64,000 nt of DNA from Cupriavidus oxalaticus (lineage in GTDB: Bacteria; Pseudomonadota; Gammaproteobacteria; Burkholderiales; Burkholderiaceae): NCBI RefSeq assembly GCF_004768545.1, contig NZ_CP038635.1, positions 1,116,001-1,180,000 of the forward strand, read 5' to 3'. Below the pieces are notes generated by a model that was given only the letters and a program-made list of their open reading frames with translations, was not told the origin of the DNA and ran no database searches. Of the stretch, positions 1 through 64,000 are shown in pieces. Within the stretch, counting starts at the first letter, position 1. Every line of letters begins with the position of its first letter. The translations under genes and the position numbers were made by a program.

Positions 1-1249
1 GCAACAGGCGGCAGACGTACTCGGCGGTGAGGTCGGCCTTGAGCGTCCACGAGGCATTGGTGTAGCCGAAGGCGAGCACCAGGTTGGGCACGCCGCTCAG
101 CATCATCCCCTTGTACGCGAACGAGTCGGCGGGGCGGCGCGGCTCGCCGTCGACGCTGACCGCGATGTCGCCCAGCATGTTCAGCTTCAGCCCAGTGGCC
201 ACGACTACTATATCTGCGGCGAGCGTCTTGCCGCTGGCCAGCACGATGCCGTCTTCGGTGAACCGTTCGATGGTATCGGTCTCCACCGTGGCACGGCCGT
301 CGCGGATGGCGCCGAACAGGTCGCCATCGGGCACCAGGCACAGGCGCTGGTCCCATGGGTTGTAGCGCGGCGTGAGATGCGTCGCGACGTCGAAACCCGG
401 TGCCAGCTGCGCCGCCGCCATGCCGATCAGCTTTTCCCTGGTGCGCGCGGGCCGCCGCCGCGCCAGCTGGAAGAACATCATGCCGAGCAGCACGTTCTTC
501 CAGCGCGTGGCGCCGTAGGCCAGCCGCTCGGGCAGCAGCCTGCGCAGCTTGTGGGCGATCGCGTCTTCGGCGGGGCGCGTCACGATGTAGGTGGGCGAGC
601 GTTGCAGCATGGTCACCTGCGCGGCGCGCTTTGCCATCTCCGGCACCAGCGTGACCGCCGTGGCGCCGCTGCCGATCACCACAACGCGTTTGCCGCCGTA
701 GTCGAGCGATTCGTCCCAGAACTGTGGATGCAGGATGCGGCCGCGGAAGCGCTCCTCGCCGTCAAAGGCCGGGCGGTGCCCCTCGGCATAGCTGTAATAG
801 CCGGCGCAGACATAGAGCAGGCGGGTGCGCAGGCGCAGGCGGCTGTGATTTGCCGTACGCTCGGCCTCGACCGTCCAGCAGCCGGCGGCGCTTTCCCATG
901 CGGCGCTGACGACCTTGTGGCCAAAGCGGATATGCGGCGTGATGCCGGCTTCCTCGGCGGTCTCGCGGATATAGGCCCGGATCGACGGCCCGTCGGTGAT
1001 GGCCCTGGCGCCGCGCCAGGGCTTGAAGCGGTAGCCCAGCGTGTACATGTCCGAGTCGGAGCGGATGCCCGGGTAGCGGAACAGGTCCCAGGTGCCGCCG
1101 ATGGCGTCGCGGGCTTCCAGGATGGCGTAGCGCTTGCCGGGGCAGCGCATCTGCAGGTGGCGCGCGGCGCCGATGCCGGACAGGCCGGCGCCTACGATCA
1201 GGACATCGAGGACGGCATCATCAGGATGGGCTGCGGTCATGTCAGGCAT
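1..1249 (-). CDS. FAD-dependent Baeyer-Villiger-type monooxygenase (3' end cut by window)
   Basis: Reading the minus strand gives an open frame that runs off the left edge, about 416 codons. It starts with a dinucleotide-binding motif GAGLSGIGAARHL, followed by GGTW. The Baeyer-Villiger fingerprint FxGxxxHxxxW(P/D) is present as FRGRILHPQFWD, and a second Rossmann motif GSGATAVTL follows. These mark a class B flavoprotein monooxygenase that uses FAD and NADPH to oxygenate ketones or related substrates; the substrate cannot be read from sequence. The start could be the ATG at 1249 or the one three codons downstream at 1240; neither has a clear ribosome binding site. The C-terminal part, probably some tens of residues, lies outside the window. 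The gene is divergent from a TetR regulator across a perfect inverted repeat, which suggests local control. Confidence 0.88.
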   Translation of the reverse strand, partial: MPDMTAAHPDDAVLDVLIVGAGLSGIGAARHLQMRCPGKRYAILEARDAIGGTWDLFRYPGIRSDSDMYTLGYRFKPWRGARAITDGPSIRAYIRETAEEAGITPHIRFGHKVVSAAWESAAGCWTVEAERTANHSRLRLRTRLLYVCAGYYSYAEGHRPAFDGEERFRGRILHPQFWDESLDYGGKRVVVIGSGATAVTLVPEMAKRAAQVTMLQRSPTYIVTRPAEDAIAHKLRRLLPERLAYGATRWKNVLLGMMFFQLARRRPARTREKLIGMAAAQLAPGFDVATHLTPRYNPWDQRLCLVPDGDLFGAIRDGRATVETDTIERFTEDGIVLASGKTLAADIVVVATGLKLNMLGDIAVSVDGEPRRPADSFAYKGMMLSGVPNLVLAFGYTNASWTLKADLTAEYVCRLL

Positions 1250-1263
1250 CCGGGGGCGAGTGG

Positions 1264-1293
1264 CGCTTCTGACAACATAGGTTGTCAGAAGCG
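1264..1293. promoter_or_regulatory. Perfect 13-bp inverted repeat, probable TetR operator
   Basis: Two 13-base arms (CGCTTCTGACAAC and its exact reverse complement) flank a 4-base ATAG spacer in the 79-bp gap between the divergent monooxygenase and TetR genes. A related weaker dyad, TGACA-N8-TGTCA, lies at 1309-1326 just before the TetR start. The position and symmetry fit an operator for the adjacent TetR protein acting on both genes; binding is inferred. Confidence 0.65.
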
Positions 1294-1328
1294 ATAAGAC
1301 AAGGCATCTGACAATAGGGAATGTCATA

Positions 1329-1955
1329 ATGGCGCACATGACCCCCGAGCTCACCCCCGCACGCCGCTACCGCGGCGCCGAAGCCGAAGAACGGCGCGCT
1401 CAGCGCCGGAGCCAGCTGATCGCCGCGGCGGTGCAGGTCTATGGCGAGCGCGGTTACCAGAACGCCACGGTCAAGGCCGTCTGCGAGGCCGCCGGCCTGA
1501 CCGAGCGCTATTTCTACGAGTCATTCGCCAACAGCGAGGCGCTGCTGCTGGCGTCGTTCCAGGCGGTCACCCACCGCCTGCTGCAGACACTGGCGCGCGC
1601 CGGTGAGGCGGCCGGCGGCGACGGCCCCAACCGGGCGCTGGCCATGCTGCGCGCCTATTTCGGGACCTTGCAGTGCGAGCCGCGTTCGGCGCGGGTGTTC
1701 CTGGTGGAGATCCGCGGCGTCAGCAAGCTGGTCGATGGCGCGCTGGCGGATTCGCTGGGCGAATTCGGCGGCCTGCTGGCGCAGGCGCTGCTGCCGCCGG
1801 GCCGGCGGCTCGATCCGTTGCTGACCGCTGGCGTTGCGGGTGGGGTCATCCATGTCGCCCTGCGCTGGATCGGACAGGGCTATACACCCGATGTCGAAGT
1901 GGTGGCACGCACGGCGTTGCAGCTGGCCATGGTGCTGGCGCGCGAGCCGCACTAA
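1329..1955 (+). CDS. TetR/AcrR-family transcriptional regulator
   Basis: This 208-residue protein has a TetR-type N-terminal DNA-binding domain at about residues 20-70, with the usual helix-turn-helix pattern (TVKAVCEAAGLTERYFYESF). The rest is a helical ligand-binding and dimerisation domain without a recognisable specificity. Such proteins normally repress neighbouring genes until a small molecule binds. An AGGGA sequence 8 bases upstream supports the ATG at 1329; an alternative ATG lies three codons in. It is divergent from the Baeyer-Villiger monooxygenase, and the palindromes between them are the obvious targets, so the monooxygenase is the likely regulated gene. The ligand is unknown. 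It converges on nth with only a short GC-rich gap. Confidence 0.88.
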   Translation: MAHMTPELTPARRYRGAEAEERRAQRRSQLIAAAVQVYGERGYQNATVKAVCEAAGLTERYFYESFANSEALLLASFQAVTHRLLQTLARAGEAAGGDGPNRALAMLRAYFGTLQCEPRSARVFLVEIRGVSKLVDGALADSLGEFGGLLAQALLPPGRRLDPLLTAGVAGGVIHVALRWIGQGYTPDVEVVARTALQLAMVLAREPH

Positions 1956-1973
1956 GGCCCGCCGCCGGGCGCT

Positions 1974-2618
1974 TCACAGCTGCGGCGCTTCCGTCTTTTC
2001 CCTGAACTCGCATAAAGGCTCGATCACGCAGTGCCAGCATTCCGGCCTGCGCGCCTTGCACACGTAGCGGCCGTGCAGGATCAGCCAGTGGTGCGCATCG
2101 TGCAGGAATTCATGCGGCACGCACTTGAGCAGCTTCTGCTCGACCACCTCCACGTTCTTGCCCGGCGCCAACCCGGTGCGGTTGGCGACCCGGAAGATAT
2201 GCGTGTCGACCGCAATGGTGGGCTCGCCAAAGGCAGTATTGAGGACCACGTTGGCGGTCTTGCGGCCCACGCCCGGCAGCGCTTCCAGCGCTTCGCGGTC
2301 GGGCGGCACCTTGCCGCCGTGCCGCTCGACCAGGATGCGGCAGGTCTCGATCACATGCCTGGCCTTGGTCTTGTACAGGCCGATGGTCTTGATGTATTCG
2401 CTCAGCCCGGCTTCGCCGAGGTCGAGCATCTGCTGAGGCGTGTGAGCGACCGGGAACAGCCGGCGCGTGGCCTTGTTGACGCCGACGTCGGTGGCCTGCG
2501 CCGACAGCAGCACGGCAATCAGCAGCTCGAACGGCGAACTGTATTCCAGTTCAGTGGCCGGGGCCGGGTTGACTTCGCGCAGCGTCTCGAAAATGGCACG
2601 GCACTTGGCGGCGTTCAT
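1974..2618 (-). CDS. nth: Endonuclease III (DNA glycosylase/AP lyase)
   Basis: Base-excision repair enzyme that removes oxidised pyrimidines and cleaves the abasic site. The 214-residue protein carries the helix-hairpin-helix [11 protein letters not shown] with catalytic Lys120 and catalytic Asp138 (VDTHIFRV). The C-terminal [4Fe-4S] ligands are Cys187, Cys194, Cys197 and Cys203 in the C-x6-C-x2-C-x5-C pattern. All of these are at the same residue numbers as in Escherichia coli Nth. Its ATG overlaps the stop of rsxB by four bases (2615-2618), so the two genes are translationally coupled in one transcript. The rsxB-nth pairing is common in proteobacteria and links an Fe-S electron-transfer protein with an Fe-S repair enzyme. 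Confidence 0.97.
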
Positions 2619-3451
2619 TGTTGTCGTTCCGGGTCGGGTTTGGCGTTGGGGCCGACGCCCGGCTCGGTCAGGCCGGCGCGCGCGCGGCGCGCTTCGGCGG
2701 CATCGATCTGCGCCTGGACGGCGGGGGAGACGTTTTCAATATTGCGCGGACGCGCGGCCTGCTGTTTCTGGCGGGCGCGCTCGATCGCAGCCTGGATGAT
2801 GGCGCGCTTGCGTTCCTGCGCGGCGCGCTCGGCGTCGTCCTGCGGAGCTTCGGCCTGCACCGCGGCCAGCTTGGCCGCGGCCTTGGCGGCCAGGCGCGCG
2901 TCGTTTTCCTCGCGCTCGCGCACCAGCCTGGCCTGGCGCGCCAGGTAGCGCGCGTGGGCAGCGTCGGCCTGGGCCTGTGACCAGGCGTCCCAGCCGGTGC
3001 GGTCGCCGGTGACCGGGACCATGGCGATGCAGTCGACCGGGCAGGGCGCCACGCACAGGTCGCAGCCGGTACACAGTTCGGGGATCACCGTATGCATCTG
3101 CTTGGCGGCGCCGGCGATGGCATCGACAGGGCATGCCTGGATGCAAAGGGTGCATCCGATGCACAGGCTCTCGTCGATCAGCGCGACCGCGCGCGGTTGC
3201 TCGTTGCCGCGCTCCGGATCGAGCGGCATGGGTTCGACGCCAAGCGTCCCGGCCAGCCGGCGCACGCCTTCCGCGCCGCCCGGCGGGCAGCGGTTGCAGG
3301 CCGCTTCGCCGGCGGCCATGGCCTCGGCGTACGGGCGGCAGCCGTTGAATCCGCATTTGGTGCACTGAGTCTGGGGCAACAGTGCCTCGATGCGGTCGGC
3401 GAGGGATTTGACGGCGGGATTCACGACAACAGGCTGGAATTCAGGAGACAA
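2615..3451 (-). CDS. rsxB: RsxB/RnfB-type ferredoxin (orphan subunit)
   Basis: A 278-residue iron-sulfur protein with three cluster sites. The first is an N-terminal Fs-type domain (Cys30, Cys33, Cys38, Cys55). The other two are 4Fe-4S ferredoxin motifs (Cys97/100/103/107 and Cys127/130/133/137). In the RnfB/RsxB family this subunit passes electrons within a membrane ion-pumping or SoxR-reducing complex. Here the usual hydrophobic N-terminal anchor is absent and none of the other rnf/rsx genes is nearby, so it may act as a soluble ferredoxin. The C-terminal third is an Ala/Arg/Gln-rich, probably coiled tail. The likely start is TTG: an in-frame stop lies just upstream and the next candidate is GTG at codon 10; neither has a good ribosome binding site. 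It overlaps nth. Confidence 0.88.
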
Positions 3452-3717
3452 ACCGGATCAGGACAGGACTGGACGTTTATGGGGCGGCGCTATGCGTGTT
3501 TGGCGACACAACTGCCGCCCGGGAAACACCCGGCGGGACTGCGCCGGCGCACAATAATCCGGCGTAACCGTCGCCGGCGGGCCTCTTCGAGCCCTCGCGC
3601 CGCAAGGATTATCCCCGATTTCGCCGGTGGACAGAAACGGCGATGATGCGCGTCGCGCAGCCGGACTGCCGCATTCCGGTGTGTGCCATAATCCGCGCAA
3701 CGATCGACCTGCCATCC

Positions 3718-4374
3718 ATGTCAACAGAGACCAAGACCAAACGCGATCCCGAAGGGACGCGCCGACGAATCCTCGCTGCGGCCACCGAGGAATTTGCCAA
3801 GGGTGGTCTGGCCGGCGCCCGCGTCGACCAGATTGCCCGGCGCGCGGAAACCAACGAACGCATGCTGTATTACTACTACGGCAGCAAGGAAGGGCTGTTC
3901 CTGGCCGTGCTGGAAAAACAGTACGCCGAATTCCGCGCCGCTGAAGAAAGGCTGCACCTGGTCGACGAAGACCCGATCGCCGGCGTGCGCGCGCTGGCCC
4001 GCTTTGTCTGGGACTGGTATTACGAGCACCCCGAGTTCATCCGCCTGATCAACAGCGAGAACCTGCACGAAGCCCGTCACCTGAAGAAATCCGCGCAGCT
4101 GCAGCAGCTGATCAACCCGGTCGTGGATGTGCTGGCCGACGTGATCCGCAGGGGCCAGCAGCAGGGCGTCTTCCGTGACAACATCGACGTGCCGCAGTTC
4201 TACCTGACGATCTCGGCGCTGGGTTACTACGTGCTGTCCAACCGCTACACCATCAGCGCCGTGACCGGGCGCGACGTGGCTTCGCAACATGAGCACGAGC
4301 GTTTTGCCGAGCTGCATTCCGAGATGCTGCTCTGCTACCTGAAGCGCTCCTGCTGTCCCGAGAGCGCGACCTGA
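3718..4374 (+). CDS. TetR-family regulator, RutR-like C-terminal domain
   Basis: I chose the ATG at 3718, which gives 218 residues and starts just before the charged segment leading into the DNA-binding domain (RRRILAAATEEFAKGG through RMLYYYYGSKEGLF). The open frame extends 25 codons further upstream, but that part is unlike the family. The C-terminal region (FVWDWYYEHPEFIRLI, ALGYYVLSNRYT) resembles the YcdC/RutR group of TetR proteins, which sense pyrimidines or other small metabolites; the ligand here is unknown. It is divergent from rsxB across about 265 bp and converges on phaZ, so no target gene is obvious. CATAAT about 30 bases upstream may be a -10 element. Confidence 0.85.
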   Translation: MSTETKTKRDPEGTRRRILAAATEEFAKGGLAGARVDQIARRAETNERMLYYYYGSKEGLFLAVLEKQYAEFRAAEERLHLVDEDPIAGVRALARFVWDWYYEHPEFIRLINSENLHEARHLKKSAQLQQLINPVVDVLADVIRRGQQQGVFRDNIDVPQFYLTISALGYYVLSNRYTISAVTGRDVASQHEHERFAELHSEMLLCYLKRSCCPESAT

Positions 4375-4380
4375 AAGGAG

Positions 4381-4400
4381 ACGCCCGCGATTGCGGGCGT
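4381..4400. terminator. Short hairpin between convergent tetR and phaZ
   Basis: ACGCCCGC, loop GATT, then GCGGGCGT: a perfect 8-bp stem lying 6 bases after the TetR stop and 20 bases from the phaZ stop. The following bases are only moderately T-rich, so it is a plausible but not strong shared terminator. Confidence 0.5.
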
Positions 4401-4419
4401 TGTCCTGTCTGCGGCAGCG

Positions 4420-5676
4420 TTACTTCGCCGCGGTCTGGTGATACTTGCGGATGAAATCGCGCAGGTCCGGATAGATGTTCTCGCGCCAGCGCCGGCCCGA
4501 GAAAATCCCGTAGTGGCCGCAACGCGGCGCGGTGATGTGCTGCTTGCGGTCTTTCGGGATGCCGCTGCACAGGTCGTGCGCGGCGGCAGTCTGGCCCGCG
4601 CCCGAGATATCGTCCAGTTCGCCTTCCACCGTCATCAGCGCGGTGCCCTCGATATCCTGCGGCCGCACCGGCTTGCCATCGATGGCCCACGTGCCGTTGG
4701 CCAGGCGGAATTCCTGGAACACTTCGCGGATGGTGTCGAGGTAATAGTCGGCGGCCATGTCCAGCACCGCGTTGTACTCGTCGTAGAAGCGCACATGCGC
4801 CTCGGCGTCGTCGGCGTCGCCCTCGACCAGGCTCAGGTAATAGTCATAGTGCGAGGACAGGTGCCGGTCCGGGTTCATCGCCACGAAGCCGGCATGCTGC
4901 AGGAAGCCCGGGTACACGCGGCGGCCGTGGCCGGGGTAGTTGGCCGGCACGGTGTAGATCACGTTGTTCTCGAACCACTCGAAGGACTTGTTGGTGGCCA
5001 GCGAATTGACGGCGGTCGGGCTCTTGCGGGCATCGATCGGGCCACCCATCATGGTCATGGTGCGCGGCGTGGTCTCGCCGGCCGAGGCCAGCAGCGAGAT
5101 CGCGGCCAGCACTGGCACGGTCGGCTGGCACACCGACACCACATGCAGGTTTTCGGCGCCGATATGGCGGATGAATTCCTGAATATAGTAGATGTAGTCC
5201 GACAGGTGGAAGGCACCGTCTTCGGCCGGCACCATGCGCGCGTCGATCCAGTCGGTCACGTAGACCTTGTGGTCCTGCAGCAGCGTGCGCACGGTGTCGC
5301 GCAGAAGCGTGGCGTGGTGGCCCGACAGCGGCGCGCACACCAGCACCACCGGCTCATCCTTCAGCAGCTTGATGGTTTCCGGGTCGTCGGCATAGCGCTT
5401 GAAGCGCAGCAGCTTGCAGAACGGCTTTTCCAGCACGGACTGTTCGACGATGGGGATGTCGCGGCCGTTGGAGCGCACCGACTTGATGTCGAATGCCGGC
5501 TTTTCGTATTCCTTGCCGAGCCGGTACAGCAGCTCATAGCCCGCCGCAAGCCGGGGGGCGCCGGGAACCAGCGACATCGGGCTGAGGGGATTGGTGAAAG
5601 TCTTGGCGGTCGCCTGGGCCCATGCGGTGAGCGGGTGCAGGATCGAGCGCTGGAACTCATGCAGTTGGTAGAGCAT
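4420..5676 (-). CDS. phaZ: Intracellular poly(3-hydroxybutyrate) depolymerase
   Basis: Degrades amorphous PHB in storage granules so that stored carbon can be reused. The ATG at 5676 gives 418 residues, the usual length; an upstream in-frame ATG would add 21 residues that look non-coding. The nucleophile Cys183 (VSVCQPTVPV), Asp355 (EGELDD) and His388 (CGHYGIFSG) match the Cys-Asp-His triad reported for the C. necator enzyme PhaZ1, at identical numbering. As in that family there is no signal peptide and the nucleophile is cysteine, not serine. The gene stands alone, converging on a TetR regulator. Its upstream region carries a candidate promoter and palindromes. This gene is the best taxonomic marker in the window. 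Confidence 0.97.
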   Translation of the reverse strand: MLYQLHEFQRSILHPLTAWAQATAKTFTNPLSPMSLVPGAPRLAAGYELLYRLGKEYEKPAFDIKSVRSNGRDIPIVEQSVLEKPFCKLLRFKRYADDPETIKLLKDEPVVLVCAPLSGHHATLLRDTVRTLLQDHKVYVTDWIDARMVPAEDGAFHLSDYIYYIQEFIRHIGAENLHVVSVCQPTVPVLAAISLLASAGETTPRTMTMMGGPIDARKSPTAVNSLATNKSFEWFENNVIYTVPANYPGHGRRVYPGFLQHAGFVAMNPDRHLSSHYDYYLSLVEGDADDAEAHVRFYDEYNAVLDMAADYYLDTIREVFQEFRLANGTWAIDGKPVRPQDIEGTALMTVEGELDDISGAGQTAAAHDLCSGIPKDRKQHITAPRCGHYGIFSGRRWRENIYPDLRDFIRKYHQTAAK

Positions 5677-6001
5677 GCCGTTTCTGCCTGTCTTACTTTT
5701 GGTCACGTACCACCAAGTACTAATGTACTGACAATACACCTGGGATCGTCGCGGATTATGCCCGTTATCGAACGACCGTGCTAACGATCTTGCTTTGCAG
5801 CATATACCTTAAGGTACTTCCCTATCTGCGGAACACAATAAGGCATTCGCCTGATATTTGGATGACACTGTCCTACAAGACTGAAAACAAATGCAAAAAG
5901 CGGCCGAGGCCGCTTTTTTAATGACGCTTTGTGATGCTTGCGCCAGTTGCAACGCACTGTCACGTGTTGCCGCCCGTTGCCGCGCAGCAACGCTGGCAGC
6001 C
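5677..6001. promoter_or_regulatory. phaZ upstream region with palindromes and candidate promoter
   Basis: A 325-bp gene-free stretch. Read in the phaZ direction it contains a candidate promoter (TTAGCA, 18 bp, CATAAT at about 5755-5784) and a perfect 12-bp palindrome TACCTTAAGGTA at 5805-5816, upstream of that promoter. A short dyad AGTAC-TAAT-GTACT lies at 5716-5729, near the ribosome binding site. The tyrB terminator occupies 5895-5918. The palindromes could bind a regulator of PHB mobilisation; this is inference and I could not assign a known factor. Confidence 0.4.
5895..5919 (-). terminator. Intrinsic terminator downstream of tyrB
   Basis: Stem arms AAAAAGCGGCC and GGCCGCTTTTT with a tiny GA centre, flanked by A and T tracts on either side. 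It lies about 85 bases past the aminotransferase stop and insulates the phaZ promoter region. The A/T flanks would allow function in both directions. Confidence 0.85.
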
Positions 6002-7198
6002 TTACATCACCGCTGCGATCGCATCGACCACCGCATCGATGTTGCGGCTGTTCAGCGCCGCCACGCAGATGCGGCCGGTGCCGACAGCGTAGATGCCGTG
6101 TTCGTTGCGCAGGCGGTCCACCTGGGCCGAGGTCAGGCCCGAGTACGAGAACATGCCGCGCTGCGCCTTGACGAAGGAGAAGTCGCCCGGCACGCCCTTG
6201 GCGGCCAGCTTGTCCACCAGCGCATGGCGCATCAGCTTGATGCGGTCGCGCATCTCGGCCAGCTCTTCTTCCCACATGGCGCGCAGTTCCGGGCTGTTCA
6301 GCACGGTGGCGACCACGGTGCCGCCGTGCGTCGGCGGATTGGAATAGTTGGTGCGGATCACGCGCTTGACCTGCGACATCACGCGCTGGGCTTCTTCCTT
6401 GCCGGTGGTGACGATCGACAGCGCGCCCACGCGCTCGCCGTACAGCGAGAAGCTCTTCGAGAACGAGCTGGACACGAAGAACGGCAGGCCGGAGTCGGCG
6501 AACAGGCGCACGGCGGCACCGTCGGCGTCGATGCCGTCGGCGAAGCCCTGGTAGGCCATGTCCAGGAACGGGATCAGGTTGTGTTCCTTGACCAGTTCCA
6601 CCACTTGCTTCCACTGCTCGGCCGACAGGTCGACGCCGGTCGGGTTGTGGCAGCAGGCGTGCAGCACGACGATGGTGTTGGCCGGGTACGACTTCAGCGA
6701 TTCCACCATGCCGGCGAAGTTCAGGCCGTGGCTGGCAGCGTCGTAGTAAGCGTAGTTGACGACCGGGAAACCGGCGGCTTCAAACAGCGCGCGGTGGTTT
6801 TCCCAGCTCGGGTCGCTGATGGCGACCTTGGCGTCCGGGTACAGGCGCTTGAGGAAGTCGGCGCCGATCTTCAGCGCGCCGGTGCCGCCCAGTGCCTGGG
6901 CCGTCACCACGCGGCCTTCGGTGATCAGCGGCGATTCCTTGCCGAACAGCAGCGTCTGCACTGCCTGGTCATAGGCGGCGATGCCTTCGATCGGCAGGTA
7001 GCCACGCGGGGTGGCGGTGGTCAGACGGGCTTTTTCTGCCTCCTGGACGGCGCGCAGCAGGGGGATTTTCCCTTCGTCGGTGAAGTACACGCCAACGCCC
7101 AGGTTGACCTTGGTGGCGCGGGTGTCGGCATTGAAGGCTTCGTTGAGGCCCAGGATCGGGTCACGCGGGGCCATCTCGACGGCAGAAAACAAACTCAT
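6002..7198 (-). CDS. tyrB: Aromatic amino acid aminotransferase (class I)
   Basis: PLP-dependent transaminase of the AspC/TyrB family, moving amino groups between aromatic amino acids or aspartate and 2-oxoglutarate. The protein is 398 residues from the ATG at 7198. It shows the HNPTGVD motif (184-190), the cofactor-binding Asp213 (FLDMAYQGF), the Schiff-base Lys248 in SSSFSKSFSLYGERVG, and a C-terminal substrate-carboxylate arginine in the GRICVAALN region. Separation of tyrosine from aspartate specificity by sequence alone is unreliable, so the symbol is provisional. It is divergent from uvrB across about 257 bp and ends in a strong terminator. Confidence 0.9.
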   Translation of the reverse strand: MSLFSAVEMAPRDPILGLNEAFNADTRATKVNLGVGVYFTDEGKIPLLRAVQEAEKARLTTATPRGYLPIEGIAAYDQAVQTLLFGKESPLITEGRVVTAQALGGTGALKIGADFLKRLYPDAKVAISDPSWENHRALFEAAGFPVVNYAYYDAASHGLNFAGMVESLKSYPANTIVVLHACCHNPTGVDLSAEQWKQVVELVKEHNLIPFLDMAYQGFADGIDADGAAVRLFADSGLPFFVSSSFSKSFSLYGERVGALSIVTTGKEEAQRVMSQVKRVIRTNYSNPPTHGGTVVATVLNSPELRAMWEEELAEMRDRIKLMRHALVDKLAAKGVPGDFSFVKAQRGMFSYSGLTSAQVDRLRNEHGIYAVGTGRICVAALNSRNIDAVVDAIAAVM

Positions 7199-7455
7199 TT
7201 GGAATCTCGTGGTCGGCAATGAAAGAAAACGGGAAGGCGTAGAATGCTTCGGACTGCGCTGGCGGCTGGCAGGCCCCGTTCCGTTCTGGGCGGAATCGGC
7301 CCCATGCCGTTCGGGACGGGCCTGAAACGGTTTGAAGCGGGGGCTGTCAACCCCAAGATTCTAGCGTATCCGCCCGTTTTCCTGAGGTTTTTCCCTAGTC
7401 TCGCCATCACTTCTTTCGTTACTTCTTAATTACCTCTCCCGCTATTCCGCCCCCT

Positions 7456-9540
<2,085 letters not shown>

Positions 9541-9616
9541 GGTCCGGCAGTGGCGCCGGCGCGCGCCGCGGCTGGCCTATAGTGAAAAGCGTCATCACCG
9601 ATCCCGGAGACGCATC

Positions 9617-9919
9617 ATGGTGAAGCTTGGCCTGTGGGTGCCGCTGGAAGCGCGGCCCGGCAAGGAGCAGGAAGTCGGGCAGTTCCTGCGCGACGGACTG
9701 GCGCTGGTGCAGCAGGAGACCGGCACCGCAGCCTGGTTCGCGCTGCGCCTGGGGCCGTCGATGTTCGGCATCTTCGATGCCTTTGCCGATGAGTCCGCGC
9801 GCGAGGCACACCTGGCCGGCAAGGTTGCCGCCGCGCTGATGGCCCGGGCGCCGGAACTGTTCATGGGTACGCCGCCGATCCAGAAGCTGGAAGTGCTGGC
9901 GGCCAAGCTGCCGGCGTGA
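9617..9919 (+). CDS. Small ABM-domain (antibiotic biosynthesis monooxygenase-like) protein
   Basis: A 100-residue protein starting at the ATG at 9617 behind GGAGACGC. The pattern (KLGLWVPLEARPGKEQEV, ETGTAAWFALRLGPSMFGIFDAF, then a helix and PPIQKLEVLAAKL) fits the dimeric alpha/beta barrel of ABM-type proteins. Members include heme oxygenases and quinone monooxygenases, but many have no known activity and no catalytic residue can be assigned here. No signal peptide or membrane segment. It lies 76 bp after uvrB and 20 bp before another small gene, so the small genes may be cotranscribed. Confidence 0.75.
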   Translation: MVKLGLWVPLEARPGKEQEVGQFLRDGLALVQQETGTAAWFALRLGPSMFGIFDAFADESAREAHLAGKVAAALMARAPELFMGTPPIQKLEVLAAKLPA

Positions 9920-9939
9920 GCCGGGCTCAAGGAGCTGCC

Positions 9940-10161
9940 ATGGAGCGCCAGTTCGAGTACGGGGGCTACCTGGTCGTGGCCAGCGCGGTGCCTAATGCCG
10001 CAGGGGGCTTTGCCGGGCAGATGCGCATTGCCGATGCCTTTGGCGAGCCGGCCGGGCCCACCTACGAGGCCATCGCCGGCGATGCGCCCACGCAGGAGGC
10101 GGCCGTTGCGCTGGCCGAGGCCGCGGCAATGCGGGCCATCGATGCCGGTGAGGTCAATTAG
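9940..10161 (+). CDS. Small conserved-looking protein, function unknown
   Basis: The ATG at 9940 follows AAGGAGCTGCC, a good ribosome binding site, and gives 73 residues; the open frame extends nine codons upstream to overlap the previous gene but without a better signal. The sequence predicts a few beta strands (FEYGGYLVVASAV) followed by an Ala-rich helix (TQEAAVALAEAAAMRAID). No Cys, no membrane segment. I do not recognise it with certainty. Its layout resembles the next small protein, so the two may be distant paralogues. Confidence 0.65.
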   Translation: MERQFEYGGYLVVASAVPNAAGGFAGQMRIADAFGEPAGPTYEAIAGDAPTQEAAVALAEAAAMRAIDAGEVN

Positions 10162-10197
10162 CCGCTATCCTGTCCCATTTCCCGAGGAGAAAACACA

Positions 10198-10440
10198 ATG
10201 ACCGAAGTCGGCGAGTGGAAGAAAAAGGTCTATGAAACCCACGAGGTGCAGGTCCAGGTCAAGCAACGCTCGCAAAGCGAATGGTCGTACACGGTGCGCG
10301 TCTGCCGCCCGGGGACCAATATCCGCGCCGCCGGCACGCTGACCGAGACCTCGCGCATCACCGATCATTTCAAATCCGCCGAAGCTGCCCTGGTGGCCGG
10401 GTTTGCGCACGGCGAGCGCCTGGCCAAGCAGCTCGCATAG
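10198..10440 (+). CDS. Small protein, function unknown
   Basis: Eighty residues behind an AGGAG sequence at about 10184. Charged N-terminus, then strands (THEVQVQVKQRS, WSYTVRVCRPG, TLTETSRITD) and a C-terminal helix (FKSAEAALVAGFAHGERLAKQ). One cysteine, no signal or membrane segment. The strand-strand-strand-helix order and the helix pattern resemble the preceding 73-residue protein, suggesting a shared small fold. No function can be assigned. Confidence 0.7.
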   Translation: MTEVGEWKKKVYETHEVQVQVKQRSQSEWSYTVRVCRPGTNIRAAGTLTETSRITDHFKSAEAALVAGFAHGERLAKQLA

Positions 10441-10609
10441 GCCGGCCCGCCGCCACGGCGCGGGCACCGGAGGGCTTTGGCGTCCGTTCCGTGCAGGCGG
10501 CTAGAATTCTGCCTCTCGGAACCACCAGGCCCGGCGGGCAAGGGGCCTTTGAGCGCCGCCGTGCCGTGGCCGCGCCTGCGCTTTCTCCAGCCCCGCTGTC
10601 GATCGACCG

Positions 10610-11098
10610 ATGAAGAAATACGCCATTCTGATGTGTTGCATGGGCAACATCTGCCGCTCGCCAACGGCGGAGGGGGTGCTGCGCGCCAAGCTCGCCGTGG
10701 CCGGGCTGGAGCAGCTGGTCGAACTGGACTCGGCCGGCACCCATGAGTACCACCTGGGCCGTGCGCCCGATCCACGCACCCAGCGCGCCGCGCTGCGCCG
10801 CGGTTACGACCTGTCGGCGCTGCGCGCCCGCAAGGTCGGCCTGCCTGACTTCGACCGCTTCGACCTGATCCTGGCGATGGACCGCGAAAACCTCGCCGGC
10901 CTGTCCCGGCTGCATCCCGGCGCCGGTGACAAGCTTCGCCTGCTGATGAGCTTCGCCACTTGCCACGATGCCGAAGAAGTGCCCGATCCGTACTACGGCG
11001 AGGGCGACGGCTTCGAGCGCGTGCTCGACTATGTCGAGGATGCCTGCGATGGGCTGGTCGCGATGCTGCGCCAGCGCCTGCAGGCCGCCGCCGGTTGA
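10610..11098 (+). CDS. Low-molecular-weight protein-tyrosine phosphatase
   Basis: A cytoplasmic phosphatase of 162 residues. The signature C-x5-R-(S/T) is CMGNICRS with nucleophile Cys10 and Arg16 close to the N-terminus, and the general-acid loop is DPYYG around residue 126. Bacterial relatives act on tyrosine kinases of exopolysaccharide synthesis, or as arginine or small-molecule phosphatases; there is no kinase or polysaccharide gene here to suggest which. It is just upstream of iscR but separated from it by the iscR promoter, so it is probably a separate transcription unit. Confidence 0.92.
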   Translation: MKKYAILMCCMGNICRSPTAEGVLRAKLAVAGLEQLVELDSAGTHEYHLGRAPDPRTQRAALRRGYDLSALRARKVGLPDFDRFDLILAMDRENLAGLSRLHPGAGDKLRLLMSFATCHDAEEVPDPYYGEGDGFERVLDYVEDACDGLVAMLRQRLQAAAG

Positions 11099-11190
11099 GC
11101 CGGCACGGGCGCGGGTCATGCCGCCGCGTGCGGCAAGCCCGGCGAGGGCTGCCGGGAGGAGGGCGCGGGGTTTGATGCGCTGCGGCAGGG

Positions 11191-11223
11191 TAGTTGACTG
11201 AATTAGTCGGGTACCTTTATACT
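11191..11223 (+). promoter_or_regulatory. isc operon promoter with type-1-like IscR site
   Basis: TTGACT (11194-11199), an 18-bp spacer and TATACT (11218-11223) form a strong sigma-70 promoter. The stretch 11191-11214 (TAGTTGACT, AATTAGTCGGGTAC) closely resembles the type 1 IscR site known from enterobacterial isc promoters and overlaps the -35 element. Autorepression by holo-IscR when clusters are plentiful is the likely consequence. Confidence 0.8.
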
Positions 11224-11270
11224 TGACGGAAACGATCAAGTATTCGCTTTACCCCCCAGAGCCCTGCACC

Positions 11271-11825
11271 ATGAGACTGACCACCAAAGGCCGCTTCGCG
11301 GTCACTGCGATGATCGACCTGGCCATGCGCCAGGATCAGGGACCGGTGACGCTCGCCGGCATCAGCCAGCGCCAGAAGATCTCGCTGTCCTACCTGGAAC
11401 AGCTGTTCGGCAAGCTGCGCCGGCATGAGATCGTCGAAAGCGTGCGCGGCCCGGGCGGTGGCTACAGCCTGGCGCGCAAGGCCGAAGACGTCACGGTGGC
11501 GGACATCATCATCGCCGTCGACGAGCCGCTGGACGCCACCCAGTGCGGCGGAAAGGGTAATTGTAACGGAGATGACGGCTCCGGGCGTTGCATGACCCAC
11601 GAACTGTGGGCAACGCTGAACCAGAAGATGGTCGAGTACCTCGACTCCGTCTCCCTCAAGAACCTGGTCGACCAGCAGCGTGCCCGCCAACCCGCGGTGC
11701 TGCACGACATGCGCGAGGAAGCCGCGCAGCCGGCCGCCGCCGCCGCGCGCGGCAAGGCCGACAAGCAGGAAAAGCCGGTCCGGGCGAGGGTGGTGAATTC
11801 AGTATTCAGCCTGGCGCAGTCCTGA
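11271..11825 (+). CDS. iscR: Fe-S cluster-sensing regulator IscR
   Basis: Rrf2-family regulator of Fe-S biogenesis. The family start MRLTTKGRFA is at 11271 (184 residues); the frame opens 16 codons earlier, but that segment lies across the promoter. The winged-helix domain fills the first 65 residues. Cluster ligands are Cys92, Cys98 and Cys107. The last spacing is three residues longer than the Cys92-98-104 pattern of E. coli, owing to an insertion in GKGNCNGDDGSGRC. The C-terminus is an Ala/Lys-rich tail. As first gene of the isc operon it should repress it when carrying a [2Fe-2S] cluster; the site in its own promoter supports this. Confidence 0.95.
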   Translation: MRLTTKGRFAVTAMIDLAMRQDQGPVTLAGISQRQKISLSYLEQLFGKLRRHEIVESVRGPGGGYSLARKAEDVTVADIIIAVDEPLDATQCGGKGNCNGDDGSGRCMTHELWATLNQKMVEYLDSVSLKNLVDQQRARQPAVLHDMREEAAQPAAAAARGKADKQEKPVRARVVNSVFSLAQS

Positions 11826-11898
11826 GCGTCTACCAACGCACGCGGCAGGCAACGACAGTAATCAGCGATACAGCGGTCCCTAAAAGGCAGTCATAACG

Positions 11899-13116
11899 AT
11901 GAGCACCCCACATTTCCCCATCTACATGGATTACTCGGCCACCACGCCGGTGGACCCGCGCGTGGCGGACAAGATGATTCCGTACCTGCGCGAGCAGTTC
12001 GGCAACCCCGCCTCGCGCAGCCATGCGTACGGCTGGGACGCGGAGCGCGCGGTGGAAGAAGCGCGTGAGCAGGTCGCCGCACTGGTCGGCGCCGACCCGC
12101 GCGAGATCGTGTGGACGTCGGGTGCGACCGAATCGGACAACCTGGCGATCAAGGGTGCCGCGAACTTCTATTCGGGCAAGGGCAAGCACATCATCACCGT
12201 GAAGACCGAGCACAAGGCCGTGCTCGACACCACGCGCGAACTGGAGCGCCAGGGCTTCGAGGTGACCTACCTGGACGTGAAGGAAAACGGCCTGCTCGAC
12301 ATGGACGTGTTCAAGCAGGCACTGCGCCCGGACACGATCCTGGTGTCGGTGATGCTGGTCAACAACGAGATCGGCGTAATCCAGGACGTGGAGCAGATCG
12401 GCGAGATCTGCCGCGAGAAGGGCATCATCTTCCACTGCGACGCCGCACAGGCGACCGGCAAGGTGGCGATCGACCTGAACAAGCTGAAGTGCGACCTGAT
12501 GTCGTTCTCGGCCCACAAGACCTATGGCCCCAAGGGCATCGGCGCGCTGTACGTGCGCCGCAAGCCGCGCGTGCGCATCGAGGCGCAGATGCACGGCGGC
12601 GGCCATGAGCGCGGCATGCGCTCGGGCACGCTGGCCCCGCACCAGATCGTCGGCATGGGCGAAGCCTTCCGCATCGCCCGCGAGGAAATGGCCACCGAGA
12701 ACGAACGCATCCGCATGCTGCGCGACCGCCTCTGGAACGGCCTGTCGGACATGGAAGAGGTCTACCTGAACGGCGACCTGGAACACCGTGTGCCGCACAA
12801 CCTGAACGTCAGCTTCAACTTCGTCGAGGGCGAGTCGCTGATCATGGCGATCAAGGACGTGGCGGTGTCGTCGGGCTCCGCCTGCACCTCGGCCTCGCTG
12901 GAGCCGTCGTACGTGCTGCGCGCGCTGGGCCGCAACGATGAGCTGGCGCACAGCTCGATCCGCTTCACGGTCGGCCGCTTCACCACCGAGCAGGAGATCG
13001 ACTTCACTGTCGAGCTGCTCAAGTCGAAGATCGGCAAGCTGCGCGACCTGTCGCCGCTGTGGGAAATGTTCAAGGACGGCGTCGACCTGAATTCGATCCA
13101 GTGGGCCGCGCACTGA
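11899..13116 (+). CDS. iscS: Cysteine desulfurase
   Basis: PLP enzyme that takes sulfur from cysteine and passes it as persulfide to IscU and other acceptors. The 405-residue protein shows the PLP lysine Lys207 in [12 protein letters not shown] and the mobile-loop nucleophile Cys329 in [14 protein letters not shown], typical of group I (IscS) enzymes. The C-terminal end (LNSIQWAAH) matches the IscU-docking tail of the family. It follows iscR by 73 bp and precedes iscU by 66 bp in one operon. No irregularity was seen. Confidence 0.98.
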
Positions 13117-13182
13117 GCGCCCGACGGATCAGAAAAAATTACAGCAAGACCCCCCGCAAAAGATACGCAAGAGGTAAGCAAA

Positions 13183-13581
13183 ATGTCATACAGCACGAAG
13201 GTTCTCGACCACTATGAAAACCCCCGCAACGTCGGTTCGTTCGACAAGAACGACGATGCGGTCGGCACCGGCATGGTCGGCGCCCCGGCTTGCGGCGACG
13301 TGATGAAGCTGCAGATCAAGGTCAACGAGGCTGGCGTGATCGAAGACGCCAAGTTCAAGACCTATGGCTGCGGCTCGGCCATCGCCTCGTCGTCGCTGGT
13401 GACCGAGTGGGTCAAGGGCAAGACCGTGGACCAGGCGCTGGAGATCAAGAACACCCAGATCGCCGAGGAACTGGCGCTGCCGCCGGTGAAGATCCACTGC
13501 TCGATCCTGGCTGAAGACGCGATCAAGGCCGCTGTCGAAGACTACAAGAAGAAGCACGGCGCCGAGCAGAAGGCCGCCTGA
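13183..13581 (+). CDS. iscU: Fe-S cluster assembly scaffold
   Basis: Scaffold on which IscS-derived sulfur and iron form a [2Fe-2S] cluster. Of 132 residues, the three conserved cysteines are Cys37 (APACGD), Cys63 (YGCGSA) and Cys106 (IHCS), with Asp39 next to the first. The HscA-recognition motif LPPVK is at 99-103. All are needed for assembly and transfer, so the protein should be fully functional. Fourth component of the chain iscR-iscS-iscU-iscA. Confidence 0.98.
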
Positions 13582-13622
13582 TCCTGTCGATCGACAAGCG
13601 AAGCACGAAGGAAGACGCAACG

Positions 13623-13943
13623 ATGATCACGATGACCGAGAAGGCGGCCAAGCACGTCGCCCGCTACCTGGAACGCCGCGGCAAGGGCGTGGGCCTGCGC
13701 CTGGGCGTGAAGACCACCGGCTGCTCGGGCCTGGCCTACAAGCTGGAGTATGTGGACGAGCTGCTGCCGGAAGACGCGGTGTTCGAGTCGCACGGCATCA
13801 AGGTCATCGTCGACGCCAAGAGCCTGCCGTATATCGACGGCACCGAGCTCGACTATGCGCGCGAAGGGTTGAATGAAGGGTTCCGCTTCAACAACCCCAA
13901 CGTCAAGGACGAGTGCGGCTGCGGCGAGTCCTTCACGGTCTGA
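13623..13943 (+). CDS. iscA: A-type Fe-S carrier IscA
   Basis: Carrier that delivers iron or clusters from IscU to target proteins. The 106-residue protein has the three conserved cysteines of the HesB/IscA family: Cys34 in TTGCSGLAY and Cys98/Cys100 in the C-terminal ECGCGESF. An AGGAAG sequence lies 10 bases upstream of the ATG. It is followed within 25 bp by a DUF3565 gene that is not part of the textbook isc operon. Confidence 0.97.
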
Positions 13944-13965
13944 GCAGCACATCGCGGTAGCGTCG

Positions 13966-14205
13966 GTGGAGCGCAGCATCACCGGGTTCCACCGGGACGA
14001 GGAAGGCCACTGGGTGGCCGAACTCGATTGCGGCCATGGCCAGCACGTCCGGCACGATCCGCCGTGGCAGTTGCGGCCGTGGACGCAGAGCGTGCAGGGC
14101 CGCGCCGGCATGATCGGCACGCGGGTGAACTGCCTGAAGTGCGACCGCAATGAAGCGCCGGCGGAGTGGGCGCTGGCGCGGGCCAGCCAGCCTGCCGGCC
14201 GGTGA
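13966..14205 (+). CDS. DUF3565 family protein inside the isc operon
   Basis: A 79-residue frame from the GTG at 13966. The pattern [32 protein letters not shown] and NCLKCDR is that of the DUF3565 family. Cys22, His24, Cys56 and Cys59 could bind a metal, probably zinc, but no function is known. The frame is open further upstream, into iscA, so the start is uncertain; GTG at 13966 keeps the conserved part and avoids overlap. Its place between iscA and hscB suggests cotranscription with the Fe-S genes. Confidence 0.75.
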
Positions 14206-14221
14206 TGGCGGCGAATGGACG

Positions 14222-14247
14222 AAGGGGCGGCGCGGCCGCTCTTTTTT
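14222..14247 (+). terminator. Terminator-like hairpin inside the isc operon, before hscB
   Basis: A GC stem (GCGGC, loop GCG, GCCGC at 14227-14239), extendable with G-U and A-U pairs to about ten base pairs, is followed by TCTTTTTT. It lies after the DUF3565 stop and just before the hscB ribosome binding site. It could lower hscB-hscA-fdx-iscX expression relative to the promoter-proximal genes; untested. Confidence 0.55.
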
Positions 14248-14260
14248 CTTGGGGAAGCAG

Positions 14261-14779
14261 TTGAAAGACGATTTTTTTGCGCTGTTCGGCCTGCCGGCAC
14301 AGTTCGGCGTCGACGAGGCCGCGCTGGACGCGGCCTATCGCACCGTGCAGTCGCAGGCGCACCCGGACCGCTTCGCCAACGCCGGCGATGCCGAGCGCCG
14401 CGTGGCCATGCAGTGGGCCGCGCATGCCAACGAAGCGTACCGCACGCTGCGCCAGCCGCTGCGCCGCGCGACCTACCTGCTGAAGCTGCGCGGCGTCGAC
14501 GTGCAGGCGGAGAACAACACCGCCATGTCGCCCGCCTTCCTGATGCAGCAGATGGAGTGGCGTGAAGCACTGCAGGAAGCGGTGGAAGCGCGCGACGTGG
14601 ACCGCCTCGATGCGCTGCTGCGCGAGCTGCGCCGGGAAAAGCGCGAGCGCCACGCCGCAATGGGCGCGCTGCTCGACGCCGGCGACAACGAAGCCGCCGG
14701 TGGCGCGGTCCGCCAGCTGATGTTTATCGAGAAGATCGAGCACGATACCAGCGAGGCTATCGACCGGCTGGAAGACTGA
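14261..14779 (+). CDS. hscB: Co-chaperone HscB (J-domain)
   Basis: J-protein that brings IscU to HscA and stimulates its ATPase. The family start (M)[14 protein letters not shown] fits a TTG at 14261, preceded by GGGGAAG at the right distance; the longer ATG-initiated frame from 14150 overlaps DUF3565 and adds unrelated residues. From TTG the protein has 172 residues, the usual length. The J-domain HPD motif is in QSQAHPDRF, followed by the C-terminal three-helix domain that binds IscU. It is 107 bp upstream of hscA. Confidence 0.93.
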
Positions 14780-14886
14780 CCGGCACGATTGCCGGGGCCG
14801 TGACACAATGGCGCCCGGCTTGAAAACCGCACCCATGCCGCCCGCATGGCGGTTTCCCCTGCCGTACAAGACAGCGAAGAATTACC

Positions 14887-16752
14887 ATGGCACTGCTCCA
14901 GATTTCCGAACCCGGCATGTCGCCGGCGCCCCACCAACGCCGCCTGGCCGTCGGCATCGACCTCGGCACCACCAACTCGCTGGTGGCCGCGGTACGCAGC
15001 AGCATCCCCGAGGTGCTGGGCGACGAGCGCGGCCGCGCGCTGCTGCCTTCGGTCGTGCGCTACCTGCCGGACCGTACCGCGCATATCGGCTACCGGGCCC
15101 AGGACGAAGCGGTGCGCGATCCCAAGAACACCATCGTCTCGGTCAAGCGTTTCATGGGCCGCGGCCTGCGCGACGTGGCCAATATCGAGCACAGCCCGTA
15201 CGATTTCGTCGATGCGCCGGGCATGGTGCAGATCAAGACCGCCGCGGGCGTGAAAAGCCCGGTGGAAATCTCGGCCGAGATCCTGGCCACGCTGCGCCAG
15301 CGTGCCGAAGACACGCTGGGCGACGACCTGGTCGGTGCGGTCATCACCGTGCCGGCCTATTTCGATGAGGCACAGCGCCAGGCGACCAAGGACGCCGCGC
15401 GCCTGGCCGGCCTGGAAGTGCTGCGCCTGCTGAACGAGCCCACCGCCGCGGCCATTGCCTATGGCCTCGACAACGCCGCCGAAGGCGTCTACGCGGTCTA
15501 TGACCTGGGCGGCGGCACCTTCGATATCTCGGTGCTCAAGCTCACGCGCGGCGTGTTCGAAGTGATGGCCACCGGCGGCGATTCCGCGCTGGGCGGCGAT
15601 GACTTCGACCAGCGGCTGCTGTGCTGGATCGTCGAGCAGGCCAGCCTGCAGCCGCTGTCGGCGCAGGACATGCGCCTGCTGATGGTGCGCGCGCGCGCCG
15701 CCAAGGAAGCCCTGTCGGAAGCGGACAGCACCGTGATCGACGCAGTGCTCGACTCCGGCGAGATCGTCCACCTGACGCTGACCGACGAGACCTTCGAGAA
15801 GATCACCGCCAATCTGGTGCAGAAGACACTGGCACCGGTGCGCAAGGCGCTGCGCGACGCCGGCGTGACGCCCGACGACGTCAAGGGCGTGGTGCTGGTC
15901 GGTGGCGCCACGCGCATGCCGTCGATCCGCAAGGCGGTCGGCGACTACTTCGGCCAGACCCCGCTGACCAATCTCGACCCCGACCGCGTGGTGGCGCTGG
16001 GCGCCGCGATGCAGGCCAACCTGCTGGCCGGCAACCATGCGCCGGGCGAAGACTGGCTGCTGCTCGACGTGATCCCGCTGTCGCTGGGCGTCGAGACCAT
16101 GGGCGGGCTGGTCGAGAAGATCATCCCGCGCAACAGCACCATCCCGGTGGCGCGTGCGCAGGAGTTCACCACCTTCAAGGACGGCCAGACTGCGATGGCG
16201 ATCCACGTGCTGCAGGGCGAGCGCGAGCTGGCCAGTGACTGCCGCTCGCTGGCGCGCTTCGAGCTGCGCGGCATCCCGCCGATGGTGGCTGGCGCGGCGC
16301 GCATCCGCGTGACCTACCAGGTCGACGCCGACGGCCTGCTGTCGGTGACCGCGCGCGAGACGCATTCGGGCGTGGAAGCCTCGGTGACGGTCAAGCCGTC
16401 GTACGGGCTGGCCGACGACGATATCGCGCGCATGCTGCAGGACAGCTTCCGCGAAGCCGAGCACGACATGAAGAGCCGTGCGCTGGCCGAGGAACGTGTC
16501 GAGGCCGACCGCCTGGTCGAGGCCACCGAGCGTGCGCTGCAGACCGATGGCGACTTGCTGTCGGCCGAGGAGCGCGCACAGGTCGAAGCGCTGATCGCCG
16601 GCGTGCGCGAGATCGCCAGGGGTGAAGATCACCTGGCGATCCGCGCCACGGTGGAAAAACTGTCGCACGGCACCGATGAATTCGCCGCCCGCCGCATGGA
16701 CCGCTCGATCAAGAGCGCGCTGGCCGGGCGCAAGGTACAGGAACTGGGCTGA
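14887..16752 (+). CDS. hscA: Hsp70-class chaperone HscA
   Basis: Specialised Hsp70 that uses ATP to release the cluster from IscU. The 621-residue protein has the Hsp70 nucleotide-binding domain ([13 protein letters not shown] near the start, [39 protein letters not shown]), the linker region, then the substrate-binding domain and helical lid. Its specialised role is clear from its place directly after hscB and before fdx. Length and domains are complete. Confidence 0.97.
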
Positions 16753-16792
16753 TCACCGCGCCTGCACCGCACTACAGAACCCAGGAAACGAC

Positions 16793-17131
16793 ATGCCACA
16801 GATCATTGTTTTGCCCCACGTCGAATACTGCCCGGAAGGGAAGGTGATCGAAGCCGAGAAGGGCGTCAGCGTCCTCGACTCGCTGCTTTCCCACGGTATC
16901 GAGCTCGAGCACGCGTGCGAGAAATCCTGTGCCTGCACCACTTGCCACGTGATCGTGCGCGAAGGCTTCGATTCGCTCAACGAGGCCGAGGAGAAGGAAG
17001 AGGACCTGCTCGACAAGGCCTGGGGCCTGGAGCCGAATTCGCGCCTGTCTTGCCAGGCCATCGTCGACGAGGAAGACCTGACCGTCGAGATTCCCAAGTA
17101 CACCATCAACCACGCCAAGGAAGGCCACTGA
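16793..17131 (+). CDS. fdx: ISC-type [2Fe-2S] ferredoxin
   Basis: Adrenodoxin-like ferredoxin that supplies electrons for cluster assembly on IscU. The ATG at 16793, 40 bp after hscA and behind AGGAAA, gives 112 residues. Cluster ligands are Cys42, Cys48, Cys51 and Cys87, the same numbers as in E. coli Fdx; Cys46 is an additional cysteine. The acidic helix NEAEEKEEDLLDKAWG is the usual partner-binding surface. Confidence 0.97.
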   Translation: MPQIIVLPHVEYCPEGKVIEAEKGVSVLDSLLSHGIELEHACEKSCACTTCHVIVREGFDSLNEAEEKEEDLLDKAWGLEPNSRLSCQAIVDEEDLTVEIPKYTINHAKEGH

Positions 17132-17165
17132 GCCGCCGGCACAGATCTCAGCGGAGAACGAACCC

Positions 17166-17360
17166 ATGAAGTGGACCGATACCTACGATATCGCCGCCGC
17201 GCTGTACGACAAGTATCCTGACGTCGACCCGGCCGGCGTGCGCTTTACCGACCTGCGCAGCTGGGTGCTGGAGCTCGACGGCTTCGCCGACGATCCGGCG
17301 CGTTCGGGCGAGAAGATCCTGGAGGCGATCCAGCAAGCTTGGATCCAGGAAGCGGAATAA
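17166..17360 (+). CDS. iscX: IscX (Fe-S assembly regulator/iron donor)
   Basis: A 64-residue acidic protein (MKWTDTYDIAAALYDKYPD, DPARSGEKILEAIQQAW) typical of IscX/YfhJ. It binds IscS and iron and slows or tunes cluster assembly. Last gene of the operon, 34 bp after fdx and followed at once by a strong terminator, which marks the 3' end of the isc transcript. Confidence 0.96.
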   Translation: MKWTDTYDIAAALYDKYPDVDPAGVRFTDLRSWVLELDGFADDPARSGEKILEAIQQAWIQEAE

Positions 17361-17384
17361 GCTCTCGGTATCGGAATGAAGCAG

Positions 17385-17411
17385 AAAGGCCGGCGTGATC
17401 GCCGGCCTTTT
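17385..17411 (+). terminator. Intrinsic terminator of the isc operon
   Basis: AAAGGCCGGC, loop GTGATC, GCCGGCCTTTT: a perfect 10-bp stem ending in Ts, 24 bases after the iscX stop. It also lies downstream of the converging glycine-zipper gene (stop at 17439) and may serve both. Confidence 0.9.
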
Positions 17412-17438
17412 GCATTGGTGCAGCGCGAATTTGGAGGG

Positions 17439-18212
17439 TCAGCCTCGCACCAGCGCACCGTTTTCCATGTGCACGCGCTCGCCGACCTGCACCGCGGGGT
17501 CCTGCTCATACGTGAAGGTGCGGTGGCTGCCGTCATCCATGCGGACGCGCACCTGATAGTGGGTGTCCTTGCTCACGGCCTTTTCGATCTGGTTGCCTGC
17601 GACGCCGCCGCCCACCGCACCGACAACCGTGCCGACGATGCGGCCATTGCCCTTGCCCACCTGGTTGCCCAGCAGCCCGCCCACCACGGCGCCGCCGAGC
17701 GCGCCCAGGCCGCTGGTGTTGGGCTTCTGGGTCTCTATCGGCGTGACGGCGACGATGCGGCCGGCATATGGGCTGCCCTTGGCGGCCGGGCGCTCGGTGG
17801 CGGCGCTCTGGCTGGCGCGGGGCTCGCTATCGCGCTGGGCGGCCTGGCGCGCGGGAGCGGTGCGCGGTGCCGCTTGCGTCGGCTGCGAGGAAGTGGCGTT
17901 CTGGCGCGATTGCGCGGGCTGGCCGTCGTCGTAGACAGGCGGACGCGTAGTACTGCCTGGCGGCGGGGCGGTCTGCGTGGTGACCGGCAAAGGCCCTTGC
18001 GGCGCCTGTGCAGCTTGCTGGCTTTGCGGTGCGTGCAGATCAGGGTCGGCCTTGCCGAGCGGCAGCACGCCGGTGACGGCGGCGACGGCGGTCAGGCTGG
18101 CAATGACCACGGCCACGGCTGCCGCGCCGATCAGCGGATGCAGCCGGCGCAGCGGCGGCAGCGGCTGCAGCGGTGTGGGGGTGTGGTCGTGCGAAGTGGC
18201 TTGGCTCTGCAT
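17439..18212 (-). CDS. Membrane-anchored glycine-zipper (17-kDa antigen-like) protein
   Basis: A 257-residue protein with a Pro-rich N-terminus, one membrane segment at about residues 27-48 (LIGAAAVAVVIASLTAVAAV), a long Gln/Pro/Ala/Thr-rich linker, and a C-terminal glycine zipper (GLGALGGAVVGGLLGNQVGKG and a similar second block) followed by a beta-rich end. This is the SlyB/17-kDa surface-antigen type fold usually linked to the cell envelope. There is no lipobox, so it seems inner-membrane anchored with a periplasmic domain. Function unknown. It converges on the isc operon and is separated from lysS by a gap holding a large palindrome. Confidence 0.8.
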   Translation of the reverse strand: MQSQATSHDHTPTPLQPLPPLRRLHPLIGAAAVAVVIASLTAVAAVTGVLPLGKADPDLHAPQSQQAAQAPQGPLPVTTQTAPPPGSTTRPPVYDDGQPAQSRQNATSSQPTQAAPRTAPARQAAQRDSEPRASQSAATERPAAKGSPYAGRIVAVTPIETQKPNTSGLGALGGAVVGGLLGNQVGKGNGRIVGTVVGAVGGGVAGNQIEKAVSKDTHYQVRVRMDDGSHRTFTYEQDPAVQVGERVHMENGALVRG

Positions 18213-18409
18213 TGTGGCTCCGGTGCGGCGATGGCCGCGATGGGATGGAACCAGTTTGGCGGAAGCGGGGGGCGTTTTCCGTTTGTTTTTGTAAATATAT
18301 GTAGGCGGAAAAGGCCTTTTGTATCAATGGGTTGGGCGTGGCTTGGTGCGGCGGGGAGGTGGGGCTGTAACAGAGGATGGCCCGTGCGGCGTGTCTTGAC
18401 CTACCGCTT

Positions 18410-18447
18410 GTGTGCTCCCTCTCCCGCTTGCGGGAGAGGGAGCACAC
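18410..18447. terminator. Perfect 18-bp inverted repeat at the lysS 3' end
   Basis: Eighteen-base arms (GTGTGCTCCCTCTCCCGC and its exact complement) around a TT centre, three bases past the lysS stop. It would form a very stable hairpin. There is no T tract, so it may act as a mRNA-stabilising or REP-like element as well as a terminator. The inner CTCTCCCGC-TTGCGGGAGAG core is of a type often dispersed in related genomes. Confidence 0.7.
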
Positions 18448-18449
18448 CG

Positions 18450-20006
18450 TCAGTCTTCCTTGCGCAGGTGCGGGAACAGGATGACGTCGCGGATATTCGG
18501 GCTATCCGTCAGCAGCATCACCAGGCGATCGATGCCGATGCCGCAGCCGCCCGTCGGGGGCATGCCGTATTCCAGCGCGCGGATATAGTCGGCGTCGAAA
18601 TACATCGCCTCCTCGTCGCCGGCATCCTTCTGCTCGACCTGCTTGCGGAAGCGGTCGGCCTGGTCCTCGGCATCATTGAGCTCCGAGAAGCCGTTGGCGA
18701 TCTCGCGGCCGGTGATGAACAGCTCGAATCGCTCGGTGATGCCCGGCACCGTGTCCGAAGCGCGCGCCAGCGGCGAGACCTCGACCGGGTAGTCGACGAT
18801 GAAGGTCGGCTCCCACAGCTGGCTCTCGGCGGTTTCCTCGAACAGCACCAGCTGCAGCGTGCCCAGCCCGGCATTGAGGAACTGCGGCGCGTTGGTGTTG
18901 ACGCCGAACTTCTTCAGCTCGACGCGCAGGAACTCGGCATCGGCCAGTTGCGCGTCGGTGTACTGCGGCGCGAACTTCTGGATCGCCTGGCAGATGGTCA
19001 GGCGATGGAACGGCTTGGACAGGTCGAGCTCGCGGTCCTGGTAGGTCAGCACGGCGCTGCCGCGCGCGTCGATCGCGGCCTTGCGGATCAGGTCTTCGGT
19101 GAAGTCCATCAGCCAGCGGTAGTCCGTGTAGGCCGCGTAGAACTCCATCATGGTGAACTCGGGGTTGTGGCGCGGGCTCACCCCCTCGTTGCGGAAGTTG
19201 CGGTTGATCTCGAACACGCGCTCGAAGCCGCCGACGACCAGGCGCTTCAGGTACAGCTCGGGCGCGATGCGCATGAACATCTGCATGTCCAGCGCGTTGT
19301 GGTGCGTGATGAACGGCTTGGCCGCGGCGCCGCCCGGGATCGGGTGCAGCATCGGCGTTTCCACTTCCATGAAGCCGGCGTCGGCCATATGGCGGCGCAG
19401 CGAGGAGATCGCGTTGGTGCGGGCACGGAAGGTGTTGCGCGTTTCCGGCGACACGATCAGGTCGACATAGCGCTGGCGGTACTTCATCTCCTGGTCGGCC
19501 AGGCCGTGGAACTTGTCCGGCAGCGGACGCAGCGACTTGGACAGCAGGCGCAGCTCGCGCACCTGCACCGACAGCTCGCCCTTGTTGGTGCGGAACAGCT
19601 CGCCGCGGGCGCTGATGATGTCGCCCAGGTCCCAGTGCTTGAAGGCGGCGTAGACCTCTTCGCCGACCTTGTCGCGGGTGATGTAGAACTGGATCTGGCC
19701 GCTGCCGTCCTGCACGGTGGCGAAGCTGGCCTTGCCCATCACGCGCTTGAGCATCATGCGGCCGGCGATCGCGACCTCGACCGGGCTGGCTTCGAGCGCG
19801 GCCTGGTCGGACTCGCCATACTGCGCGTGCAGCGCGGCGGCCTGGTGGGTGGGGCGGAAATCGTTGGGGAAGGCCACGCCTTGCTGGCGCAGCGCGGCCA
19901 GCTTCTCGCGCCGCTCCGCGATGATCTTGTTCTCGTCGACGGCGGGCGTGTCCGCGGCGGCTGGCTTGGTCTGCGACTTGGCCTGGTCGTGATTCGGTTC
20001 GGTCAT
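18450..20006 (-). CDS. lysS: Lysyl-tRNA synthetase, class II
   Basis: Charges tRNA-Lys. The 518-residue protein has an N-terminal extension rich in Lys/Pro/Ala, an OB-fold anticodon-binding domain ([20 protein letters not shown]), class II motif 2 ([19 protein letters not shown]) and motif 3 ([20 protein letters not shown]). All catalytic parts are present. In many proteobacteria lysS follows prfB; here the same order holds with a short-chain dehydrogenase between them. The long hairpin at 18410-18447 follows its stop. Confidence 0.98.
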
Positions 20007-20057
20007 GATGTCTTCTAGCGTCGCACGCGGCGGGCCGCGCGCGGGATCAGTATGGCT

Positions 20058-20816
20058 TCAGTAATTGCGGAGATCGTCCAGCTCGGTGCTGCCGAAATCC
20101 GGGCGGTGCAGGTAGGCGACGATGCGGCCCGCGGTTTCCTCGGCGGAAGCGAGCTGTTCGTTCGCCTTCAGGTCGCGGAAGCGCTGGACCTGGGCAAAGT
20201 CGGCGTTGCGGATCACGTTCTGCATGCCGGTATCGATCACGCCCGGCGCCAGCGCCACCGCGCGCACGGTGCGCGGTGCCGGTGCCTGCGCATACTCGGC
20301 GTTGACCGAGCGCATGAACATGTCCAGGCCCGCCTTGCCGGCGCAGTAGGCGCTCCAGCCCTCGATCGGGCGGCGTGCCGCGCCGGAAGAGATCGCCAGC
20401 ACCTTGCGCGGGCAGTCGAACTTCTCGGTGCGCTCCAGGAACGCAGCGGTCATCGTCATCGGCGCCGCGAGGTTGGTCAGCAAGTGCGGTACCAGCGTGC
20501 TTTCCTGCAGGCGCGAGACCGGGCCGATCGGCTCGACCACGCCGGCGTTCAGGATCAGCGTGGCGCTGGCCGGCGGCTGGTCGAGGGTATCGATCACGCT
20601 GGCCAGCCAGGTGGCCGCGGGGCCGGCCTGGGACAGGTCCTGCAGGTGCCAGGCCACCGGCACGCCGCTCATGGTGGCGATGCGCTCCAGCTCGTTGTTG
20701 CGGCTGCGCGCCACGCAGATCAGGCGGTTGCCCGGCACGAGCAGGGCGTTGGTCAGTGCCGCGCCCAGGCCGCGCGAGGCGCCGGTGATGATGTAGAGGT
20801 GATTGGCTTCGCTCAT
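20058..20816 (-). CDS. Short-chain dehydrogenase/reductase
   Basis: An SDR of 252 residues with the NAD(P)-binding TGASRGLG near the N-terminus, NAG (LILNAGV), the catalytic Ser (AISSGAARRP) and the Tyr-x3-Lys pair in SAYCAGKAGLDMF. The basic residue after TGAS and in the next strand (CVARSR) suggests NADP. The general pattern is close to sepiapterin-reductase/benzil-reductase-like SDRs; the substrate is unknown. It lies between prfB and lysS in the same direction, 51 bp from the lysS start, so the three genes may be cotranscribed. Confidence 0.85.
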   Translation of the reverse strand: MSEANHLYIITGASRGLGAALTNALLVPGNRLICVARSRNNELERIATMSGVPVAWHLQDLSQAGPAATWLASVIDTLDQPPASATLILNAGVVEPIGPVSRLQESTLVPHLLTNLAAPMTMTAAFLERTEKFDCPRKVLAISSGAARRPIEGWSAYCAGKAGLDMFMRSVNAEYAQAPAPRTVRAVALAPGVIDTGMQNVIRNADFAQVQRFRDLKANEQLASAEETAGRIVAYLHRPDFGSTELDDLRNY

Positions 20817-20946
20817 GGTGCCCCGGTCGGAGATGTCGCCCTGCCGCCGTGCGGTGCGGCGCGGGCGGCGGTACAGCGTTGGATGGATTGCTGTGCCGCC
20901 GCCGGCCGCGCCGGCAGGGCGGGCGGCGCGGACAACGGTCGTTGCC

Positions 20947-22051
20947 TTACAGTCCCTGCTTGAGGCTGGCCTCGATGAACGGGTCCAGGTCGCCGTCCAG
21001 CACCTTCTGGGTATTGGACATTTCCACGTTGGTGCGCAGGTCCTTGATGCGGCTCTGGTCCAGCACGTAGGAGCGGATCTGGTGGCCCCAGCCCACGTCG
21101 GTCTTGCCGGCTTCCAGCTTGTCGGCCTCGGCCTGGCGCTTGCGCATCTCGTGCTCGTACAGGCGCGACTTCAGCATCGACATGGCCTCGGCACGGTTGC
21201 GGTGCTGCGAGCGGTCGTTCTGGCACTGCACCACGATGCCGGTCGGGATGTGCGTGATCCGCACGGCCGAATCGGTCTTGTTGATGTGCTGGCCGCCGGC
21301 ACCCGAGGCGCGGTACGTGTCCACGCGCAGGTCGGCCGGGTTGACTTCCACTTCGAACGAGTCGTCCACCTCGGGGTAGACGAACACCGACGAGAACGAG
21401 GTATGGCGCCCGCCCGACGAATCGAACGGCGACTTGCGCACCAGGCGGTGCACGCCGGTCTCGGTACGCAGGTAGCCGAAGGCGTATTCGCCCTCGATCT
21501 TGATGGTCGCGCTCTTGATGCCGGCCACGTCGCCTTCGGACTCTTCCAGCACCTCGGCCTTGAAGCCCTTGCGCTCGCAGTACTTCAGGTACTGGCGCAG
21601 CAGCATCGAGGCCCAGTCGCAGGCTTCGGTGCCGCCGGCGCCGGCCTGGATGTCGATAAAGGCGTTGGCCTGGTCCATTTCGCCGGAGAACATGCGGCGG
21701 AATTCCATGCCCGCCACAATCTCCTCGAAGCCCTGGACGTCGGTTTCGATCGATTCGAGGGTCTCGTCGTCGCCTTCTTCCTTGGCGAGCTCGAACAGTT
21801 CCTCGGCACCGCTAAGGTCGTCCGTGAGCTTGCCGAGGACGCTTACCACGCCCTCGAGGGCCTTCTTTTCCTTGCCGAGATCCTGGGCGCGCTTGGGGTT
21901 GTTCCAGACGTCCGGGTCTTCCAGCAGGCCGTTGACTTCGTCCAGCCTTCCTACTTTGACATCGTAGTCAAAGATACCCCCGTAGATCTTCCGTCCGGGA
22001 ACGGAGATCGGAGATGGCACTGGAGATGGCGTTGAGGCGTTCTGCTTCCAT
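20947..22051 (-). CDS. prfB: Peptide chain release factor 2 with programmed +1 frameshift
   Basis: RF2 ends translation at UGA and UAA. The gene is split over two frames: codons 1-27 from the ATG at 22051 end at an in-frame TGA (21970-21968), and reading continues one base on (join 22051-21971 and 21969-20947) for a total of 367 residues. The site holds the classical elements: a Shine-Dalgarno-like GGGGGT, TAT, then CTT TGA C. The stop-reading SPF is at 207-209 and the catalytic GGQ at 252-254. The residue before the GGQ loop that is Thr246 in E. coli K-12 is Ala here, as in most bacteria. RF2 shortage promotes the shift, giving autoregulation. The ribosome binding site is GCAGGAA. Confidence 0.97.
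21966..21982 (-). promoter_or_regulatory. prfB programmed +1 frameshift site
   Basis: On the minus strand GGGGGTATCTTTGAC: the internal Shine-Dalgarno-like run, the slippery CTT codon and the weak UGA-C stop. When RF2 is scarce, the tRNA slips from CUU to UUU and the ribosome continues in the +1 frame. Confidence 0.93.
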
Positions 22052-22078
22052 GATGTTCCTGCGCTTCGAAAACCTTGA

Positions 22079-22084
22079 ATTATA
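22079..22084 (-). promoter_or_regulatory. Candidate prfB -10 element
   Basis: TATAAT on the minus strand, 28 bases upstream of the prfB ATG. No good -35 match was seen at the standard spacing. Confidence 0.45.
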
Positions 22085-22255
22085 GCGGATTGGTGCCCGG
22101 GATCGGTCGCGGATTCGGGCATTTGCGGCGGCCATGGCGTGCCGCGCGGCGAACGGAAAGGCCATGCGATGGTCTATCCGGCGGTGCCGGGCAGCGCACG
22201 CGGCGATAATACGCATTCGCAAGCCGCCCCCCGGCATGAAGACAAACAGGGACGC

Positions 22256-22987
22256 ATGACGAAAACCAGACATGACATCGAGGCAGGCCGGCGCCGCGCG
22301 CTGGGCCTGCTGCTGGCCGCCACCGCCGCCGCGGTCGCGGCCGGCTGCGGCACCACCGGCGGCCCCGTGCCGGATGGCTATTACCGCGTGGAACGCGGCG
22401 ATACGCTCTATTCGATCGCCCGCAAGCACGGCCGCACCGTGCGCGACCTGACCCGCTGGAACAGCGACATCGCCAGCCCCAGCCAGATCGAAGTGGGCCA
22501 GCTGATCCGCGTGCGGCCGCCCGGCGGCAGTGCCGCCGCCTCGGCCGGCTCGACCGCCTCGACCGGCACCGGCCAGGCCGTCACCGATACCCCACGCGCC
22601 GACAGCGGCGCGTCAAGGCCGCCCGCCAGCAGCATCCGCCTGCAATGGCCGGCCGACGGCCGCGTCATCGCGCGCTACTCGCCGCCCGCCAGCAAGGGCC
22701 TGACCATTGCCGTGCCGGCCAACGGCACGGTGCGCGCCGCCGCGGCCGGCCGGGCCATCCATGTGGGCAACCTGCGCGGCTACGGCATGCTGGTGATCGT
22801 CAAGCACAACGACGACTGGCTGACCGTCTACGGCAACCTGGACCAGCCGCTGGTCAGCGAGGGCACCACGGTGGCGGCCGGGCAGGACGTGGGCCGCATG
22901 GGCGCCAGCGCCAGCGAACTGCATTTCGAAGTGCGCGCCAATGGCAAGCCGGTCGATCCGGCGGCCTATCTCCCCGCGCGCGGCTAG
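22256..22987 (+). CDS. NlpD-like lipoprotein (LysM plus degenerate LytM/M23 domain)
   Basis: The ATG at 22256 gives 243 residues; the frame runs 39 codons further upstream without signal-peptide character. A lipoprotein signal ends in VAAGC with Cys31, so it is lipidated. A LysM domain (YYRVERGDTLYSIARKHGRT) follows, then a Ser/Ala/Thr linker and a C-terminal LytM domain. In the latter the first zinc motif is lost (KGLTIAVPANG where active enzymes have H-x3-D), though LHFEVR remains. Such non-catalytic LytM proteins activate periplasmic amidases in cell separation (NlpD, EnvC). It is divergent from prfB and converges on recJ. Confidence 0.88.
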   Translation: MTKTRHDIEAGRRRALGLLLAATAAAVAAGCGTTGGPVPDGYYRVERGDTLYSIARKHGRTVRDLTRWNSDIASPSQIEVGQLIRVRPPGGSAAASAGSTASTGTGQAVTDTPRADSGASRPPASSIRLQWPADGRVIARYSPPASKGLTIAVPANGTVRAAAAGRAIHVGNLRGYGMLVIVKHNDDWLTVYGNLDQPLVSEGTTVAAGQDVGRMGASASELHFEVRANGKPVDPAAYLPARG

Positions 22988-23014
22988 GACCGGGGCGATG
23001 CCCCGGCCGGCACG

Positions 23015-24721
23015 CTATTGCGCGTGCTCGATCACCAGTTGCACGCGCGTGACGCCGTTGAAGGTGTTGTTGTCGAGCCGGTAGGCCACCTGCGCGCTGG
23101 CCCCGAGCGATTCGGCGTGGTTGAACCAGATCGCATCGAAGCGCTGGCTGCCGCGCCCGAGCTGCAGCTTCAGGTGCTTGCCCTTGAGCACGCTCTGGCG
23201 CAGCACGTCGAACTCGCCGCAAAAGGTCGGTGCCGGGAAGCCCTGGCCCCACACCTGCTGCTCCAGCAGGGTGACGAATTCTGGACTGAAGCAGTGGTCC
23301 TCGATATCGCCGTCGGTCTCGATCACGCGCGCGAGCTGGTCGTCGGTCAGCCATTCCTTGCCGACCGCTTCGAAGGCTTCCTGGAACTCGGCAAAACGCT
23401 CGGCGCGCACGGTCAGGCCGGCCGCCATGGCATGGCCGCCGAACTTGACCATCATGCCGGGGCAGCGCTTGGACACCAGGTCGAGCGCGTCGCGCAGGTG
23501 GAAGCCCGGGATCGAGCGGCCCGAGCCCTTGATGGTGGCTTCATCGCCGGGCGCGAAGGTGATGGTGGGGCGGTGGTACTTGTCCTTGAGCCGCGATGCG
23601 ACGATGCCGATCACGCCCTGGTGCCAGGTGTCGTTGAACACGCTGACGGTAAAGCGCGCCGACGGATCCGGGCCGGCAAGACCGGCCATGGGCTGCTCCA
23701 GGATCTGCAAGGCCTCCTGCTGCATGCCGGCCTCGATATCGCGCCGCTCGCGGTTCATGCTGTCGAGCTCCTGGGCGATTTCCCAGGCGCGGTTGGCATC
23801 GTCGGTCAGCAGGCATTCGATGCCCAGCGACATGTCCGCCAGCCGGCCGGCCGCGTTCAGGCGCGGGCCCAGCCCGAAGCCGAGGTCGAAGGTATTGGCA
23901 CGCGACGCCTCGCGGCCCGCGGCGCGGAACAGCGCCGCCACGCCCGGCTGCATGCGTCCCGCGCGCATCCGCCGCAGGCCCTGCGCCACCAGGATGCGGT
24001 TATTGGTGTCGAGCTTGACCACGTCGGCGACGGTGCCCAGCGCCACCAGGTCGAGCAGCGTCTGCAGCGGCGGCTGGGTGGCCTGGGTGTAGACGCCGCG
24101 CCGGCGCAGCTCGGCGCGCAGCGCCAGCAGCACGTAGAACATCACGCCCACGCCCGCCAGGTTCTTGCTCGGGAATTCGCAGCCCGGCTGGTTCGGGTTG
24201 ACGATCACCGCCGCGTCGGGCAGTTCGGCGCCCGGCAGGTGGTGGTCGGTCACCACCACGTCGATCCCCAGCGCATTGGCCGCGGCCACGCCGTCGACGC
24301 TGGCGATGCCGTTGTCGACGGTGACGATCACGTCCGGCTGCTGCCTGGCCGCCAGCGCCACGATCTCCGGCGTCAGGCCGTATCCGTACTCGAAGCGGTT
24401 GGGGACGATGTACTCGACCCGCGCGCCCAGCATGCGCAGTCCGCGCACCCCGACCGCGCAGGCGGTGGCGCCGTCGCAGTCATAGTCGGCGACGATCAGC
24501 AGGCGCTTGCCGGCGGCGATGGCGTCGGCCAGGTAGGCGGCGGCATGGCCGATGCCCTTCATGGCGCCCGGTGGCACCAGTTCAGGCAGGTCGGTCGCCA
24601 GCTCGGCGGTGCGGGCCACGCCGCGCGCGGCCAGGATGCGGGCCAGCGTGGGATGCAGTCCGGCGGCGGCCAGCGTGGAGACGTGTTCGGAGGAATAGGT
24701 GCGGATGGCGATCCGGGTCAT
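23015..24721 (-). CDS. recJ: Single-stranded-DNA-specific 5'-3' exonuclease RecJ
   Basis: Exonuclease of recombination and mismatch repair. From the ATG at 24721 it has 568 residues; an upstream in-frame ATG would add 21 atypical residues. DHH-family motifs are present: VADYDCDGATA (motif I), VTVDNGI (II), VTDHHLPG (III, DHH), and the DHHA1 motif FGGHAMAAGL. The C-terminal OB-like domain follows. All metal ligands are intact. The next gene in the same strand is an RpfE-like phosphoglycerate-mutase relative, a pairing also seen in other beta- and gammaproteobacteria. Confidence 0.97.
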   Translation of the reverse strand: MTRIAIRTYSSEHVSTLAAAGLHPTLARILAARGVARTAELATDLPELVPPGAMKGIGHAAAYLADAIAAGKRLLIVADYDCDGATACAVGVRGLRMLGARVEYIVPNRFEYGYGLTPEIVALAARQQPDVIVTVDNGIASVDGVAAANALGIDVVVTDHHLPGAELPDAAVIVNPNQPGCEFPSKNLAGVGVMFYVLLALRAELRRRGVYTQATQPPLQTLLDLVALGTVADVVKLDTNNRILVAQGLRRMRAGRMQPGVAALFRAAGREASRANTFDLGFGLGPRLNAAGRLADMSLGIECLLTDDANRAWEIAQELDSMNRERRDIEAGMQQEALQILEQPMAGLAGPDPSARFTVSVFNDTWHQGVIGIVASRLKDKYHRPTITFAPGDEATIKGSGRSIPGFHLRDALDLVSKRCPGMMVKFGGHAMAAGLTVRAERFAEFQEAFEAVGKEWLTDDQLARVIETDGDIEDHCFSPEFVTLLEQQVWGQGFPAPTFCGEFDVLRQSVLKGKHLKLQLGRGSQRFDAIWFNHAESLGASAQVAYRLDNNTFNGVTRVQLVIEHAQ

Positions 24722-24773
24722 GGCGGGGCGGTCTTGTTCTTGCGATGGGTCGTTGGCTGGCGTTCGGCGAGGT

Positions 24774-25880
24774 TCAGGCGGCAAAGGCGAGGTCGGACAG
24801 CAGCGCGCGCCAGTCGCCGCGCTGGCCCATGCCGCGCCAGAACTTGCGCAGGTCGGCGCGGGTCACGGTGAACTCGGCAAAGTGGTTCTCGCCGCCCAGC
24901 ACCAGCGTCACGCCGCCGATGCCGCCTGCGGCCAGCGCCTCCAGCGCCGGTGCGAACCAGTCGGCATCGAGCGCATGCATGCGCTCGATCCACAGGCCCC
25001 AGTCCTCCGTGATATGGGCTTCGGTGGCGAGTTCCAGCATCGCCAACGCCGATCCCCCGGGCGCCGCCACGCCGGCCAATCCCGCTGGCACGGGCAATAC
25101 GCGGCTGCCGGCGGCCAGCGCCAGCCCGGCCAGGAACGGGTCGTCGCTCAGTACCGTGTCGGCCAGGCGCGGCACGGCCTGCAGCGTGCCGCCGCCATAC
25201 AGCCAGACCGAGTTCACCGGCAGCTCGCCGCGCGCCTCGCGGGCCTGGTTGACCGGATGGTCGAACCAGGTCATCTGGATCTCGTTCTGTACCCGGCGCC
25301 AGTCGCGCGCACGCTCGCCGGCCTGCATCCAGATATCGATGTTGCGCCCGGCCGCGCGCAGCGGCGTGGTCGCTACCAGCGGGCCGAACACTGACTCGGG
25401 AAGGTACCAGCGCACCGGGCAGGGCGTCTGCAGCGCGATGCCGGATTCCTGCAGCAGCGGCTCGATGGCGGCGTGCAGCGCGGCCGCCTCATCCGGCCGG
25501 ATGCCGAGATGCGCCGGCGGCATCAGCACCAGGTGGTCGCGTGCCGCGTGGATGTGCACCGGCTGCAGGCAGGCCCAGGACTGGCCGTCCGCCGCCAGGG
25601 CGGCTGCGCTGCTGTCGGCCAGCCGCATATAAGGCGCCGACGGCACCCGGCCTGTGTCGAGCCCCGTCTTGGCGGCCAGCCAGCGTTCCTGCGGCAGGCT
25701 GCGCAGGAACGGGTCGTCGTGCCGCTCGCGCGGGCCCGGCGTGGCCCGCGTCAGCAACTTTCCGAGCGCTGGCAGCTCCAACTGCCGCAGCAGCGCGCCG
25801 GGAATGACGTCGTCACGGCCGTCGTCGCCGGCGCCCGGCGGGACGGAAAAGGGCACAATCAGGGTCAGGTGCGTCATCAT
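24774..25880 (-). CDS. Phosphoglycerate-mutase-like (RpfE-type) protein upstream of recJ
   Basis: About 368 residues from the ATG at 25880 (a second ATG follows at once). The N-terminus MTHLTLIVPFSVPP and the long alpha/beta body (NEIQMTWFDHPVNQAREARG, VNSVWLYGGGTL, HALDADWFAPALEAL) match proteins annotated as cofactor-independent phosphoglycerate-mutase family or RpfE regulatory proteins that lie beside recJ in Xanthomonas and Burkholderiales. I do not see the serine/metal motifs of a true mutase, so enzymatic activity is doubtful. Residues before the MM pair belong to the intergenic region. It is divergent from lolC and 52 bp upstream of recJ. Confidence 0.7.
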   Translation of the reverse strand: MMTHLTLIVPFSVPPGAGDDGRDDVIPGALLRQLELPALGKLLTRATPGPRERHDDPFLRSLPQERWLAAKTGLDTGRVPSAPYMRLADSSAAALAADGQSWACLQPVHIHAARDHLVLMPPAHLGIRPDEAAALHAAIEPLLQESGIALQTPCPVRWYLPESVFGPLVATTPLRAAGRNIDIWMQAGERARDWRRVQNEIQMTWFDHPVNQAREARGELPVNSVWLYGGGTLQAVPRLADTVLSDDPFLAGLALAAGSRVLPVPAGLAGVAAPGGSALAMLELATEAHITEDWGLWIERMHALDADWFAPALEALAAGGIGGVTLVLGGENHFAEFTVTRADLRKFWRGMGQRGDWRALLSDLAFAA

Positions 25881-26026
25881 GGTGGCGAGATTGTAAACTT
25901 CCGGCTGGTCGATGCCAGTCCCGCGCCGCTTCCGTGCATCGTGGAAGGCGTTCGCCACGGCTCCCTGAGTGCCGCCGGCGCCCCTTGAAAGGGCGGCGGC
26001 GATATCCCGAAACAACAGGAATCCTC

Positions 26027-28010
<1,984 letters not shown>

Positions 28011-28032
28011 GCCGGGCCCCCGCCATTGCACC

Positions 28033-28884
28033 ATGTGGATCGACACCCACTGCCATCTCGACGCGCGCGAATTCGACGCTGACCGGCGCCAGGTAGCCGA
28101 CGCGGCCGAGGCCGCCGGCGTGCGCGGCATGGTCGTGCCGGCGGTGGCGGTGTGGAATTTCGAGGCGGTGCGCAAGCTGGCGCACGACGACTCGCGCTGT
28201 GTCTACGCACTCGGCATCCATCCGCTCTGCTCGCCCGGTACCGGGCAGGCCGATATCGATGCGCTGCGGCGCGAGGTGGCGGCCAGCATGGGCGATCCGC
28301 GCTTCGTCGGCATTGGCGAGATCGGGCTCGATTTCTTTGTCGCCGGTCTCGATAGCAATCACCAGGCCTGGCTCTATGCCGAACAGTTGAAGATCGCGCG
28401 CGAATTTGACCTGCCGGTGCTGCTGCATGTGCGCAAGTCGCAGGACCAGGTCGGCGCGCAGTTGCGCAAGCTGGGCGTGAAGCGCGGCATCGCCCATGCG
28501 TTCAACGGCAGCCATGAGCAGGCGCGGCGCTTTGTCGAGCAGGGCTTCAAGCTTGGCTTCGGCGGCAACCTGACCTTCAGCCGCGCGCGCCAGATCCGAC
28601 GGCTGGCTACGGACATGCCGCTGGAGGCGCTGGTGCTGGAAACCGACGCTCCCGATATCGCACCCGCGTGGCTTGCCGACGACCAGTTCGGCGAGCAGCA
28701 CAAGGTGCGCAACACCCCCGCCGAAGTCGCCGGCGTGGCGCGCGTGCTGAGCGATCTGCGCGGCATCGATGCCGCGGCGCTGGCGCAGGCAACCTGGCGC
28801 AATGCCGTCGAGGCACTGCCGCGGCTGGCTGCGTTCGCCGAATCCATGGCGCCGGCCACACACACAACTTCCACGATTTCCTGA
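28033..28884 (+). CDS. tatD: TatD-family metal-dependent DNase
   Basis: A 283-residue TIM-barrel hydrolase. It starts with the metal motif DTHCHLD (His6, His8), then GIGEIGLDFF, LLHVRKSQ, AHAFNGS and ETDAPDI, the successive metal-binding segments of TatD/YcfH/YjjV proteins. Members are 3'-5' exonucleases or AP endonucleases and some act in oxidative DNA repair. It starts 23 bp after lolD, suggesting the same transcript, and precedes comEC. Confidence 0.93.
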   Translation: MWIDTHCHLDAREFDADRRQVADAAEAAGVRGMVVPAVAVWNFEAVRKLAHDDSRCVYALGIHPLCSPGTGQADIDALRREVAASMGDPRFVGIGEIGLDFFVAGLDSNHQAWLYAEQLKIAREFDLPVLLHVRKSQDQVGAQLRKLGVKRGIAHAFNGSHEQARRFVEQGFKLGFGGNLTFSRARQIRRLATDMPLEALVLETDAPDIAPAWLADDQFGEQHKVRNTPAEVAGVARVLSDLRGIDAAALAQATWRNAVEALPRLAAFAESMAPATHTTSTIS

Positions 28885-28910
28885 CAGGCTGACAAGCTTT
28901 CCGCTGCATC

Positions 28911-31394
28911 GTGCGGTTACAACTCTGGCTGTGTGCAATCAGCCGGGGAGATGCCGTGCGCGTGTTCGTGGTGGCGTTCGTCGCGGGATGCTGGCTGCTG
29001 CAGCAGCAGGCAACGCTGCCGCGGCAGGACGTCGTGCGCGTGGCCGCTGCCGGTCTGGTGCTGGCGGCCATCGCGATGCTGCTGCGTGGCAGGCGCCTGC
29101 GTGCCGCATGGCGGGGACTGGTGCTGGCCGCCGTGGCCGCGGTGGCCGTTGGTGCCGCGTTCTGCTGGGCGGCATGGCGCGCCGATATGCGCTTGCGGGA
29201 GTGGTTGCCCGCATCGCTCGAATCGCGCGATCTCGACGTGCAGGGTGTGGTTTCCGGATTGCCGTCCGAATCAGCGGGCGGCGTCCGCTTTGCCTTCACC
29301 GTCGGGAAGACCGTGCCGGATGGGGCGGACGAACCAGGATTGACGTTGCCCGGCCGGCTGCTTCTCCACTGGCGCGACGCGCCGCCTGACCTGTACCCCG
29401 GCCAGCGCTATACCCTGACCATACGCCTGCGGCGCCCGCGCGGACTGGCCAATCCCTTCGGCTTCGACTATGCCTATTGGCTGCTGGCGCAGGGCTATGG
29501 CGCGACGGGCTACGTACGACGCGCGCATGGTCCGCCGCAGGAGGCAACGCGGGAACGGCTCGCATGGCGCATCGAAGCGTGGCGCGCGGCAGTGCGCGAT
29601 CACCTGCGCGCGGCGCTGCCGGATGATGCGCGCTATGGCCCGGTGCTGGTCGCGCTGGTGATCGGCGACCAGCGCGGCATCGATACGGAAGACTGGCAGT
29701 TGTTCCGGCGTACCGGCATCAGCCACCTTGTCAGCATTTCAGGCCTGCACATCACCATGATCGCTGGCATGGCGGGGTCGTTCGCCGGCATGCTGTGGCG
29801 GCATTCGTTCGGGCTGGGGCGCCGGCTGCGCCGGCCGCTGCCCCTGTGGCTGCCGGCCAGGCACGCGGCCCTGGTGACGGCGGTAGCCGGTGCGGTGACA
29901 TACGGGCTGCTGGCCGGGATGCAGGTGCCCGCGTTGCGCACGGTGGCGATGCTATGCGTGGCCGCACTGGCGGTGTGGAGTGGGCGGGCACCGCCGGCGT
30001 CGGTGGTGCTGGCTTGTGCGGCACTGGCGGCGTTGCTGCTGGATCCGTGGGCGGTGATGTCGCCGGGCTTCTGGCTGTCTTTCGGCGCGGTGGCGGTGAT
30101 CTTCTACGCTGCCCGGTCCGGGCATGGCGCGCCGGAAACTCGCTGGCAACGCATGCGTGCCACGCTTGCCGCCGCGGCGCGCACGCAATGGGCGGTCACA
30201 GCCGGGCTGGTGCCGCTGACGCTGTTGCTGTTCCAGCAGGTGTCGGTGGTGTCGCCGCTCGCCAATGCTATCGCGATCCCGGTGGTCAGCCTGCTGGTGA
30301 CGCCACTGTCGCTGGCTGCCGCCGCCGCGCCGGCCATGCTGGCCACGCCGTTGCTGGCCGTCGCGCACCAGGCCATGGTATGGCTGGCCGCCTTGCTGGG
30401 TTGGCTTTCCGGCCTGCCGTGGGCCATGTGGGAGGCGCCGGCATCGGGGCCGTTGCCGCTGCTGCTCGCCCTGCTCGGGATCGCGCTGTTGCTGGCGCCG
30501 CCTGCCAGTGCCGCGGCGCGCCTGCATGGCGGCCTGCTGGTGTTGCCGCTCGTATTGGCGCGCGGCCCGCCGGTGGCGCATGGCGAGTTCCGTGCGGTGA
30601 TGCTCGACGTGGGGCAGGGGACCGCGGTGCTGGTGCAGACGCGTACGCATGCGCTGCTGTACGACACGGGCCCTGGCTATGCATCGGGCTCCAGTGCGGG
30701 CGCGCAAGTGGTGGTGCCGGTGCTGCGCGGCCTGGGTCTCGGCCGGCTCGACCAGCTGATGGTCAGCCATGAAGACGCGGATCATGCCGGTGGTGTGGCT
30801 GACGTGGCGGCGGCGGTGGCCGTAGCGGCGCGCAGTACCGGCGCGCCGCCGCACCATGCCTTGCTCGGGCCGCCAGCATCCGGCTGGGCGCCGTGCGCGG
30901 ACGGCCAGCAATGGGACTGGGACGGCGTGCGTTTCACGGTGCTGCATCCGTTGCCATTGCAGTCGCAACAGGCGGCGATCGCCAGCAACGCCCGTAGCTG
31001 TGTGCTGAGCGTGGCGACCGCGCGGCATCGCCTGTTGCTGACCGGCGATATCGGCGTGGCCGAAGAACGCGCGCTGATCGACAGGCTGCCGCCCGAAGCG
31101 CTGCATGCCGACGTGATGGTGGTGGCGCACCACGGCAGCGGCACCTCTTCCGGTGCAGCGTGGCTGGACGCGGTGCGGCCCCGGGCGGCGGTATTCCAGC
31201 TTGGCTATGCCAACCGCTACCGCCACCCCCGCGCCGACGTGTGGGAGCGCTATGGACGCGCCGGCATCGCGCGCTACCGCACTGACGAAACCGGCGCGGT
31301 GACCATGGCCACCGCGCCGGCGGGCTATACGCTGTCGGTGTTCCGGCAGGCTGAGCCGCGCTATTGGCGCACCAGGCCGGATGCGCCGCGCTAG
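28911..31394 (+). CDS. comEC: DNA internalisation channel ComEC/Rec2
   Basis: Inner-membrane channel for transforming DNA, 827 residues from the GTG at 28911. The N-terminal region has two to three hydrophobic segments and an OB-like DUF4131 part. The central Competence domain (HLVSISGLHITMIAG) has several membrane helices. The C-terminal metallo-beta-lactamase domain carries VMLDVGQGTAVLV, MVSHEDADHAGG and LLLTGDIG, so the nuclease-like site is intact. The TAG stop (31392-31394) lies within the 12-bp target duplicated by the adjacent IS element, so the full protein is retained. Natural competence is possible but not shown. Confidence 0.93.
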   Translation: MRLQLWLCAISRGDAVRVFVVAFVAGCWLLQQQATLPRQDVVRVAAAGLVLAAIAMLLRGRRLRAAWRGLVLAAVAAVAVGAAFCWAAWRADMRLREWLPASLESRDLDVQGVVSGLPSESAGGVRFAFTVGKTVPDGADEPGLTLPGRLLLHWRDAPPDLYPGQRYTLTIRLRRPRGLANPFGFDYAYWLLAQGYGATGYVRRAHGPPQEATRERLAWRIEAWRAAVRDHLRAALPDDARYGPVLVALVIGDQRGIDTEDWQLFRRTGISHLVSISGLHITMIAGMAGSFAGMLWRHSFGLGRRLRRPLPLWLPARHAALVTAVAGAVTYGLLAGMQVPALRTVAMLCVAALAVWSGRAPPASVVLACAALAALLLDPWAVMSPGFWLSFGAVAVIFYAARSGHGAPETRWQRMRATLAAAARTQWAVTAGLVPLTLLLFQQVSVVSPLANAIAIPVVSLLVTPLSLAAAAAPAMLATPLLAVAHQAMVWLAALLGWLSGLPWAMWEAPASGPLPLLLALLGIALLLAPPASAAARLHGGLLVLPLVLARGPPVAHGEFRAVMLDVGQGTAVLVQTRTHALLYDTGPGYASGSSAGAQVVVPVLRGLGLGRLDQLMVSHEDADHAGGVADVAAAVAVAARSTGAPPHHALLGPPASGWAPCADGQQWDWDGVRFTVLHPLPLQSQQAAIASNARSCVLSVATARHRLLLTGDIGVAEERALIDRLPPEALHADVMVVAHHGSGTSSGAAWLDAVRPRAAVFQLGYANRYRHPRADVWERYGRAGIARYRTDETGAVTMATAPAGYTLSVFRQAEPRYWRTRPDAPR

Positions 31395-31397
31395 CGG
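31386..31397. repeat. Left target-site duplication of the IS element
   Basis: CCGCGCTAGCGG, repeated exactly at 32807-32818 on the other side of the element. It includes the comEC TAG stop. A 12-bp duplication is within the range of IS4-family elements. Confidence 0.95.
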
Positions 31398-31406
31398 TAA
31401 TGCCGT

Positions 31407-32723
31407 TCAGTTAAGGTCCTTTCTGAGGAACCGGACGGTGTAGCGCTTAGGCAGGGCTTTGACTTCACGGGGGCACTTACGCCCCCGTCGCTTTTGGACG
31501 ATCGCCAACTGAAGTTTGGCGCGCATGCGCTGCAGATGGGCCGGCAGCTTGCCTGGGGCCATGCCGGCTGCCCAGATCAACTCGCCCTGTATCAGGCGCA
31601 AGGCCAGCACAAAGCTCAAGTCGGTGGGCTCGGCGCGGGCCTCGAGCGCAGCCTTGGCCATCTCCAGACGCACCAGGTTGTACGCAATCAGTGCCCCCCA
31701 GATTTCCTGATGCACGCCCTCAGGCTGGCGGCTGCGCAAGGTCAGTTCGGCCCCGAGCATCGTCTGCTTCAGTTCTCGATAGCTGGTTTCGATTTCCCAA
31801 CGGCGCTTGTAGCACCCAATGATGTCGGCTGCCTTGAAGCGCCGACGGTCTGTCAACGAGGTCAACAGGACGCGGTCTGAGTCCTCGTCCCGGATCGCGC
31901 GAGCTGTCCAAGTCTCTGGCAAGGCAGGATTCTTGCGGCGAGCCTGAGGCGAGACCTTCATCTGGACGATGCCATCGCCCTCGTTGCCTGAGAGCAACTC
32001 CCACTGCAGATTCTTCTTAGCGGGGATCAGGAAGTGGCGCTCGCTGCCGCCCATGCGCAAGCCCCACAGGATCTCTGCGGCCAGAAAGCCCTTGTCAAAG
32101 ATCGTTAACGAATGATCCGGGATCCGCTCAATGAGCTCCTTGGCATAGAGCATCTCGTTGCGCCCATAGCAGCCAAAGGCGATATCGGCAACAAGATGGG
32201 TGGGAACAGCCGTGAGCGAGACCCCGCGGACTTGTGGATAGCTGGCGACCTTGCCGCTGGCGTAGCTCTGCGCGCCAAAGTGGAGGCGATTCTCAGGGCT
32301 ATCGGCAGTGCGGAAGGTGGTCCCATCCATGGCGTAAAGCGCCAAGCCCTTCCATTTGTAGTGCGCAGCATCCTGAGCCACCCACGCCCGTGCGGTCTGC
32401 TCGAACAGCCACAACAGAGGCTTGTCTCCAAGCCGCTCGCGGGCTTGGGCGATCCCGCTCTTGCTGACACAGGCGTTGGCATCGTTGGGCAGTGCCAGGT
32501 CCAGCGTCTCCAGCACATCGGGAATCGATTGGTGCCGATAGAGCGCCAGCGCGATGACCAGCCAGACCACCTGCTCTGCTGGCAGTCGGCGCCGGCGAAC
32601 GGACGCTGTCCCCGAGGCTGCCAGCGCTTGCTCAATCCAAGCCATCGGCAGGTGCTCGCTGAGCCGGGCAAAACTGGCCGGCTCACTAAGCTCAAGGGTG
32701 GCGTGGACTTGTTCCGATAGCAT
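31407..32723 (-). CDS. IS4-family DDE transposase
   Basis: A 438-residue transposase. The N-terminal IS4_N-type domain spans about the first 100 residues. Catalytic DDE residues are Asp133 (YAMDGTTFRTA), Asp210 (LTIFDKGFLA) and Glu312, the last inside the IS4 signature Y-x2-R-x3-E-x6-K (Tyr305, Arg308, Glu312, Lys319). The frame is uninterrupted, so it should be active. The start is 83 bases inside the right end; the intervening bases hold a palindrome made from the terminal repeat. The stop is nine bases from the left end. Confidence 0.95.
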   Translation of the reverse strand: MLSEQVHATLELSEPASFARLSEHLPMAWIEQALAASGTASVRRRRLPAEQVVWLVIALALYRHQSIPDVLETLDLALPNDANACVSKSGIAQARERLGDKPLLWLFEQTARAWVAQDAAHYKWKGLALYAMDGTTFRTADSPENRLHFGAQSYASGKVASYPQVRGVSLTAVPTHLVADIAFGCYGRNEMLYAKELIERIPDHSLTIFDKGFLAAEILWGLRMGGSERHFLIPAKKNLQWELLSGNEGDGIVQMKVSPQARRKNPALPETWTARAIRDEDSDRVLLTSLTDRRRFKAADIIGCYKRRWEIETSYRELKQTMLGAELTLRSRQPEGVHQEIWGALIAYNLVRLEMAKAALEARAEPTDLSFVLALRLIQGELIWAAGMAPGKLPAHLQRMRAKLQLAIVQKRRGRKCPREVKALPKRYTVRFLRKDLN

Positions 32724-32775
32724 CGGAACGGCAAGTTAACAGCTCGACACCTTGTTTACAACCCCTGCAAAGAAA

Positions 32776-32805
32776 AATGCCGTTCAGACTTAACTGAACG
32801 GCATT
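32776..32805. repeat. Palindrome at the IS right end
   Basis: AATGCCGTTCAG, loop ACTTAA, CTGAACGGCATT: an extra inverted copy of the outer 12 bases of the terminal repeat. Only the right (transposase-proximal) end has it. RNA reading in from hexR would fold here, upstream of the transposase start. Confidence 0.85.
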
Positions 32806-32806
32806 A

Positions 32807-32818
32807 CCGCGCTAGCGG
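32807..32818. repeat. Right target-site duplication of the IS element
   Basis: Second copy of CCGCGCTAGCGG. It includes the TAG stop of hexR (minus strand, 32814-32812). Confidence 0.95.
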
Positions 32819-33762
32819 GCCTTGCGGCGTCGCGCGCGGGTGGCCGCCGGGGCAGGTTGCGCGTCGGCGGCAGCCGGCTGGGGCTTGGCGCGGCCTCGGG
32901 CAGGCGGCAGCGTGCGTGCCGGCTCGGCGCCCGCGATGCGGCGTTCGCGCAGGTGGGCCTTGGCACGCTGCAGCCCGGCGGCAACCGTTTCCGCGCGCTC
33001 CAGTGCCACGCCCGCGGCCAGCACGTCGCCAAGCACCAGGTGGCTGATGCGCGAGGTCATCGGCGTATAGACCTCGCTGTCTTCCTCGACATCGGAAAAC
33101 ACGCAAACGTCGGCCAGCTTGGCCAGCGGCGAGCCGCTGTGGGTGATCGCCAGCACGCTGGCGCCGCTGCTGCGCGCCAGCGTGGCGGCAGTCAGCATGT
33201 CCCAGGTGCGGCCGCTGTTGGACACCAGCACCGCCACGTCGCCGGCGCCGAGCAGCGCGGCGGACATGCTGAAGACATGCGGGTCGGAATAGGCGACGGT
33301 CGGGATGCCGAGACGGAAGAACTTGTGCTGGATGTCGAGCGCGACGATGCCGGAATTGCCGCAGCCGTAGAACTCGATGCGGCGGGCGCGCGCCAGCAGG
33401 TGGATGCCGTGTTCGATCTGGTCGGCCGACAGCGCGTTGCGCACGCTCATCAGCGTGGCGATGGTGCGGTCGAACACCTTGCCGGCGATGTCGGCGGGGC
33501 GGTCGTGGGCGTCCACATCCTGGTGCACGAATGGCATGCCGCCGCCGACGTTCTGCGCGAATTGCAGCTTGAACTCGCGGAAGCCGTCGTAGCCCAGTGC
33601 GGCGCAGAACCGTGCGATGGTGGGCTGCGACACGCCTGCGCGCTCGGCCAGTTCGGGCATCGACAGGCGGATAACGGCGGCGCCGTGCTCGGCGACGTAG
33701 TCCGCCAGACGGCGTTCGGAGGGGCGGAGCGTGTCGTAGACGGCAAGGATTCGGTCGCGCAT
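32812..33762 (-). CDS. hexR: RpiR-family regulator, HexR-like
   Basis: A 316-residue protein with an N-terminal RpiR-type helix-turn-helix (about 1-77, MPELAERAGVSQPTIARFC) and a SIS sugar-phosphate-binding domain (about 120-250, YGCGNSGIVALD, LVSNSGRTWDML). HexR proteins repress Entner-Doudoroff and related sugar genes and are released by 2-keto-3-deoxy-6-phosphogluconate. The divergent edd gene and the matching 17-bp palindromes upstream of both genes support that role. The C-terminus is an unusual Ala/Pro/Arg-rich basic tail of about 35 residues. The IS element lies directly after its stop. Confidence 0.88.
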   Translation of the reverse strand: MRDRILAVYDTLRPSERRLADYVAEHGAAVIRLSMPELAERAGVSQPTIARFCAALGYDGFREFKLQFAQNVGGGMPFVHQDVDAHDRPADIAGKVFDRTIATLMSVRNALSADQIEHGIHLLARARRIEFYGCGNSGIVALDIQHKFFRLGIPTVAYSDPHVFSMSAALLGAGDVAVLVSNSGRTWDMLTAATLARSSGASVLAITHSGSPLAKLADVCVFSDVEEDSEVYTPMTSRISHLVLGDVLAAGVALERAETVAAGLQRAKAHLRERRIAGAEPARTLPPARGRAKPQPAAADAQPAPAATRARRRKAR

Positions 33763-33799
33763 GGCGGCGGGCGGATATCAGGTTGTTCGGGATTCTCTA

Positions 33800-33816
33800 A
33801 TGTAGAGATTCTACAT
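33800..33816. promoter_or_regulatory. HexR-type operator upstream of hexR
   Basis: ATGTAGA-GAT-TCTACAT, a perfect dyad with a 3-bp centre, 38 bases upstream of the hexR start. The same arms recur in front of edd, implying autoregulation by HexR. Confidence 0.75.
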
Positions 33817-33950
33817 CCGTTGGCGAGGCATCGTGCCCGAAATCGTGCCCGCCTGGCTGTCAGGGTTTGCCCGTGATGTGGGAAAACAAGCAAGATTGAG
33901 CGCCATTGTGATGCATGATCCAGTCGACGGCGGCATTGCTATCGGTAATA

Positions 33951-33967
33951 ATGTAGAAAATCTACAT
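33951..33967. promoter_or_regulatory. HexR-type operator upstream of edd
   Basis: ATGTAGA-AAA-TCTACAT, identical arms to the site at 33800-33816, 51 bases upstream of the edd ATG. It probably overlaps the edd promoter or transcript start. Confidence 0.78.
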
Positions 33968-34017
33968 GCGATCGCGCCGCTTTGGTGCTACGCCCCGACA
34001 AAAGGAACGCCTCCGCC

Positions 34018-35913
34018 ATGCCCATTGCCGTCCATGCCGAGCTGTTGGCCGTCACCGAACGCATCGTTGCCCGCAGCCGCGCCAGCCGTGCCGCCTACCT
34101 TGCACGCTGCGAGCGTGCGCAAGCCGAGCTGGGACCGCTGCGCGGCATGTCCTGCGCCAACCTGGCGCACGGCTTCGCCGCACTGCCAGCCAACGACAAG
34201 CTGAAGCTGCGCGTCGACCATGCGCCCAATCTCGGCATCGTCACCGCGTACAACGACATGCTGTCGGCGCACCAGCCCTATGAGCGCTACCCCGGCGTCA
34301 TCCGCGAAGCCGCGCGCGCGGTCGGGGCCGTGGCGCAGGTGGCGGGCGGCGTGCCGGCGATGTGCGATGGCATCACGCAGGGCAACGCCGGCATGGAGCT
34401 GTCGCTGTTCTCGCGCGATGCGATTGCCATGGGCACGGCCATCGCGTTGTCGCACAACACCTTCGATGCGGCGCTGATGCTGGGCGTGTGCGACAAGATC
34501 GTGCCGGGCCTGCTGATGGGCGCGCTGCAGTTCGGCCACCTGCCGGTAGTGTTCGTGCCGGCGGGCCCGATGGCCACCGGCCTGTCCAACAAGGAGAAGG
34601 CGCGCGTGCGCCAGCTTTACGCCACCGGCCAGGTTGGCCGCGATGCGCTGCTCGAGGCCGAATGCCAGGCCTACCACGGGGCCGGCACCTGTACCTTCTA
34701 TGGCACCGCCAACAGCAACCAGTTCCTGATGGAGATCATGGGCCTGCACCTGCCCGGCGCGGCCTTCGTCCACCCGGACAGCGGCCTGCGCGATGCGCTG
34801 ACGGCCGCGGCGGCGCAGCGCGCGATTGCGCTGAGTGCGCGCGGCAGCGACTACCTGCCGCTGGCGCGCATCGTCGACGAGCGCGCCGTGGCCAACGCCA
34901 TGGTCGGCCTGCTGGCGACAGGCGGCTCGACCAACCACACCATTCACCTGGTGGCCATGGCGCGCGCCGCCGGCATCATCATCGACTGGGACGACTTCGA
35001 CCGACTGTCGCGCATCACGCCGCTGCTGGCGCGGGTGTACCCGAACGGCTCCGCCGACGTGAACCACTTCCATGCCGCCGGCGGGGCCGGGCTGATTATC
35101 CGCGAGCTGCTGCAGGCCGGGCTGCTGCATGAGGACGTGCAGACCGTCGCGGGCCCGGGCCTGGCGCGCTACACGCAGGAGCCGGTGATGCGCGATAGCG
35201 TGCTGCAATGGCGCGAGGGGGCGACGGCAAGCGGCGACGCCCAGGTCGTTGCCAGCGCCGCGGCGCCGTTCTCGCCCGAAGGCGGGCTGCGGCTGATGCA
35301 GGGCAACCTGGGCCGCGGTGTGATCAAGGTCTCGGCCGTGGCGCCCGAGCATCGCGTGGTTGAGGCGCCGGTGCGCGTCTTCGATGCGCAGGAAGCGCTG
35401 CAGGCCGCGTTCGATGCCGGCGAACTGAATGGCGACCTGGTCGCCGTGGTCCGCTTCCAGGGGCCGAACGCCAACGGCATGCCCGAGCTGCACCGCCTGA
35501 CGCCGGTGCTGGGCGCGCTGCAGGACGCCGGCCACAAGGTGGCGCTGGTGACCGACGGGCGCATGTCGGGCGCGTCGGGCAAGGTGCCTGCGGTGATCCA
35601 CGTCGGCCCTGAGGCACTGGCCGGCGGCGCGCTGGCCCGCGTGCGCGACGGCGACCGCATCCGCGTCGACGCGGTCGCCGGCGTGCTGCAATGGCTGGGC
35701 GACGAGGGCGAGTTCGCGGCGCGCGAGCCGGCGCCGGCCCCGGCCGACGATTTTGCCCGGTTCAGCCTCGGGCGCGGCCTGTTTGGCTCGTTCCGGCGCC
35801 ATGCGCGCATCGCGGAAGAGGGGGGCAGCGCACTCGACCTGTCCGAAGCGGATGCCGGCGCCGCGCCAGGCGCATCCGCCGCTGCCGTGGCGGCGCAAAC
35901 CGTCGCACAATAG
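34018..35913 (+). CDS. edd: 6-phosphogluconate dehydratase
   Basis: First committed enzyme of the Entner-Doudoroff pathway, turning 6-phosphogluconate into 2-keto-3-deoxy-6-phosphogluconate. The ATG at 34018 (631 residues) has AAAGGAA upstream; a GTG 12 codons earlier is less likely. IlvD/Edd-family Fe-S motifs are visible: CDGITQG (Cys116), GVCDK (Cys158) and [11 protein letters not shown] (Cys225), with the C-terminal [14 protein letters not shown]. The C-terminal 25 residues are an Ala-rich extension. No eda (KDPG aldolase) gene is in the window. The palindrome upstream and divergent hexR suggest induction by the pathway intermediate. Confidence 0.96.
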
Positions 35914-35967
35914 CCTTGCGCACCTGCCTCACGACAGCAAGACGATACCAAGACCGACGGAGCAGAC

Positions 35968-36453
35968 ATGATCTATATCCTGATGGGCGTTTCCGGCAGC
36001 GGCAAGACCACGGTCGGCCAGCTGCTGGCGCAGCGCCTGGGCTGCGGCTTCCATGACGCGGACGAATTCCACAGCGAGGCCAACAAGGCCAAGATGCACG
36101 CGGGCATCCCGCTGACCGACGAAGACCGCTGGCCCTGGCTGGCGGCGATGCGCGCCGCCATCGACACGGCGCGCGCCGAAGGCCGGACCCACGTGTTCAC
36201 TTGCTCGGCCCTGCGCCAGGCGTACCGCGACCGGCTCACGCCGCCAGACGGCGGCGTGACCTTCGTCCACATGAAGGGCGATGCCGCACTGATCGCCGGG
36301 CGCCTGTCCGCCCGCACCGACCACTTCTTCAATCCCGAGCTGCTGCAGAGCCAGTTCGATACGCTGGAAGCGCCGCGCGACGCGCTGGAGCTCGATATCC
36401 GCCAGTCGCCCGAAGTCCTGGTGGACACCATCCTGCAGGCTTCCGCTCGCTGA
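35968..36453 (+). CDS. gntK: Gluconokinase
   Basis: Small P-loop kinase (161 residues) that makes 6-phosphogluconate, the substrate of Edd. Walker A is [10 protein letters not shown] at 6-15. [20 protein letters not shown] and [10 protein letters not shown] are typical of the GntK/IdnK family. It starts 54 bp after edd, so edd-gntK form a gluconate-catabolic operon probably under HexR. A terminator follows it. Confidence 0.94.
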
Positions 36454-36775
36454 GCCTTTCGCCCGCGATCCACCGCGCCATCGCAATGACGGCCGCCAGC
36501 CTCGCCGGCGGCCGTTTTTGCGTGCGCTGGCAGACATCTTGCTAGCTCACTTTCCGTGCCGGCCAGGATTCGCCAGCTTGCGGCTTTCGCCGGTACAGGT
36601 ATGCTGAAAGGGCCAGTGACTCGACAGTATCGCCGCGCCAATGCCATCGGAGACCCTCCCGGGCCCCGGGGCAATAACGCGGCGGGCTTGTGGCAGGACA
36701 GCCAGGTCAAACCAGGGCGGCCGGATGCGGGGCAGTGGCAGCACCCGACGCCCACTACATGGAGGAACGGCCATC
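36454..36775 (+). promoter_or_regulatory. Intergenic region: gntK terminator and leader of the Anbu operon
   Basis: A 322-bp stretch without a gene. It has the gntK terminator at 36489-36519, then a candidate promoter TTGCGG (36578-36583), 16 bp, TATGCT (36600-36605), leaving about 165 bases of untranslated leader before the ATP-grasp gene. No other strong secondary structure or small gene was seen. Confidence 0.4.
36489..36519 (+). terminator. Intrinsic terminator of edd-gntK
   Basis: ACGGCCGCC, nine-base loop, GGCGGCCGT followed by four more Ts. Lies 35 bases after the gntK stop. Confidence 0.88.
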
Positions 36776-38251
36776 ATGGCAGGGCGGTTTTTCGACGAGA
36801 TGCTGGACTGGCGCGCCGACGGGGCGCCCACGGTCATCCAGGCAGGGCAGGCATTGCCCGACGGGGCGGTACGCCCGCATTACCGGCATTTCGCTGACTG
36901 GCTGGCGCGGCAGTCCGGCGGCACCATGGACAACAAGCGGGCCGAGGCGGACCTGATCTTCCGGCGCGTGGGCATTACCTTTGCCGTCTATGGCGACAAG
37001 GACGAAGCCAACAGCGGCACCGAGCGCACCATCCCGTTCGACGTGATCCCGCGCATCTTCCCGGCCAGCGAATGGGCGCTGCTGGAAAAAGGCCTGCGCC
37101 AGCGCGTGGCTGCGCTGAACCGGTTCATCCACGACATCTACCACGGCCAGGACATCATCCGGGCCGGCGTGATCCCGCCCGATCAGATCTACAACAACGC
37201 CCAGTACCGACCCGAGATGCTCGGCGTCACCGTGCCGCACGACATCTATGCGCACGTGGCCGGCATCGACGTGGTGCGTGCCGGCGAGGGCGAGTTCTAC
37301 GTGCTGGAAGACAACCTGCGCGTGCCCTCCGGCGTGTCGTACATGCTGGAAAACCGCAAGATGATGATGCGGCTGTTCCCGGACCTGTTCGCACGCAACC
37401 GCGTCGCGCCGGTGGCGCACTATCCCGACCTGCTGCTCGACATGCTGCGCGGCGTATCGCCGCAGGCGATCGCCGATCCCACGGTGGTGGTGCTGACTCC
37501 GGGCATGTATAACTCGGCGTACTTCGAGCACGCCTTCCTGGCGCAGCAGATGGGCGTTGAACTGGTCGAAGGCAGCGACCTGTTCGTCGAGGACGACCAC
37601 CTGTTCATGCGCACCACGCAGGGGCCGCAGCGCATCGACGTGATCTACCGGCGCGTCGACGACGACTTCCTCGACCCGCTGGTGTTCCGGCACGATTCCG
37701 CGCTTGGCGCGGCCGGGCTGCTGTCGGTCTACCGTGCCGGCAACGTGACCATCTGCAATGCGATCGGCACCGGCGTGGCGGACGACAAGTCGATCTATCC
37801 GTACGTGCCCGACATGATCCGCTTCTACCTCGGCGAAGAGGTCATCCTCAACAACGTACCCACCTACATGTGCCGGCGTCCCGACGACCTGCAGTACGTG
37901 CTCGACCATATGCAAGAGCTGGTAGTCAAGGAAACCCACGGCGCCGGCGGCTACGGCATGCTGGTGGGTCCGGCCGCGACGCGCGCCGAGATCGATGCCT
38001 TCCGCGAGGTGGTCAAGGCCAGGCCCGAGCAGTACATCGCGCAGCCGACGCTGGCGCTGTCGACCTGCCCGACCTATGTGGAGTCGGGCATCGCCCCGCG
38101 CCATATCGACCTGCGCCCGTTCGTGCTGTCGGGCAAGGAGGTGCGCATGGTGCCCGGCGGGCTCACGCGCGTGGCGCTGCGCGAGGGCTCGCTGGTGGTC
38201 AATTCCTCGCAAGGGGGCGGCACCAAGGACACCTGGGTGCTCGAACGATGA
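36776..38251 (+). CDS. Circularly permuted ATP-grasp protein (Anbu locus)
   Basis: The ATG at 36776 with GGAGGAA upstream gives 491 residues; 45 codons of open frame before it lack coding character. The sequence (YNNAQYRPEMLGVTVPHDIYAHVAG and HGAGGYGMLVGP, with VLEDNLRVPSGVSYM) is that of the DUF404/DUF407/DUF403 circularly permuted ATP-grasp family. Such enzymes are predicted amide or peptide ligases. First gene of an operon with an alpha-E protein, a transglutaminase and Anbu, a combination known from comparative genomics. The ligated substrate is not known. Confidence 0.92.
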   Translation: MAGRFFDEMLDWRADGAPTVIQAGQALPDGAVRPHYRHFADWLARQSGGTMDNKRAEADLIFRRVGITFAVYGDKDEANSGTERTIPFDVIPRIFPASEWALLEKGLRQRVAALNRFIHDIYHGQDIIRAGVIPPDQIYNNAQYRPEMLGVTVPHDIYAHVAGIDVVRAGEGEFYVLEDNLRVPSGVSYMLENRKMMMRLFPDLFARNRVAPVAHYPDLLLDMLRGVSPQAIADPTVVVLTPGMYNSAYFEHAFLAQQMGVELVEGSDLFVEDDHLFMRTTQGPQRIDVIYRRVDDDFLDPLVFRHDSALGAAGLLSVYRAGNVTICNAIGTGVADDKSIYPYVPDMIRFYLGEEVILNNVPTYMCRRPDDLQYVLDHMQELVVKETHGAGGYGMLVGPAATRAEIDAFREVVKARPEQYIAQPTLALSTCPTYVESGIAPRHIDLRPFVLSGKEVRMVPGGLTRVALREGSLVVNSSQGGGTKDTWVLER

Positions 38252-38330
38252 CGACGACAGCCCCTCACGCGATCAAGACCGCGAGCAACACCGCGATCAA
38301 CACCGCCGCTGCCATGCCAGGAGAGCCCAC

Positions 38331-39284
38331 ATGCTGAGCCGTACCGCCGACCACCTGTTCTGGATGGCCCGCTACACCGAGCGCGCGGAAAACACCGCAC
38401 GGATGCTCGACGTCAACTACCAGACCTCGCTGCTGCCGCAGTCGGCCGAGGTGGCCGAGCAGGGCTGGTGGGCGATGCTCGATATCTCGGAGCTGACGCA
38501 GGCCTTCGACCACAAGTACGGCCTGCTGTCGCGCGACGACGTGATCGACTTCATGGTGCGCGACATGACCAATGTGTCGTCGATCATGAGTTGCCTGCGC
38601 GCGGCACGCGAGAACGCGCGCGCGGTGCGCGGCTCGCTGACCACCGAAGTCTGGGAAACCGTCAACACGACCTGGCTCGACGTGCAGCGCATGATCGCCG
38701 ACGGCGTACTCAGGGAAGACCCGTCGAGCTTCTTCGAATGGGTCAAGTTCCGCTCGCACCTGGCGCGCGGCGTGCAGTTCGGCACCATGCTCAAGGACGA
38801 TGCCTTTCACTTCATGCGGCTGGGCACCTTCCTGGAGCGCGCCGACAATACCGCGCGGATCCTCGACGTCAAGTTCCAGGCCTCGGGCAGTGACGACAGC
38901 GATCCCAACCGCGAGCAGAACGACTTCTACCACTGGGCTGCGGTGCTGCGCTCGGTGTCCGGCTTCGAGGTCTACCGCAAGGTGTATCGCGCGGTGGTCA
39001 CGCCACAGCGCGTGGCCGAACTGCTGGTGCTGCGCCCCGACATGCCGCGCTCGCTGGTGTCGAGCATGGACGAGGTGGTGACGATCCTGGCCATGGTGCG
39101 CAACCAGCAGTCGGCGGAGACCGAGCGGCAGGCTGGTAAACTCCACGCCGACCTCAAATACGCGCGCATCGACGACATCTTTGCCGTCGGCCTGCATGCG
39201 TACCTGACCAGCTTCCTGGAGCGCATCGGCGATCTCGGCAATGGCATCAGCCGGGACTTCCTGGTACCGCTGCAGGCGGCCTGA
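38331..39284 (+). CDS. Alpha-E domain protein (DUF403)
   Basis: The ATG at 38331 with CAGGAGAG upstream gives 317 residues beginning MLSRTADHLFWMARYTERAENTA, the diagnostic start of the alpha-E family. It is all-helical with repeated Glu/Arg-rich motifs (RLGTFLERADNTARILDV). Family members always accompany circularly permuted ATP-grasp and transglutaminase genes and are thought to help peptide or amide synthesis. It follows the ATP-grasp gene by 79 bp. The exact biochemical role is unknown. Confidence 0.92.
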   Translation: MLSRTADHLFWMARYTERAENTARMLDVNYQTSLLPQSAEVAEQGWWAMLDISELTQAFDHKYGLLSRDDVIDFMVRDMTNVSSIMSCLRAARENARAVRGSLTTEVWETVNTTWLDVQRMIADGVLREDPSSFFEWVKFRSHLARGVQFGTMLKDDAFHFMRLGTFLERADNTARILDVKFQASGSDDSDPNREQNDFYHWAAVLRSVSGFEVYRKVYRAVVTPQRVAELLVLRPDMPRSLVSSMDEVVTILAMVRNQQSAETERQAGKLHADLKYARIDDIFAVGLHAYLTSFLERIGDLGNGISRDFLVPLQAA

Positions 39285-39340
39285 CATGGGCGCGCCGGCA
39301 ACGACCATGTGCTGCCGCCGCCGCGCCGCGCCCTGATACC

Positions 39341-40186
39341 GTGAAATACAAGATCCACCACCATACTGTCTACCGCTATGCCGAGCCGGTGCGCCGCAGC
39401 GTGCACGAGCTGCGGCTCGAGCCGCGCTCGGGCCCGCTGCAGACCGTGCACAGCTGGCAGCTGAGCACGCCGGGCAACCCGTCGGCGGCGTGCGACGGCT
39501 TCGGTAACATCGTGCACAACTTCACCGTGGCGGGCCCGGCGGACACCATTGCCATCGAAGCCAGCGGCGAAGTGGAAGTGCTGCCTCCGCATGGCGACCT
39601 CGACCGCGACGGCCACCATGCCTTCTGCGATGCGCCGCCGGCCGGCGAATCGCGCGTGTCGCCGCTGTACTTCCTCGGCAGCACGCCGCTGACCACGGCG
39701 CCGCGCGAGATGCAGGCCTTCGCCGCGCCTTTCCTGGCCTCGGGCCATGAAATTCCCGCGTTGCTGGCGCTGGCCCAGGCCATCGGCGAACGCGTCCGCT
39801 ACAAGCCCAATACCACCGATGTCGGGACTTCAGCCGCCGAGGCGTTCGGCCTGGGCAGCGGCGTGTGCCAGGATCAGGCGCAAGTGATGGTGGCGGTATG
39901 CCGCGCGCTCGGTGTGCCGGCGCGCTATGTGAGCGGCTACTTCTACGATCCCGCCGCGACCGAACTGGCCAGCCATGCATGGGCCGACGTTTGTCTGGAT
40001 CCCCAGCGCGAGATCTGGTGCAGCATCGACATCACCCACGGCTGCCTCACCGACGAGCGCCATGTCCGCCTCGCCGTGGGGCGCGACTACCAGTCTGCCG
40101 CACCGGTCCGGGGCATCCTGGAGGGCGGTGCCGGCGAGACGCTCGAGGTCAATGTCGTGATCACGCCGCTTGCCGATCCGGTCTAG
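39341..40186 (+). CDS. Transglutaminase-like cysteine protease
   Basis: A 281-residue protein from the GTG at 39341 (MKYKIHHHTVYRYAEPVRRS), with the N-terminal beta domain usual in bacterial transglutaminase-like proteins. The catalytic triad is complete: Cys176 (GSGVCQDQAQ), His212 (SHAWADV) and Asp230 (CSIDITHG). Such proteins hydrolyse or transfer amide bonds. Third gene of the Anbu operon, 56 bp after the alpha-E gene. No signal peptide, so it is cytoplasmic like its partners. Confidence 0.92.
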   Translation: MKYKIHHHTVYRYAEPVRRSVHELRLEPRSGPLQTVHSWQLSTPGNPSAACDGFGNIVHNFTVAGPADTIAIEASGEVEVLPPHGDLDRDGHHAFCDAPPAGESRVSPLYFLGSTPLTTAPREMQAFAAPFLASGHEIPALLALAQAIGERVRYKPNTTDVGTSAAEAFGLGSGVCQDQAQVMVAVCRALGVPARYVSGYFYDPAATELASHAWADVCLDPQREIWCSIDITHGCLTDERHVRLAVGRDYQSAAPVRGILEGGAGETLEVNVVITPLADPV

Positions 40187-40316
40187 CTTCGGCCGCGCCA
40201 ATTAGGTGCCACATTCCAGAACCGGCACCGAGACACGGCAGCGGCGCTAGAATCCGTTAATGCAGCCCTCCGGCCGGCCACTCCCGGCCGTCCGACAAGA
40301 ACACCAGAACAAGACC

Positions 40317-41138
40317 ATGACGTACTGTGTAGCCATGCGGCTGGATGCCGGCCTGGTATTCCTGTCCGATTCCCGCACCAACGCCGGGGTGGACGCCATC
40401 TCGACGGCACGCAAGATGACCGTGTTCGAAGAGCCAGGCGACCGCGTGATGGTGCTGATGACCGCGGGCAACCTCGCCATCAGCCAGTCGGTGCGCCAGA
40501 TCCTGGCGGAGAACCACGACGACAAGCGCTCGTTGTGGAACGCGCGGGACATGTTCGAAGCCGCGTCCATCGTCGGTGACGCGGTGCGCCAGGTGCACAA
40601 GCGCGACGCGCATGCGCTGCGCGATGCCGGCATCGAATTCAACGTCAGCCTGATCTTCGGCGGCCAGGTCCGCGGCGAGCGGGTGCGGCTGTTCAACATC
40701 TATGCTGCCGGCAACTTCGTCGAAGCCACGCCGGAAAACTGTTATTTCCAGATCGGCGAGGCCAAGTACGGCAAGCCCATCATCGACCGCGTCGTGCATC
40801 CGTCGCTGCCGCTGGCCGAGGGCGCGAAATGCGCGCTGATCTCGATGGATTCGACGCTGAAGTCCAATATTTCAGTGGGTTTGCCGCTGGACCTGCTGGT
40901 CTACGAGGCGGATTCGCTGCGCGTGACGCGCTTCGTCAACATCGACGAGCGCAACGCCTATTTCCGCATGATCCGCGATACCTGGGGCCACCGGCTGCGC
41001 CAGGTGTTCGGCGAAATCCACAACCCCGAATGGGACCCGGCCCTGCCGGCCGACTTCCCGCTGGCGCGCAGCGGCGAGGGCGACTGCTGGGGCCAGCCCG
41101 TGCGCGCCAGGCGCAATCCCTCCCGCACCCAGGAATGA
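40317..41138 (+). CDS. Anbu, ancestral proteasome-like peptidase
   Basis: A 273-residue Ntn-hydrolase of the Anbu (ancestral beta subunit) group. The ATG at 40317 places Thr2 directly after Met, so removal of Met exposes the nucleophile without a propeptide. Asp18 (LSDSRTNAG) and Lys33 (TARKM) complete the proteasome-type triad, equivalent to Thr1, Asp17 and Lys32. Length and the long C-terminal part (RDTWGHRLRQVFGEIHNPEW) fit the family, which forms open helical oligomers, not closed rings. It follows the transglutaminase by 130 bp and its stop overlaps the next gene. Substrates are unknown. Confidence 0.93.
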   Translation: MTYCVAMRLDAGLVFLSDSRTNAGVDAISTARKMTVFEEPGDRVMVLMTAGNLAISQSVRQILAENHDDKRSLWNARDMFEAASIVGDAVRQVHKRDAHALRDAGIEFNVSLIFGGQVRGERVRLFNIYAAGNFVEATPENCYFQIGEAKYGKPIIDRVVHPSLPLAEGAKCALISMDSTLKSNISVGLPLDLLVYEADSLRVTRFVNIDERNAYFRMIRDTWGHRLRQVFGEIHNPEWDPALPADFPLARSGEGDCWGQPVRARRNPSRTQE

Positions 41139-41956
41139 GGGGCGGGGCGGTGCGCGAGATCATCCATTTTTCACATGCCAACGGCTTTCCGGTCACGACG
41201 TACCGCAAGCTGTTCGGCGAACTGGACGGCGAGTTCGAGTTCCGCGCCGTGGACCGTTACGGCCACCGGCCCCAGTTTCCGGTCACGCGTGGCTGGCCGC
41301 ATCTGGTGGAAGAACTGCTCGAGGAAGTGGGGCGCCAGTACCGCGAGCCGGTCTGGCTGGTGGGCCATTCGCTGGGCGGCTTCCTGTCGATGATGGCGGC
41401 GCTGCGCCGGCCCGAATGGGTGCGCGGCGTGGTGATGCTGGATTCGCCGATCATTGCCGGCTGGCGCGCCTCGCTGCTGAAGACGGCGCAGGTGCTCGGC
41501 ATCGACGAAAAGCCCGGCCCGGCGGCGGTGACGAAGAACCGGCGCACGCACTGGCCCGATGCCGAGGCCGTGTGGCAGCACTTCCGCGGCAAGCCGAATT
41601 TTGCCGTGTGGGACCAGGAGGTGCTGCGCGACTATGCGCTCCATGGCACCGAGCCGACCGGCAAGGGCAACGAGCGGCGCCTGCGCTTCGACCGCGAGGT
41701 CGAGTACTCGATCTACCGCACGCTGCCTACCAGCCTGGGGCGCAAGCTCAGGCGGGGCGCGCCGGTGCCGGTCGGCTTTGTCGCCGGTACGCGCTCGCGC
41801 GAGGTGCGCCAGTGCGGCCTTGCCGCGACCCGCAAGCTCGTGGGCGAAAACCTGCGCTTTATCGAGGGCGGCCATTTATACCCGATGGAGCGGCCGCAGG
41901 AAACGGCGCAACTGGTGCGCGACCTGATCGGAGCGATGCGCCGCGACGGGCGCTGA
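41135..41956 (+). CDS. Alpha/beta hydrolase coupled to Anbu
   Basis: About 273 residues from the ATG at 41135, whose ATGA overlaps the Anbu stop; a GTG at 41150 behind GAGGGGCGGGGC is an alternative. The protein starts with the strand and oxyanion region IIHFSHANGFPVTTY, has the nucleophile elbow VGHSLGGF, and ends with the histidine region EGGHLYPMERPQ. The nucleophile is Ser. Substrate unknown: esterase, lipase or amidase are all possible. Translational coupling suggests it belongs functionally to the Anbu locus, though the pairing may be lineage-specific. Confidence 0.85.
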   Translation: MRGGAVREIIHFSHANGFPVTTYRKLFGELDGEFEFRAVDRYGHRPQFPVTRGWPHLVEELLEEVGRQYREPVWLVGHSLGGFLSMMAALRRPEWVRGVVMLDSPIIAGWRASLLKTAQVLGIDEKPGPAAVTKNRRTHWPDAEAVWQHFRGKPNFAVWDQEVLRDYALHGTEPTGKGNERRLRFDREVEYSIYRTLPTSLGRKLRRGAPVPVGFVAGTRSREVRQCGLAATRKLVGENLRFIEGGHLYPMERPQETAQLVRDLIGAMRRDGR

Positions 41957-42025
41957 TCCTTCGTTGATCATTTTCAAGCGGCGCATGCGGCGCAGCCTGC
42001 CGCGCGGCCCGGAAGATCCCCATAG

Positions 42026-42059
42026 AGCCCCGCCCGCCAGGCGATTGGCGGGCGGGGCT
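42026..42059. terminator. Strong hairpin between the hydrolase and pyrG
   Basis: Fourteen-base perfect arms (AGCCCCGCCCGCCA) around GGCGAT, 70 bases after the hydrolase stop. Very stable but without a T run; probable terminator of the Anbu operon. Confidence 0.7.
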
Positions 42060-42097
42060 GTCACAATTTCCGGGTCGGCGCGGACCGGGCTCTCATG

Positions 42098-43782
<1,685 letters not shown>

Positions 43783-43809
43783 GGCCAGGCGGCAAGAGAG
43801 GAGTCTGTC

Positions 43810-44679
43810 ATGAAACTCTGTGGATTCGAGGTCGGCCTCGACAAGCCGTTCTTCCTGATCGCCGGTCCGTGCGTGATCGAGTCCGAGCAGATGGCGCTGG
43901 ATACCGCCGGCGAGCTCAAGGCCATCACCGCTGAACTGGGCATCCCGTTCATCTACAAGTCGTCGTTCGACAAGGCCAACCGTTCTTCCGGCAAATCGTT
44001 CCGCGGCCTGGGGATGGAGAAGGGCCTGGAGATCCTGGCGACCGTCAAGCGCGAAGTCGGCGTGCCGGTGCTGACCGACATCCACGAGATCGACGAGATC
44101 AAGCCCGTCGCCGCCGTGGTCGACGTGCTGCAGACCCCGGCCTTCCTGTGCCGCCAGACCGATTTCATCCGTGCCTGCGCCCAGAGCGGCAAGCCGGTGA
44201 ACATCAAGAAGGGCCAGTTCCTGGCGCCGGGCGACATGAAGAACGTGATCGACAAGGCCCGCGACGCCGCGCGCGAAGCCGGCCTGCCGGATGACGTCTT
44301 CATGGCCTGCGAACGCGGCGTCTCGTTCGGCTACAACAACCTCGTGTCCGACATGCGCTCGCTGGCGATCATGCGCGAGACCGGTGCCCCGGTGGTGTTC
44401 GACGCCACCCACTCGGTGCAGCTGCCGGGCGGCCAGGGCACCAGCTCCGGCGGCCAGCGCGAGTTCGTGCCGGTGCTGTCGCGCGCCGCCGTCGCCACCG
44501 GCGTGGCGGGCCTGTTCATGGAAACGCACCCGGATCCGAGCAAGGCGATGTCCGACGGCCCCAACGCGGTGCCGCTGTCGCGCATGAAGGAACTGCTGGC
44601 CGTACTCAAGGAACTGGACACGCTGGTCAAGCGCGCCGGTTTCCTGGAAGACAACTTCGGCTGGCCGGCCTGCGCCTGA
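43810..44679 (+). CDS. kdsA: Kdo-8-phosphate synthase, metal-dependent type
   Basis: Condenses arabinose 5-phosphate and phosphoenolpyruvate to Kdo-8-phosphate for lipopolysaccharide. The 289-residue TIM-barrel protein has [11 protein letters not shown] near its start, with Cys21 where metal-independent enzymes such as that of E. coli have Asn; this marks the metal-dependent class. [11 protein letters not shown] is the phosphate/PEP-binding segment. AGAGGAG precedes the ATG. A hairpin follows the stop. Confidence 0.97.
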
Positions 44680-44691
44680 GCAGGCCCGGTC

Positions 44692-44721
44692 TTGTCACCA
44701 CCGCAATGCCGGTGGTGACAA
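44692..44721. terminator. Hairpin after kdsA
   Basis: Perfect 12-bp arms TTGTCACCACCG / CGGTGGTGACAA around CAATGC, 12 bases after the kdsA stop. No T run follows, so termination may be partial. Confidence 0.65.
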
Positions 44722-44761
44722 ACCATATCGAAAGACAATACAAAAAATCGGGAGATTCTCC

Positions 44762-45055
44762 ATGGCCGCGGGCTATATCATCGCCTACGTCGACGTGACC
44801 GACCCCCAGCAGTACGAAGAATACAAAGTGCTGTCGAGCAAGGCCATGCAGATCCATGGCGCCGAGGTGCTGGTACGCGGCGGCAAGACCGAGCCGCTGG
44901 AAGGCGAGTGGGCGCCGAGCCGCGTCGTGGTGCTGAAATTCCCCAGCTATGAAGCCGCCAAGTCGTTCCACGACGGCGAAGCCTATCGCGCGGCCCGCAA
45001 GGCGCGCGAGCATGCGGCAAAGATGAACATGATCGTGGTGGAAGGCGCTGCCTGA
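44762..45055 (+). CDS. DUF1330 family protein
   Basis: A 97-residue ferredoxin-fold protein (GYIIAYVDVTDPQQYEEYK, HGAEVLVRGGKTEPLEGEW, VVVLKFPSYEAAKSFHDGEAY) of the DUF1330 family, dimeric alpha/beta barrel type. No catalytic residues can be assigned. GGGAGA lies upstream of the ATG. It sits between kdsA and eno, where Burkholderiales often have it. Confidence 0.88.
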   Translation: MAAGYIIAYVDVTDPQQYEEYKVLSSKAMQIHGAEVLVRGGKTEPLEGEWAPSRVVVLKFPSYEAAKSFHDGEAYRAARKAREHAAKMNMIVVEGAA

Positions 45056-45101
45056 GGGTTGTCGGGCCGTTTGACACGCGCCTGACACAGGCACAGGTTG
45101 A

Positions 45102-46433
<1,332 letters not shown>

Positions 46434-46499
46434 ACCTTGCCCGTCGTGCCCGTTAGCGCATTAGTGCGTTAGTGCGGCATGACGTGATGGCTGTGAAAA

Positions 46500-46537
46500 G
46501 GCGGTGGCACGGATAACATCCGGCCACCGCCGTTTTT
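46500..46537 (+). terminator. Intrinsic terminator after eno
   Basis: GGCGGTGGC, 14-base loop, GCCACCGCC then GTTTTT. It lies 67 bases after the eno stop and 80 bases before ftsB, so ftsB may have its own promoter or depend on read-through. Confidence 0.82.
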
Positions 46538-46616
46538 GTATCGAAATCTGCCTGGCAATTGCCTTCCGGGCCGACTTCGCAGATCATTGTGCGGAATTTC
46601 TCGTCCGCAACCTTTC

Positions 46617-46958
46617 ATGCGTCTGATTTCGCTGCTGTTGTTCGTGCTGCTGCTCGCGGTCCAGTATCCGCTCTGGCTGGGCAAGGGTGGCTGGCTGCGC
46701 GTCTGGGACCTGAACCGCCAGCTGACCGAGCAAGGTACCCGCAACCAGACGCTCAAGCTGCGCAATGCCAAGCTGGAAGGGGAAGTTGCCGACCTGCAGG
46801 ACGGCACCGGCGCGATCGAGGAACGTGCGCGCTATGAGCTGGGCATGGTGAGGGAAGGCGAGGTGTTCGTGCAGTTCGTGGCACCGGCTCCCAAGGTCAG
46901 CGCCACGCCGCCGCTGCCGCCGCCGGCGAACTCCGTCGCCGGGCGCGGCGGACACTGA
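46617..46958 (+). CDS. ftsB: Cell division protein FtsB
   Basis: From the ATG at 46617 the protein has 113 residues: one N-terminal membrane helix ([20 protein letters not shown]) and a periplasmic coiled coil ([22 protein letters not shown]) with the conserved [15 protein letters not shown]. FtsB works with FtsL and FtsQ in divisome activation. The C-terminus is Pro-rich. Its place after eno is conserved in many proteobacteria. Confidence 0.93.
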
Positions 46959-46995
46959 TCAACGTTCTGCTTCCTGCCCGGCGGCACCGTGGCCG

Positions 46996-47427
46996 TCACC
47001 ACCAGTACGGATAGCCGCCCCAGTAGCCGGGCATTCCCACGCTGACGCCGCCACCCCAGTGGCCGCCCCCCCATCCTCCGTAAAACAGGTTCCAGCTGGT
47101 ATTGGGATAGGCATATGCCGCACGCGCATAGGCCTCGGCCTGTTGCTGCCGCGCGATGGCGTCGGCCTGCTCGCGCAGCACCTCCTGGTTCAGGGCATCG
47201 AGCTTTTGCCGTGCTTCGGGCGTCAGCCGGGCGGGCGGCATGGCATTCGGGGCGAGCCGCGCCGTCGGGGGCGAGCCGTTGGCGTCGCGCGGGATCTGCG
47301 CGCAGCCGGTGGCCAGCAGCAGGGCGACTGCCGCGGCCAAAACAAAAGCGCCACGCAAGCAGCCGCGCGTGGCGGCCGCTGTCGTGGCGCCGGATTCTGG
47401 TAACGGGAGGGAGGCTTCGGCGTTCAT
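46996..47427 (-). CDS. Small lipoprotein with Gly/Trp/Tyr-rich tail
   Basis: The ATG at 47427 follows TGAGGACC and gives 143 residues. The signal peptide ends in LLATGC, with lipidated Cys42 after a 25-residue leader extension. A helical stretch (LTPEARQKLDALNQEVLREQ) is followed by a C-terminal tail rich in Gly, Trp and Tyr (GGWGGGHWGGGVSVG) with little other content. No known domain recognised; the tail could be a surface or protein-interaction segment. It converges on ftsB with a gap of 37 bp. Confidence 0.8.
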   Translation of the reverse strand: MNAEASLPLPESGATTAAATRGCLRGAFVLAAAVALLLATGCAQIPRDANGSPPTARLAPNAMPPARLTPEARQKLDALNQEVLREQADAIARQQQAEAYARAAYAYPNTSWNLFYGGWGGGHWGGGVSVGMPGYWGGYPYWW

Positions 47428-47508
47428 GACGGTCCTCAGGCTCACGGCTCGCGGGTATAGCGATCGTACAGCCGTTGGACCGGGCGGCGCGCCGGATGTT
47501 TCCATTTC

Positions 47509-47537
47509 GCCGCTCCCTGCCGCTCCCTGCCGCTCCC
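47509..47537. repeat. Short tandem repeat, 10-bp unit
   Basis: CCGCTCCCTG-type unit repeated nearly three times between the lipoprotein gene and hslO. No function evident; a candidate site of length variation. Confidence 0.6.
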
Positions 47538-47565
47538 GCCACGGGCCGAGCCGAGGAATGCCGCC

Positions 47566-48573
47566 TCAGTGGTGCTGGTGCGCGCCGGCCCCGGCGCCGG
47601 TGGCGATGTGCGTGGCCGAGAACAGCTGGGCGCAGTCGACCGGGTCAAATTCATAGCGCTGGCCGCAGAAATCGCAATGGATCTCCACGTTGCCGCGCTC
47701 GGCGATGATGCCCTCGATCTCTTCACGCCCCAGCGACTGCAGCATGCCCGCCACCTTGGGCCGCGAGCACGAGCAATGGAAATGCGGCGTCATCGGCTCA
47801 AACACGCGCAGGCCGGCGTCCTGCAGGTCTTCCCAGAACAGGCGGCGCAGCAGCGTCTCGGGCGATTCGGCCAGCAGTTCCTCGGCCTTGAGCGTGGAGC
47901 CCAGCTGCACCGCGCGATCCCAGGTATCCAGGTCCTGGGCCCTGGCATGGCTGGCCAGCGGCGCGCCGGTTTCGCCTACGTCGGCGGTGCCGCCGTAGGA
48001 GGGCAGCTTCTGCAGCAGCATGCCGGCGGCCACGCGATCGTCGGCGGCCAGCCACAGGCGCGTGTCGAGCTGCTCGGAGGCCTTCATGTAGTGCTCCAGC
48101 ACCGCACTGATCGACGGCAGCGGACCGTGCTCGTCCGCCAGCGGCACGATGCCCTGGTACGGCTGCTGTCCCGGCAGCTTGTCCTTGGGGTCGAGCGTGA
48201 TGGCAAAGCGGCCGTGGCCGTGCGCATGGACCAGGTCGGCCAGCGTGGCGTCGTCGGCAATCTCGGCGCCCTCGGCCAGCTTGGCGGTGGCCCGCATCGA
48301 CAGGTCGGACAGGCATTCCACCACCAGCATCCGCACCGGGCCGTCGCCGTGCAGCTGCATCACCAGCGCGCCGTTGAACTTCAGGTTGGCTGACAGCAGT
48401 GCCGCGGCGGCCATCATCTCGCCCAGCAGCCGGCGCACCGGCGTGGGGTAGCGGTGGCGGCCCAGCACTTCCTGCCAGGTGGCTTCCATGCGCACCAGTT
48501 CGCCGCGCACCGGGGCGGCGTCGAACAGGAACTTCTGCAGGGTGTCGGGGGTGGTGGGGGTAGTCTGAGTCAC
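47566..48573 (-). CDS. hslO: Redox-regulated chaperone Hsp33
   Basis: Oxidation-activated holdase of the cytoplasm. The 335-residue protein has the C-terminal zinc switch: Cys267 and Cys269 (C-x-C) and Cys300 and Cys303 (C-x2-C), 33 residues apart exactly as in E. coli (232/234, 265/268). Under oxidative stress with unfolding, zinc is released and disulfides form. A His-rich end (GAHQHH) follows. It is followed on the minus strand by no close gene; gamma-carbonic anhydrase is upstream in the same direction, 42 bp away. Confidence 0.96.
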   Translation of the reverse strand: MTQTTPTTPDTLQKFLFDAAPVRGELVRMEATWQEVLGRHRYPTPVRRLLGEMMAAAALLSANLKFNGALVMQLHGDGPVRMLVVECLSDLSMRATAKLAEGAEIADDATLADLVHAHGHGRFAITLDPKDKLPGQQPYQGIVPLADEHGPLPSISAVLEHYMKASEQLDTRLWLAADDRVAAGMLLQKLPSYGGTADVGETGAPLASHARAQDLDTWDRAVQLGSTLKAEELLAESPETLLRRLFWEDLQDAGLRVFEPMTPHFHCSCSRPKVAGMLQSLGREEIEGIIAERGNVEIHCDFCGQRYEFDPVDCAQLFSATHIATGAGAGAHQHH

Positions 48574-48615
48574 GTTGTCTGTCGAGTAATGCGATGGACG
48601 CGGTCGCGGCTGCGT

Positions 48616-49140
48616 TCAGCCGATCCGCTTGAGCTGTTGCTTGTACATGGCCTGCCGCGAGGCGTAGGTTTCGGCGTTGCGATAGAGGTTGGCGACGTCC
48701 TCATCCGTCAGCTGCCGCACCACCTTGGCCGGCGCGCCCAGGATCAGCGAGCGGTCCGGGAAGACCTTGCCCTCGGTGACCACGGCGCCCGCGCCCACCA
48801 GGCATTCCTTGCCGATCACGGCACGGTTCAGCACCACGGCCTGGATGCCGATCAGCGAGCCTTCGCCGACAGTGCAGCCATGCAGCATGGCCTGGTGGCC
48901 GATCGAAACCTTGTCGCCCAGGGTCAGCGGGCAGCCCGGGTCGGTGTGCAGCACCGCGCCCTCCTGGATATTGGTGTCATGCCCCACCATGATCGGCTCG
49001 TTGTCGCCGCGGATCACGACACCGGGCCAGGCGCTGGCGCGGGACTTGAGGGTCACGTTGCCGATGACGGTGGCTTCCGGGGCCACGTAGGCTTCGCTGT
49101 CGATATTGGGCTTGACGTCGCCGAGCTGGTAAAGCGCCAT
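48616..49140 (-). CDS. Gamma-carbonic anhydrase-like hexapeptide protein (YrdA type)
   Basis: A 174-residue left-handed beta-helix protein with hexapeptide repeats. Zinc ligands of the gamma-carbonic anhydrase fold are His65, His82 and His87 (AVLHTDPG, GHQAMLHGC). The short length lacks the acidic loop of the archaeal Cam enzyme, as in YrdA/PaaY proteins, some of which lack carbonic anhydrase activity. Possible cotranscription with hslO downstream. Confidence 0.9.
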   Translation of the reverse strand: MALYQLGDVKPNIDSEAYVAPEATVIGNVTLKSRASAWPGVVIRGDNEPIMVGHDTNIQEGAVLHTDPGCPLTLGDKVSIGHQAMLHGCTVGEGSLIGIQAVVLNRAVIGKECLVGAGAVVTEGKVFPDRSLILGAPAKVVRQLTDEDVANLYRNAETYASRQAMYKQQLKRIG

Positions 49141-49287
49141 GAGGTCTCCTGCACGAAAGGCTTTTGTTGAAGTGGGGGTTGCCGCCGGACTTTAAAGAGT
49201 CAGCGGGTCTGTGGGGAACTGCATGGCCAGGCACAAGGGTGGGTGCCGGCGAGGCCCTACAATGGCGGCAGTCCGGATTTTACGCTC

Positions 49288-50142
49288 ATGCCAGAAAAAA
49301 CTCCCGCCGCCGCTTTGCCTGATCCGTCACTTTCGCCGCGCCATCGCGCGCTGGCGGTGCTGTGCATGACCGATCCGCGCGAAAAGGCCGGCGCCGCGCG
49401 CGCGTTGTACCGCGATGCCATGGCGCTGTCCGATGCGGCGCTGCATGCGGACGAGGCGATCGATGCCGGCGCGGGCCATACCATCCCGGGACGTCCGGCA
49501 CGGCCGGTACTGGTGGCGCCGCAGGGCGTCGAACGGCGCCGCTCGCTGCATACGCCCGCCGGCCGCGCGGCGATGATCCACGCGCTGTGCCATATCGAAT
49601 TCAACGCTATCAACCTCGCGCTGGATGCGGTGTGGCGCTTCTCCGGCATGCCGCCGGCCTACTACCGCGACTGGTTGCGCGTGGCCGACGAAGAGGCGCT
49701 GCATTTCACGCTGCTGGCCGGGCATCTGGGCACACTGGGTGCGGCCTACGGCGATTTTCCCGCGCACAACAGCCTGTGGGAGATGACCGACAAGACCGCC
49801 GGCGACGTGCTGGCGCGCATGGCGCTGGTGCCGCGCACGCTGGAAGCGCGCGGGCTCGATGCCTCGCCGCCGGTGCGCGCCAGGCTGGCCGGCGCCGGGG
49901 ATCATGCCGCCGCGGCGATCATCGATATCATCCTGCGCGACGAGGTCGGCCATGTTGCGATCGGCAACCACTGGTACCGCTGGCTGTGCGCGCAGCGCAA
50001 GCTGGAGCCGGTTGCTACCTATGCGCGACTGGCCGAGCAGTACCGTGCGCCGAAGCTGCGCGGGCCATTCAACCTCGATGCTCGGCGCGCGGCCGGGTTT
50101 GATGAGGATGAGCTGGCCTGGCTGGAAGCGTCGGCTGGCTAG
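49288..50142 (+). CDS. Ferritin-like DUF455 protein
   Basis: From the ATG at 49288 it has 284 residues. Four-helix ferritin-like signals are HIEFNAINLALDAVWRF, ADEEALHF and RDEVGHVAIGNHW, with Glu and His residues fitting a di-metal carboxylate site. DUF455 members are related to tRNA-hydroxylase MiaE-type proteins but are of unknown substrate. Its TAG stop overlaps the stop of the convergent acyl-CoA synthetase within CTAG (50139-50142). Confidence 0.88.
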   Translation: MPEKTPAAALPDPSLSPRHRALAVLCMTDPREKAGAARALYRDAMALSDAALHADEAIDAGAGHTIPGRPARPVLVAPQGVERRRSLHTPAGRAAMIHALCHIEFNAINLALDAVWRFSGMPPAYYRDWLRVADEEALHFTLLAGHLGTLGAAYGDFPAHNSLWEMTDKTAGDVLARMALVPRTLEARGLDASPPVRARLAGAGDHAAAAIIDIILRDEVGHVAIGNHWYRWLCAQRKLEPVATYARLAEQYRAPKLRGPFNLDARRAAGFDEDELAWLEASAG

Positions 50143-51878
50143 GCCGACTGCCGGCGCTGCGCCGCCCGCTCTTCCTCCAGTAAGCGCAGCACCCGCCGCT
50201 GTATCTTCCCGGTGGTCGTCATCGGCAACTGGTCGATAAACTCGATCGCCTTCGGATACTCGTACGGCGCCAGCTGCCCGCGCACATGTGCCTGCAGTTC
50301 CGCCACCAGCGCCGCGTCGGCGTCGAATGAGCGCGCCACCGCCGGCGTCAGCACCACGAAGGCCTTGACCACCGCGCCGCGCTCGGGATCGGGCGAGGGC
50401 ACCACGGCGCAGTTGGACACCGCCGGATGCCTGAGCAGGCAGTTCTCGATCTCGCTCGGCCCGATGCGGTAGCCCGAGGATTTGAACACATCGTCGGCAC
50501 GGCCCTGGTACCACAGGTAGCCGTCGGCATCGATGCGCGCGAGGTCGCCGGTGCGGCACCAGCGCAGGCCGTCGCGCTCGACGTACTTGCCCGCGGTCGC
50601 CGCCTCGTTCTTCCAGTAGCCGAGGAAGAACACCGGGTCCGGATGCCCGGCGCTATCGGTGGCGCAGACCGCAACTTCGCCGTCCTCGCCCGGCGCGCAG
50701 GGGCGGCCTTCTTCGTCGATCACCTGCACGCGATGGCCGGGGTAGGGGCGTCCCATCGAGCCGGGCCGCGCCGGCCAGCCCAGGCGCTCGTCGTCGTTCT
50801 GCGCGGTGCAGTTGCCGACGATGTAGTTGATCTCGGTCTGGCCGAACATCTCGTTGACGATCACGCCAAGGGCGTCGCGGCACCAGCCGAACACGGTCTC
50901 GCCAACCGCTTCGCCGGCGCTCATCAAGGCGCGCAACCTGATGTCGTAGCGCTGCCGCGGCTCGGGGCAGGCCTTCATCATCTGCTTGAGCGCGGTGGGG
51001 AACAGGAAGGTGTTGGTGACGGCGTAGCGCTCGAGCAGCTCGAAGGCGCGCTCGGCGGAGAAGCGGCCCTGGTAGCCGACGATGGGCTTGCCGAAGTACA
51101 GCGCCGGCATCAGCGCATCCCACAGCCCGCCGGTCCAGGCCCAGTCGGCCGGGCTCCAGAACACGTCGGCGTCCTGCGGATACCAGTTCTGCGAGCAGAC
51201 AAAGCCGGTCAGGTTGCCGACCAGCGCGCGGTGCGGGATCAGCGCGCCCTTGGGCGGGCCGGTGGTGCCGCTGGTGTAGATCAGCACGGCGGCCTCGCCG
51301 GCCTTGGTCTCTTCGGCGGTGAAGGTGGGCAGCTGCGCGGCCAGCAGAACGTCCCAGTCATGGTCGCCGCGGCCATGCGCATCGCCGGCGGCGATCACGG
51401 TGGCCAGCGCCGGGCATTCCGGGCGCGCGGCGAGCACGTTGTCGATCGAGGTTTCGTCGGCAATCGCCACGCTGGCTTCGCTGTGCGCGATGCGGTAGGC
51501 CAGCGCCTCGGGCCCGAACAGCATCGACAGCGGCATCGCGATCGCGCCCAGCTGATAGATCGCCATGTGGGCGATCACGGTCTCGATCCGCTGCGGCATC
51601 ACGATCGCCACCCGGTCGCCGCGCGCCACGCCCAGGTCGCGCAGCGCCGCCGAGAGCCGGTTGGCTTCGGCCTGGATGTAGGAGAAGGTATGCGCGTTGC
51701 GCCGGCCGTCTTCGTGCTCGGTATAGACGGCGATGCGGTCCATGGTTGCCGGATCGCGCGCCCAGCGGCCGCAGCAGGCTTCGGCAATGTTGAAGTTCGG
51801 GGGGATTTCCCAGCGGAAGGATTCGTACAGCGCGCGGTAGTCGTCGCGCCGGCTTGCCGGCAAGGCAGCTGCGGCCAT
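50139..51878 (-). CDS. Acyl-CoA synthetase (AMP-forming)
   Basis: From the ATG at 51878, with CAGGAGACC upstream, the protein has 579 residues. The AMP-binding core motif is YTSGTTGPPKG; EMFGQTEIN and GRADDVFKSSGYRIGPSEIE are motifs A5 and A8; the C-terminal TTTGKIQRR contains the catalytic lysine. The family matches medium-chain or acetyl-like acyl-CoA synthetases (AcsM/benzoate-like); substrate specificity cannot be fixed. It is divergent from an alpha/beta hydrolase; a palindrome lies in the shared 157-bp region. Confidence 0.92.
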   Translation of the reverse strand: MAAAALPASRRDDYRALYESFRWEIPPNFNIAEACCGRWARDPATMDRIAVYTEHEDGRRNAHTFSYIQAEANRLSAALRDLGVARGDRVAIVMPQRIETVIAHMAIYQLGAIAMPLSMLFGPEALAYRIAHSEASVAIADETSIDNVLAARPECPALATVIAAGDAHGRGDHDWDVLLAAQLPTFTAEETKAGEAAVLIYTSGTTGPPKGALIPHRALVGNLTGFVCSQNWYPQDADVFWSPADWAWTGGLWDALMPALYFGKPIVGYQGRFSAERAFELLERYAVTNTFLFPTALKQMMKACPEPRQRYDIRLRALMSAGEAVGETVFGWCRDALGVIVNEMFGQTEINYIVGNCTAQNDDERLGWPARPGSMGRPYPGHRVQVIDEEGRPCAPGEDGEVAVCATDSAGHPDPVFFLGYWKNEAATAGKYVERDGLRWCRTGDLARIDADGYLWYQGRADDVFKSSGYRIGPSEIENCLLRHPAVSNCAVVPSPDPERGAVVKAFVVLTPAVARSFDADAALVAELQAHVRGQLAPYEYPKAIEFIDQLPMTTTGKIQRRVLRLLEEERAAQRRQSA

Positions 51879-51944
51879 CCAAGGTCTCCTGAAGGTCTGC
51901 TGTCCGTTCGCCCTGCGCGGCAAGCTGCAAATGGCGCTGGCCGC

Positions 51945-51950
51945 TATAAT
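51945..51950 (+). promoter_or_regulatory. Candidate -10 of the alpha/beta hydrolase promoter
   Basis: TATAAT located 11 bases before the palindrome at 51961; the operator would lie about where transcription starts. Confidence 0.45.
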
Positions 51951-51960
51951 GCCAACAAGC

Positions 51961-51972
51961 GAACGATCGTTC
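51961..51972. promoter_or_regulatory. Palindrome GAACGATCGTTC, probable TetR-type operator
   Basis: A perfect 12-bp palindrome in the divergent promoter region of the acyl-CoA synthetase and the hydrolase. Such GAACG-N2-CGTTC dyads are typical of TetR regulators of fatty-acid genes. No regulator gene is adjacent. Confidence 0.55.
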
Positions 51973-52035
51973 TATTTTGTCGGCTTCCCTTCGCCAGCCC
52001 CCGCGGCAGGAAGACCCGACGCCAGGGTGGAGACA

Positions 52036-52929
52036 ATGACAATCAAGGAAACCTCGCGGTCTGAATTTATCACGTTGCGCGGGCTGCGCTACCACGTGCG
52101 CCACTGGGGTACGCCCGGCGCGCGCAAGCTGTTCATGCTGCATGGCTGGATGGATGTGGCCGCCTCGTTCCAGTTCCTGGTCGACCACCTGCGCGGCGAC
52201 TGGCACGTGATCGCTCCCGACTGGCGCGGGTTTGGCGAGACCGACTGGCCTTCGCGCTATCCCGGCACGCAGTCGTACTGGTTCCCGGACTACATCGCCG
52301 ACATGGAGGCGCTGCTCGACCACTACCAGCCGGAAGGGCAGGTGGACCTGCTCGGCCACAGCATGGGCGCCAACGTGATCTGCCTGTATGCCGGCATCCG
52401 CCCCGAACGCGTGCGCCGCGTGGTGGACCTGGAAGGCTTCGGCATGACGGCGACACGGCCGGCGCATGCCCCCAAACGCTACGCGCGCTGGCTGGACGAG
52501 TTGCGCATTGGCGCCGAGCTGAAGACCTACGACAGTGTCGACGGCGTCGCCGCGCGCCTGCAGAAGACCAACCCGCGCCTGCCCGACGACCGCGCCGCGT
52601 TCCTGGCCGCGCACTGGTCGCGCCGCAATGCCGACGGCCGCTGGGAAATCCTGGGCGACCCGGCGCACAAGCTGGTCAATCCGTTGCTGTACCGGCTCGA
52701 TGAAGTGATGGCGATCTGGGAGCAGGTCAGCGCGCCGGTGTTGCATGTCGAGGCGCGCGATTCGGAGACGCTGCGCCATATCGCCCACAAGCAGGGCATC
52801 GACGAGTTCAAGGAGCGCTTCCGCGCCTTCCGCGATTTCCGCGAGGCCGTGATCGATGACGCCGGCCACATGCTGCACCATGACCAGCCGGCCGCGGTGG
52901 CCGAGCTGGTCGAGTCGTTCTGCCGCTAG
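52036..52929 (+). CDS. Alpha/beta hydrolase
   Basis: The ATG at 52036, behind GGTGGAGACA, gives 297 residues; 35 further codons upstream cover the promoter region. Motifs are FMLHGWMDVAASF (oxyanion hole), LLGHSMGANV (nucleophile Ser) and the C-terminal DAGHMLHHDQP (His). The general type is epoxide hydrolase/haloalkane dehalogenase-like, but the substrate is unknown. Divergent orientation with the acyl-CoA synthetase suggests the two enzymes are co-regulated, perhaps acting on acyl esters or thioesters. Confidence 0.88.
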   Translation: MTIKETSRSEFITLRGLRYHVRHWGTPGARKLFMLHGWMDVAASFQFLVDHLRGDWHVIAPDWRGFGETDWPSRYPGTQSYWFPDYIADMEALLDHYQPEGQVDLLGHSMGANVICLYAGIRPERVRRVVDLEGFGMTATRPAHAPKRYARWLDELRIGAELKTYDSVDGVAARLQKTNPRLPDDRAAFLAAHWSRRNADGRWEILGDPAHKLVNPLLYRLDEVMAIWEQVSAPVLHVEARDSETLRHIAHKQGIDEFKERFRAFRDFREAVIDDAGHMLHHDQPAAVAELVESFCR

Positions 52930-52944
52930 GGACGGCGCCCGCGT

Positions 52945-54030
52945 TCAGGCGTGGGTGAGCTTTTCCTTCAGCGCGGCGTTGTTGCTGGTGTGGACATGCA
53001 CCAGCGCCTTCTCCGGGAAGGCGTAGTGATACGCCTTGCGCAGCGCCAGCGCGGCTTCGTGGAAGCCTGACAAGATCAGCTTCTGCTTGTTGGGATAGAA
53101 GGCGATATCGCCCGCGGCGAAAATGCCGCGGCGCGAGCTTTCATACGTGGTGGTGTCGACCAGGATGCGGCCGGCACGCATGTCCATGTCCCATTGCGCG
53201 ATCGGGCCGGGTTCGGACACCAGGCCGTACAGCGCCACCAGCTCATCGGCGGGCAGCATCTGGCTGCCGTCGCGGGTGCGCACTTCCACTTCGGCCAGTG
53301 CATCGCCGTCGGTGCGCAGGGTGCCGAGCATGCCGACCACGAAATCCATCTCGCCGGCCGCCACCGCGGCGCGCATCTCGGCCACGGTGCCATCGGCGGC
53401 GCGGAAGCCCTCGCGCCGGTGCAGCAGCGTCACGCGCGCGGCCACCTTGCGCAGCGCCAGCGCCCAGTCCAGCGCCGAATCGCCGCCGCCGGCGACGATC
53501 ACGCGCTTGCCGGCAAAGCGCGATACATCGCGCACGGCGTAGTGCACGTGGCGATCTTCCAGCGCCGCGGCCTCGGGCAGCGCCACGCGCTGCGGCGCGA
53601 ACGCGCCCGCGCCGGAGCAGACCAGCACCGCCGCGACATCGAAGCGCTTGCCGCCATCGGTGGTGACCAGCATGCGCTGGTGCGCCGGATGGCCGTCCTG
53701 CGCTGGGGCGCCGGGGATTTCGGACACGCTTTCGGCGCGCTGGCCGAAATGCATCGGGAAGGCGAACGGCTCGCACTGCTCCAGCAGCCGGTCCACCAGT
53801 TCCTGCGCCAGGCAGCCGGGCACGGCCGGGATGTCGTAGATCGGCTTCTCGGGATACAGCTCGGTGCACTGGCCGCCGGCGCGGTCGAGCACGTCGATCA
53901 GTTCACATTTGAGGCCGAGCACGCCGGCCTGGAAGGCGGCGAACAGCCCGACCGGGCCGGCGCCCACGATCAGGACGTCAGTGGTGGTGACGGCGGACGT
54001 GGTCGCGGCGGTGGTGGCGTCGGTAGACAT
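52945..54030 (-). CDS. Ferredoxin/flavodoxin-NADP+ reductase (thioredoxin-reductase-like)
   Basis: A 361-residue flavoprotein from the ATG at 54030; a 122-codon extension upstream is antisense noise. FAD site LIVGAGPVGLFAAF (from residue 20), NADPH site VIVAGGGDSALDW, and the C-terminal ATP/FAD-type GIFAAGDIAFYPNKQKLI. It lacks the CxxC of thioredoxin reductase (GGQCTELYPEKPIYDIP is seen instead), which identifies the type 2 ferredoxin-NADP reductases. It probably feeds electrons to ferredoxin, e.g. for Fe-S proteins. It converges on the hydrolase with 15 bp between stops. Confidence 0.93.
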   Translation of the reverse strand: MSTDATTAATTSAVTTTDVLIVGAGPVGLFAAFQAGVLGLKCELIDVLDRAGGQCTELYPEKPIYDIPAVPGCLAQELVDRLLEQCEPFAFPMHFGQRAESVSEIPGAPAQDGHPAHQRMLVTTDGGKRFDVAAVLVCSGAGAFAPQRVALPEAAALEDRHVHYAVRDVSRFAGKRVIVAGGGDSALDWALALRKVAARVTLLHRREGFRAADGTVAEMRAAVAAGEMDFVVGMLGTLRTDGDALAEVEVRTRDGSQMLPADELVALYGLVSEPGPIAQWDMDMRAGRILVDTTTYESSRRGIFAAGDIAFYPNKQKLILSGFHEAALALRKAYHYAFPEKALVHVHTSNNAALKEKLTHA

Positions 54031-54202
54031 GGTGGGCAAGGCGGGCACGGACGGCCCGCGGAAGATGGTGCAAAGCCCGACTATACCCCGCGCCAGCCCG
54101 TTTCCCGGCGACGCCAGCGTTGCCGGCAGGGCTTTGCCATGGGCGCCGGACCACCTCCGGCAGGCCGCCGGCGCCACGCTGGCAAAGGGCGATCGGAGTA
54201 GA

Positions 54203-55057
54203 ATGAGCCCCATGCAAAACGCCCACGCCATCAACGCCGACCTGCACTGCCATTCCACCGTGTCCGACGGCACGCTGTCGCCCCGCGCGGTGGCTGAGAT
54301 CGCGCGCGATGCGGGCGTCCAGTACTGGGCGCTGACCGACCACGACGAGGTCGGCGGGCAGGCCGCGGCGCGCGCCGCGGCCGAAGAATTCGGCATGCGC
54401 TATGTGCCCGGCGTGGAGATATCGGTGACGTGGGCCGGGCAGACCGTGCATGTGGTCGGCCTGCAGATCGACCCGTTCTGTCCCGAGCTGATCGATGGCC
54501 TGACCGACACCCGTTCGGGACGTGCCCGGCGTGCGCGCGACATCGCCGAGGCGCTGGCCAGGGTCGGCATCGAAGGCGCCTACGCGGGCGCGCTGAAGTA
54601 CGTTGGCAATCCCGACCTGATCTCGCGCACCCATTTCGCGCGCTGGCTGGTTGACCAGGGCCACTGCGCAACCATCGGCGACGTGTTCAGCGAATACCTG
54701 TCGGAAGGCCGGCCCGGCTATGTCGGCCATCGCTGGGCCAGCCTGTCCGAAGCCGTGGGCTGGATCCGCACCGCCGGCGGCATCGCCGTGATGGCGCACC
54801 CAGGCCGCTACCACTACACCGACACCCAGCACGATGCCCTGTTCGACGAGTTCAAGTCGCTCGGCGGCGGCGCCGTCGAGGTCGTGACCGGCAGCCACAC
54901 GCCGGACCAGTACCGCCGCTATGCCGAGGTGGCGCGCCACTACGGGCTGCTGGCCTCGCGCGGCTCGGATTTCCACGGACCCGGCGAAGGCCGGGTCGAA
55001 CTCGGCACGCTGCCGCCGCTGCCGTCCACGGTCACGCCGGTCTGGCACGACTGGTAA
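54203..55057 (+). CDS. rnm: PHP-domain 3',5'-nucleotide phosphatase / RNase AM
   Basis: A 284-residue PHP phosphoesterase. Metal motifs are DLHCHSTVSDG (His15, His17), LTDHDEVGG, and the later AHPGRYHY and RGSDFHGP. This is the YciV/RnmA (TrpH) family, which acts as a 5'-3' exoribonuclease on small RNA ends and hydrolyses 3',5'-nucleoside bisphosphates. The start may be the ATG at 54203 (GGAG four bases before) or that at 54212. The next gene is yciO, the same pairing as in E. coli. Confidence 0.9.
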   Translation: MSPMQNAHAINADLHCHSTVSDGTLSPRAVAEIARDAGVQYWALTDHDEVGGQAAARAAAEEFGMRYVPGVEISVTWAGQTVHVVGLQIDPFCPELIDGLTDTRSGRARRARDIAEALARVGIEGAYAGALKYVGNPDLISRTHFARWLVDQGHCATIGDVFSEYLSEGRPGYVGHRWASLSEAVGWIRTAGGIAVMAHPGRYHYTDTQHDALFDEFKSLGGGAVEVVTGSHTPDQYRRYAEVARHYGLLASRGSDFHGPGEGRVELGTLPPLPSTVTPVWHDW

Positions 55058-55097
55058 CCAGCCAGCCCAACGAAAAGCAAAACCAAAGGCGCCCTGC

Positions 55098-55721
55098 ATG
55101 TCCCAGTACTTCGAGATCCATCCGCTCAACCCGCAGTCGCGCCTGATCAAGCAGGCCGCGCAGATCCTGCAGAAGGGCGGACTGATCGCGCTGCCGACCG
55201 ATTCCAGCTACGCGCTCGCCTGCCAGCTCGACGACAAGCACGCGGTCGAGCGCCTGCGCCGGCTGCGCGGCATCGACGATCGCCACCACCTGACGCTGAT
55301 GTGCCGCGATCTGTCCGAACTGGGCAACTTCGCTCGCGTCGACAACCGCCAGTACCGCTGGATCAAGGGCGCCACGCCCGGGCCGTACGTCTTTATCCTG
55401 GAAGCCACCAAGGAAGTGCCGCGGCGCCTGTCGCACCCGGCGCGCAAGACCATCGGCGTACGCGTGCCCGACCACGCCATCCCGCTGGCGCTGCTGGGCG
55501 AAGCGGGCGAGCCGCTGATCTCGGCCACGCTGCAGGTGCCCGGCGACGACGAGCCGCTCAACGATCCGGCGGAAATCCGCGCCCGGCTGGAGAAGCAGCT
55601 CGACCTGGTGGTCTGCGGCGGCCCGGCGCCGGCGCAGCCGACCACGGTGATCGACCTGACCAGCGGCGAGCCCGAGCTGGTGCGCGCCGGCCGCGGCGAC
55701 ATCTCGCGCTTCGGGCTCTGA
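55098..55721 (+). CDS. yciO: YciO/Sua5-YrdC family protein
   Basis: A 207-residue protein starting at the ATG at 55098. The YrdC fold is visible in LIALPTDSSYALACQLDD, GATPGPYVFIL and RKTIGVRVPDH. YciO is related to the threonylcarbamoyl-AMP synthase Sua5/TsaC but forms a separate group with weak or different activity. It follows rnm by 40 bp in a probable operon. The stop codon lies in a short tandem duplication. Confidence 0.9.
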   Translation: MSQYFEIHPLNPQSRLIKQAAQILQKGGLIALPTDSSYALACQLDDKHAVERLRRLRGIDDRHHLTLMCRDLSELGNFARVDNRQYRWIKGATPGPYVFILEATKEVPRRLSHPARKTIGVRVPDHAIPLALLGEAGEPLISATLQVPGDDEPLNDPAEIRARLEKQLDLVVCGGPAPAQPTTVIDLTSGEPELVRAGRGDISRFGL

Positions 55722-55746
55722 ACCCGGGCTCTGAACCCGGGCTCTG
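55713..55746. repeat. 13-bp tandem repeat over the yciO stop
   Basis: GGGCTCTGAACCC occurs twice in full and once in part (GGGCTCTG). The first copy contains the yciO TGA stop (55719-55721), so copy-number change would leave the protein unaltered. Confidence 0.85.
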
Positions 55747-55834
55747 GACTTCGGGCGCCAGGCCCGCGGTGCGCCGCCGCCACAGGTGCGCCGCCGTGCG
55801 CCTGGCAAGCCGGCGGCCCGTTACAATAGCCGAC

Positions 55835-56500
55835 ATGGATTCCTCCCTTATCCAGACCTTCGCGGTCTATGCCCTGCCGGTGCTGTTCGCCATCACGCTG
55901 CACGAGGCGTCGCACGGTTATGTGGCCAAAGTATTCGGCGATAACACGGCCTATTCGCTCGGGCGCGTCAGCGTGAACCCGATCCGCCATATCGACCCGA
56001 TCGGCACCATCGCGGTGCCGCTGCTGCTCTACATCATGACCAGCGGCCAGTTCGTGTTTGGCTATGCCAAGCCGGTGCCGGTGGTGTTCGAGCGCCTGCG
56101 CAATCCGCGCTGGCATGGCATGTGGGTGGCGCTGGCAGGCCCCGCCAGCAACGTGGTGCAGGCCTTCGTCTGGGTGCTGCTGGCGATCGGCCTGACGTGG
56201 GCCGGCGTGCGCGAACCCTTCTTTGGCGAAATGGCGCTGGCCGGCGTGCGCGTCAACCTGGTGGTGGCCGCCTTCAACCTGTTCCCGGTGCCGCCGCTGG
56301 ACGGCGGCCGCGTGCTGACCGCACTGCTGCCGCAGGGCGTGGCGCGCGCGGTGTCGCGCATCGAGCCCTACGGGATTTTCGTGGTGCTGGCGCTGGTCGC
56401 CGCGGGCGTGATCACCACTATCTGGATGACGCCGGTAGTCAACGTGCTGATGTCGCTGATCGAGCTGATGCTGCGCCCGGTCGTGATGCTGCTGCACTGA
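55835..56500 (+). CDS. Site-2 protease family (M50) membrane metalloprotease
   Basis: A 221-residue membrane protein with the zinc site HEASH (His23, Glu24, His27) in the first helix and the third ligand Asp155 in FPVPPLDGGRVL. It has about five to six helices and no PDZ domain, matching the short M50 rhomboid-like S2P group. It probably cleaves membrane-spanning regulatory peptides; its substrate is unknown. TTACAATAG upstream may be a -10. A methyltransferase gene follows after 10 bp. Confidence 0.92.
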   Translation: MDSSLIQTFAVYALPVLFAITLHEASHGYVAKVFGDNTAYSLGRVSVNPIRHIDPIGTIAVPLLLYIMTSGQFVFGYAKPVPVVFERLRNPRWHGMWVALAGPASNVVQAFVWVLLAIGLTWAGVREPFFGEMALAGVRVNLVVAAFNLFPVPPLDGGRVLTALLPQGVARAVSRIEPYGIFVVLALVAAGVITTIWMTPVVNVLMSLIELMLRPVVMLLH

Positions 56501-56510
56501 CGGGGGCGCC

Positions 56511-57098
56511 ATGAGCGACGTTCCAGCGCCGCATGCCGGCCTGTCCGCACCTTCCGCCTGGGTCACCCGCTGGGCGCACCTGCTGCGTCCCGGTGCCCGC
56601 GTGCTTGATCTGGCCTGTGGCAGCGGCCGCCATGCCGCCTGGCTGGCCGCGCGCGGGCATGCGGTGCTGGCCGTTGACCGCGATGCCGCCGCCATTGCCG
56701 CGCTGCCGTCCGGCGTGACCGGGCGCGTGGCCGACCTGGAGCAGGGGGCCTGGCCGCTGGCCGACGAGGCGCCGTTCGACGCCATCGTCGTCACCAACTA
56801 CCTGCACCGGCCGCTGTGGCCGCACCTGGCCGCGGCGCTGGCGCCGGGCGGGGTGTGGCTCTACGAGACCTTCGCGGCGGGCAACGAGACCGTCGGCAAG
56901 CCGTCGCGGCCCGACTTTCTGCTCCGTCCCGGAGAGTTGCTCGATGTGGCGCGCACGCATGGACTGCGCGTCATCGCCTATGAAGACGGCGTGCAGGAAG
57001 TGCCGAAAACGGCCTTCGTGCAGCGCCTGTGTGCGGTGCGCGAGGCCGCCGCCGTGCCGGATGCGGCCACCCCGGCACGCTACCGCCTGGACCCCTGA
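56511..57098 (+). CDS. SAM-dependent methyltransferase (TehB-like)
   Basis: A 195-residue class I methyltransferase: RVLDLACGSGRHAAWLAARG binds SAM (motif I), VLAVDRDAAAI follows (motif II), and FDAIVVTNYLHRPLW is motif IV. The general type resembles TehB/YcgJ-like small-molecule methyltransferases. Substrate unknown. It starts 11 bp after the M50 protease, so the two are probably cotranscribed. Confidence 0.85.
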   Translation: MSDVPAPHAGLSAPSAWVTRWAHLLRPGARVLDLACGSGRHAAWLAARGHAVLAVDRDAAAIAALPSGVTGRVADLEQGAWPLADEAPFDAIVVTNYLHRPLWPHLAAALAPGGVWLYETFAAGNETVGKPSRPDFLLRPGELLDVARTHGLRVIAYEDGVQEVPKTAFVQRLCAVREAAAVPDAATPARYRLDP

Positions 57099-57245
57099 AA
57101 GCGCGTGTGCGCTGTCGGCGAGAATGCGCTGCACACGTTGAAACAGTTGGTATCAACCCCGAGTCATCCTGCCTGCCGCCGGCGGTCGAAGCCGCCTGCG
57201 GTTCCGGTACAATCCCGTTATTCGCATCCCGAATTCCTTAACGTT

Positions 57246-58130
<885 letters not shown>

Positions 58131-58178
58131 TTTACCGCGGCGTCTTGCTGTCGCTCCCTCAACTAGGATTGCGTGTCA

Positions 58179-59411
58179 ATGAAATCGAAGCTTAACCGCC
58201 GCGGCGCGACGCAAGTCCGCCGCGCCGCCCTGGTTGTGCCCGTGCTGGCCGCGGGCGTGATCACCGGCTGCAGCAGCCTCAACGAAGCGATGCAGCCCGA
58301 CAAGATCGACTACAAGTCGTCGGCGTCGAAGCGCACCCCTACGCTGGACATCCCGCCCGACCTGACCAAGCTGGAAGGCGACCGCCGCTACTCGGTGCCC
58401 GATGCCAACGGCACTTCGACGCTGTCGACCTATAGCCAGGCGACCAAGGTGCGCGAGCAATCCCCGACCGAGAACGTACTCCCCTCGGCGCAGGGCATCC
58501 GCATGGAGCGCGACGGCAACACGCGCTGGCTGGTGATCAGCAACGGCATGCGCGGCGACCAGCTGTGGCAGCAACTGCGTGGTTTCTGGCAGGAAAGCGG
58601 TTTCCTGCTGGTGCAGGACTCGCCCGAGACCGGCATCATGGAGACCGACTGGGCCGAGAACCGCGCCAAGATCCCGCAGGACATCATCCGCAATACCATC
58701 GGCAAGGTGTTCGACGGCCTGTACTCGACCTCCGAGCGCGACAAGTTCCGCACCCGCGTCGAGCGTGCGCAGAACGGCACGCTGGAAGTGTTCATCAGCC
58801 ACCGCGGCGCGCAGGAGCAACTGACCGGCATCGACAAGTCCAGCACCGTCTGGACCCCGCGGCCGGCCGATCCCGAGCTGGAAGCCGAGTTCCTGTCGCG
58901 CCTGGCGCAACGCCTGGGCGTGCAGAAGGAACAGGCCGACCGCATGGCCAAGAATCCGGCGGCGGCCGGCAGCAGCGCCGCGACGGCCGATGCGGCCGCG
59001 GCTGGCGCAGCCGGTGCTACGGCTGCCGCAGCCGGCGGCGCTGCACAGAAGTCTTACCTGGCCCAGGTCAATGGCGCCCCGGCGCTGCAATTGCCGGAGC
59101 CATTCGATCGCGCCTGGCGCTCGGTCGGCCTGTCGCTGGATCGCGTCAACTTCACCATCGAAGACCGCGACCGTGCCCAGGGCCTGTACTACGTGCGCTA
59201 CGTGGATCCGCGCACCAACGTCGACAACCGTGGCTTCTTCTCCAAGCTGTTCACCAAGCCGGATGATCCCAAGACCGCCAAGAAATACCGCGTGGCGCTC
59301 AAGGGTACCGGCAGCGGCACGCTGGTGACGGTGCTCAACGATGCCGGCCAGCCTGAGAACGGCGAAATCGGCAAGCGCATCCTGTCGCTGCTCGACGAGC
59401 AACTGCACTGA
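58179..59411 (+). CDS. bamC: Outer-membrane assembly lipoprotein BamC
   Basis: Component of the BAM complex that inserts beta-barrel proteins. The ATG at 58179 (a GTG two codons earlier is possible) gives 410 residues. A signal peptide ends in the lipobox VITGC with Cys31. After a flexible N-terminal part (SSLNEAMQPDKIDYKSS) there are two helix-grip domains separated by an Ala-rich linker (about residues 265-290). The C-terminal domain starts near LPEPFDRAWRSVGLSL. Its position after dapA is typical (old name nlpB). Confidence 0.93.
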   Translation: MKSKLNRRGATQVRRAALVVPVLAAGVITGCSSLNEAMQPDKIDYKSSASKRTPTLDIPPDLTKLEGDRRYSVPDANGTSTLSTYSQATKVREQSPTENVLPSAQGIRMERDGNTRWLVISNGMRGDQLWQQLRGFWQESGFLLVQDSPETGIMETDWAENRAKIPQDIIRNTIGKVFDGLYSTSERDKFRTRVERAQNGTLEVFISHRGAQEQLTGIDKSSTVWTPRPADPELEAEFLSRLAQRLGVQKEQADRMAKNPAAAGSSAATADAAAAGAAGATAAAAGGAAQKSYLAQVNGAPALQLPEPFDRAWRSVGLSLDRVNFTIEDRDRAQGLYYVRYVDPRTNVDNRGFFSKLFTKPDDPKTAKKYRVALKGTGSGTLVTVLNDAGQPENGEIGKRILSLLDEQLH

Positions 59412-59483
59412 GCCGGCGGTGACCGGCTCAACCACCGGCCGTTCTGGCCGGCCTGCCAACTGCACGGCGGGGAGGGCGTGGCC

Positions 59484-60272
59484 ATGATGCGCTTCGCCTT
59501 CCTCGGCAGCGGCAGCGAGGGCAACTCGCTGCTGATCGAATCCCGCGAAGACACCACCACCACGCGCGTGCTGCTTGATTGCGGCTTCGGCATCCGCGAG
59601 ACCGCGCGGCGCCTGGAGCGGCTTGGCGTCACGCCGGACCAACTCGACGCCGTGCTGGTCACGCACGAGCATGGCGACCATGTCGGCTCGGCCTACGCCT
59701 TTGCGGCACGGCACCGGCTGGCGGTCCACACCAGCCACGGCACCTGGCTGGCGACCTCGCATATGCGTGGCGCCGACCTTGCCGATGTGCGCGTCTGCGG
59801 CGCAGACCACGCCTTTGCCATTGGCGGCATCCAGGTAATGCCATACACGGTCCCGCACGACGCGCGCGAGCCGCTGCAGTTCGTGCTGTCCGATGGGCAG
59901 TCGCGCCTGGGCGTGCTGACCGACGCGGGCATGGAAACGCCCTATGTGACGGCGCGCCTCTCAGGTGTCGATGCGCTGGTGCTGGAGTGCAATCACGACC
60001 GCGAGATGCTGCGCAACTCGGTCTACCCGGCGTCGCTGAAGCGGCGGATTGGCGGTGACTTCGGCCATCTGGCCAATGAGGTGGCGGCGAGCATCCTGGG
60101 GCAGGTCGCGCATGCCGGCCTGAACCGCGTCGTGGCGGCACACCTGAGCAAGCAGAACAACACGCGTGAGCTGGCAACGGGCGCGCTGGCTGCGGCGCTG
60201 GGCGCGTTGCCTTCGGAAGTGTTGGTAGCCGATCAGGAAATGGGGCTGGACTGGCAAGCGGTGCGTGCCTGA
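59484..60272 (+). CDS. Metallo-beta-lactamase fold hydrolase (YycJ/ExoA-like)
   Basis: A 262-residue MBL-fold protein from the ATG at 59484, behind GGGGAGG. The zinc motif VTHEHGDHVG has His61, His63, Asp65 and His66; LGSGSEGNS at the start is typical of the YycJ/WalJ group, which includes double-stranded DNA exonucleases acting in mismatch repair or cell-wall coordination. Catalytic metal residues are intact (TDAGMET, LECNHD further on). It follows bamC and ends in a strong terminator, so it may be the last gene of a dapA-bamC transcript. Confidence 0.88.
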   Translation: MMRFAFLGSGSEGNSLLIESREDTTTTRVLLDCGFGIRETARRLERLGVTPDQLDAVLVTHEHGDHVGSAYAFAARHRLAVHTSHGTWLATSHMRGADLADVRVCGADHAFAIGGIQVMPYTVPHDAREPLQFVLSDGQSRLGVLTDAGMETPYVTARLSGVDALVLECNHDREMLRNSVYPASLKRRIGGDFGHLANEVAASILGQVAHAGLNRVVAAHLSKQNNTRELATGALAAALGALPSEVLVADQEMGLDWQAVRA

Positions 60273-60304
60273 ACCGAGCACGACGCGCCTTGCGGCGCCC
60301 AATA

Positions 60305-60334
60305 AAAAAAACCGGCCCGAAGGCCGGTTTTTTT
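60305..60334. terminator. Bidirectional terminator between the MBL gene and the lipoprotein gene
   Basis: AAAAAAA-CCGGCC, loop CGAA, GGCCGG-TTTTTTT: a tetraloop hairpin with A and T tracts on the two sides, suited to stop transcription from both convergent genes. Confidence 0.92.
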
Positions 60335-60349
60335 GTCGGTCGAAACCGA

Positions 60350-60592
60350 TTACTGCTTGGCAGCCGGAGCCGAAGCGTCAGCAGCCGGAGCCGAGGCTTC
60401 AGCAGCCGGGGCCGAGGCGTCAGCAGCGGCAGCAGCCGGGGCTTCAGCAGCGGGAGCCGAAGCTTCAGCAGCCGGAGCGGCGGCAGCCGGAGCAGCCGTG
60501 TCAGCGGCCGGAGCAGCCGGTTCTTCCTTCTTGCCGCAAGCGGCGAGAGCAACAGCGGCCAGCAGCGATGCGATCAGGAGAGACTTCTTCAT
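60350..60592 (-). CDS. Small alanine-rich repeat lipoprotein
   Basis: Eighty residues: signal peptide with lipobox ALAAC (Cys19) followed by GKKEE and then a tail almost entirely of Ala, Pro, Ser, Glu and Asp built from a degenerate seven-residue unit of the type APAADAS / APAAEAS. AAAGGAC precedes the ATG. It would be membrane-anchored with an extended, disordered, weakly acidic tail. No domain is recognised. A perfect 18-bp palindrome lies 42 bases upstream. Confidence 0.85.
   Translation of the reverse strand: MKKSLLIASLLAAVALAACGKKEEPAAPAADTAAPAAAAPAAEASAPAAEAPAAAAADASAPAAEASAPAADASAPAAKQ
60359..60520. repeat. Degenerate 21-bp tandem repeats in the lipoprotein tail
   Basis: GCAGCCGGAGCCGAGGCTTCA-type units, best preserved in the first three copies, then diverging. 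They encode the Ala/Pro/Ser/acid heptads and are a likely site of length variation between strains. Confidence 0.75.
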
Positions 60593-60633
60593 TGTTCGTC
60601 CTTTAACTTGTAATAACGGAAAACAGGCGATGA

Positions 60634-60651
60634 ATAATTACCGGTAATTAT
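60634..60651. promoter_or_regulatory. Perfect 18-bp AT-rich palindrome
   Basis: ATAATTACC followed by its exact complement GGTAATTAT, 42 bases upstream of the Ala-rich lipoprotein start. In a GC-rich genome this symmetry and composition point to a regulator-binding site over its promoter. No regulator is assigned. Confidence 0.6.
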
Positions 60652-60791
60652 CGCTCTTGAACTGCAAAATAGAGGCCCTCCCGGGTGCCGACATATGCAG
60701 TGGTCCACAGTACTAGCCAGCCAACGATTATATCCGCGTTTTCCCGGCTTGTGTAGCGCCGAAATTTACTGAATTGCAATGTTACGCATTA

Positions 60792-61997
60792 TTACAGCCG
60801 GGGTCCCAATTGTAGCCATCCCTCCTGTGTCCAGTGATGAAAAGTCTCCATCAGGTCAGGAAGAACGGCACATGCGGCAACATCATCGCCACTAAGGTGG
60901 CGATTATCGGCCAGCTTCTTCAGCCAGGGCATCAATTCGGCCGGCGGCTCGTAGGCTTCCCCATTGAGGAAGAAATTGTTCCGGTCGTAAAGTGCAATCG
61001 AGGCGGGTGCAAGAACGACGCCATGCTGGGCCGCAAGTTTCTCATAACGGCGCTGCGGCAGGTCGGATATCTCCGCGAATTCGACCCCGGGTTTCGGTTC
61101 TGACAGATGGGAGCCAAGAAATTCCGACACCATCTGCGAATTCCATTGCAGCGCCTTGAGCCGCTCGGCCACGGCCTTGGCCATACCGGCGGGCAGTTGC
61201 GCGGGCTTCGTCGCCGCACGTTCGCCGGCATCGGCGTAGCGCCCGCCCAGGTCTTCGTTGTCCTCCACCGTCTCGGACAGCCACGCCAGGAAGTGACCCG
61301 CCAGTTCGCGGTAGGCCGGCGCGCGGAAGCCGATCGAGCAGGTCATGCATTCGCCTTCGGCGACGCCGTCGTGGGCGTATTGCGGCGGCAGGTACAGCAT
61401 GTCGCCCGGCTCCAGCACCCATTCCTCCTCGGCGCTGAAATCGGCAAGGATCTTCAGCGGCATGTCCGGGACCAGCTCCAGGCTGGTCTGCGACGAGATG
61501 CGCCAGCGGCGCCGGCCCGAGACTTGCAGCAGGAATACGTCGTAGGAATCGAAGTGCGGACCGACGCCGCCGCCATCGGACGCGTAGCTGATCATCAGGT
61601 CGTCCAGGCGCGCGTCGGGCACGAAGCGGAAGCGGCCCATCAGCTCGGCCGCTGCGGCATCGTGCAGGTTCACGCCCTGCACCAGTAAAGTCCACTGGCG
61701 GGTCTTGACGGCGGGGAGGTTTTCGCGCGCAAATGGACCATGTTCGAGCTTCCAGCGATTGCGGAAGTGCGTCACCAGGCGCGATTCGACTTCGTCGCGA
61801 TCGGCAAGGTCGAAAAGCGCATCGCGCGACACAGGCGGCACGATTCCGGGTACCGCCTGTCGAATCAGCAGTGGCTTGCGGTGCCAGACATCCCGCATGA
61901 ATGCAGCCGGCGTCATGCCACCAAGCAGGTCGAGCGGAGTGTCTGGATCGACGGGGCCAGGGGGCAGGGCCTGTGCGTATAATGCGGAATCGTTCAT
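60792..61997 (-). CDS. JmjC-type ribosomal oxygenase, RoxA/YcfD-like
   Basis: A 401-residue cupin 2-oxoglutarate/Fe(II) oxygenase. Metal ligands are His148 and Asp150 (VGPHFDSYDVF) and His209 (LPPQYAHDGVAEG). The C-terminal dimerisation and winged-helix parts fit the bacterial ribosomal oxygenase group. YcfD/RoxA hydroxylates an arginine of ribosomal protein L16; the same role here is probable but inferred. The start at 61997 is only 12 bp from that of divergent slyD. The minus-strand upstream region has no clear ribosome binding site. Confidence 0.88.
   Translation of the reverse strand: MNDSALYAQALPPGPVDPDTPLDLLGGMTPAAFMRDVWHRKPLLIRQAVPGIVPPVSRDALFDLADRDEVESRLVTHFRNRWKLEHGPFARENLPAVKTRQWTLLVQGVNLHDAAAAELMGRFRFVPDARLDDLMISYASDGGGVGPHFDSYDVFLLQVSGRRRWRISSQTSLELVPDMPLKILADFSAEEEWVLEPGDMLYLPPQYAHDGVAEGECMTCSIGFRAPAYRELAGHFLAWLSETVEDNEDLGGRYADAGERAATKPAQLPAGMAKAVAERLKALQWNSQMVSEFLGSHLSEPKPGVEFAEISDLPQRRYEKLAAQHGVVLAPASIALYDRNNFFLNGEAYEPPAELMPWLKKLADNRHLSGDDVAACAVLPDLMETFHHWTQEGWLQLGPRL
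61978..61983 (+). promoter_or_regulatory. slyD -10 element inside the divergent oxygenase gene
   Basis: TATAAT, 26 bases upstream of the slyD TTG start; it lies within the first codons of the divergent oxygenase gene. Confidence 0.5.
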
Positions 61998-62008
61998 GGA
62001 GTCAAGAA

Positions 62009-62536
62009 TTGAAAATCGCTAAGAACACGGTAGTGTCCGTGATGTACAAGCTGTCGGACGCGCAAGGCAATCTGATCGAAGAGTCAGATGAAGCCATGGT
62101 CTATTTGCACGGCGGGTATGATGGCACGTTCCCCAAGATCGAGGAAGCGCTCGACGGCCATGACACCGGCTTCGAGACCCAGCTGCAGCTCGAGCCCGAA
62201 GATGCCTTCGGCGACTACGATGCCGAACTCGTCAAGGTCGAGCCGCGCGATCGCTTCCCCGAGCCTCTGGAAGTCGGCATGCAGTTCGAAGGCATGCCCG
62301 AGGACGGCGATGAAGAAGACTCCGTCATCTACACCGTGACCGACGTGGCCGAAGACAAGGTGGTGCTGGATGGCAACCATCCGCTGGCCGGCATGGCGCT
62401 GCGCTTCTGGCTGAAGGTCTCGGAAGTGCGCGAGGCCACCGCCGAGGAAATCGAGCACGGCCACGCCCACGGCGCCTCGGGTATCGAGGTGGTGGACGAG
62501 GACGAGGACGACGATACCCCGCGCACGCTGCACTGA
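62009..62536 (+). CDS. slyD: FKBP-type peptidyl-prolyl isomerase SlyD
   Basis: Cytoplasmic prolyl isomerase and chaperone. The family start (M)KIAKNTVVSVMYKLSDA fits a TTG at 62009 with GGAG seven bases upstream; an ATG nine codons earlier (61982) is a less likely alternative. From TTG there are 175 residues. The FKBP domain is interrupted by the insert-in-flap region (about 75-125), which ends near GNHPLAGMALRFWLKV. The C-terminal tail is acidic (VVDEDEDDD) with only a few His and no Cys, so it lacks the metal-binding tail of E. coli SlyD. A terminator follows. Confidence 0.93.
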   Translation: MKIAKNTVVSVMYKLSDAQGNLIEESDEAMVYLHGGYDGTFPKIEEALDGHDTGFETQLQLEPEDAFGDYDAELVKVEPRDRFPEPLEVGMQFEGMPEDGDEEDSVIYTVTDVAEDKVVLDGNHPLAGMALRFWLKVSEVREATAEEIEHGHAHGASGIEVVDEDEDDDTPRTLH

Positions 62537-62563
62537 TCCCGCGCCCTCCGTGGCCCATGAAGG

Positions 62564-62586
62564 AAGCCGGCCTAGCCGGCTTTTTT
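62564..62586. terminator. Terminator between slyD and the metallophosphatase
   Basis: AAGCCGGC, loop CTA, GCCGGCTT and more Ts (six in all), between the convergent genes. Confidence 0.85.
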
Positions 62587-62619
62587 CATGGGCGTTTTGC
62601 ATGGGCGTGGCACCGCGGC

Positions 62620-63654
62620 TCAGGGCGTGGCCGGCGCGTCCCGGAGCGAAACCGAGAACGGCGCCGCCGCGTTCGGCGTGATCACCAGCTCGGTCCATTG
62701 CGCCACCGTATTGTCCGGCAGCGAAACCCGCGTGAAATTCTGCAGCACCTTGCCGGCGTTGTCGCGCAGCGGCTTGTCGATGCCGAAGCCACTCTCGCCG
62801 GCATGCACCAGCAGCACCTGGCCGGGAAAGCGCGCGCTCAGGTCGCGCAGCTGGCGCTTGAATTCCAGGTAGCCGTCGCGCGTGCGGTGGCGCATGAACC
62901 CGTCCAGCAGCGTCGGGCGGCCTTTCTTCTCCCAGCCGTTGGCGAAGTGCGGGTCGGCATGGGCCACCACGACGATGCCATTCATGTCGCGCTGCCGCGC
63001 CAGCGAGAACGCGCGTGCCAGCCACTGGCGGTTAGCCTCGCGCCGGTCTTCGAACTCGCTGTTGCGCCCGCCCTCGTTGCGGTAGTGGTTGTTGTCGCCA
63101 GGCACGTTCAGGCCGACGATCAGGATGTCGCCGAGCACGAAACGCGCGTTCTCGCGGAAGGTGCGGAACAGGGCCTGGTCGGACTGCCGCACCACCGGGC
63201 GCGGATGCTGTCCCAGCGTGGCGTCCTCGGGGAAGAACAGCTCGCGCAGGCGGTTCAGCCGCTCGACCGAGTCGAACTTGCCGTTGACCGGGAGCCGGCA
63301 TTCGGCCCAGTCGGTTTCGCCCGGCACGTAGAGCAGCGGCAACGGCGACTGCGCCAGCAGCTGCTGGCGGCTCGTCAGGATGGCGTCGCTGCAGGATTCG
63401 GTATCGCCCTTGATGCCGCCGGCGTGGATCACCAGGTCGAGCCTGCGTTCGGCAAAGCTGTCGAGCAGTGCGGTGGCGTTGGCCTCGGCGGCAGGCCATT
63501 GCGGCAGGTCGGCGATCAGCGCGACGCGCATCACCTTCGGCTTGGGCGCGGCCTTGCCCCCGCGGCCGGCGGGTGCCGGCCATGCGGTACTGGCCGCGCA
63601 CAGCAGCAATGCCGCGGCTAGGATGCGGCCGGCGTGCCGGCGCCTGGCGTTCAT
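62620..63654 (-). CDS. Exported metallophosphatase-like protein
   Basis: A 344-residue protein with an N-terminal signal peptide ([19 protein letters not shown]). The calcineurin-like phosphoesterase pattern is recognisable ([43 protein letters not shown]), though the first motif lacks the standard D-x-H (ADLPQ) and the second has AGGIKGD for GDxxD. The metal site may therefore be incomplete. Its ATG overlaps the mutS stop by four bases (63651-63654), so it is coupled to mutS. Function unknown. Confidence 0.8.
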
Positions 63655-64000
63655 GCCGTACCGACCGCCTCGCCTGCAAGCGACTTGAGCCGGTACAGCG
63701 CATCGAGCGCGGCACGCGGCGTCAGGCTGTCCGGGTCCAGGTCGGCCAGCGTGTCGATCAGCGCGGCATGCTCCGGAGCCAGTGCGGCCCGCTGCGGCGT
63801 GGCCGCGGCATGGCTTTCGCCCTTGTCGTCATCGTCGTCATCGGTGTCCGGCAGCGTCGGCGCCGCGAACAGGTCGAGCTGCGGCGTCGGCGTGGCATCG
63901 GCCGATTGCTGCTCCAGCCATGCCAGGTGCTTGCGCGCGGCGCGGATCACCGGCTGCGGCACGCCGGCCAGCTGCGCCACCTGCAGGCCATAGCTCTGGC
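63651..64000 (-). CDS. mutS: DNA mismatch repair protein MutS (C-terminal part)
   Basis: The frame enters from the right edge with [17 protein letters not shown], the end of the MutS ATPase domain and helix-turn-helix, followed by the helical [11 protein letters not shown], a low-complexity Asp-rich linker (about [11 protein letters not shown]) and the C-terminal tetramerisation segment ([20 protein letters not shown]). About 116 codons are visible; the rest is outside. The stop overlaps the metallophosphatase start. Confidence 0.93.

Follow-up and report, generated by a model that had tools for sequence, protein, structure and literature searches.

The 64,000-nucleotide stretch of a Cupriavidus genome analyzed here (the window) carries a known four-gene Anbu operon behind a candidate sigma-54 promoter, followed by an alpha/beta hydrolase gene that we regard as an old resident of the comEC-pyrG region and not as a gene that the Anbu system needs; we put the probability of this reading at roughly 0.7. 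The five genes (positions 36776 to 41956, all on the same strand) encode an ATP-grasp protein, an Alpha-E protein, a transglutaminase-like protein, Anbu, and the hydrolase. A sequence-only reading had proposed these five consecutive genes, and the open reading frames together with Pfam and solved-sequence matches bear it out.

The five genes and their flanks

The first gene (36776..38251, plus strand) encodes a circularly permuted (type 2) ATP-grasp protein of 491 aa, a predicted amide-bond ligase (PF14403, E 1.8e-168; PF04174, E 1.5e-154; Pfam scan of the longer open reading frame from 36641). Its start at 36776 has GGAGGA upstream and agrees with 491-aa relatives (L144 to L146). The second (38331..39284, plus strand; PF04168, E 6.8e-100) encodes the helical Alpha-E protein, whose two ER motifs both read ERA in the sequence; we take DUF403 to be the older name of Alpha-E and equate the names DUF404/407 and DUF403 with the ATP-grasp and Alpha-E families. 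The third (39341..40186, plus strand, GTG start; PF08379, E 3e-23; PF01841, E 7.3e-21) encodes a transglutaminase-like protein of papain fold with C176, H212, and D230, which we presume to be its catalytic triad. The fourth (40317..41138, plus strand) encodes Anbu, a homologue of the proteasome beta subunit. It scores 21.7 bits against PF00227, just below the 22.4-bit cut-off, and matches five distinct solved Anbu sequences (5loy, 5nyw, 5nyj, 5nyf, and 5lox) at E 3.3e-63 or better, two of which carry only the name "Peptidase." Once the Met is removed, Thr1, Asp17, and Lys32 are all present (numbered after the available text of PMC6376114). The fifth gene encodes the alpha/beta hydrolase (PF12697, E 7.9e-15). 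Read from the sequence, the claim that all catalytic residues are in place holds for Anbu, the transglutaminase-like protein, and the hydrolase. Gaps within the four-gene order are 79, 56, and 130 bases, with 11 more to the probable hydrolase start, and the genome as a whole has one Alpha-E gene, one Anbu match, and one hydrolase match at E 1e-10.

Downstream lies pyrG (CTP synthase; 42130..43782; PF06418, E 9.1e-125), which follows the hydrolase in both families compared below, though not at all loci, and then the conserved flank of kdsA (43810..44679) and eno (45144..46433), placed by synteny. Upstream are comEC (28911..31394; PF03772, E 2.3e-57, and synteny), edd (phosphogluconate dehydratase; 33982..35913; gene order), and gntK (gluconate kinase; 35968..36453; PF01202, E 8.7e-9, and synteny). 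All six flanking genes are on the plus strand, and the names kdsA, eno, edd, and gntK are what we take these genes to be. In Cupriavidus, edd and gntK sit between comEC and the Anbu operon (comEC to edd in L145 to L147; edd to ATP-grasp in L142 to L147 and in named Cupriavidus loci). Searches of the locus for a sigma-70 promoter and a terminator gave one weak match each, both on the minus strand and not above chance, and no Rfam family reached its gathering threshold anywhere in the 64-kb window.

The order ATP-grasp, Alpha-E, transglutaminase-like, Anbu is the published one, and the sequence-only reading was right to call it a conserved association, the available text of both sources describing its function as unconfirmed (PMC5666114, PMC6376114). 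In published tests, as given in the available part of PMC6376114, Anbu showed neither peptidase nor amidase activity, and no complex of the operon proteins was detected. Judging by the enzyme families and the literature, the four genes most likely serve a cycle under nitrogen stress: the ATP-grasp protein, together with Alpha-E, would form an amide or peptide bond on a protein or a small molecule, and such bonds would be cleaved by Anbu and the papain-fold enzyme.

A candidate sigma-54 promoter and nitrogen

The candidate sigma-54 promoter, TGGCAGACATCTTGCT (GG-N10-GC; 36528..36543, plus strand), lies 232 bases before the ATP-grasp start. With TGGCA-N6-TTGCW as the sigma-54 consensus, it is the sole match on either strand of the 64 kb. 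The strict core recurs upstream of ATP-grasp in 25/25 Cupriavidus regions and in 5 of 18 others (ATP-grasp identity of at least 60%, aligned start, distinct regions of at least 150 bases), as against 0/553 control regions upstream of 14 other genes (identity of at least 40%). The non-Cupriavidus loci with the core are L217 and L218 (family f4), L224 (f18), L227 (g109), and L133 (g112). At L133, the core falls inside decayed comEC sequence.

With such a candidate in front, the operon is probably induced by a shortage of ammonium, and the candidate fits the published nitrogen-starvation control of such operons. In a Burkholderia cenocepacia ntrC mutant, the DUF404/407, DUF403, and transglutaminase-domain genes were 6.0- to 9.4-fold down (available text of PMC5491218); in Pseudomonas putida on nitrate versus ammonium, the proteasome beta subunit gene PP_2685 was up by log2 4.44 and the ATP-grasp gene PP_2688 by log2 3.99 (available text of PMC8050072). 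Together with the conserved core, these data point to nitrogen limitation as the condition under which to seek the operon's product.

That the site is instead a chance match, and the operon free of nitrogen control in Cupriavidus, we consider very unlikely. Shuffled windows hold a mean of 0.31 such sites, with at least one in 27 of 100 shuffles, and the candidate was noticed by eye before any test. Moreover, no sigma-54 site was found upstream in g113 or g95, and no NtrC site was found in Cupriavidus: a GCAC-N6-8-GTGC palindrome occurs within 600 bp at 13/75 loci, none of them Cupriavidus, and a 17-base NtrC consensus gave nothing above background near the Cupriavidus site. These absences count against the nitrogen part of our reading. 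The available text of PMC5666114 likewise describes Anbu expression as moderate, constitutive, and unchanged across conditions, while also reporting upregulation in nitrogen-limited P. putida. Against chance stand the core's recurrence in every Cupriavidus region and in five others with none among the controls, the NtrC-like palindromes close to the core in L217, L218, and L224, and the nitrogen-dependent expression reported in two genera.

The hydrolase and its association with Anbu

The hydrolase open reading frame (41135-41956, plus strand) had been described as overlapping Anbu by ATGA. Those letters exist (41135-41138), but the overlap is probably a start-codon artefact and not the true junction. 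In nearly every Cupriavidus relative, the codon corresponding to GTG 41150 is an ATG, and in one of the two nearest (L148) a stop stands at the position of the window's upstream ATG; for these reasons, the gene probably starts at 41150, 11 bases past the Anbu stop, and encodes 268 aa (41150..41956). The other nearest relative (L149) keeps the upstream ATG and has another one codon past the 41150 position.

The gene is a real serine-hydrolase-like one, as had been claimed. In the 273-aa numbering, S79 lies in GHSLGG and H247 is present; among 90 distinct hydrolases (from 115 loci, hits spanning at least 230 residues, sequences free of stops), S79, D103, and H247 are conserved in 90/90 and S221 in 89/90. 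In a predicted structure (pLDDT 90.3; a prediction made without an alignment, pLDDT 43, was set aside), the fold and the Ser-Asp-Ser-His site are closest to those of E-2-(acetamidomethylene)succinate (E-2AMS) hydrolase, PDB 3kxp, at 23% identity. The Ser nucleophile, an Asp 24 residues on, a Ser at the Ser230 site, and the His are all matched, the His lying one residue out of register in the ungapped alignment. This predicted fold places the product of the fifth gene among serine hydrolases of the E-2AMS-hydrolase-like kind. The solved enzyme is an ammonia-releasing amide hydrolase whose substrate residues are Arg146, Arg167, Tyr168, Arg179, and Tyr259 (residue roles from the available text of PMC3538738). 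R136 and R187 are invariant in a 42-row alignment (A1), in a part that the 3kxp alignment does not reach. The usual acid after strand 7 was considered and rejected: E223 is invariant in A1 but is not among the 95%-conserved columns of the 90-row set. Despite database names to that effect, we rejected an identity as BioH, MenH, or PcaD, the protein scoring far too low against the curated values (27.4 bits versus 206.95, 22.7 versus 208.55, and 21.8 versus 255.85, respectively; all NCBIfam).

Adjacency of the hydrolase to Anbu is not confined to one lineage, and the refuting condition set by the sequence-only reading, a hydrolase found in this lineage alone, does not hold. In Cupriavidus (a label inferred from named neighbours; coordinates inspected, gap up to 0.8 kb), the hydrolase adjoins Anbu in all 50 genomes that have it, and 9 of 59 Anbu-bearing genomes have no hydrolase match; at the five such loci read (L143 to L147), the four operon genes are all there in their order. 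Within the window's family, 99/200 genomes have both genes, 36 with the pair adjacent (same contig, starts less than 2 kb apart) and 63 with it apart, while 44 have only the hydrolase and 36 only Anbu (Fisher p 0.41); this count used 143 of 153 hydrolase genomes, leaving out ten that matched weakly (E between about 1e-20 and 1e-11) and keeping a few fragmentary copies. In family f49, called Comamonadaceae-like from one named Limnohabitans locus within that clade, 78/120 genomes have both, adjacent in 51 (same strand, gap -50 to 500), with 14 having the hydrolase only and 20 Anbu only (p 0.16). In neither family does the presence of one gene correlate with that of the other; they are kept and lost independently. 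In all 51 adjacent f49 pairs, identity to the window's Anbu is 58 to 69%, and the type below 57% occurs in none of them. Inspection of 274 class genomes showed no adjacency outside Burkholderiales, and searches of one open-access library listed no mention of the hydrolase as a neighbour.

Gene orders were taken from tblastn layouts, in which only 16 reference proteins are visible, and not from the clusters of a simple GC3 gene caller, which missed or lengthened some genes. Burkholderia-like genera (so labelled from the database names of hydrolases at 57 to 60%) have lolC-lolD-tatD-comEC-hydrolase-pyrG-kdsA-eno with no Anbu there, and comEC adjoins the hydrolase also in Duganella (L170, L171) and family f8 (L109). 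In g113 (L131; Ralstonia, we guess) and g95 (L132), the order is comEC-ATPgrasp-AlphaE-TG-Anbu-hydrolase-pyrG. Upstream, comEC neighbours the hydrolase in Burkholderia-like genera and ATP-grasp in g113, g95, and most Comamonadaceae-like loci read. In f49, the halves of the operon lie apart: comEC directly precedes ATPgrasp-AlphaE in 13 of 18 loci, none of the 18 Alpha-E loci shows Anbu, and mutS-Anbu-hydrolase occurs elsewhere, with pyrG not seen downstream in 9 of 13 adjacent loci read. Where the pair is apart in the window's family, the hydrolase remains between comEC and pyrG, and in four of six Anbu loci read the four genes stand together away from it (G119, G273, and G316, with Anbu at L222, L225, and L227 and the hydrolase at L108, L128, and L138; G253, L228); the other two (L226, L229) have Anbu without the other three genes.

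From these orders it follows that the operon probably once lay between comEC and the hydrolase: it would have come to lie within the comEC-to-pyrG region, where the hydrolase already resided, and the adjacency suggests a retained old gene order, the hydrolase being mostly an old chromosomal neighbour. We rejected repeated joining of Anbu and hydrolase, as the orders fit one shared ancestral order better, without proving it. The hydrolase tree largely tracks the two families, with adjacency changing at least 10 times on it. In the Anbu tree (96 rows; distinct hits of more than 200 residues with no early stops), Cupriavidus groups with the f49 Anbu (support 85/85), and a constraint holding just these together yielded a likelihood that was higher still (p-AU 0.604), one clade of Cupriavidus and Burkholderia-like Anbu not being rejected (p-AU 0.371). 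This preference speaks against simple vertical descent.

Our reading requires that, in Burkholderia-like genera, the operon later moved out from between comEC and the hydrolase. It is burdened by this, by the f49 pair that stays after losing its other neighbours, by the unbroken adjacency in Cupriavidus, and by the Anbu tree and the repeated changes of adjacency on the hydrolase tree. An unlikely alternative is that the hydrolase is an accessory enzyme of one Anbu type that strips an acyl or amide group off the ATP-grasp or Anbu product; ammonia or carboxylate would be released for reuse at nitrogen limitation, and selection would keep the pair. Adjacency in 51/78 f49 and 36/99 window's-family genomes, the restriction of the f49 pairs to one Anbu type, and the ammonia-releasing amide hydrolase as nearest solved fold all favour it. 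So does the pair's persistence, having outlived both sets of neighbours, since the other operon genes are elsewhere and pyrG is often not seen. It is opposed by the uncorrelated presence in both families, by the four-gene operons with no hydrolase beside them, by the nine Cupriavidus genomes without it, five loci of which are otherwise complete, and by the lack of adjacency outside Burkholderiales among the 274 class genomes. A stronger version, that one Burkholderiales Anbu type works with a dedicated E-2AMS-hydrolase-like amidase at nitrogen starvation, seems to us quite unlikely. Anbu or the ATP-grasp/Alpha-E pair would then yield an N-acyl or amide-linked acidic compound from which the hydrolase releases nitrogen, and if true this would explain why Comamonadaceae-like pairs persist after the other operon genes left.

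A somewhat unlikely proposal, compatible with our own and overlapping it in odds, has the hydrolase working with pyrG-kdsA-eno or comEC in housekeeping or envelope metabolism, with Anbu as the passenger. The hydrolase lies by pyrG in both families and by comEC in three lineages with no Anbu there; yet some f49 loci place it beside neither (mutS-hydrolase-uppP in L176; hydrolase-uppP in L175 and L182), so that it has no constant partner. Under the retained-neighbour reading that we prefer, the hydrolase is probably co-transcribed here by read-through and not needed for the Anbu system. The correlated occurrence and the co-relocation with the operon expected of an obligate fifth member were not found in the genomes compared. 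The suggestion that a coupled hydrolase hints at the operon's chemistry is not supported, in view of its independent loss, of the operons found elsewhere without it, of the five otherwise complete Cupriavidus loci that lack it, and of comEC-hydrolase and hydrolase-pyrG neighbourhoods that occur without Anbu. Such natural gene-order experiments reveal dispensable couplings, with Anbu apart from ATP-grasp/Alpha-E and the hydrolase freely kept or lost, and they advise caution in taking a neighbouring hydrolase as a clue.

Relation to known systems

Anbu shares with BPH and connectase membership in the proteasome-like Ntn-hydrolase family without an unfoldase, and differs from both in its open split ring and in having no known function (available text of PMC8665760). 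The window's hydrolase, compared by sequence and predicted fold, is 23% identical to the E-2AMS hydrolase described in the available part of PMC3538738. The NtrC/sigma-54 cluster BCAM1233-1236 of B. cenocepacia is like the present locus in its ATP-grasp, Alpha-E, and transglutaminase-like genes and in sigma-54; the genes named in the available text of PMC5491218 do not include Anbu, and the enhancer site was not found in Cupriavidus by the patterns used here. The Anbu operons of Yersinia bercovieri and Pseudomonas, as described in the available text of PMC6376114 and PMC5666114, agree with this one in gene content, gene order, and Anbu active-site residues. At 273 aa, the window's Anbu runs on for about 30 residues past the region that the solved chains match, and the operon here differs from the published one in being followed by an alpha/beta hydrolase and then pyrG-kdsA-eno and in being preceded by a conserved sigma-54 core.

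The five genes and the Anbu-hydrolase junction

The five open reading frames of this locus are real, in the order and on the plus strand given by the sequence-only reading: ATP-grasp (36776-38251), Alpha-E (38331-39284), a transglutaminase-like gene (39341-40186), the proteasome beta-subunit homologue Anbu (40317-41138), and an alpha/beta hydrolase (probably 41150-41956). Its claim of intact catalytic residues holds for Anbu, which retains Thr1, Asp17, and Lys32 and matches five distinct solved Anbu sequences, and for the transglutaminase-like protein, which retains the Cys-His-Asp set C176, H212, and D230. Among named organisms, Cupriavidus sp. LEh25 and sp. amp6 come closest (97% for the hydrolase; Anbu 99% to LEh25), which places the window in Cupriavidus. 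Elsewhere in the window, a PHB depolymerase-type protein is encoded at 4420-5739 on the minus strand (PF06850, E 1.9e-99).

The ATGA letters by which the hydrolase (begun at 41135) was said to overlap Anbu are present, but comparison of start codons in relatives indicates that they are probably not the true junction. In the junction alignment, the GTG at 41150 is an ATG in nearly all Cupriavidus relatives. One of the two nearest relatives (L148) has a stop at the position of the window's upstream ATG; the other (L149) keeps that ATG and has a further one a codon past the 41150 position. Because of the relatives' ATG and the L148 stop, the real gap is probably 11 bases, and we therefore make no claim of translational coupling by overlap.

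Occurrence and layout of the hydrolase and Anbu genes

The hydrolase occurs in 50 and Anbu in 59 of 60 Cupriavidus genomes, 9 having Anbu without hydrolase. By inspection of coordinates, the hydrolase directly follows Anbu in all 50; in one of them Anbu is partial, and in another the gap is 0.75 kb. A 200-genome sample of the window's family contains 143 genomes with a subfamily hydrolase (153 before weak matches were left out), 135 with Anbu, and 99 with both; only the hydrolase is present in 44 and only Anbu in 36. Of the 99, the two genes are adjacent in 36, all from genera g1, g95, g112, and g113, and apart in 63. In a Comamonadaceae-like family (f49; 120 genomes, hydrolase in 92, Anbu in 98), Anbu is directly upstream in 51 of the 78 genomes with both, up to 8 kb away on the same strand in 8, and far apart in 19; with 51 such pairs, the hydrolase is not confined to the window's lineage. 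Anbu is 58 to 69% identical to the window's in all 51, and the distant f49 type (<57%) is never the partner in these pairs. Among five distant-type loci read, three hold the classic four-gene operon (L206, L208, L209) and two Anbu only (L205, L207), while two f49 genomes (L210, L211) carry a 62 to 66% Anbu within a four-gene operon lacking the hydrolase. An order-level set of 150 genomes (hydrolase 24, Anbu 76) had adjacent genes, by inspection, only in G000 and three f49 genomes, and a class-level set of 274 (hydrolase match in 20, Anbu in 69) contained no adjacent pair outside Burkholderiales.

In Burkholderia-like genera, the fetched loci run lolC-lolD-tatD-comEC-hydrolase-pyrG-kdsA-eno and lack Anbu; in g113 (L131) and g95 (L132), the order is comEC-ATPgrasp-AlphaE-TG-Anbu-hydrolase-pyrG (TG, transglutaminase-like). 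Cupriavidus shares the latter order, with edd-gntK separating comEC (28911-31394) from ATP-grasp. In f49 the order is split: comEC lies immediately upstream of ATPgrasp-AlphaE in 13 of 18 loci (Anbu was seen in none of the 18), and mutS-Anbu-hydrolase stands elsewhere, with pyrG-kdsA-eno immediately downstream in 4 of 13 adjacent loci read (L196, L198, L199, L204). In Duganella (L170, L171) and G007 (L109), the hydrolase follows comEC and Anbu is absent from the locus. Among the Anbu loci of hydrolase-bearing Burkholderia-like genomes, six were read: four have the four genes together (L222, L225, L227, L228) and two have Anbu alone (L226, L229).

Two side observations concern these layouts. 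In a 2.6-Mb genome of the window's family (G228, L133), the five-gene block is in fragments between comEC and pyrG, as if decaying jointly. Many Comamonadaceae-like loci and one Burkholderia-like genome without Anbu carry a distant second ATP-grasp (32 to 36% identity) and transglutaminase-like genes near ATPgrasp-AlphaE (L252, L254, L257, L258, L262, L267-L270); in many of these genomes, a second Alpha-E lies in long open frames of about 860 to 1080 aa, perhaps a larger fusion protein.

History and role of the hydrolase

Gene order accounts for the adjacency, and the simplest history is likely rather than proven. The comEC-hydrolase pair would be old, and the Anbu operon would have come to lie between its members in an ancestor common to both families; the Cupriavidus group would have retained this arrangement, in Burkholderia-like genera the operon would have left this site without the hydrolase, and f49 would have split the arrangement. 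The reservation arises because the Anbu tree leans toward Cupriavidus with f49 (modest support, 85/85; constrained together, likelihood 5.1 higher still, p-AU 0.604), yet the test does not reject uniting Anbu of Cupriavidus with the Burkholderia-like sequences (p-AU 0.371). The hydrolase tree mostly follows families, f1 sequences forming one group (99) and f49 another (83), and adjacency switches at least 10 times on it. Exceptions are an f10 genome (L113) within the f49 group and a Luteimonas padinae sequence (L169; a gammaproteobacterium of another order) within the Cupriavidus group. The latter, on a long branch and 50% identical to the window's hydrolase, may reflect either transfer or contamination.

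The hydrolase had been proposed as a coupled part hinting at the operon's chemistry. We consider it most likely a neighbour (probability about 0.7): its presence shows no association with that of Anbu in the window's family (Fisher p 0.41, 200 genomes) or in f49 (p 0.16, 120 genomes), and the four-gene operon is found without it, as in L210 and L211 of f49. These same results weigh against an accessory of the Anbu system, which we regard as rather unlikely. Yet the f49 pair outlasts loss of its operon partners, with pyrG gone too in 9 of the 13 loci read, and in C. numazuensis and C. laharis (L158, L159) the transglutaminase-like gene and Anbu lie 3.4 and 4.1 kb apart, with extra DNA between them, while Anbu-hydrolase-pyrG is intact; a functional link therefore keeps some plausibility beside the favoured reading of a neighbour.

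Probable nitrogen control and the published operon

A candidate sigma-54 core, TGGCA-N6-TTGCW, lies after gntK at 36528-36543, the only strict match in 64 kb. It was spotted by eye and tested afterwards; taken alone it is weak, since 27 of 100 shuffles contain at least one match (mean 0.31). The strict core precedes ATP-grasp in 25/25 Cupriavidus regions and 5/18 others (among them L133, within decayed comEC sequence) but none of the 553 control regions, which precede 14 other genes of these loci; a looser score (10 of 12) gives 34/43 versus 11/553. These counts are not independent events, because all Cupriavidus regions come from a single lineage and the control regions overlap other genes. 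The core was not found upstream of ATP-grasp in g113 or g95, and 19 further new loci gave it once (L264; L271 repeats L131). Of 75 loci, 13 carry a GCAC-N6-8-GTGC palindrome, none of them from Cupriavidus; in L217, L218, and L224 it sits a short way upstream of the core; in a 17-base consensus scan, Cupriavidus scores were not above background. Directly before the candidate and right after gntK, a GC-rich inverted repeat at 36490-36519 (CGGCCGCC, a 9-base loop, GGCGGCCG, then TTTTT) looks like a putative gntK terminator setting the Anbu operon apart; the terminator scan, with a loop limit of 8, did not list it.

A nitrogen promoter likely lies upstream of the operon. Excerpts of published work report DUF404/407, DUF403, and transglutaminase-domain genes 6.0- to 9.4-fold down in a Burkholderia cenocepacia ntrC mutant (PMC5491218), proteasome-beta-subunit and ATP-grasp genes up (log2 4.44 and 3.99) in P. 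putida on nitrate versus ammonium (PMC8050072), and COG3484, a proteasome-type protease, in a sigma-54 survey (PMC12316311). Such operons are thus already known to be under nitrogen control, and what we add is the predicted extension of this trait, by sequence, to Cupriavidus. The first four genes, described at the outset as a known conserved association, are indeed the published Anbu operon; excerpts of its accounts (PMC5666114, PMC6376114) describe phosphate release from ATP by the Yersinia ATP-grasp, neither peptidase nor amidase activity for Anbu, and a role without experimental confirmation. In sum, the locus carries an ordinary example of an operon that is known yet unexplained, and its gene-order history is informative.
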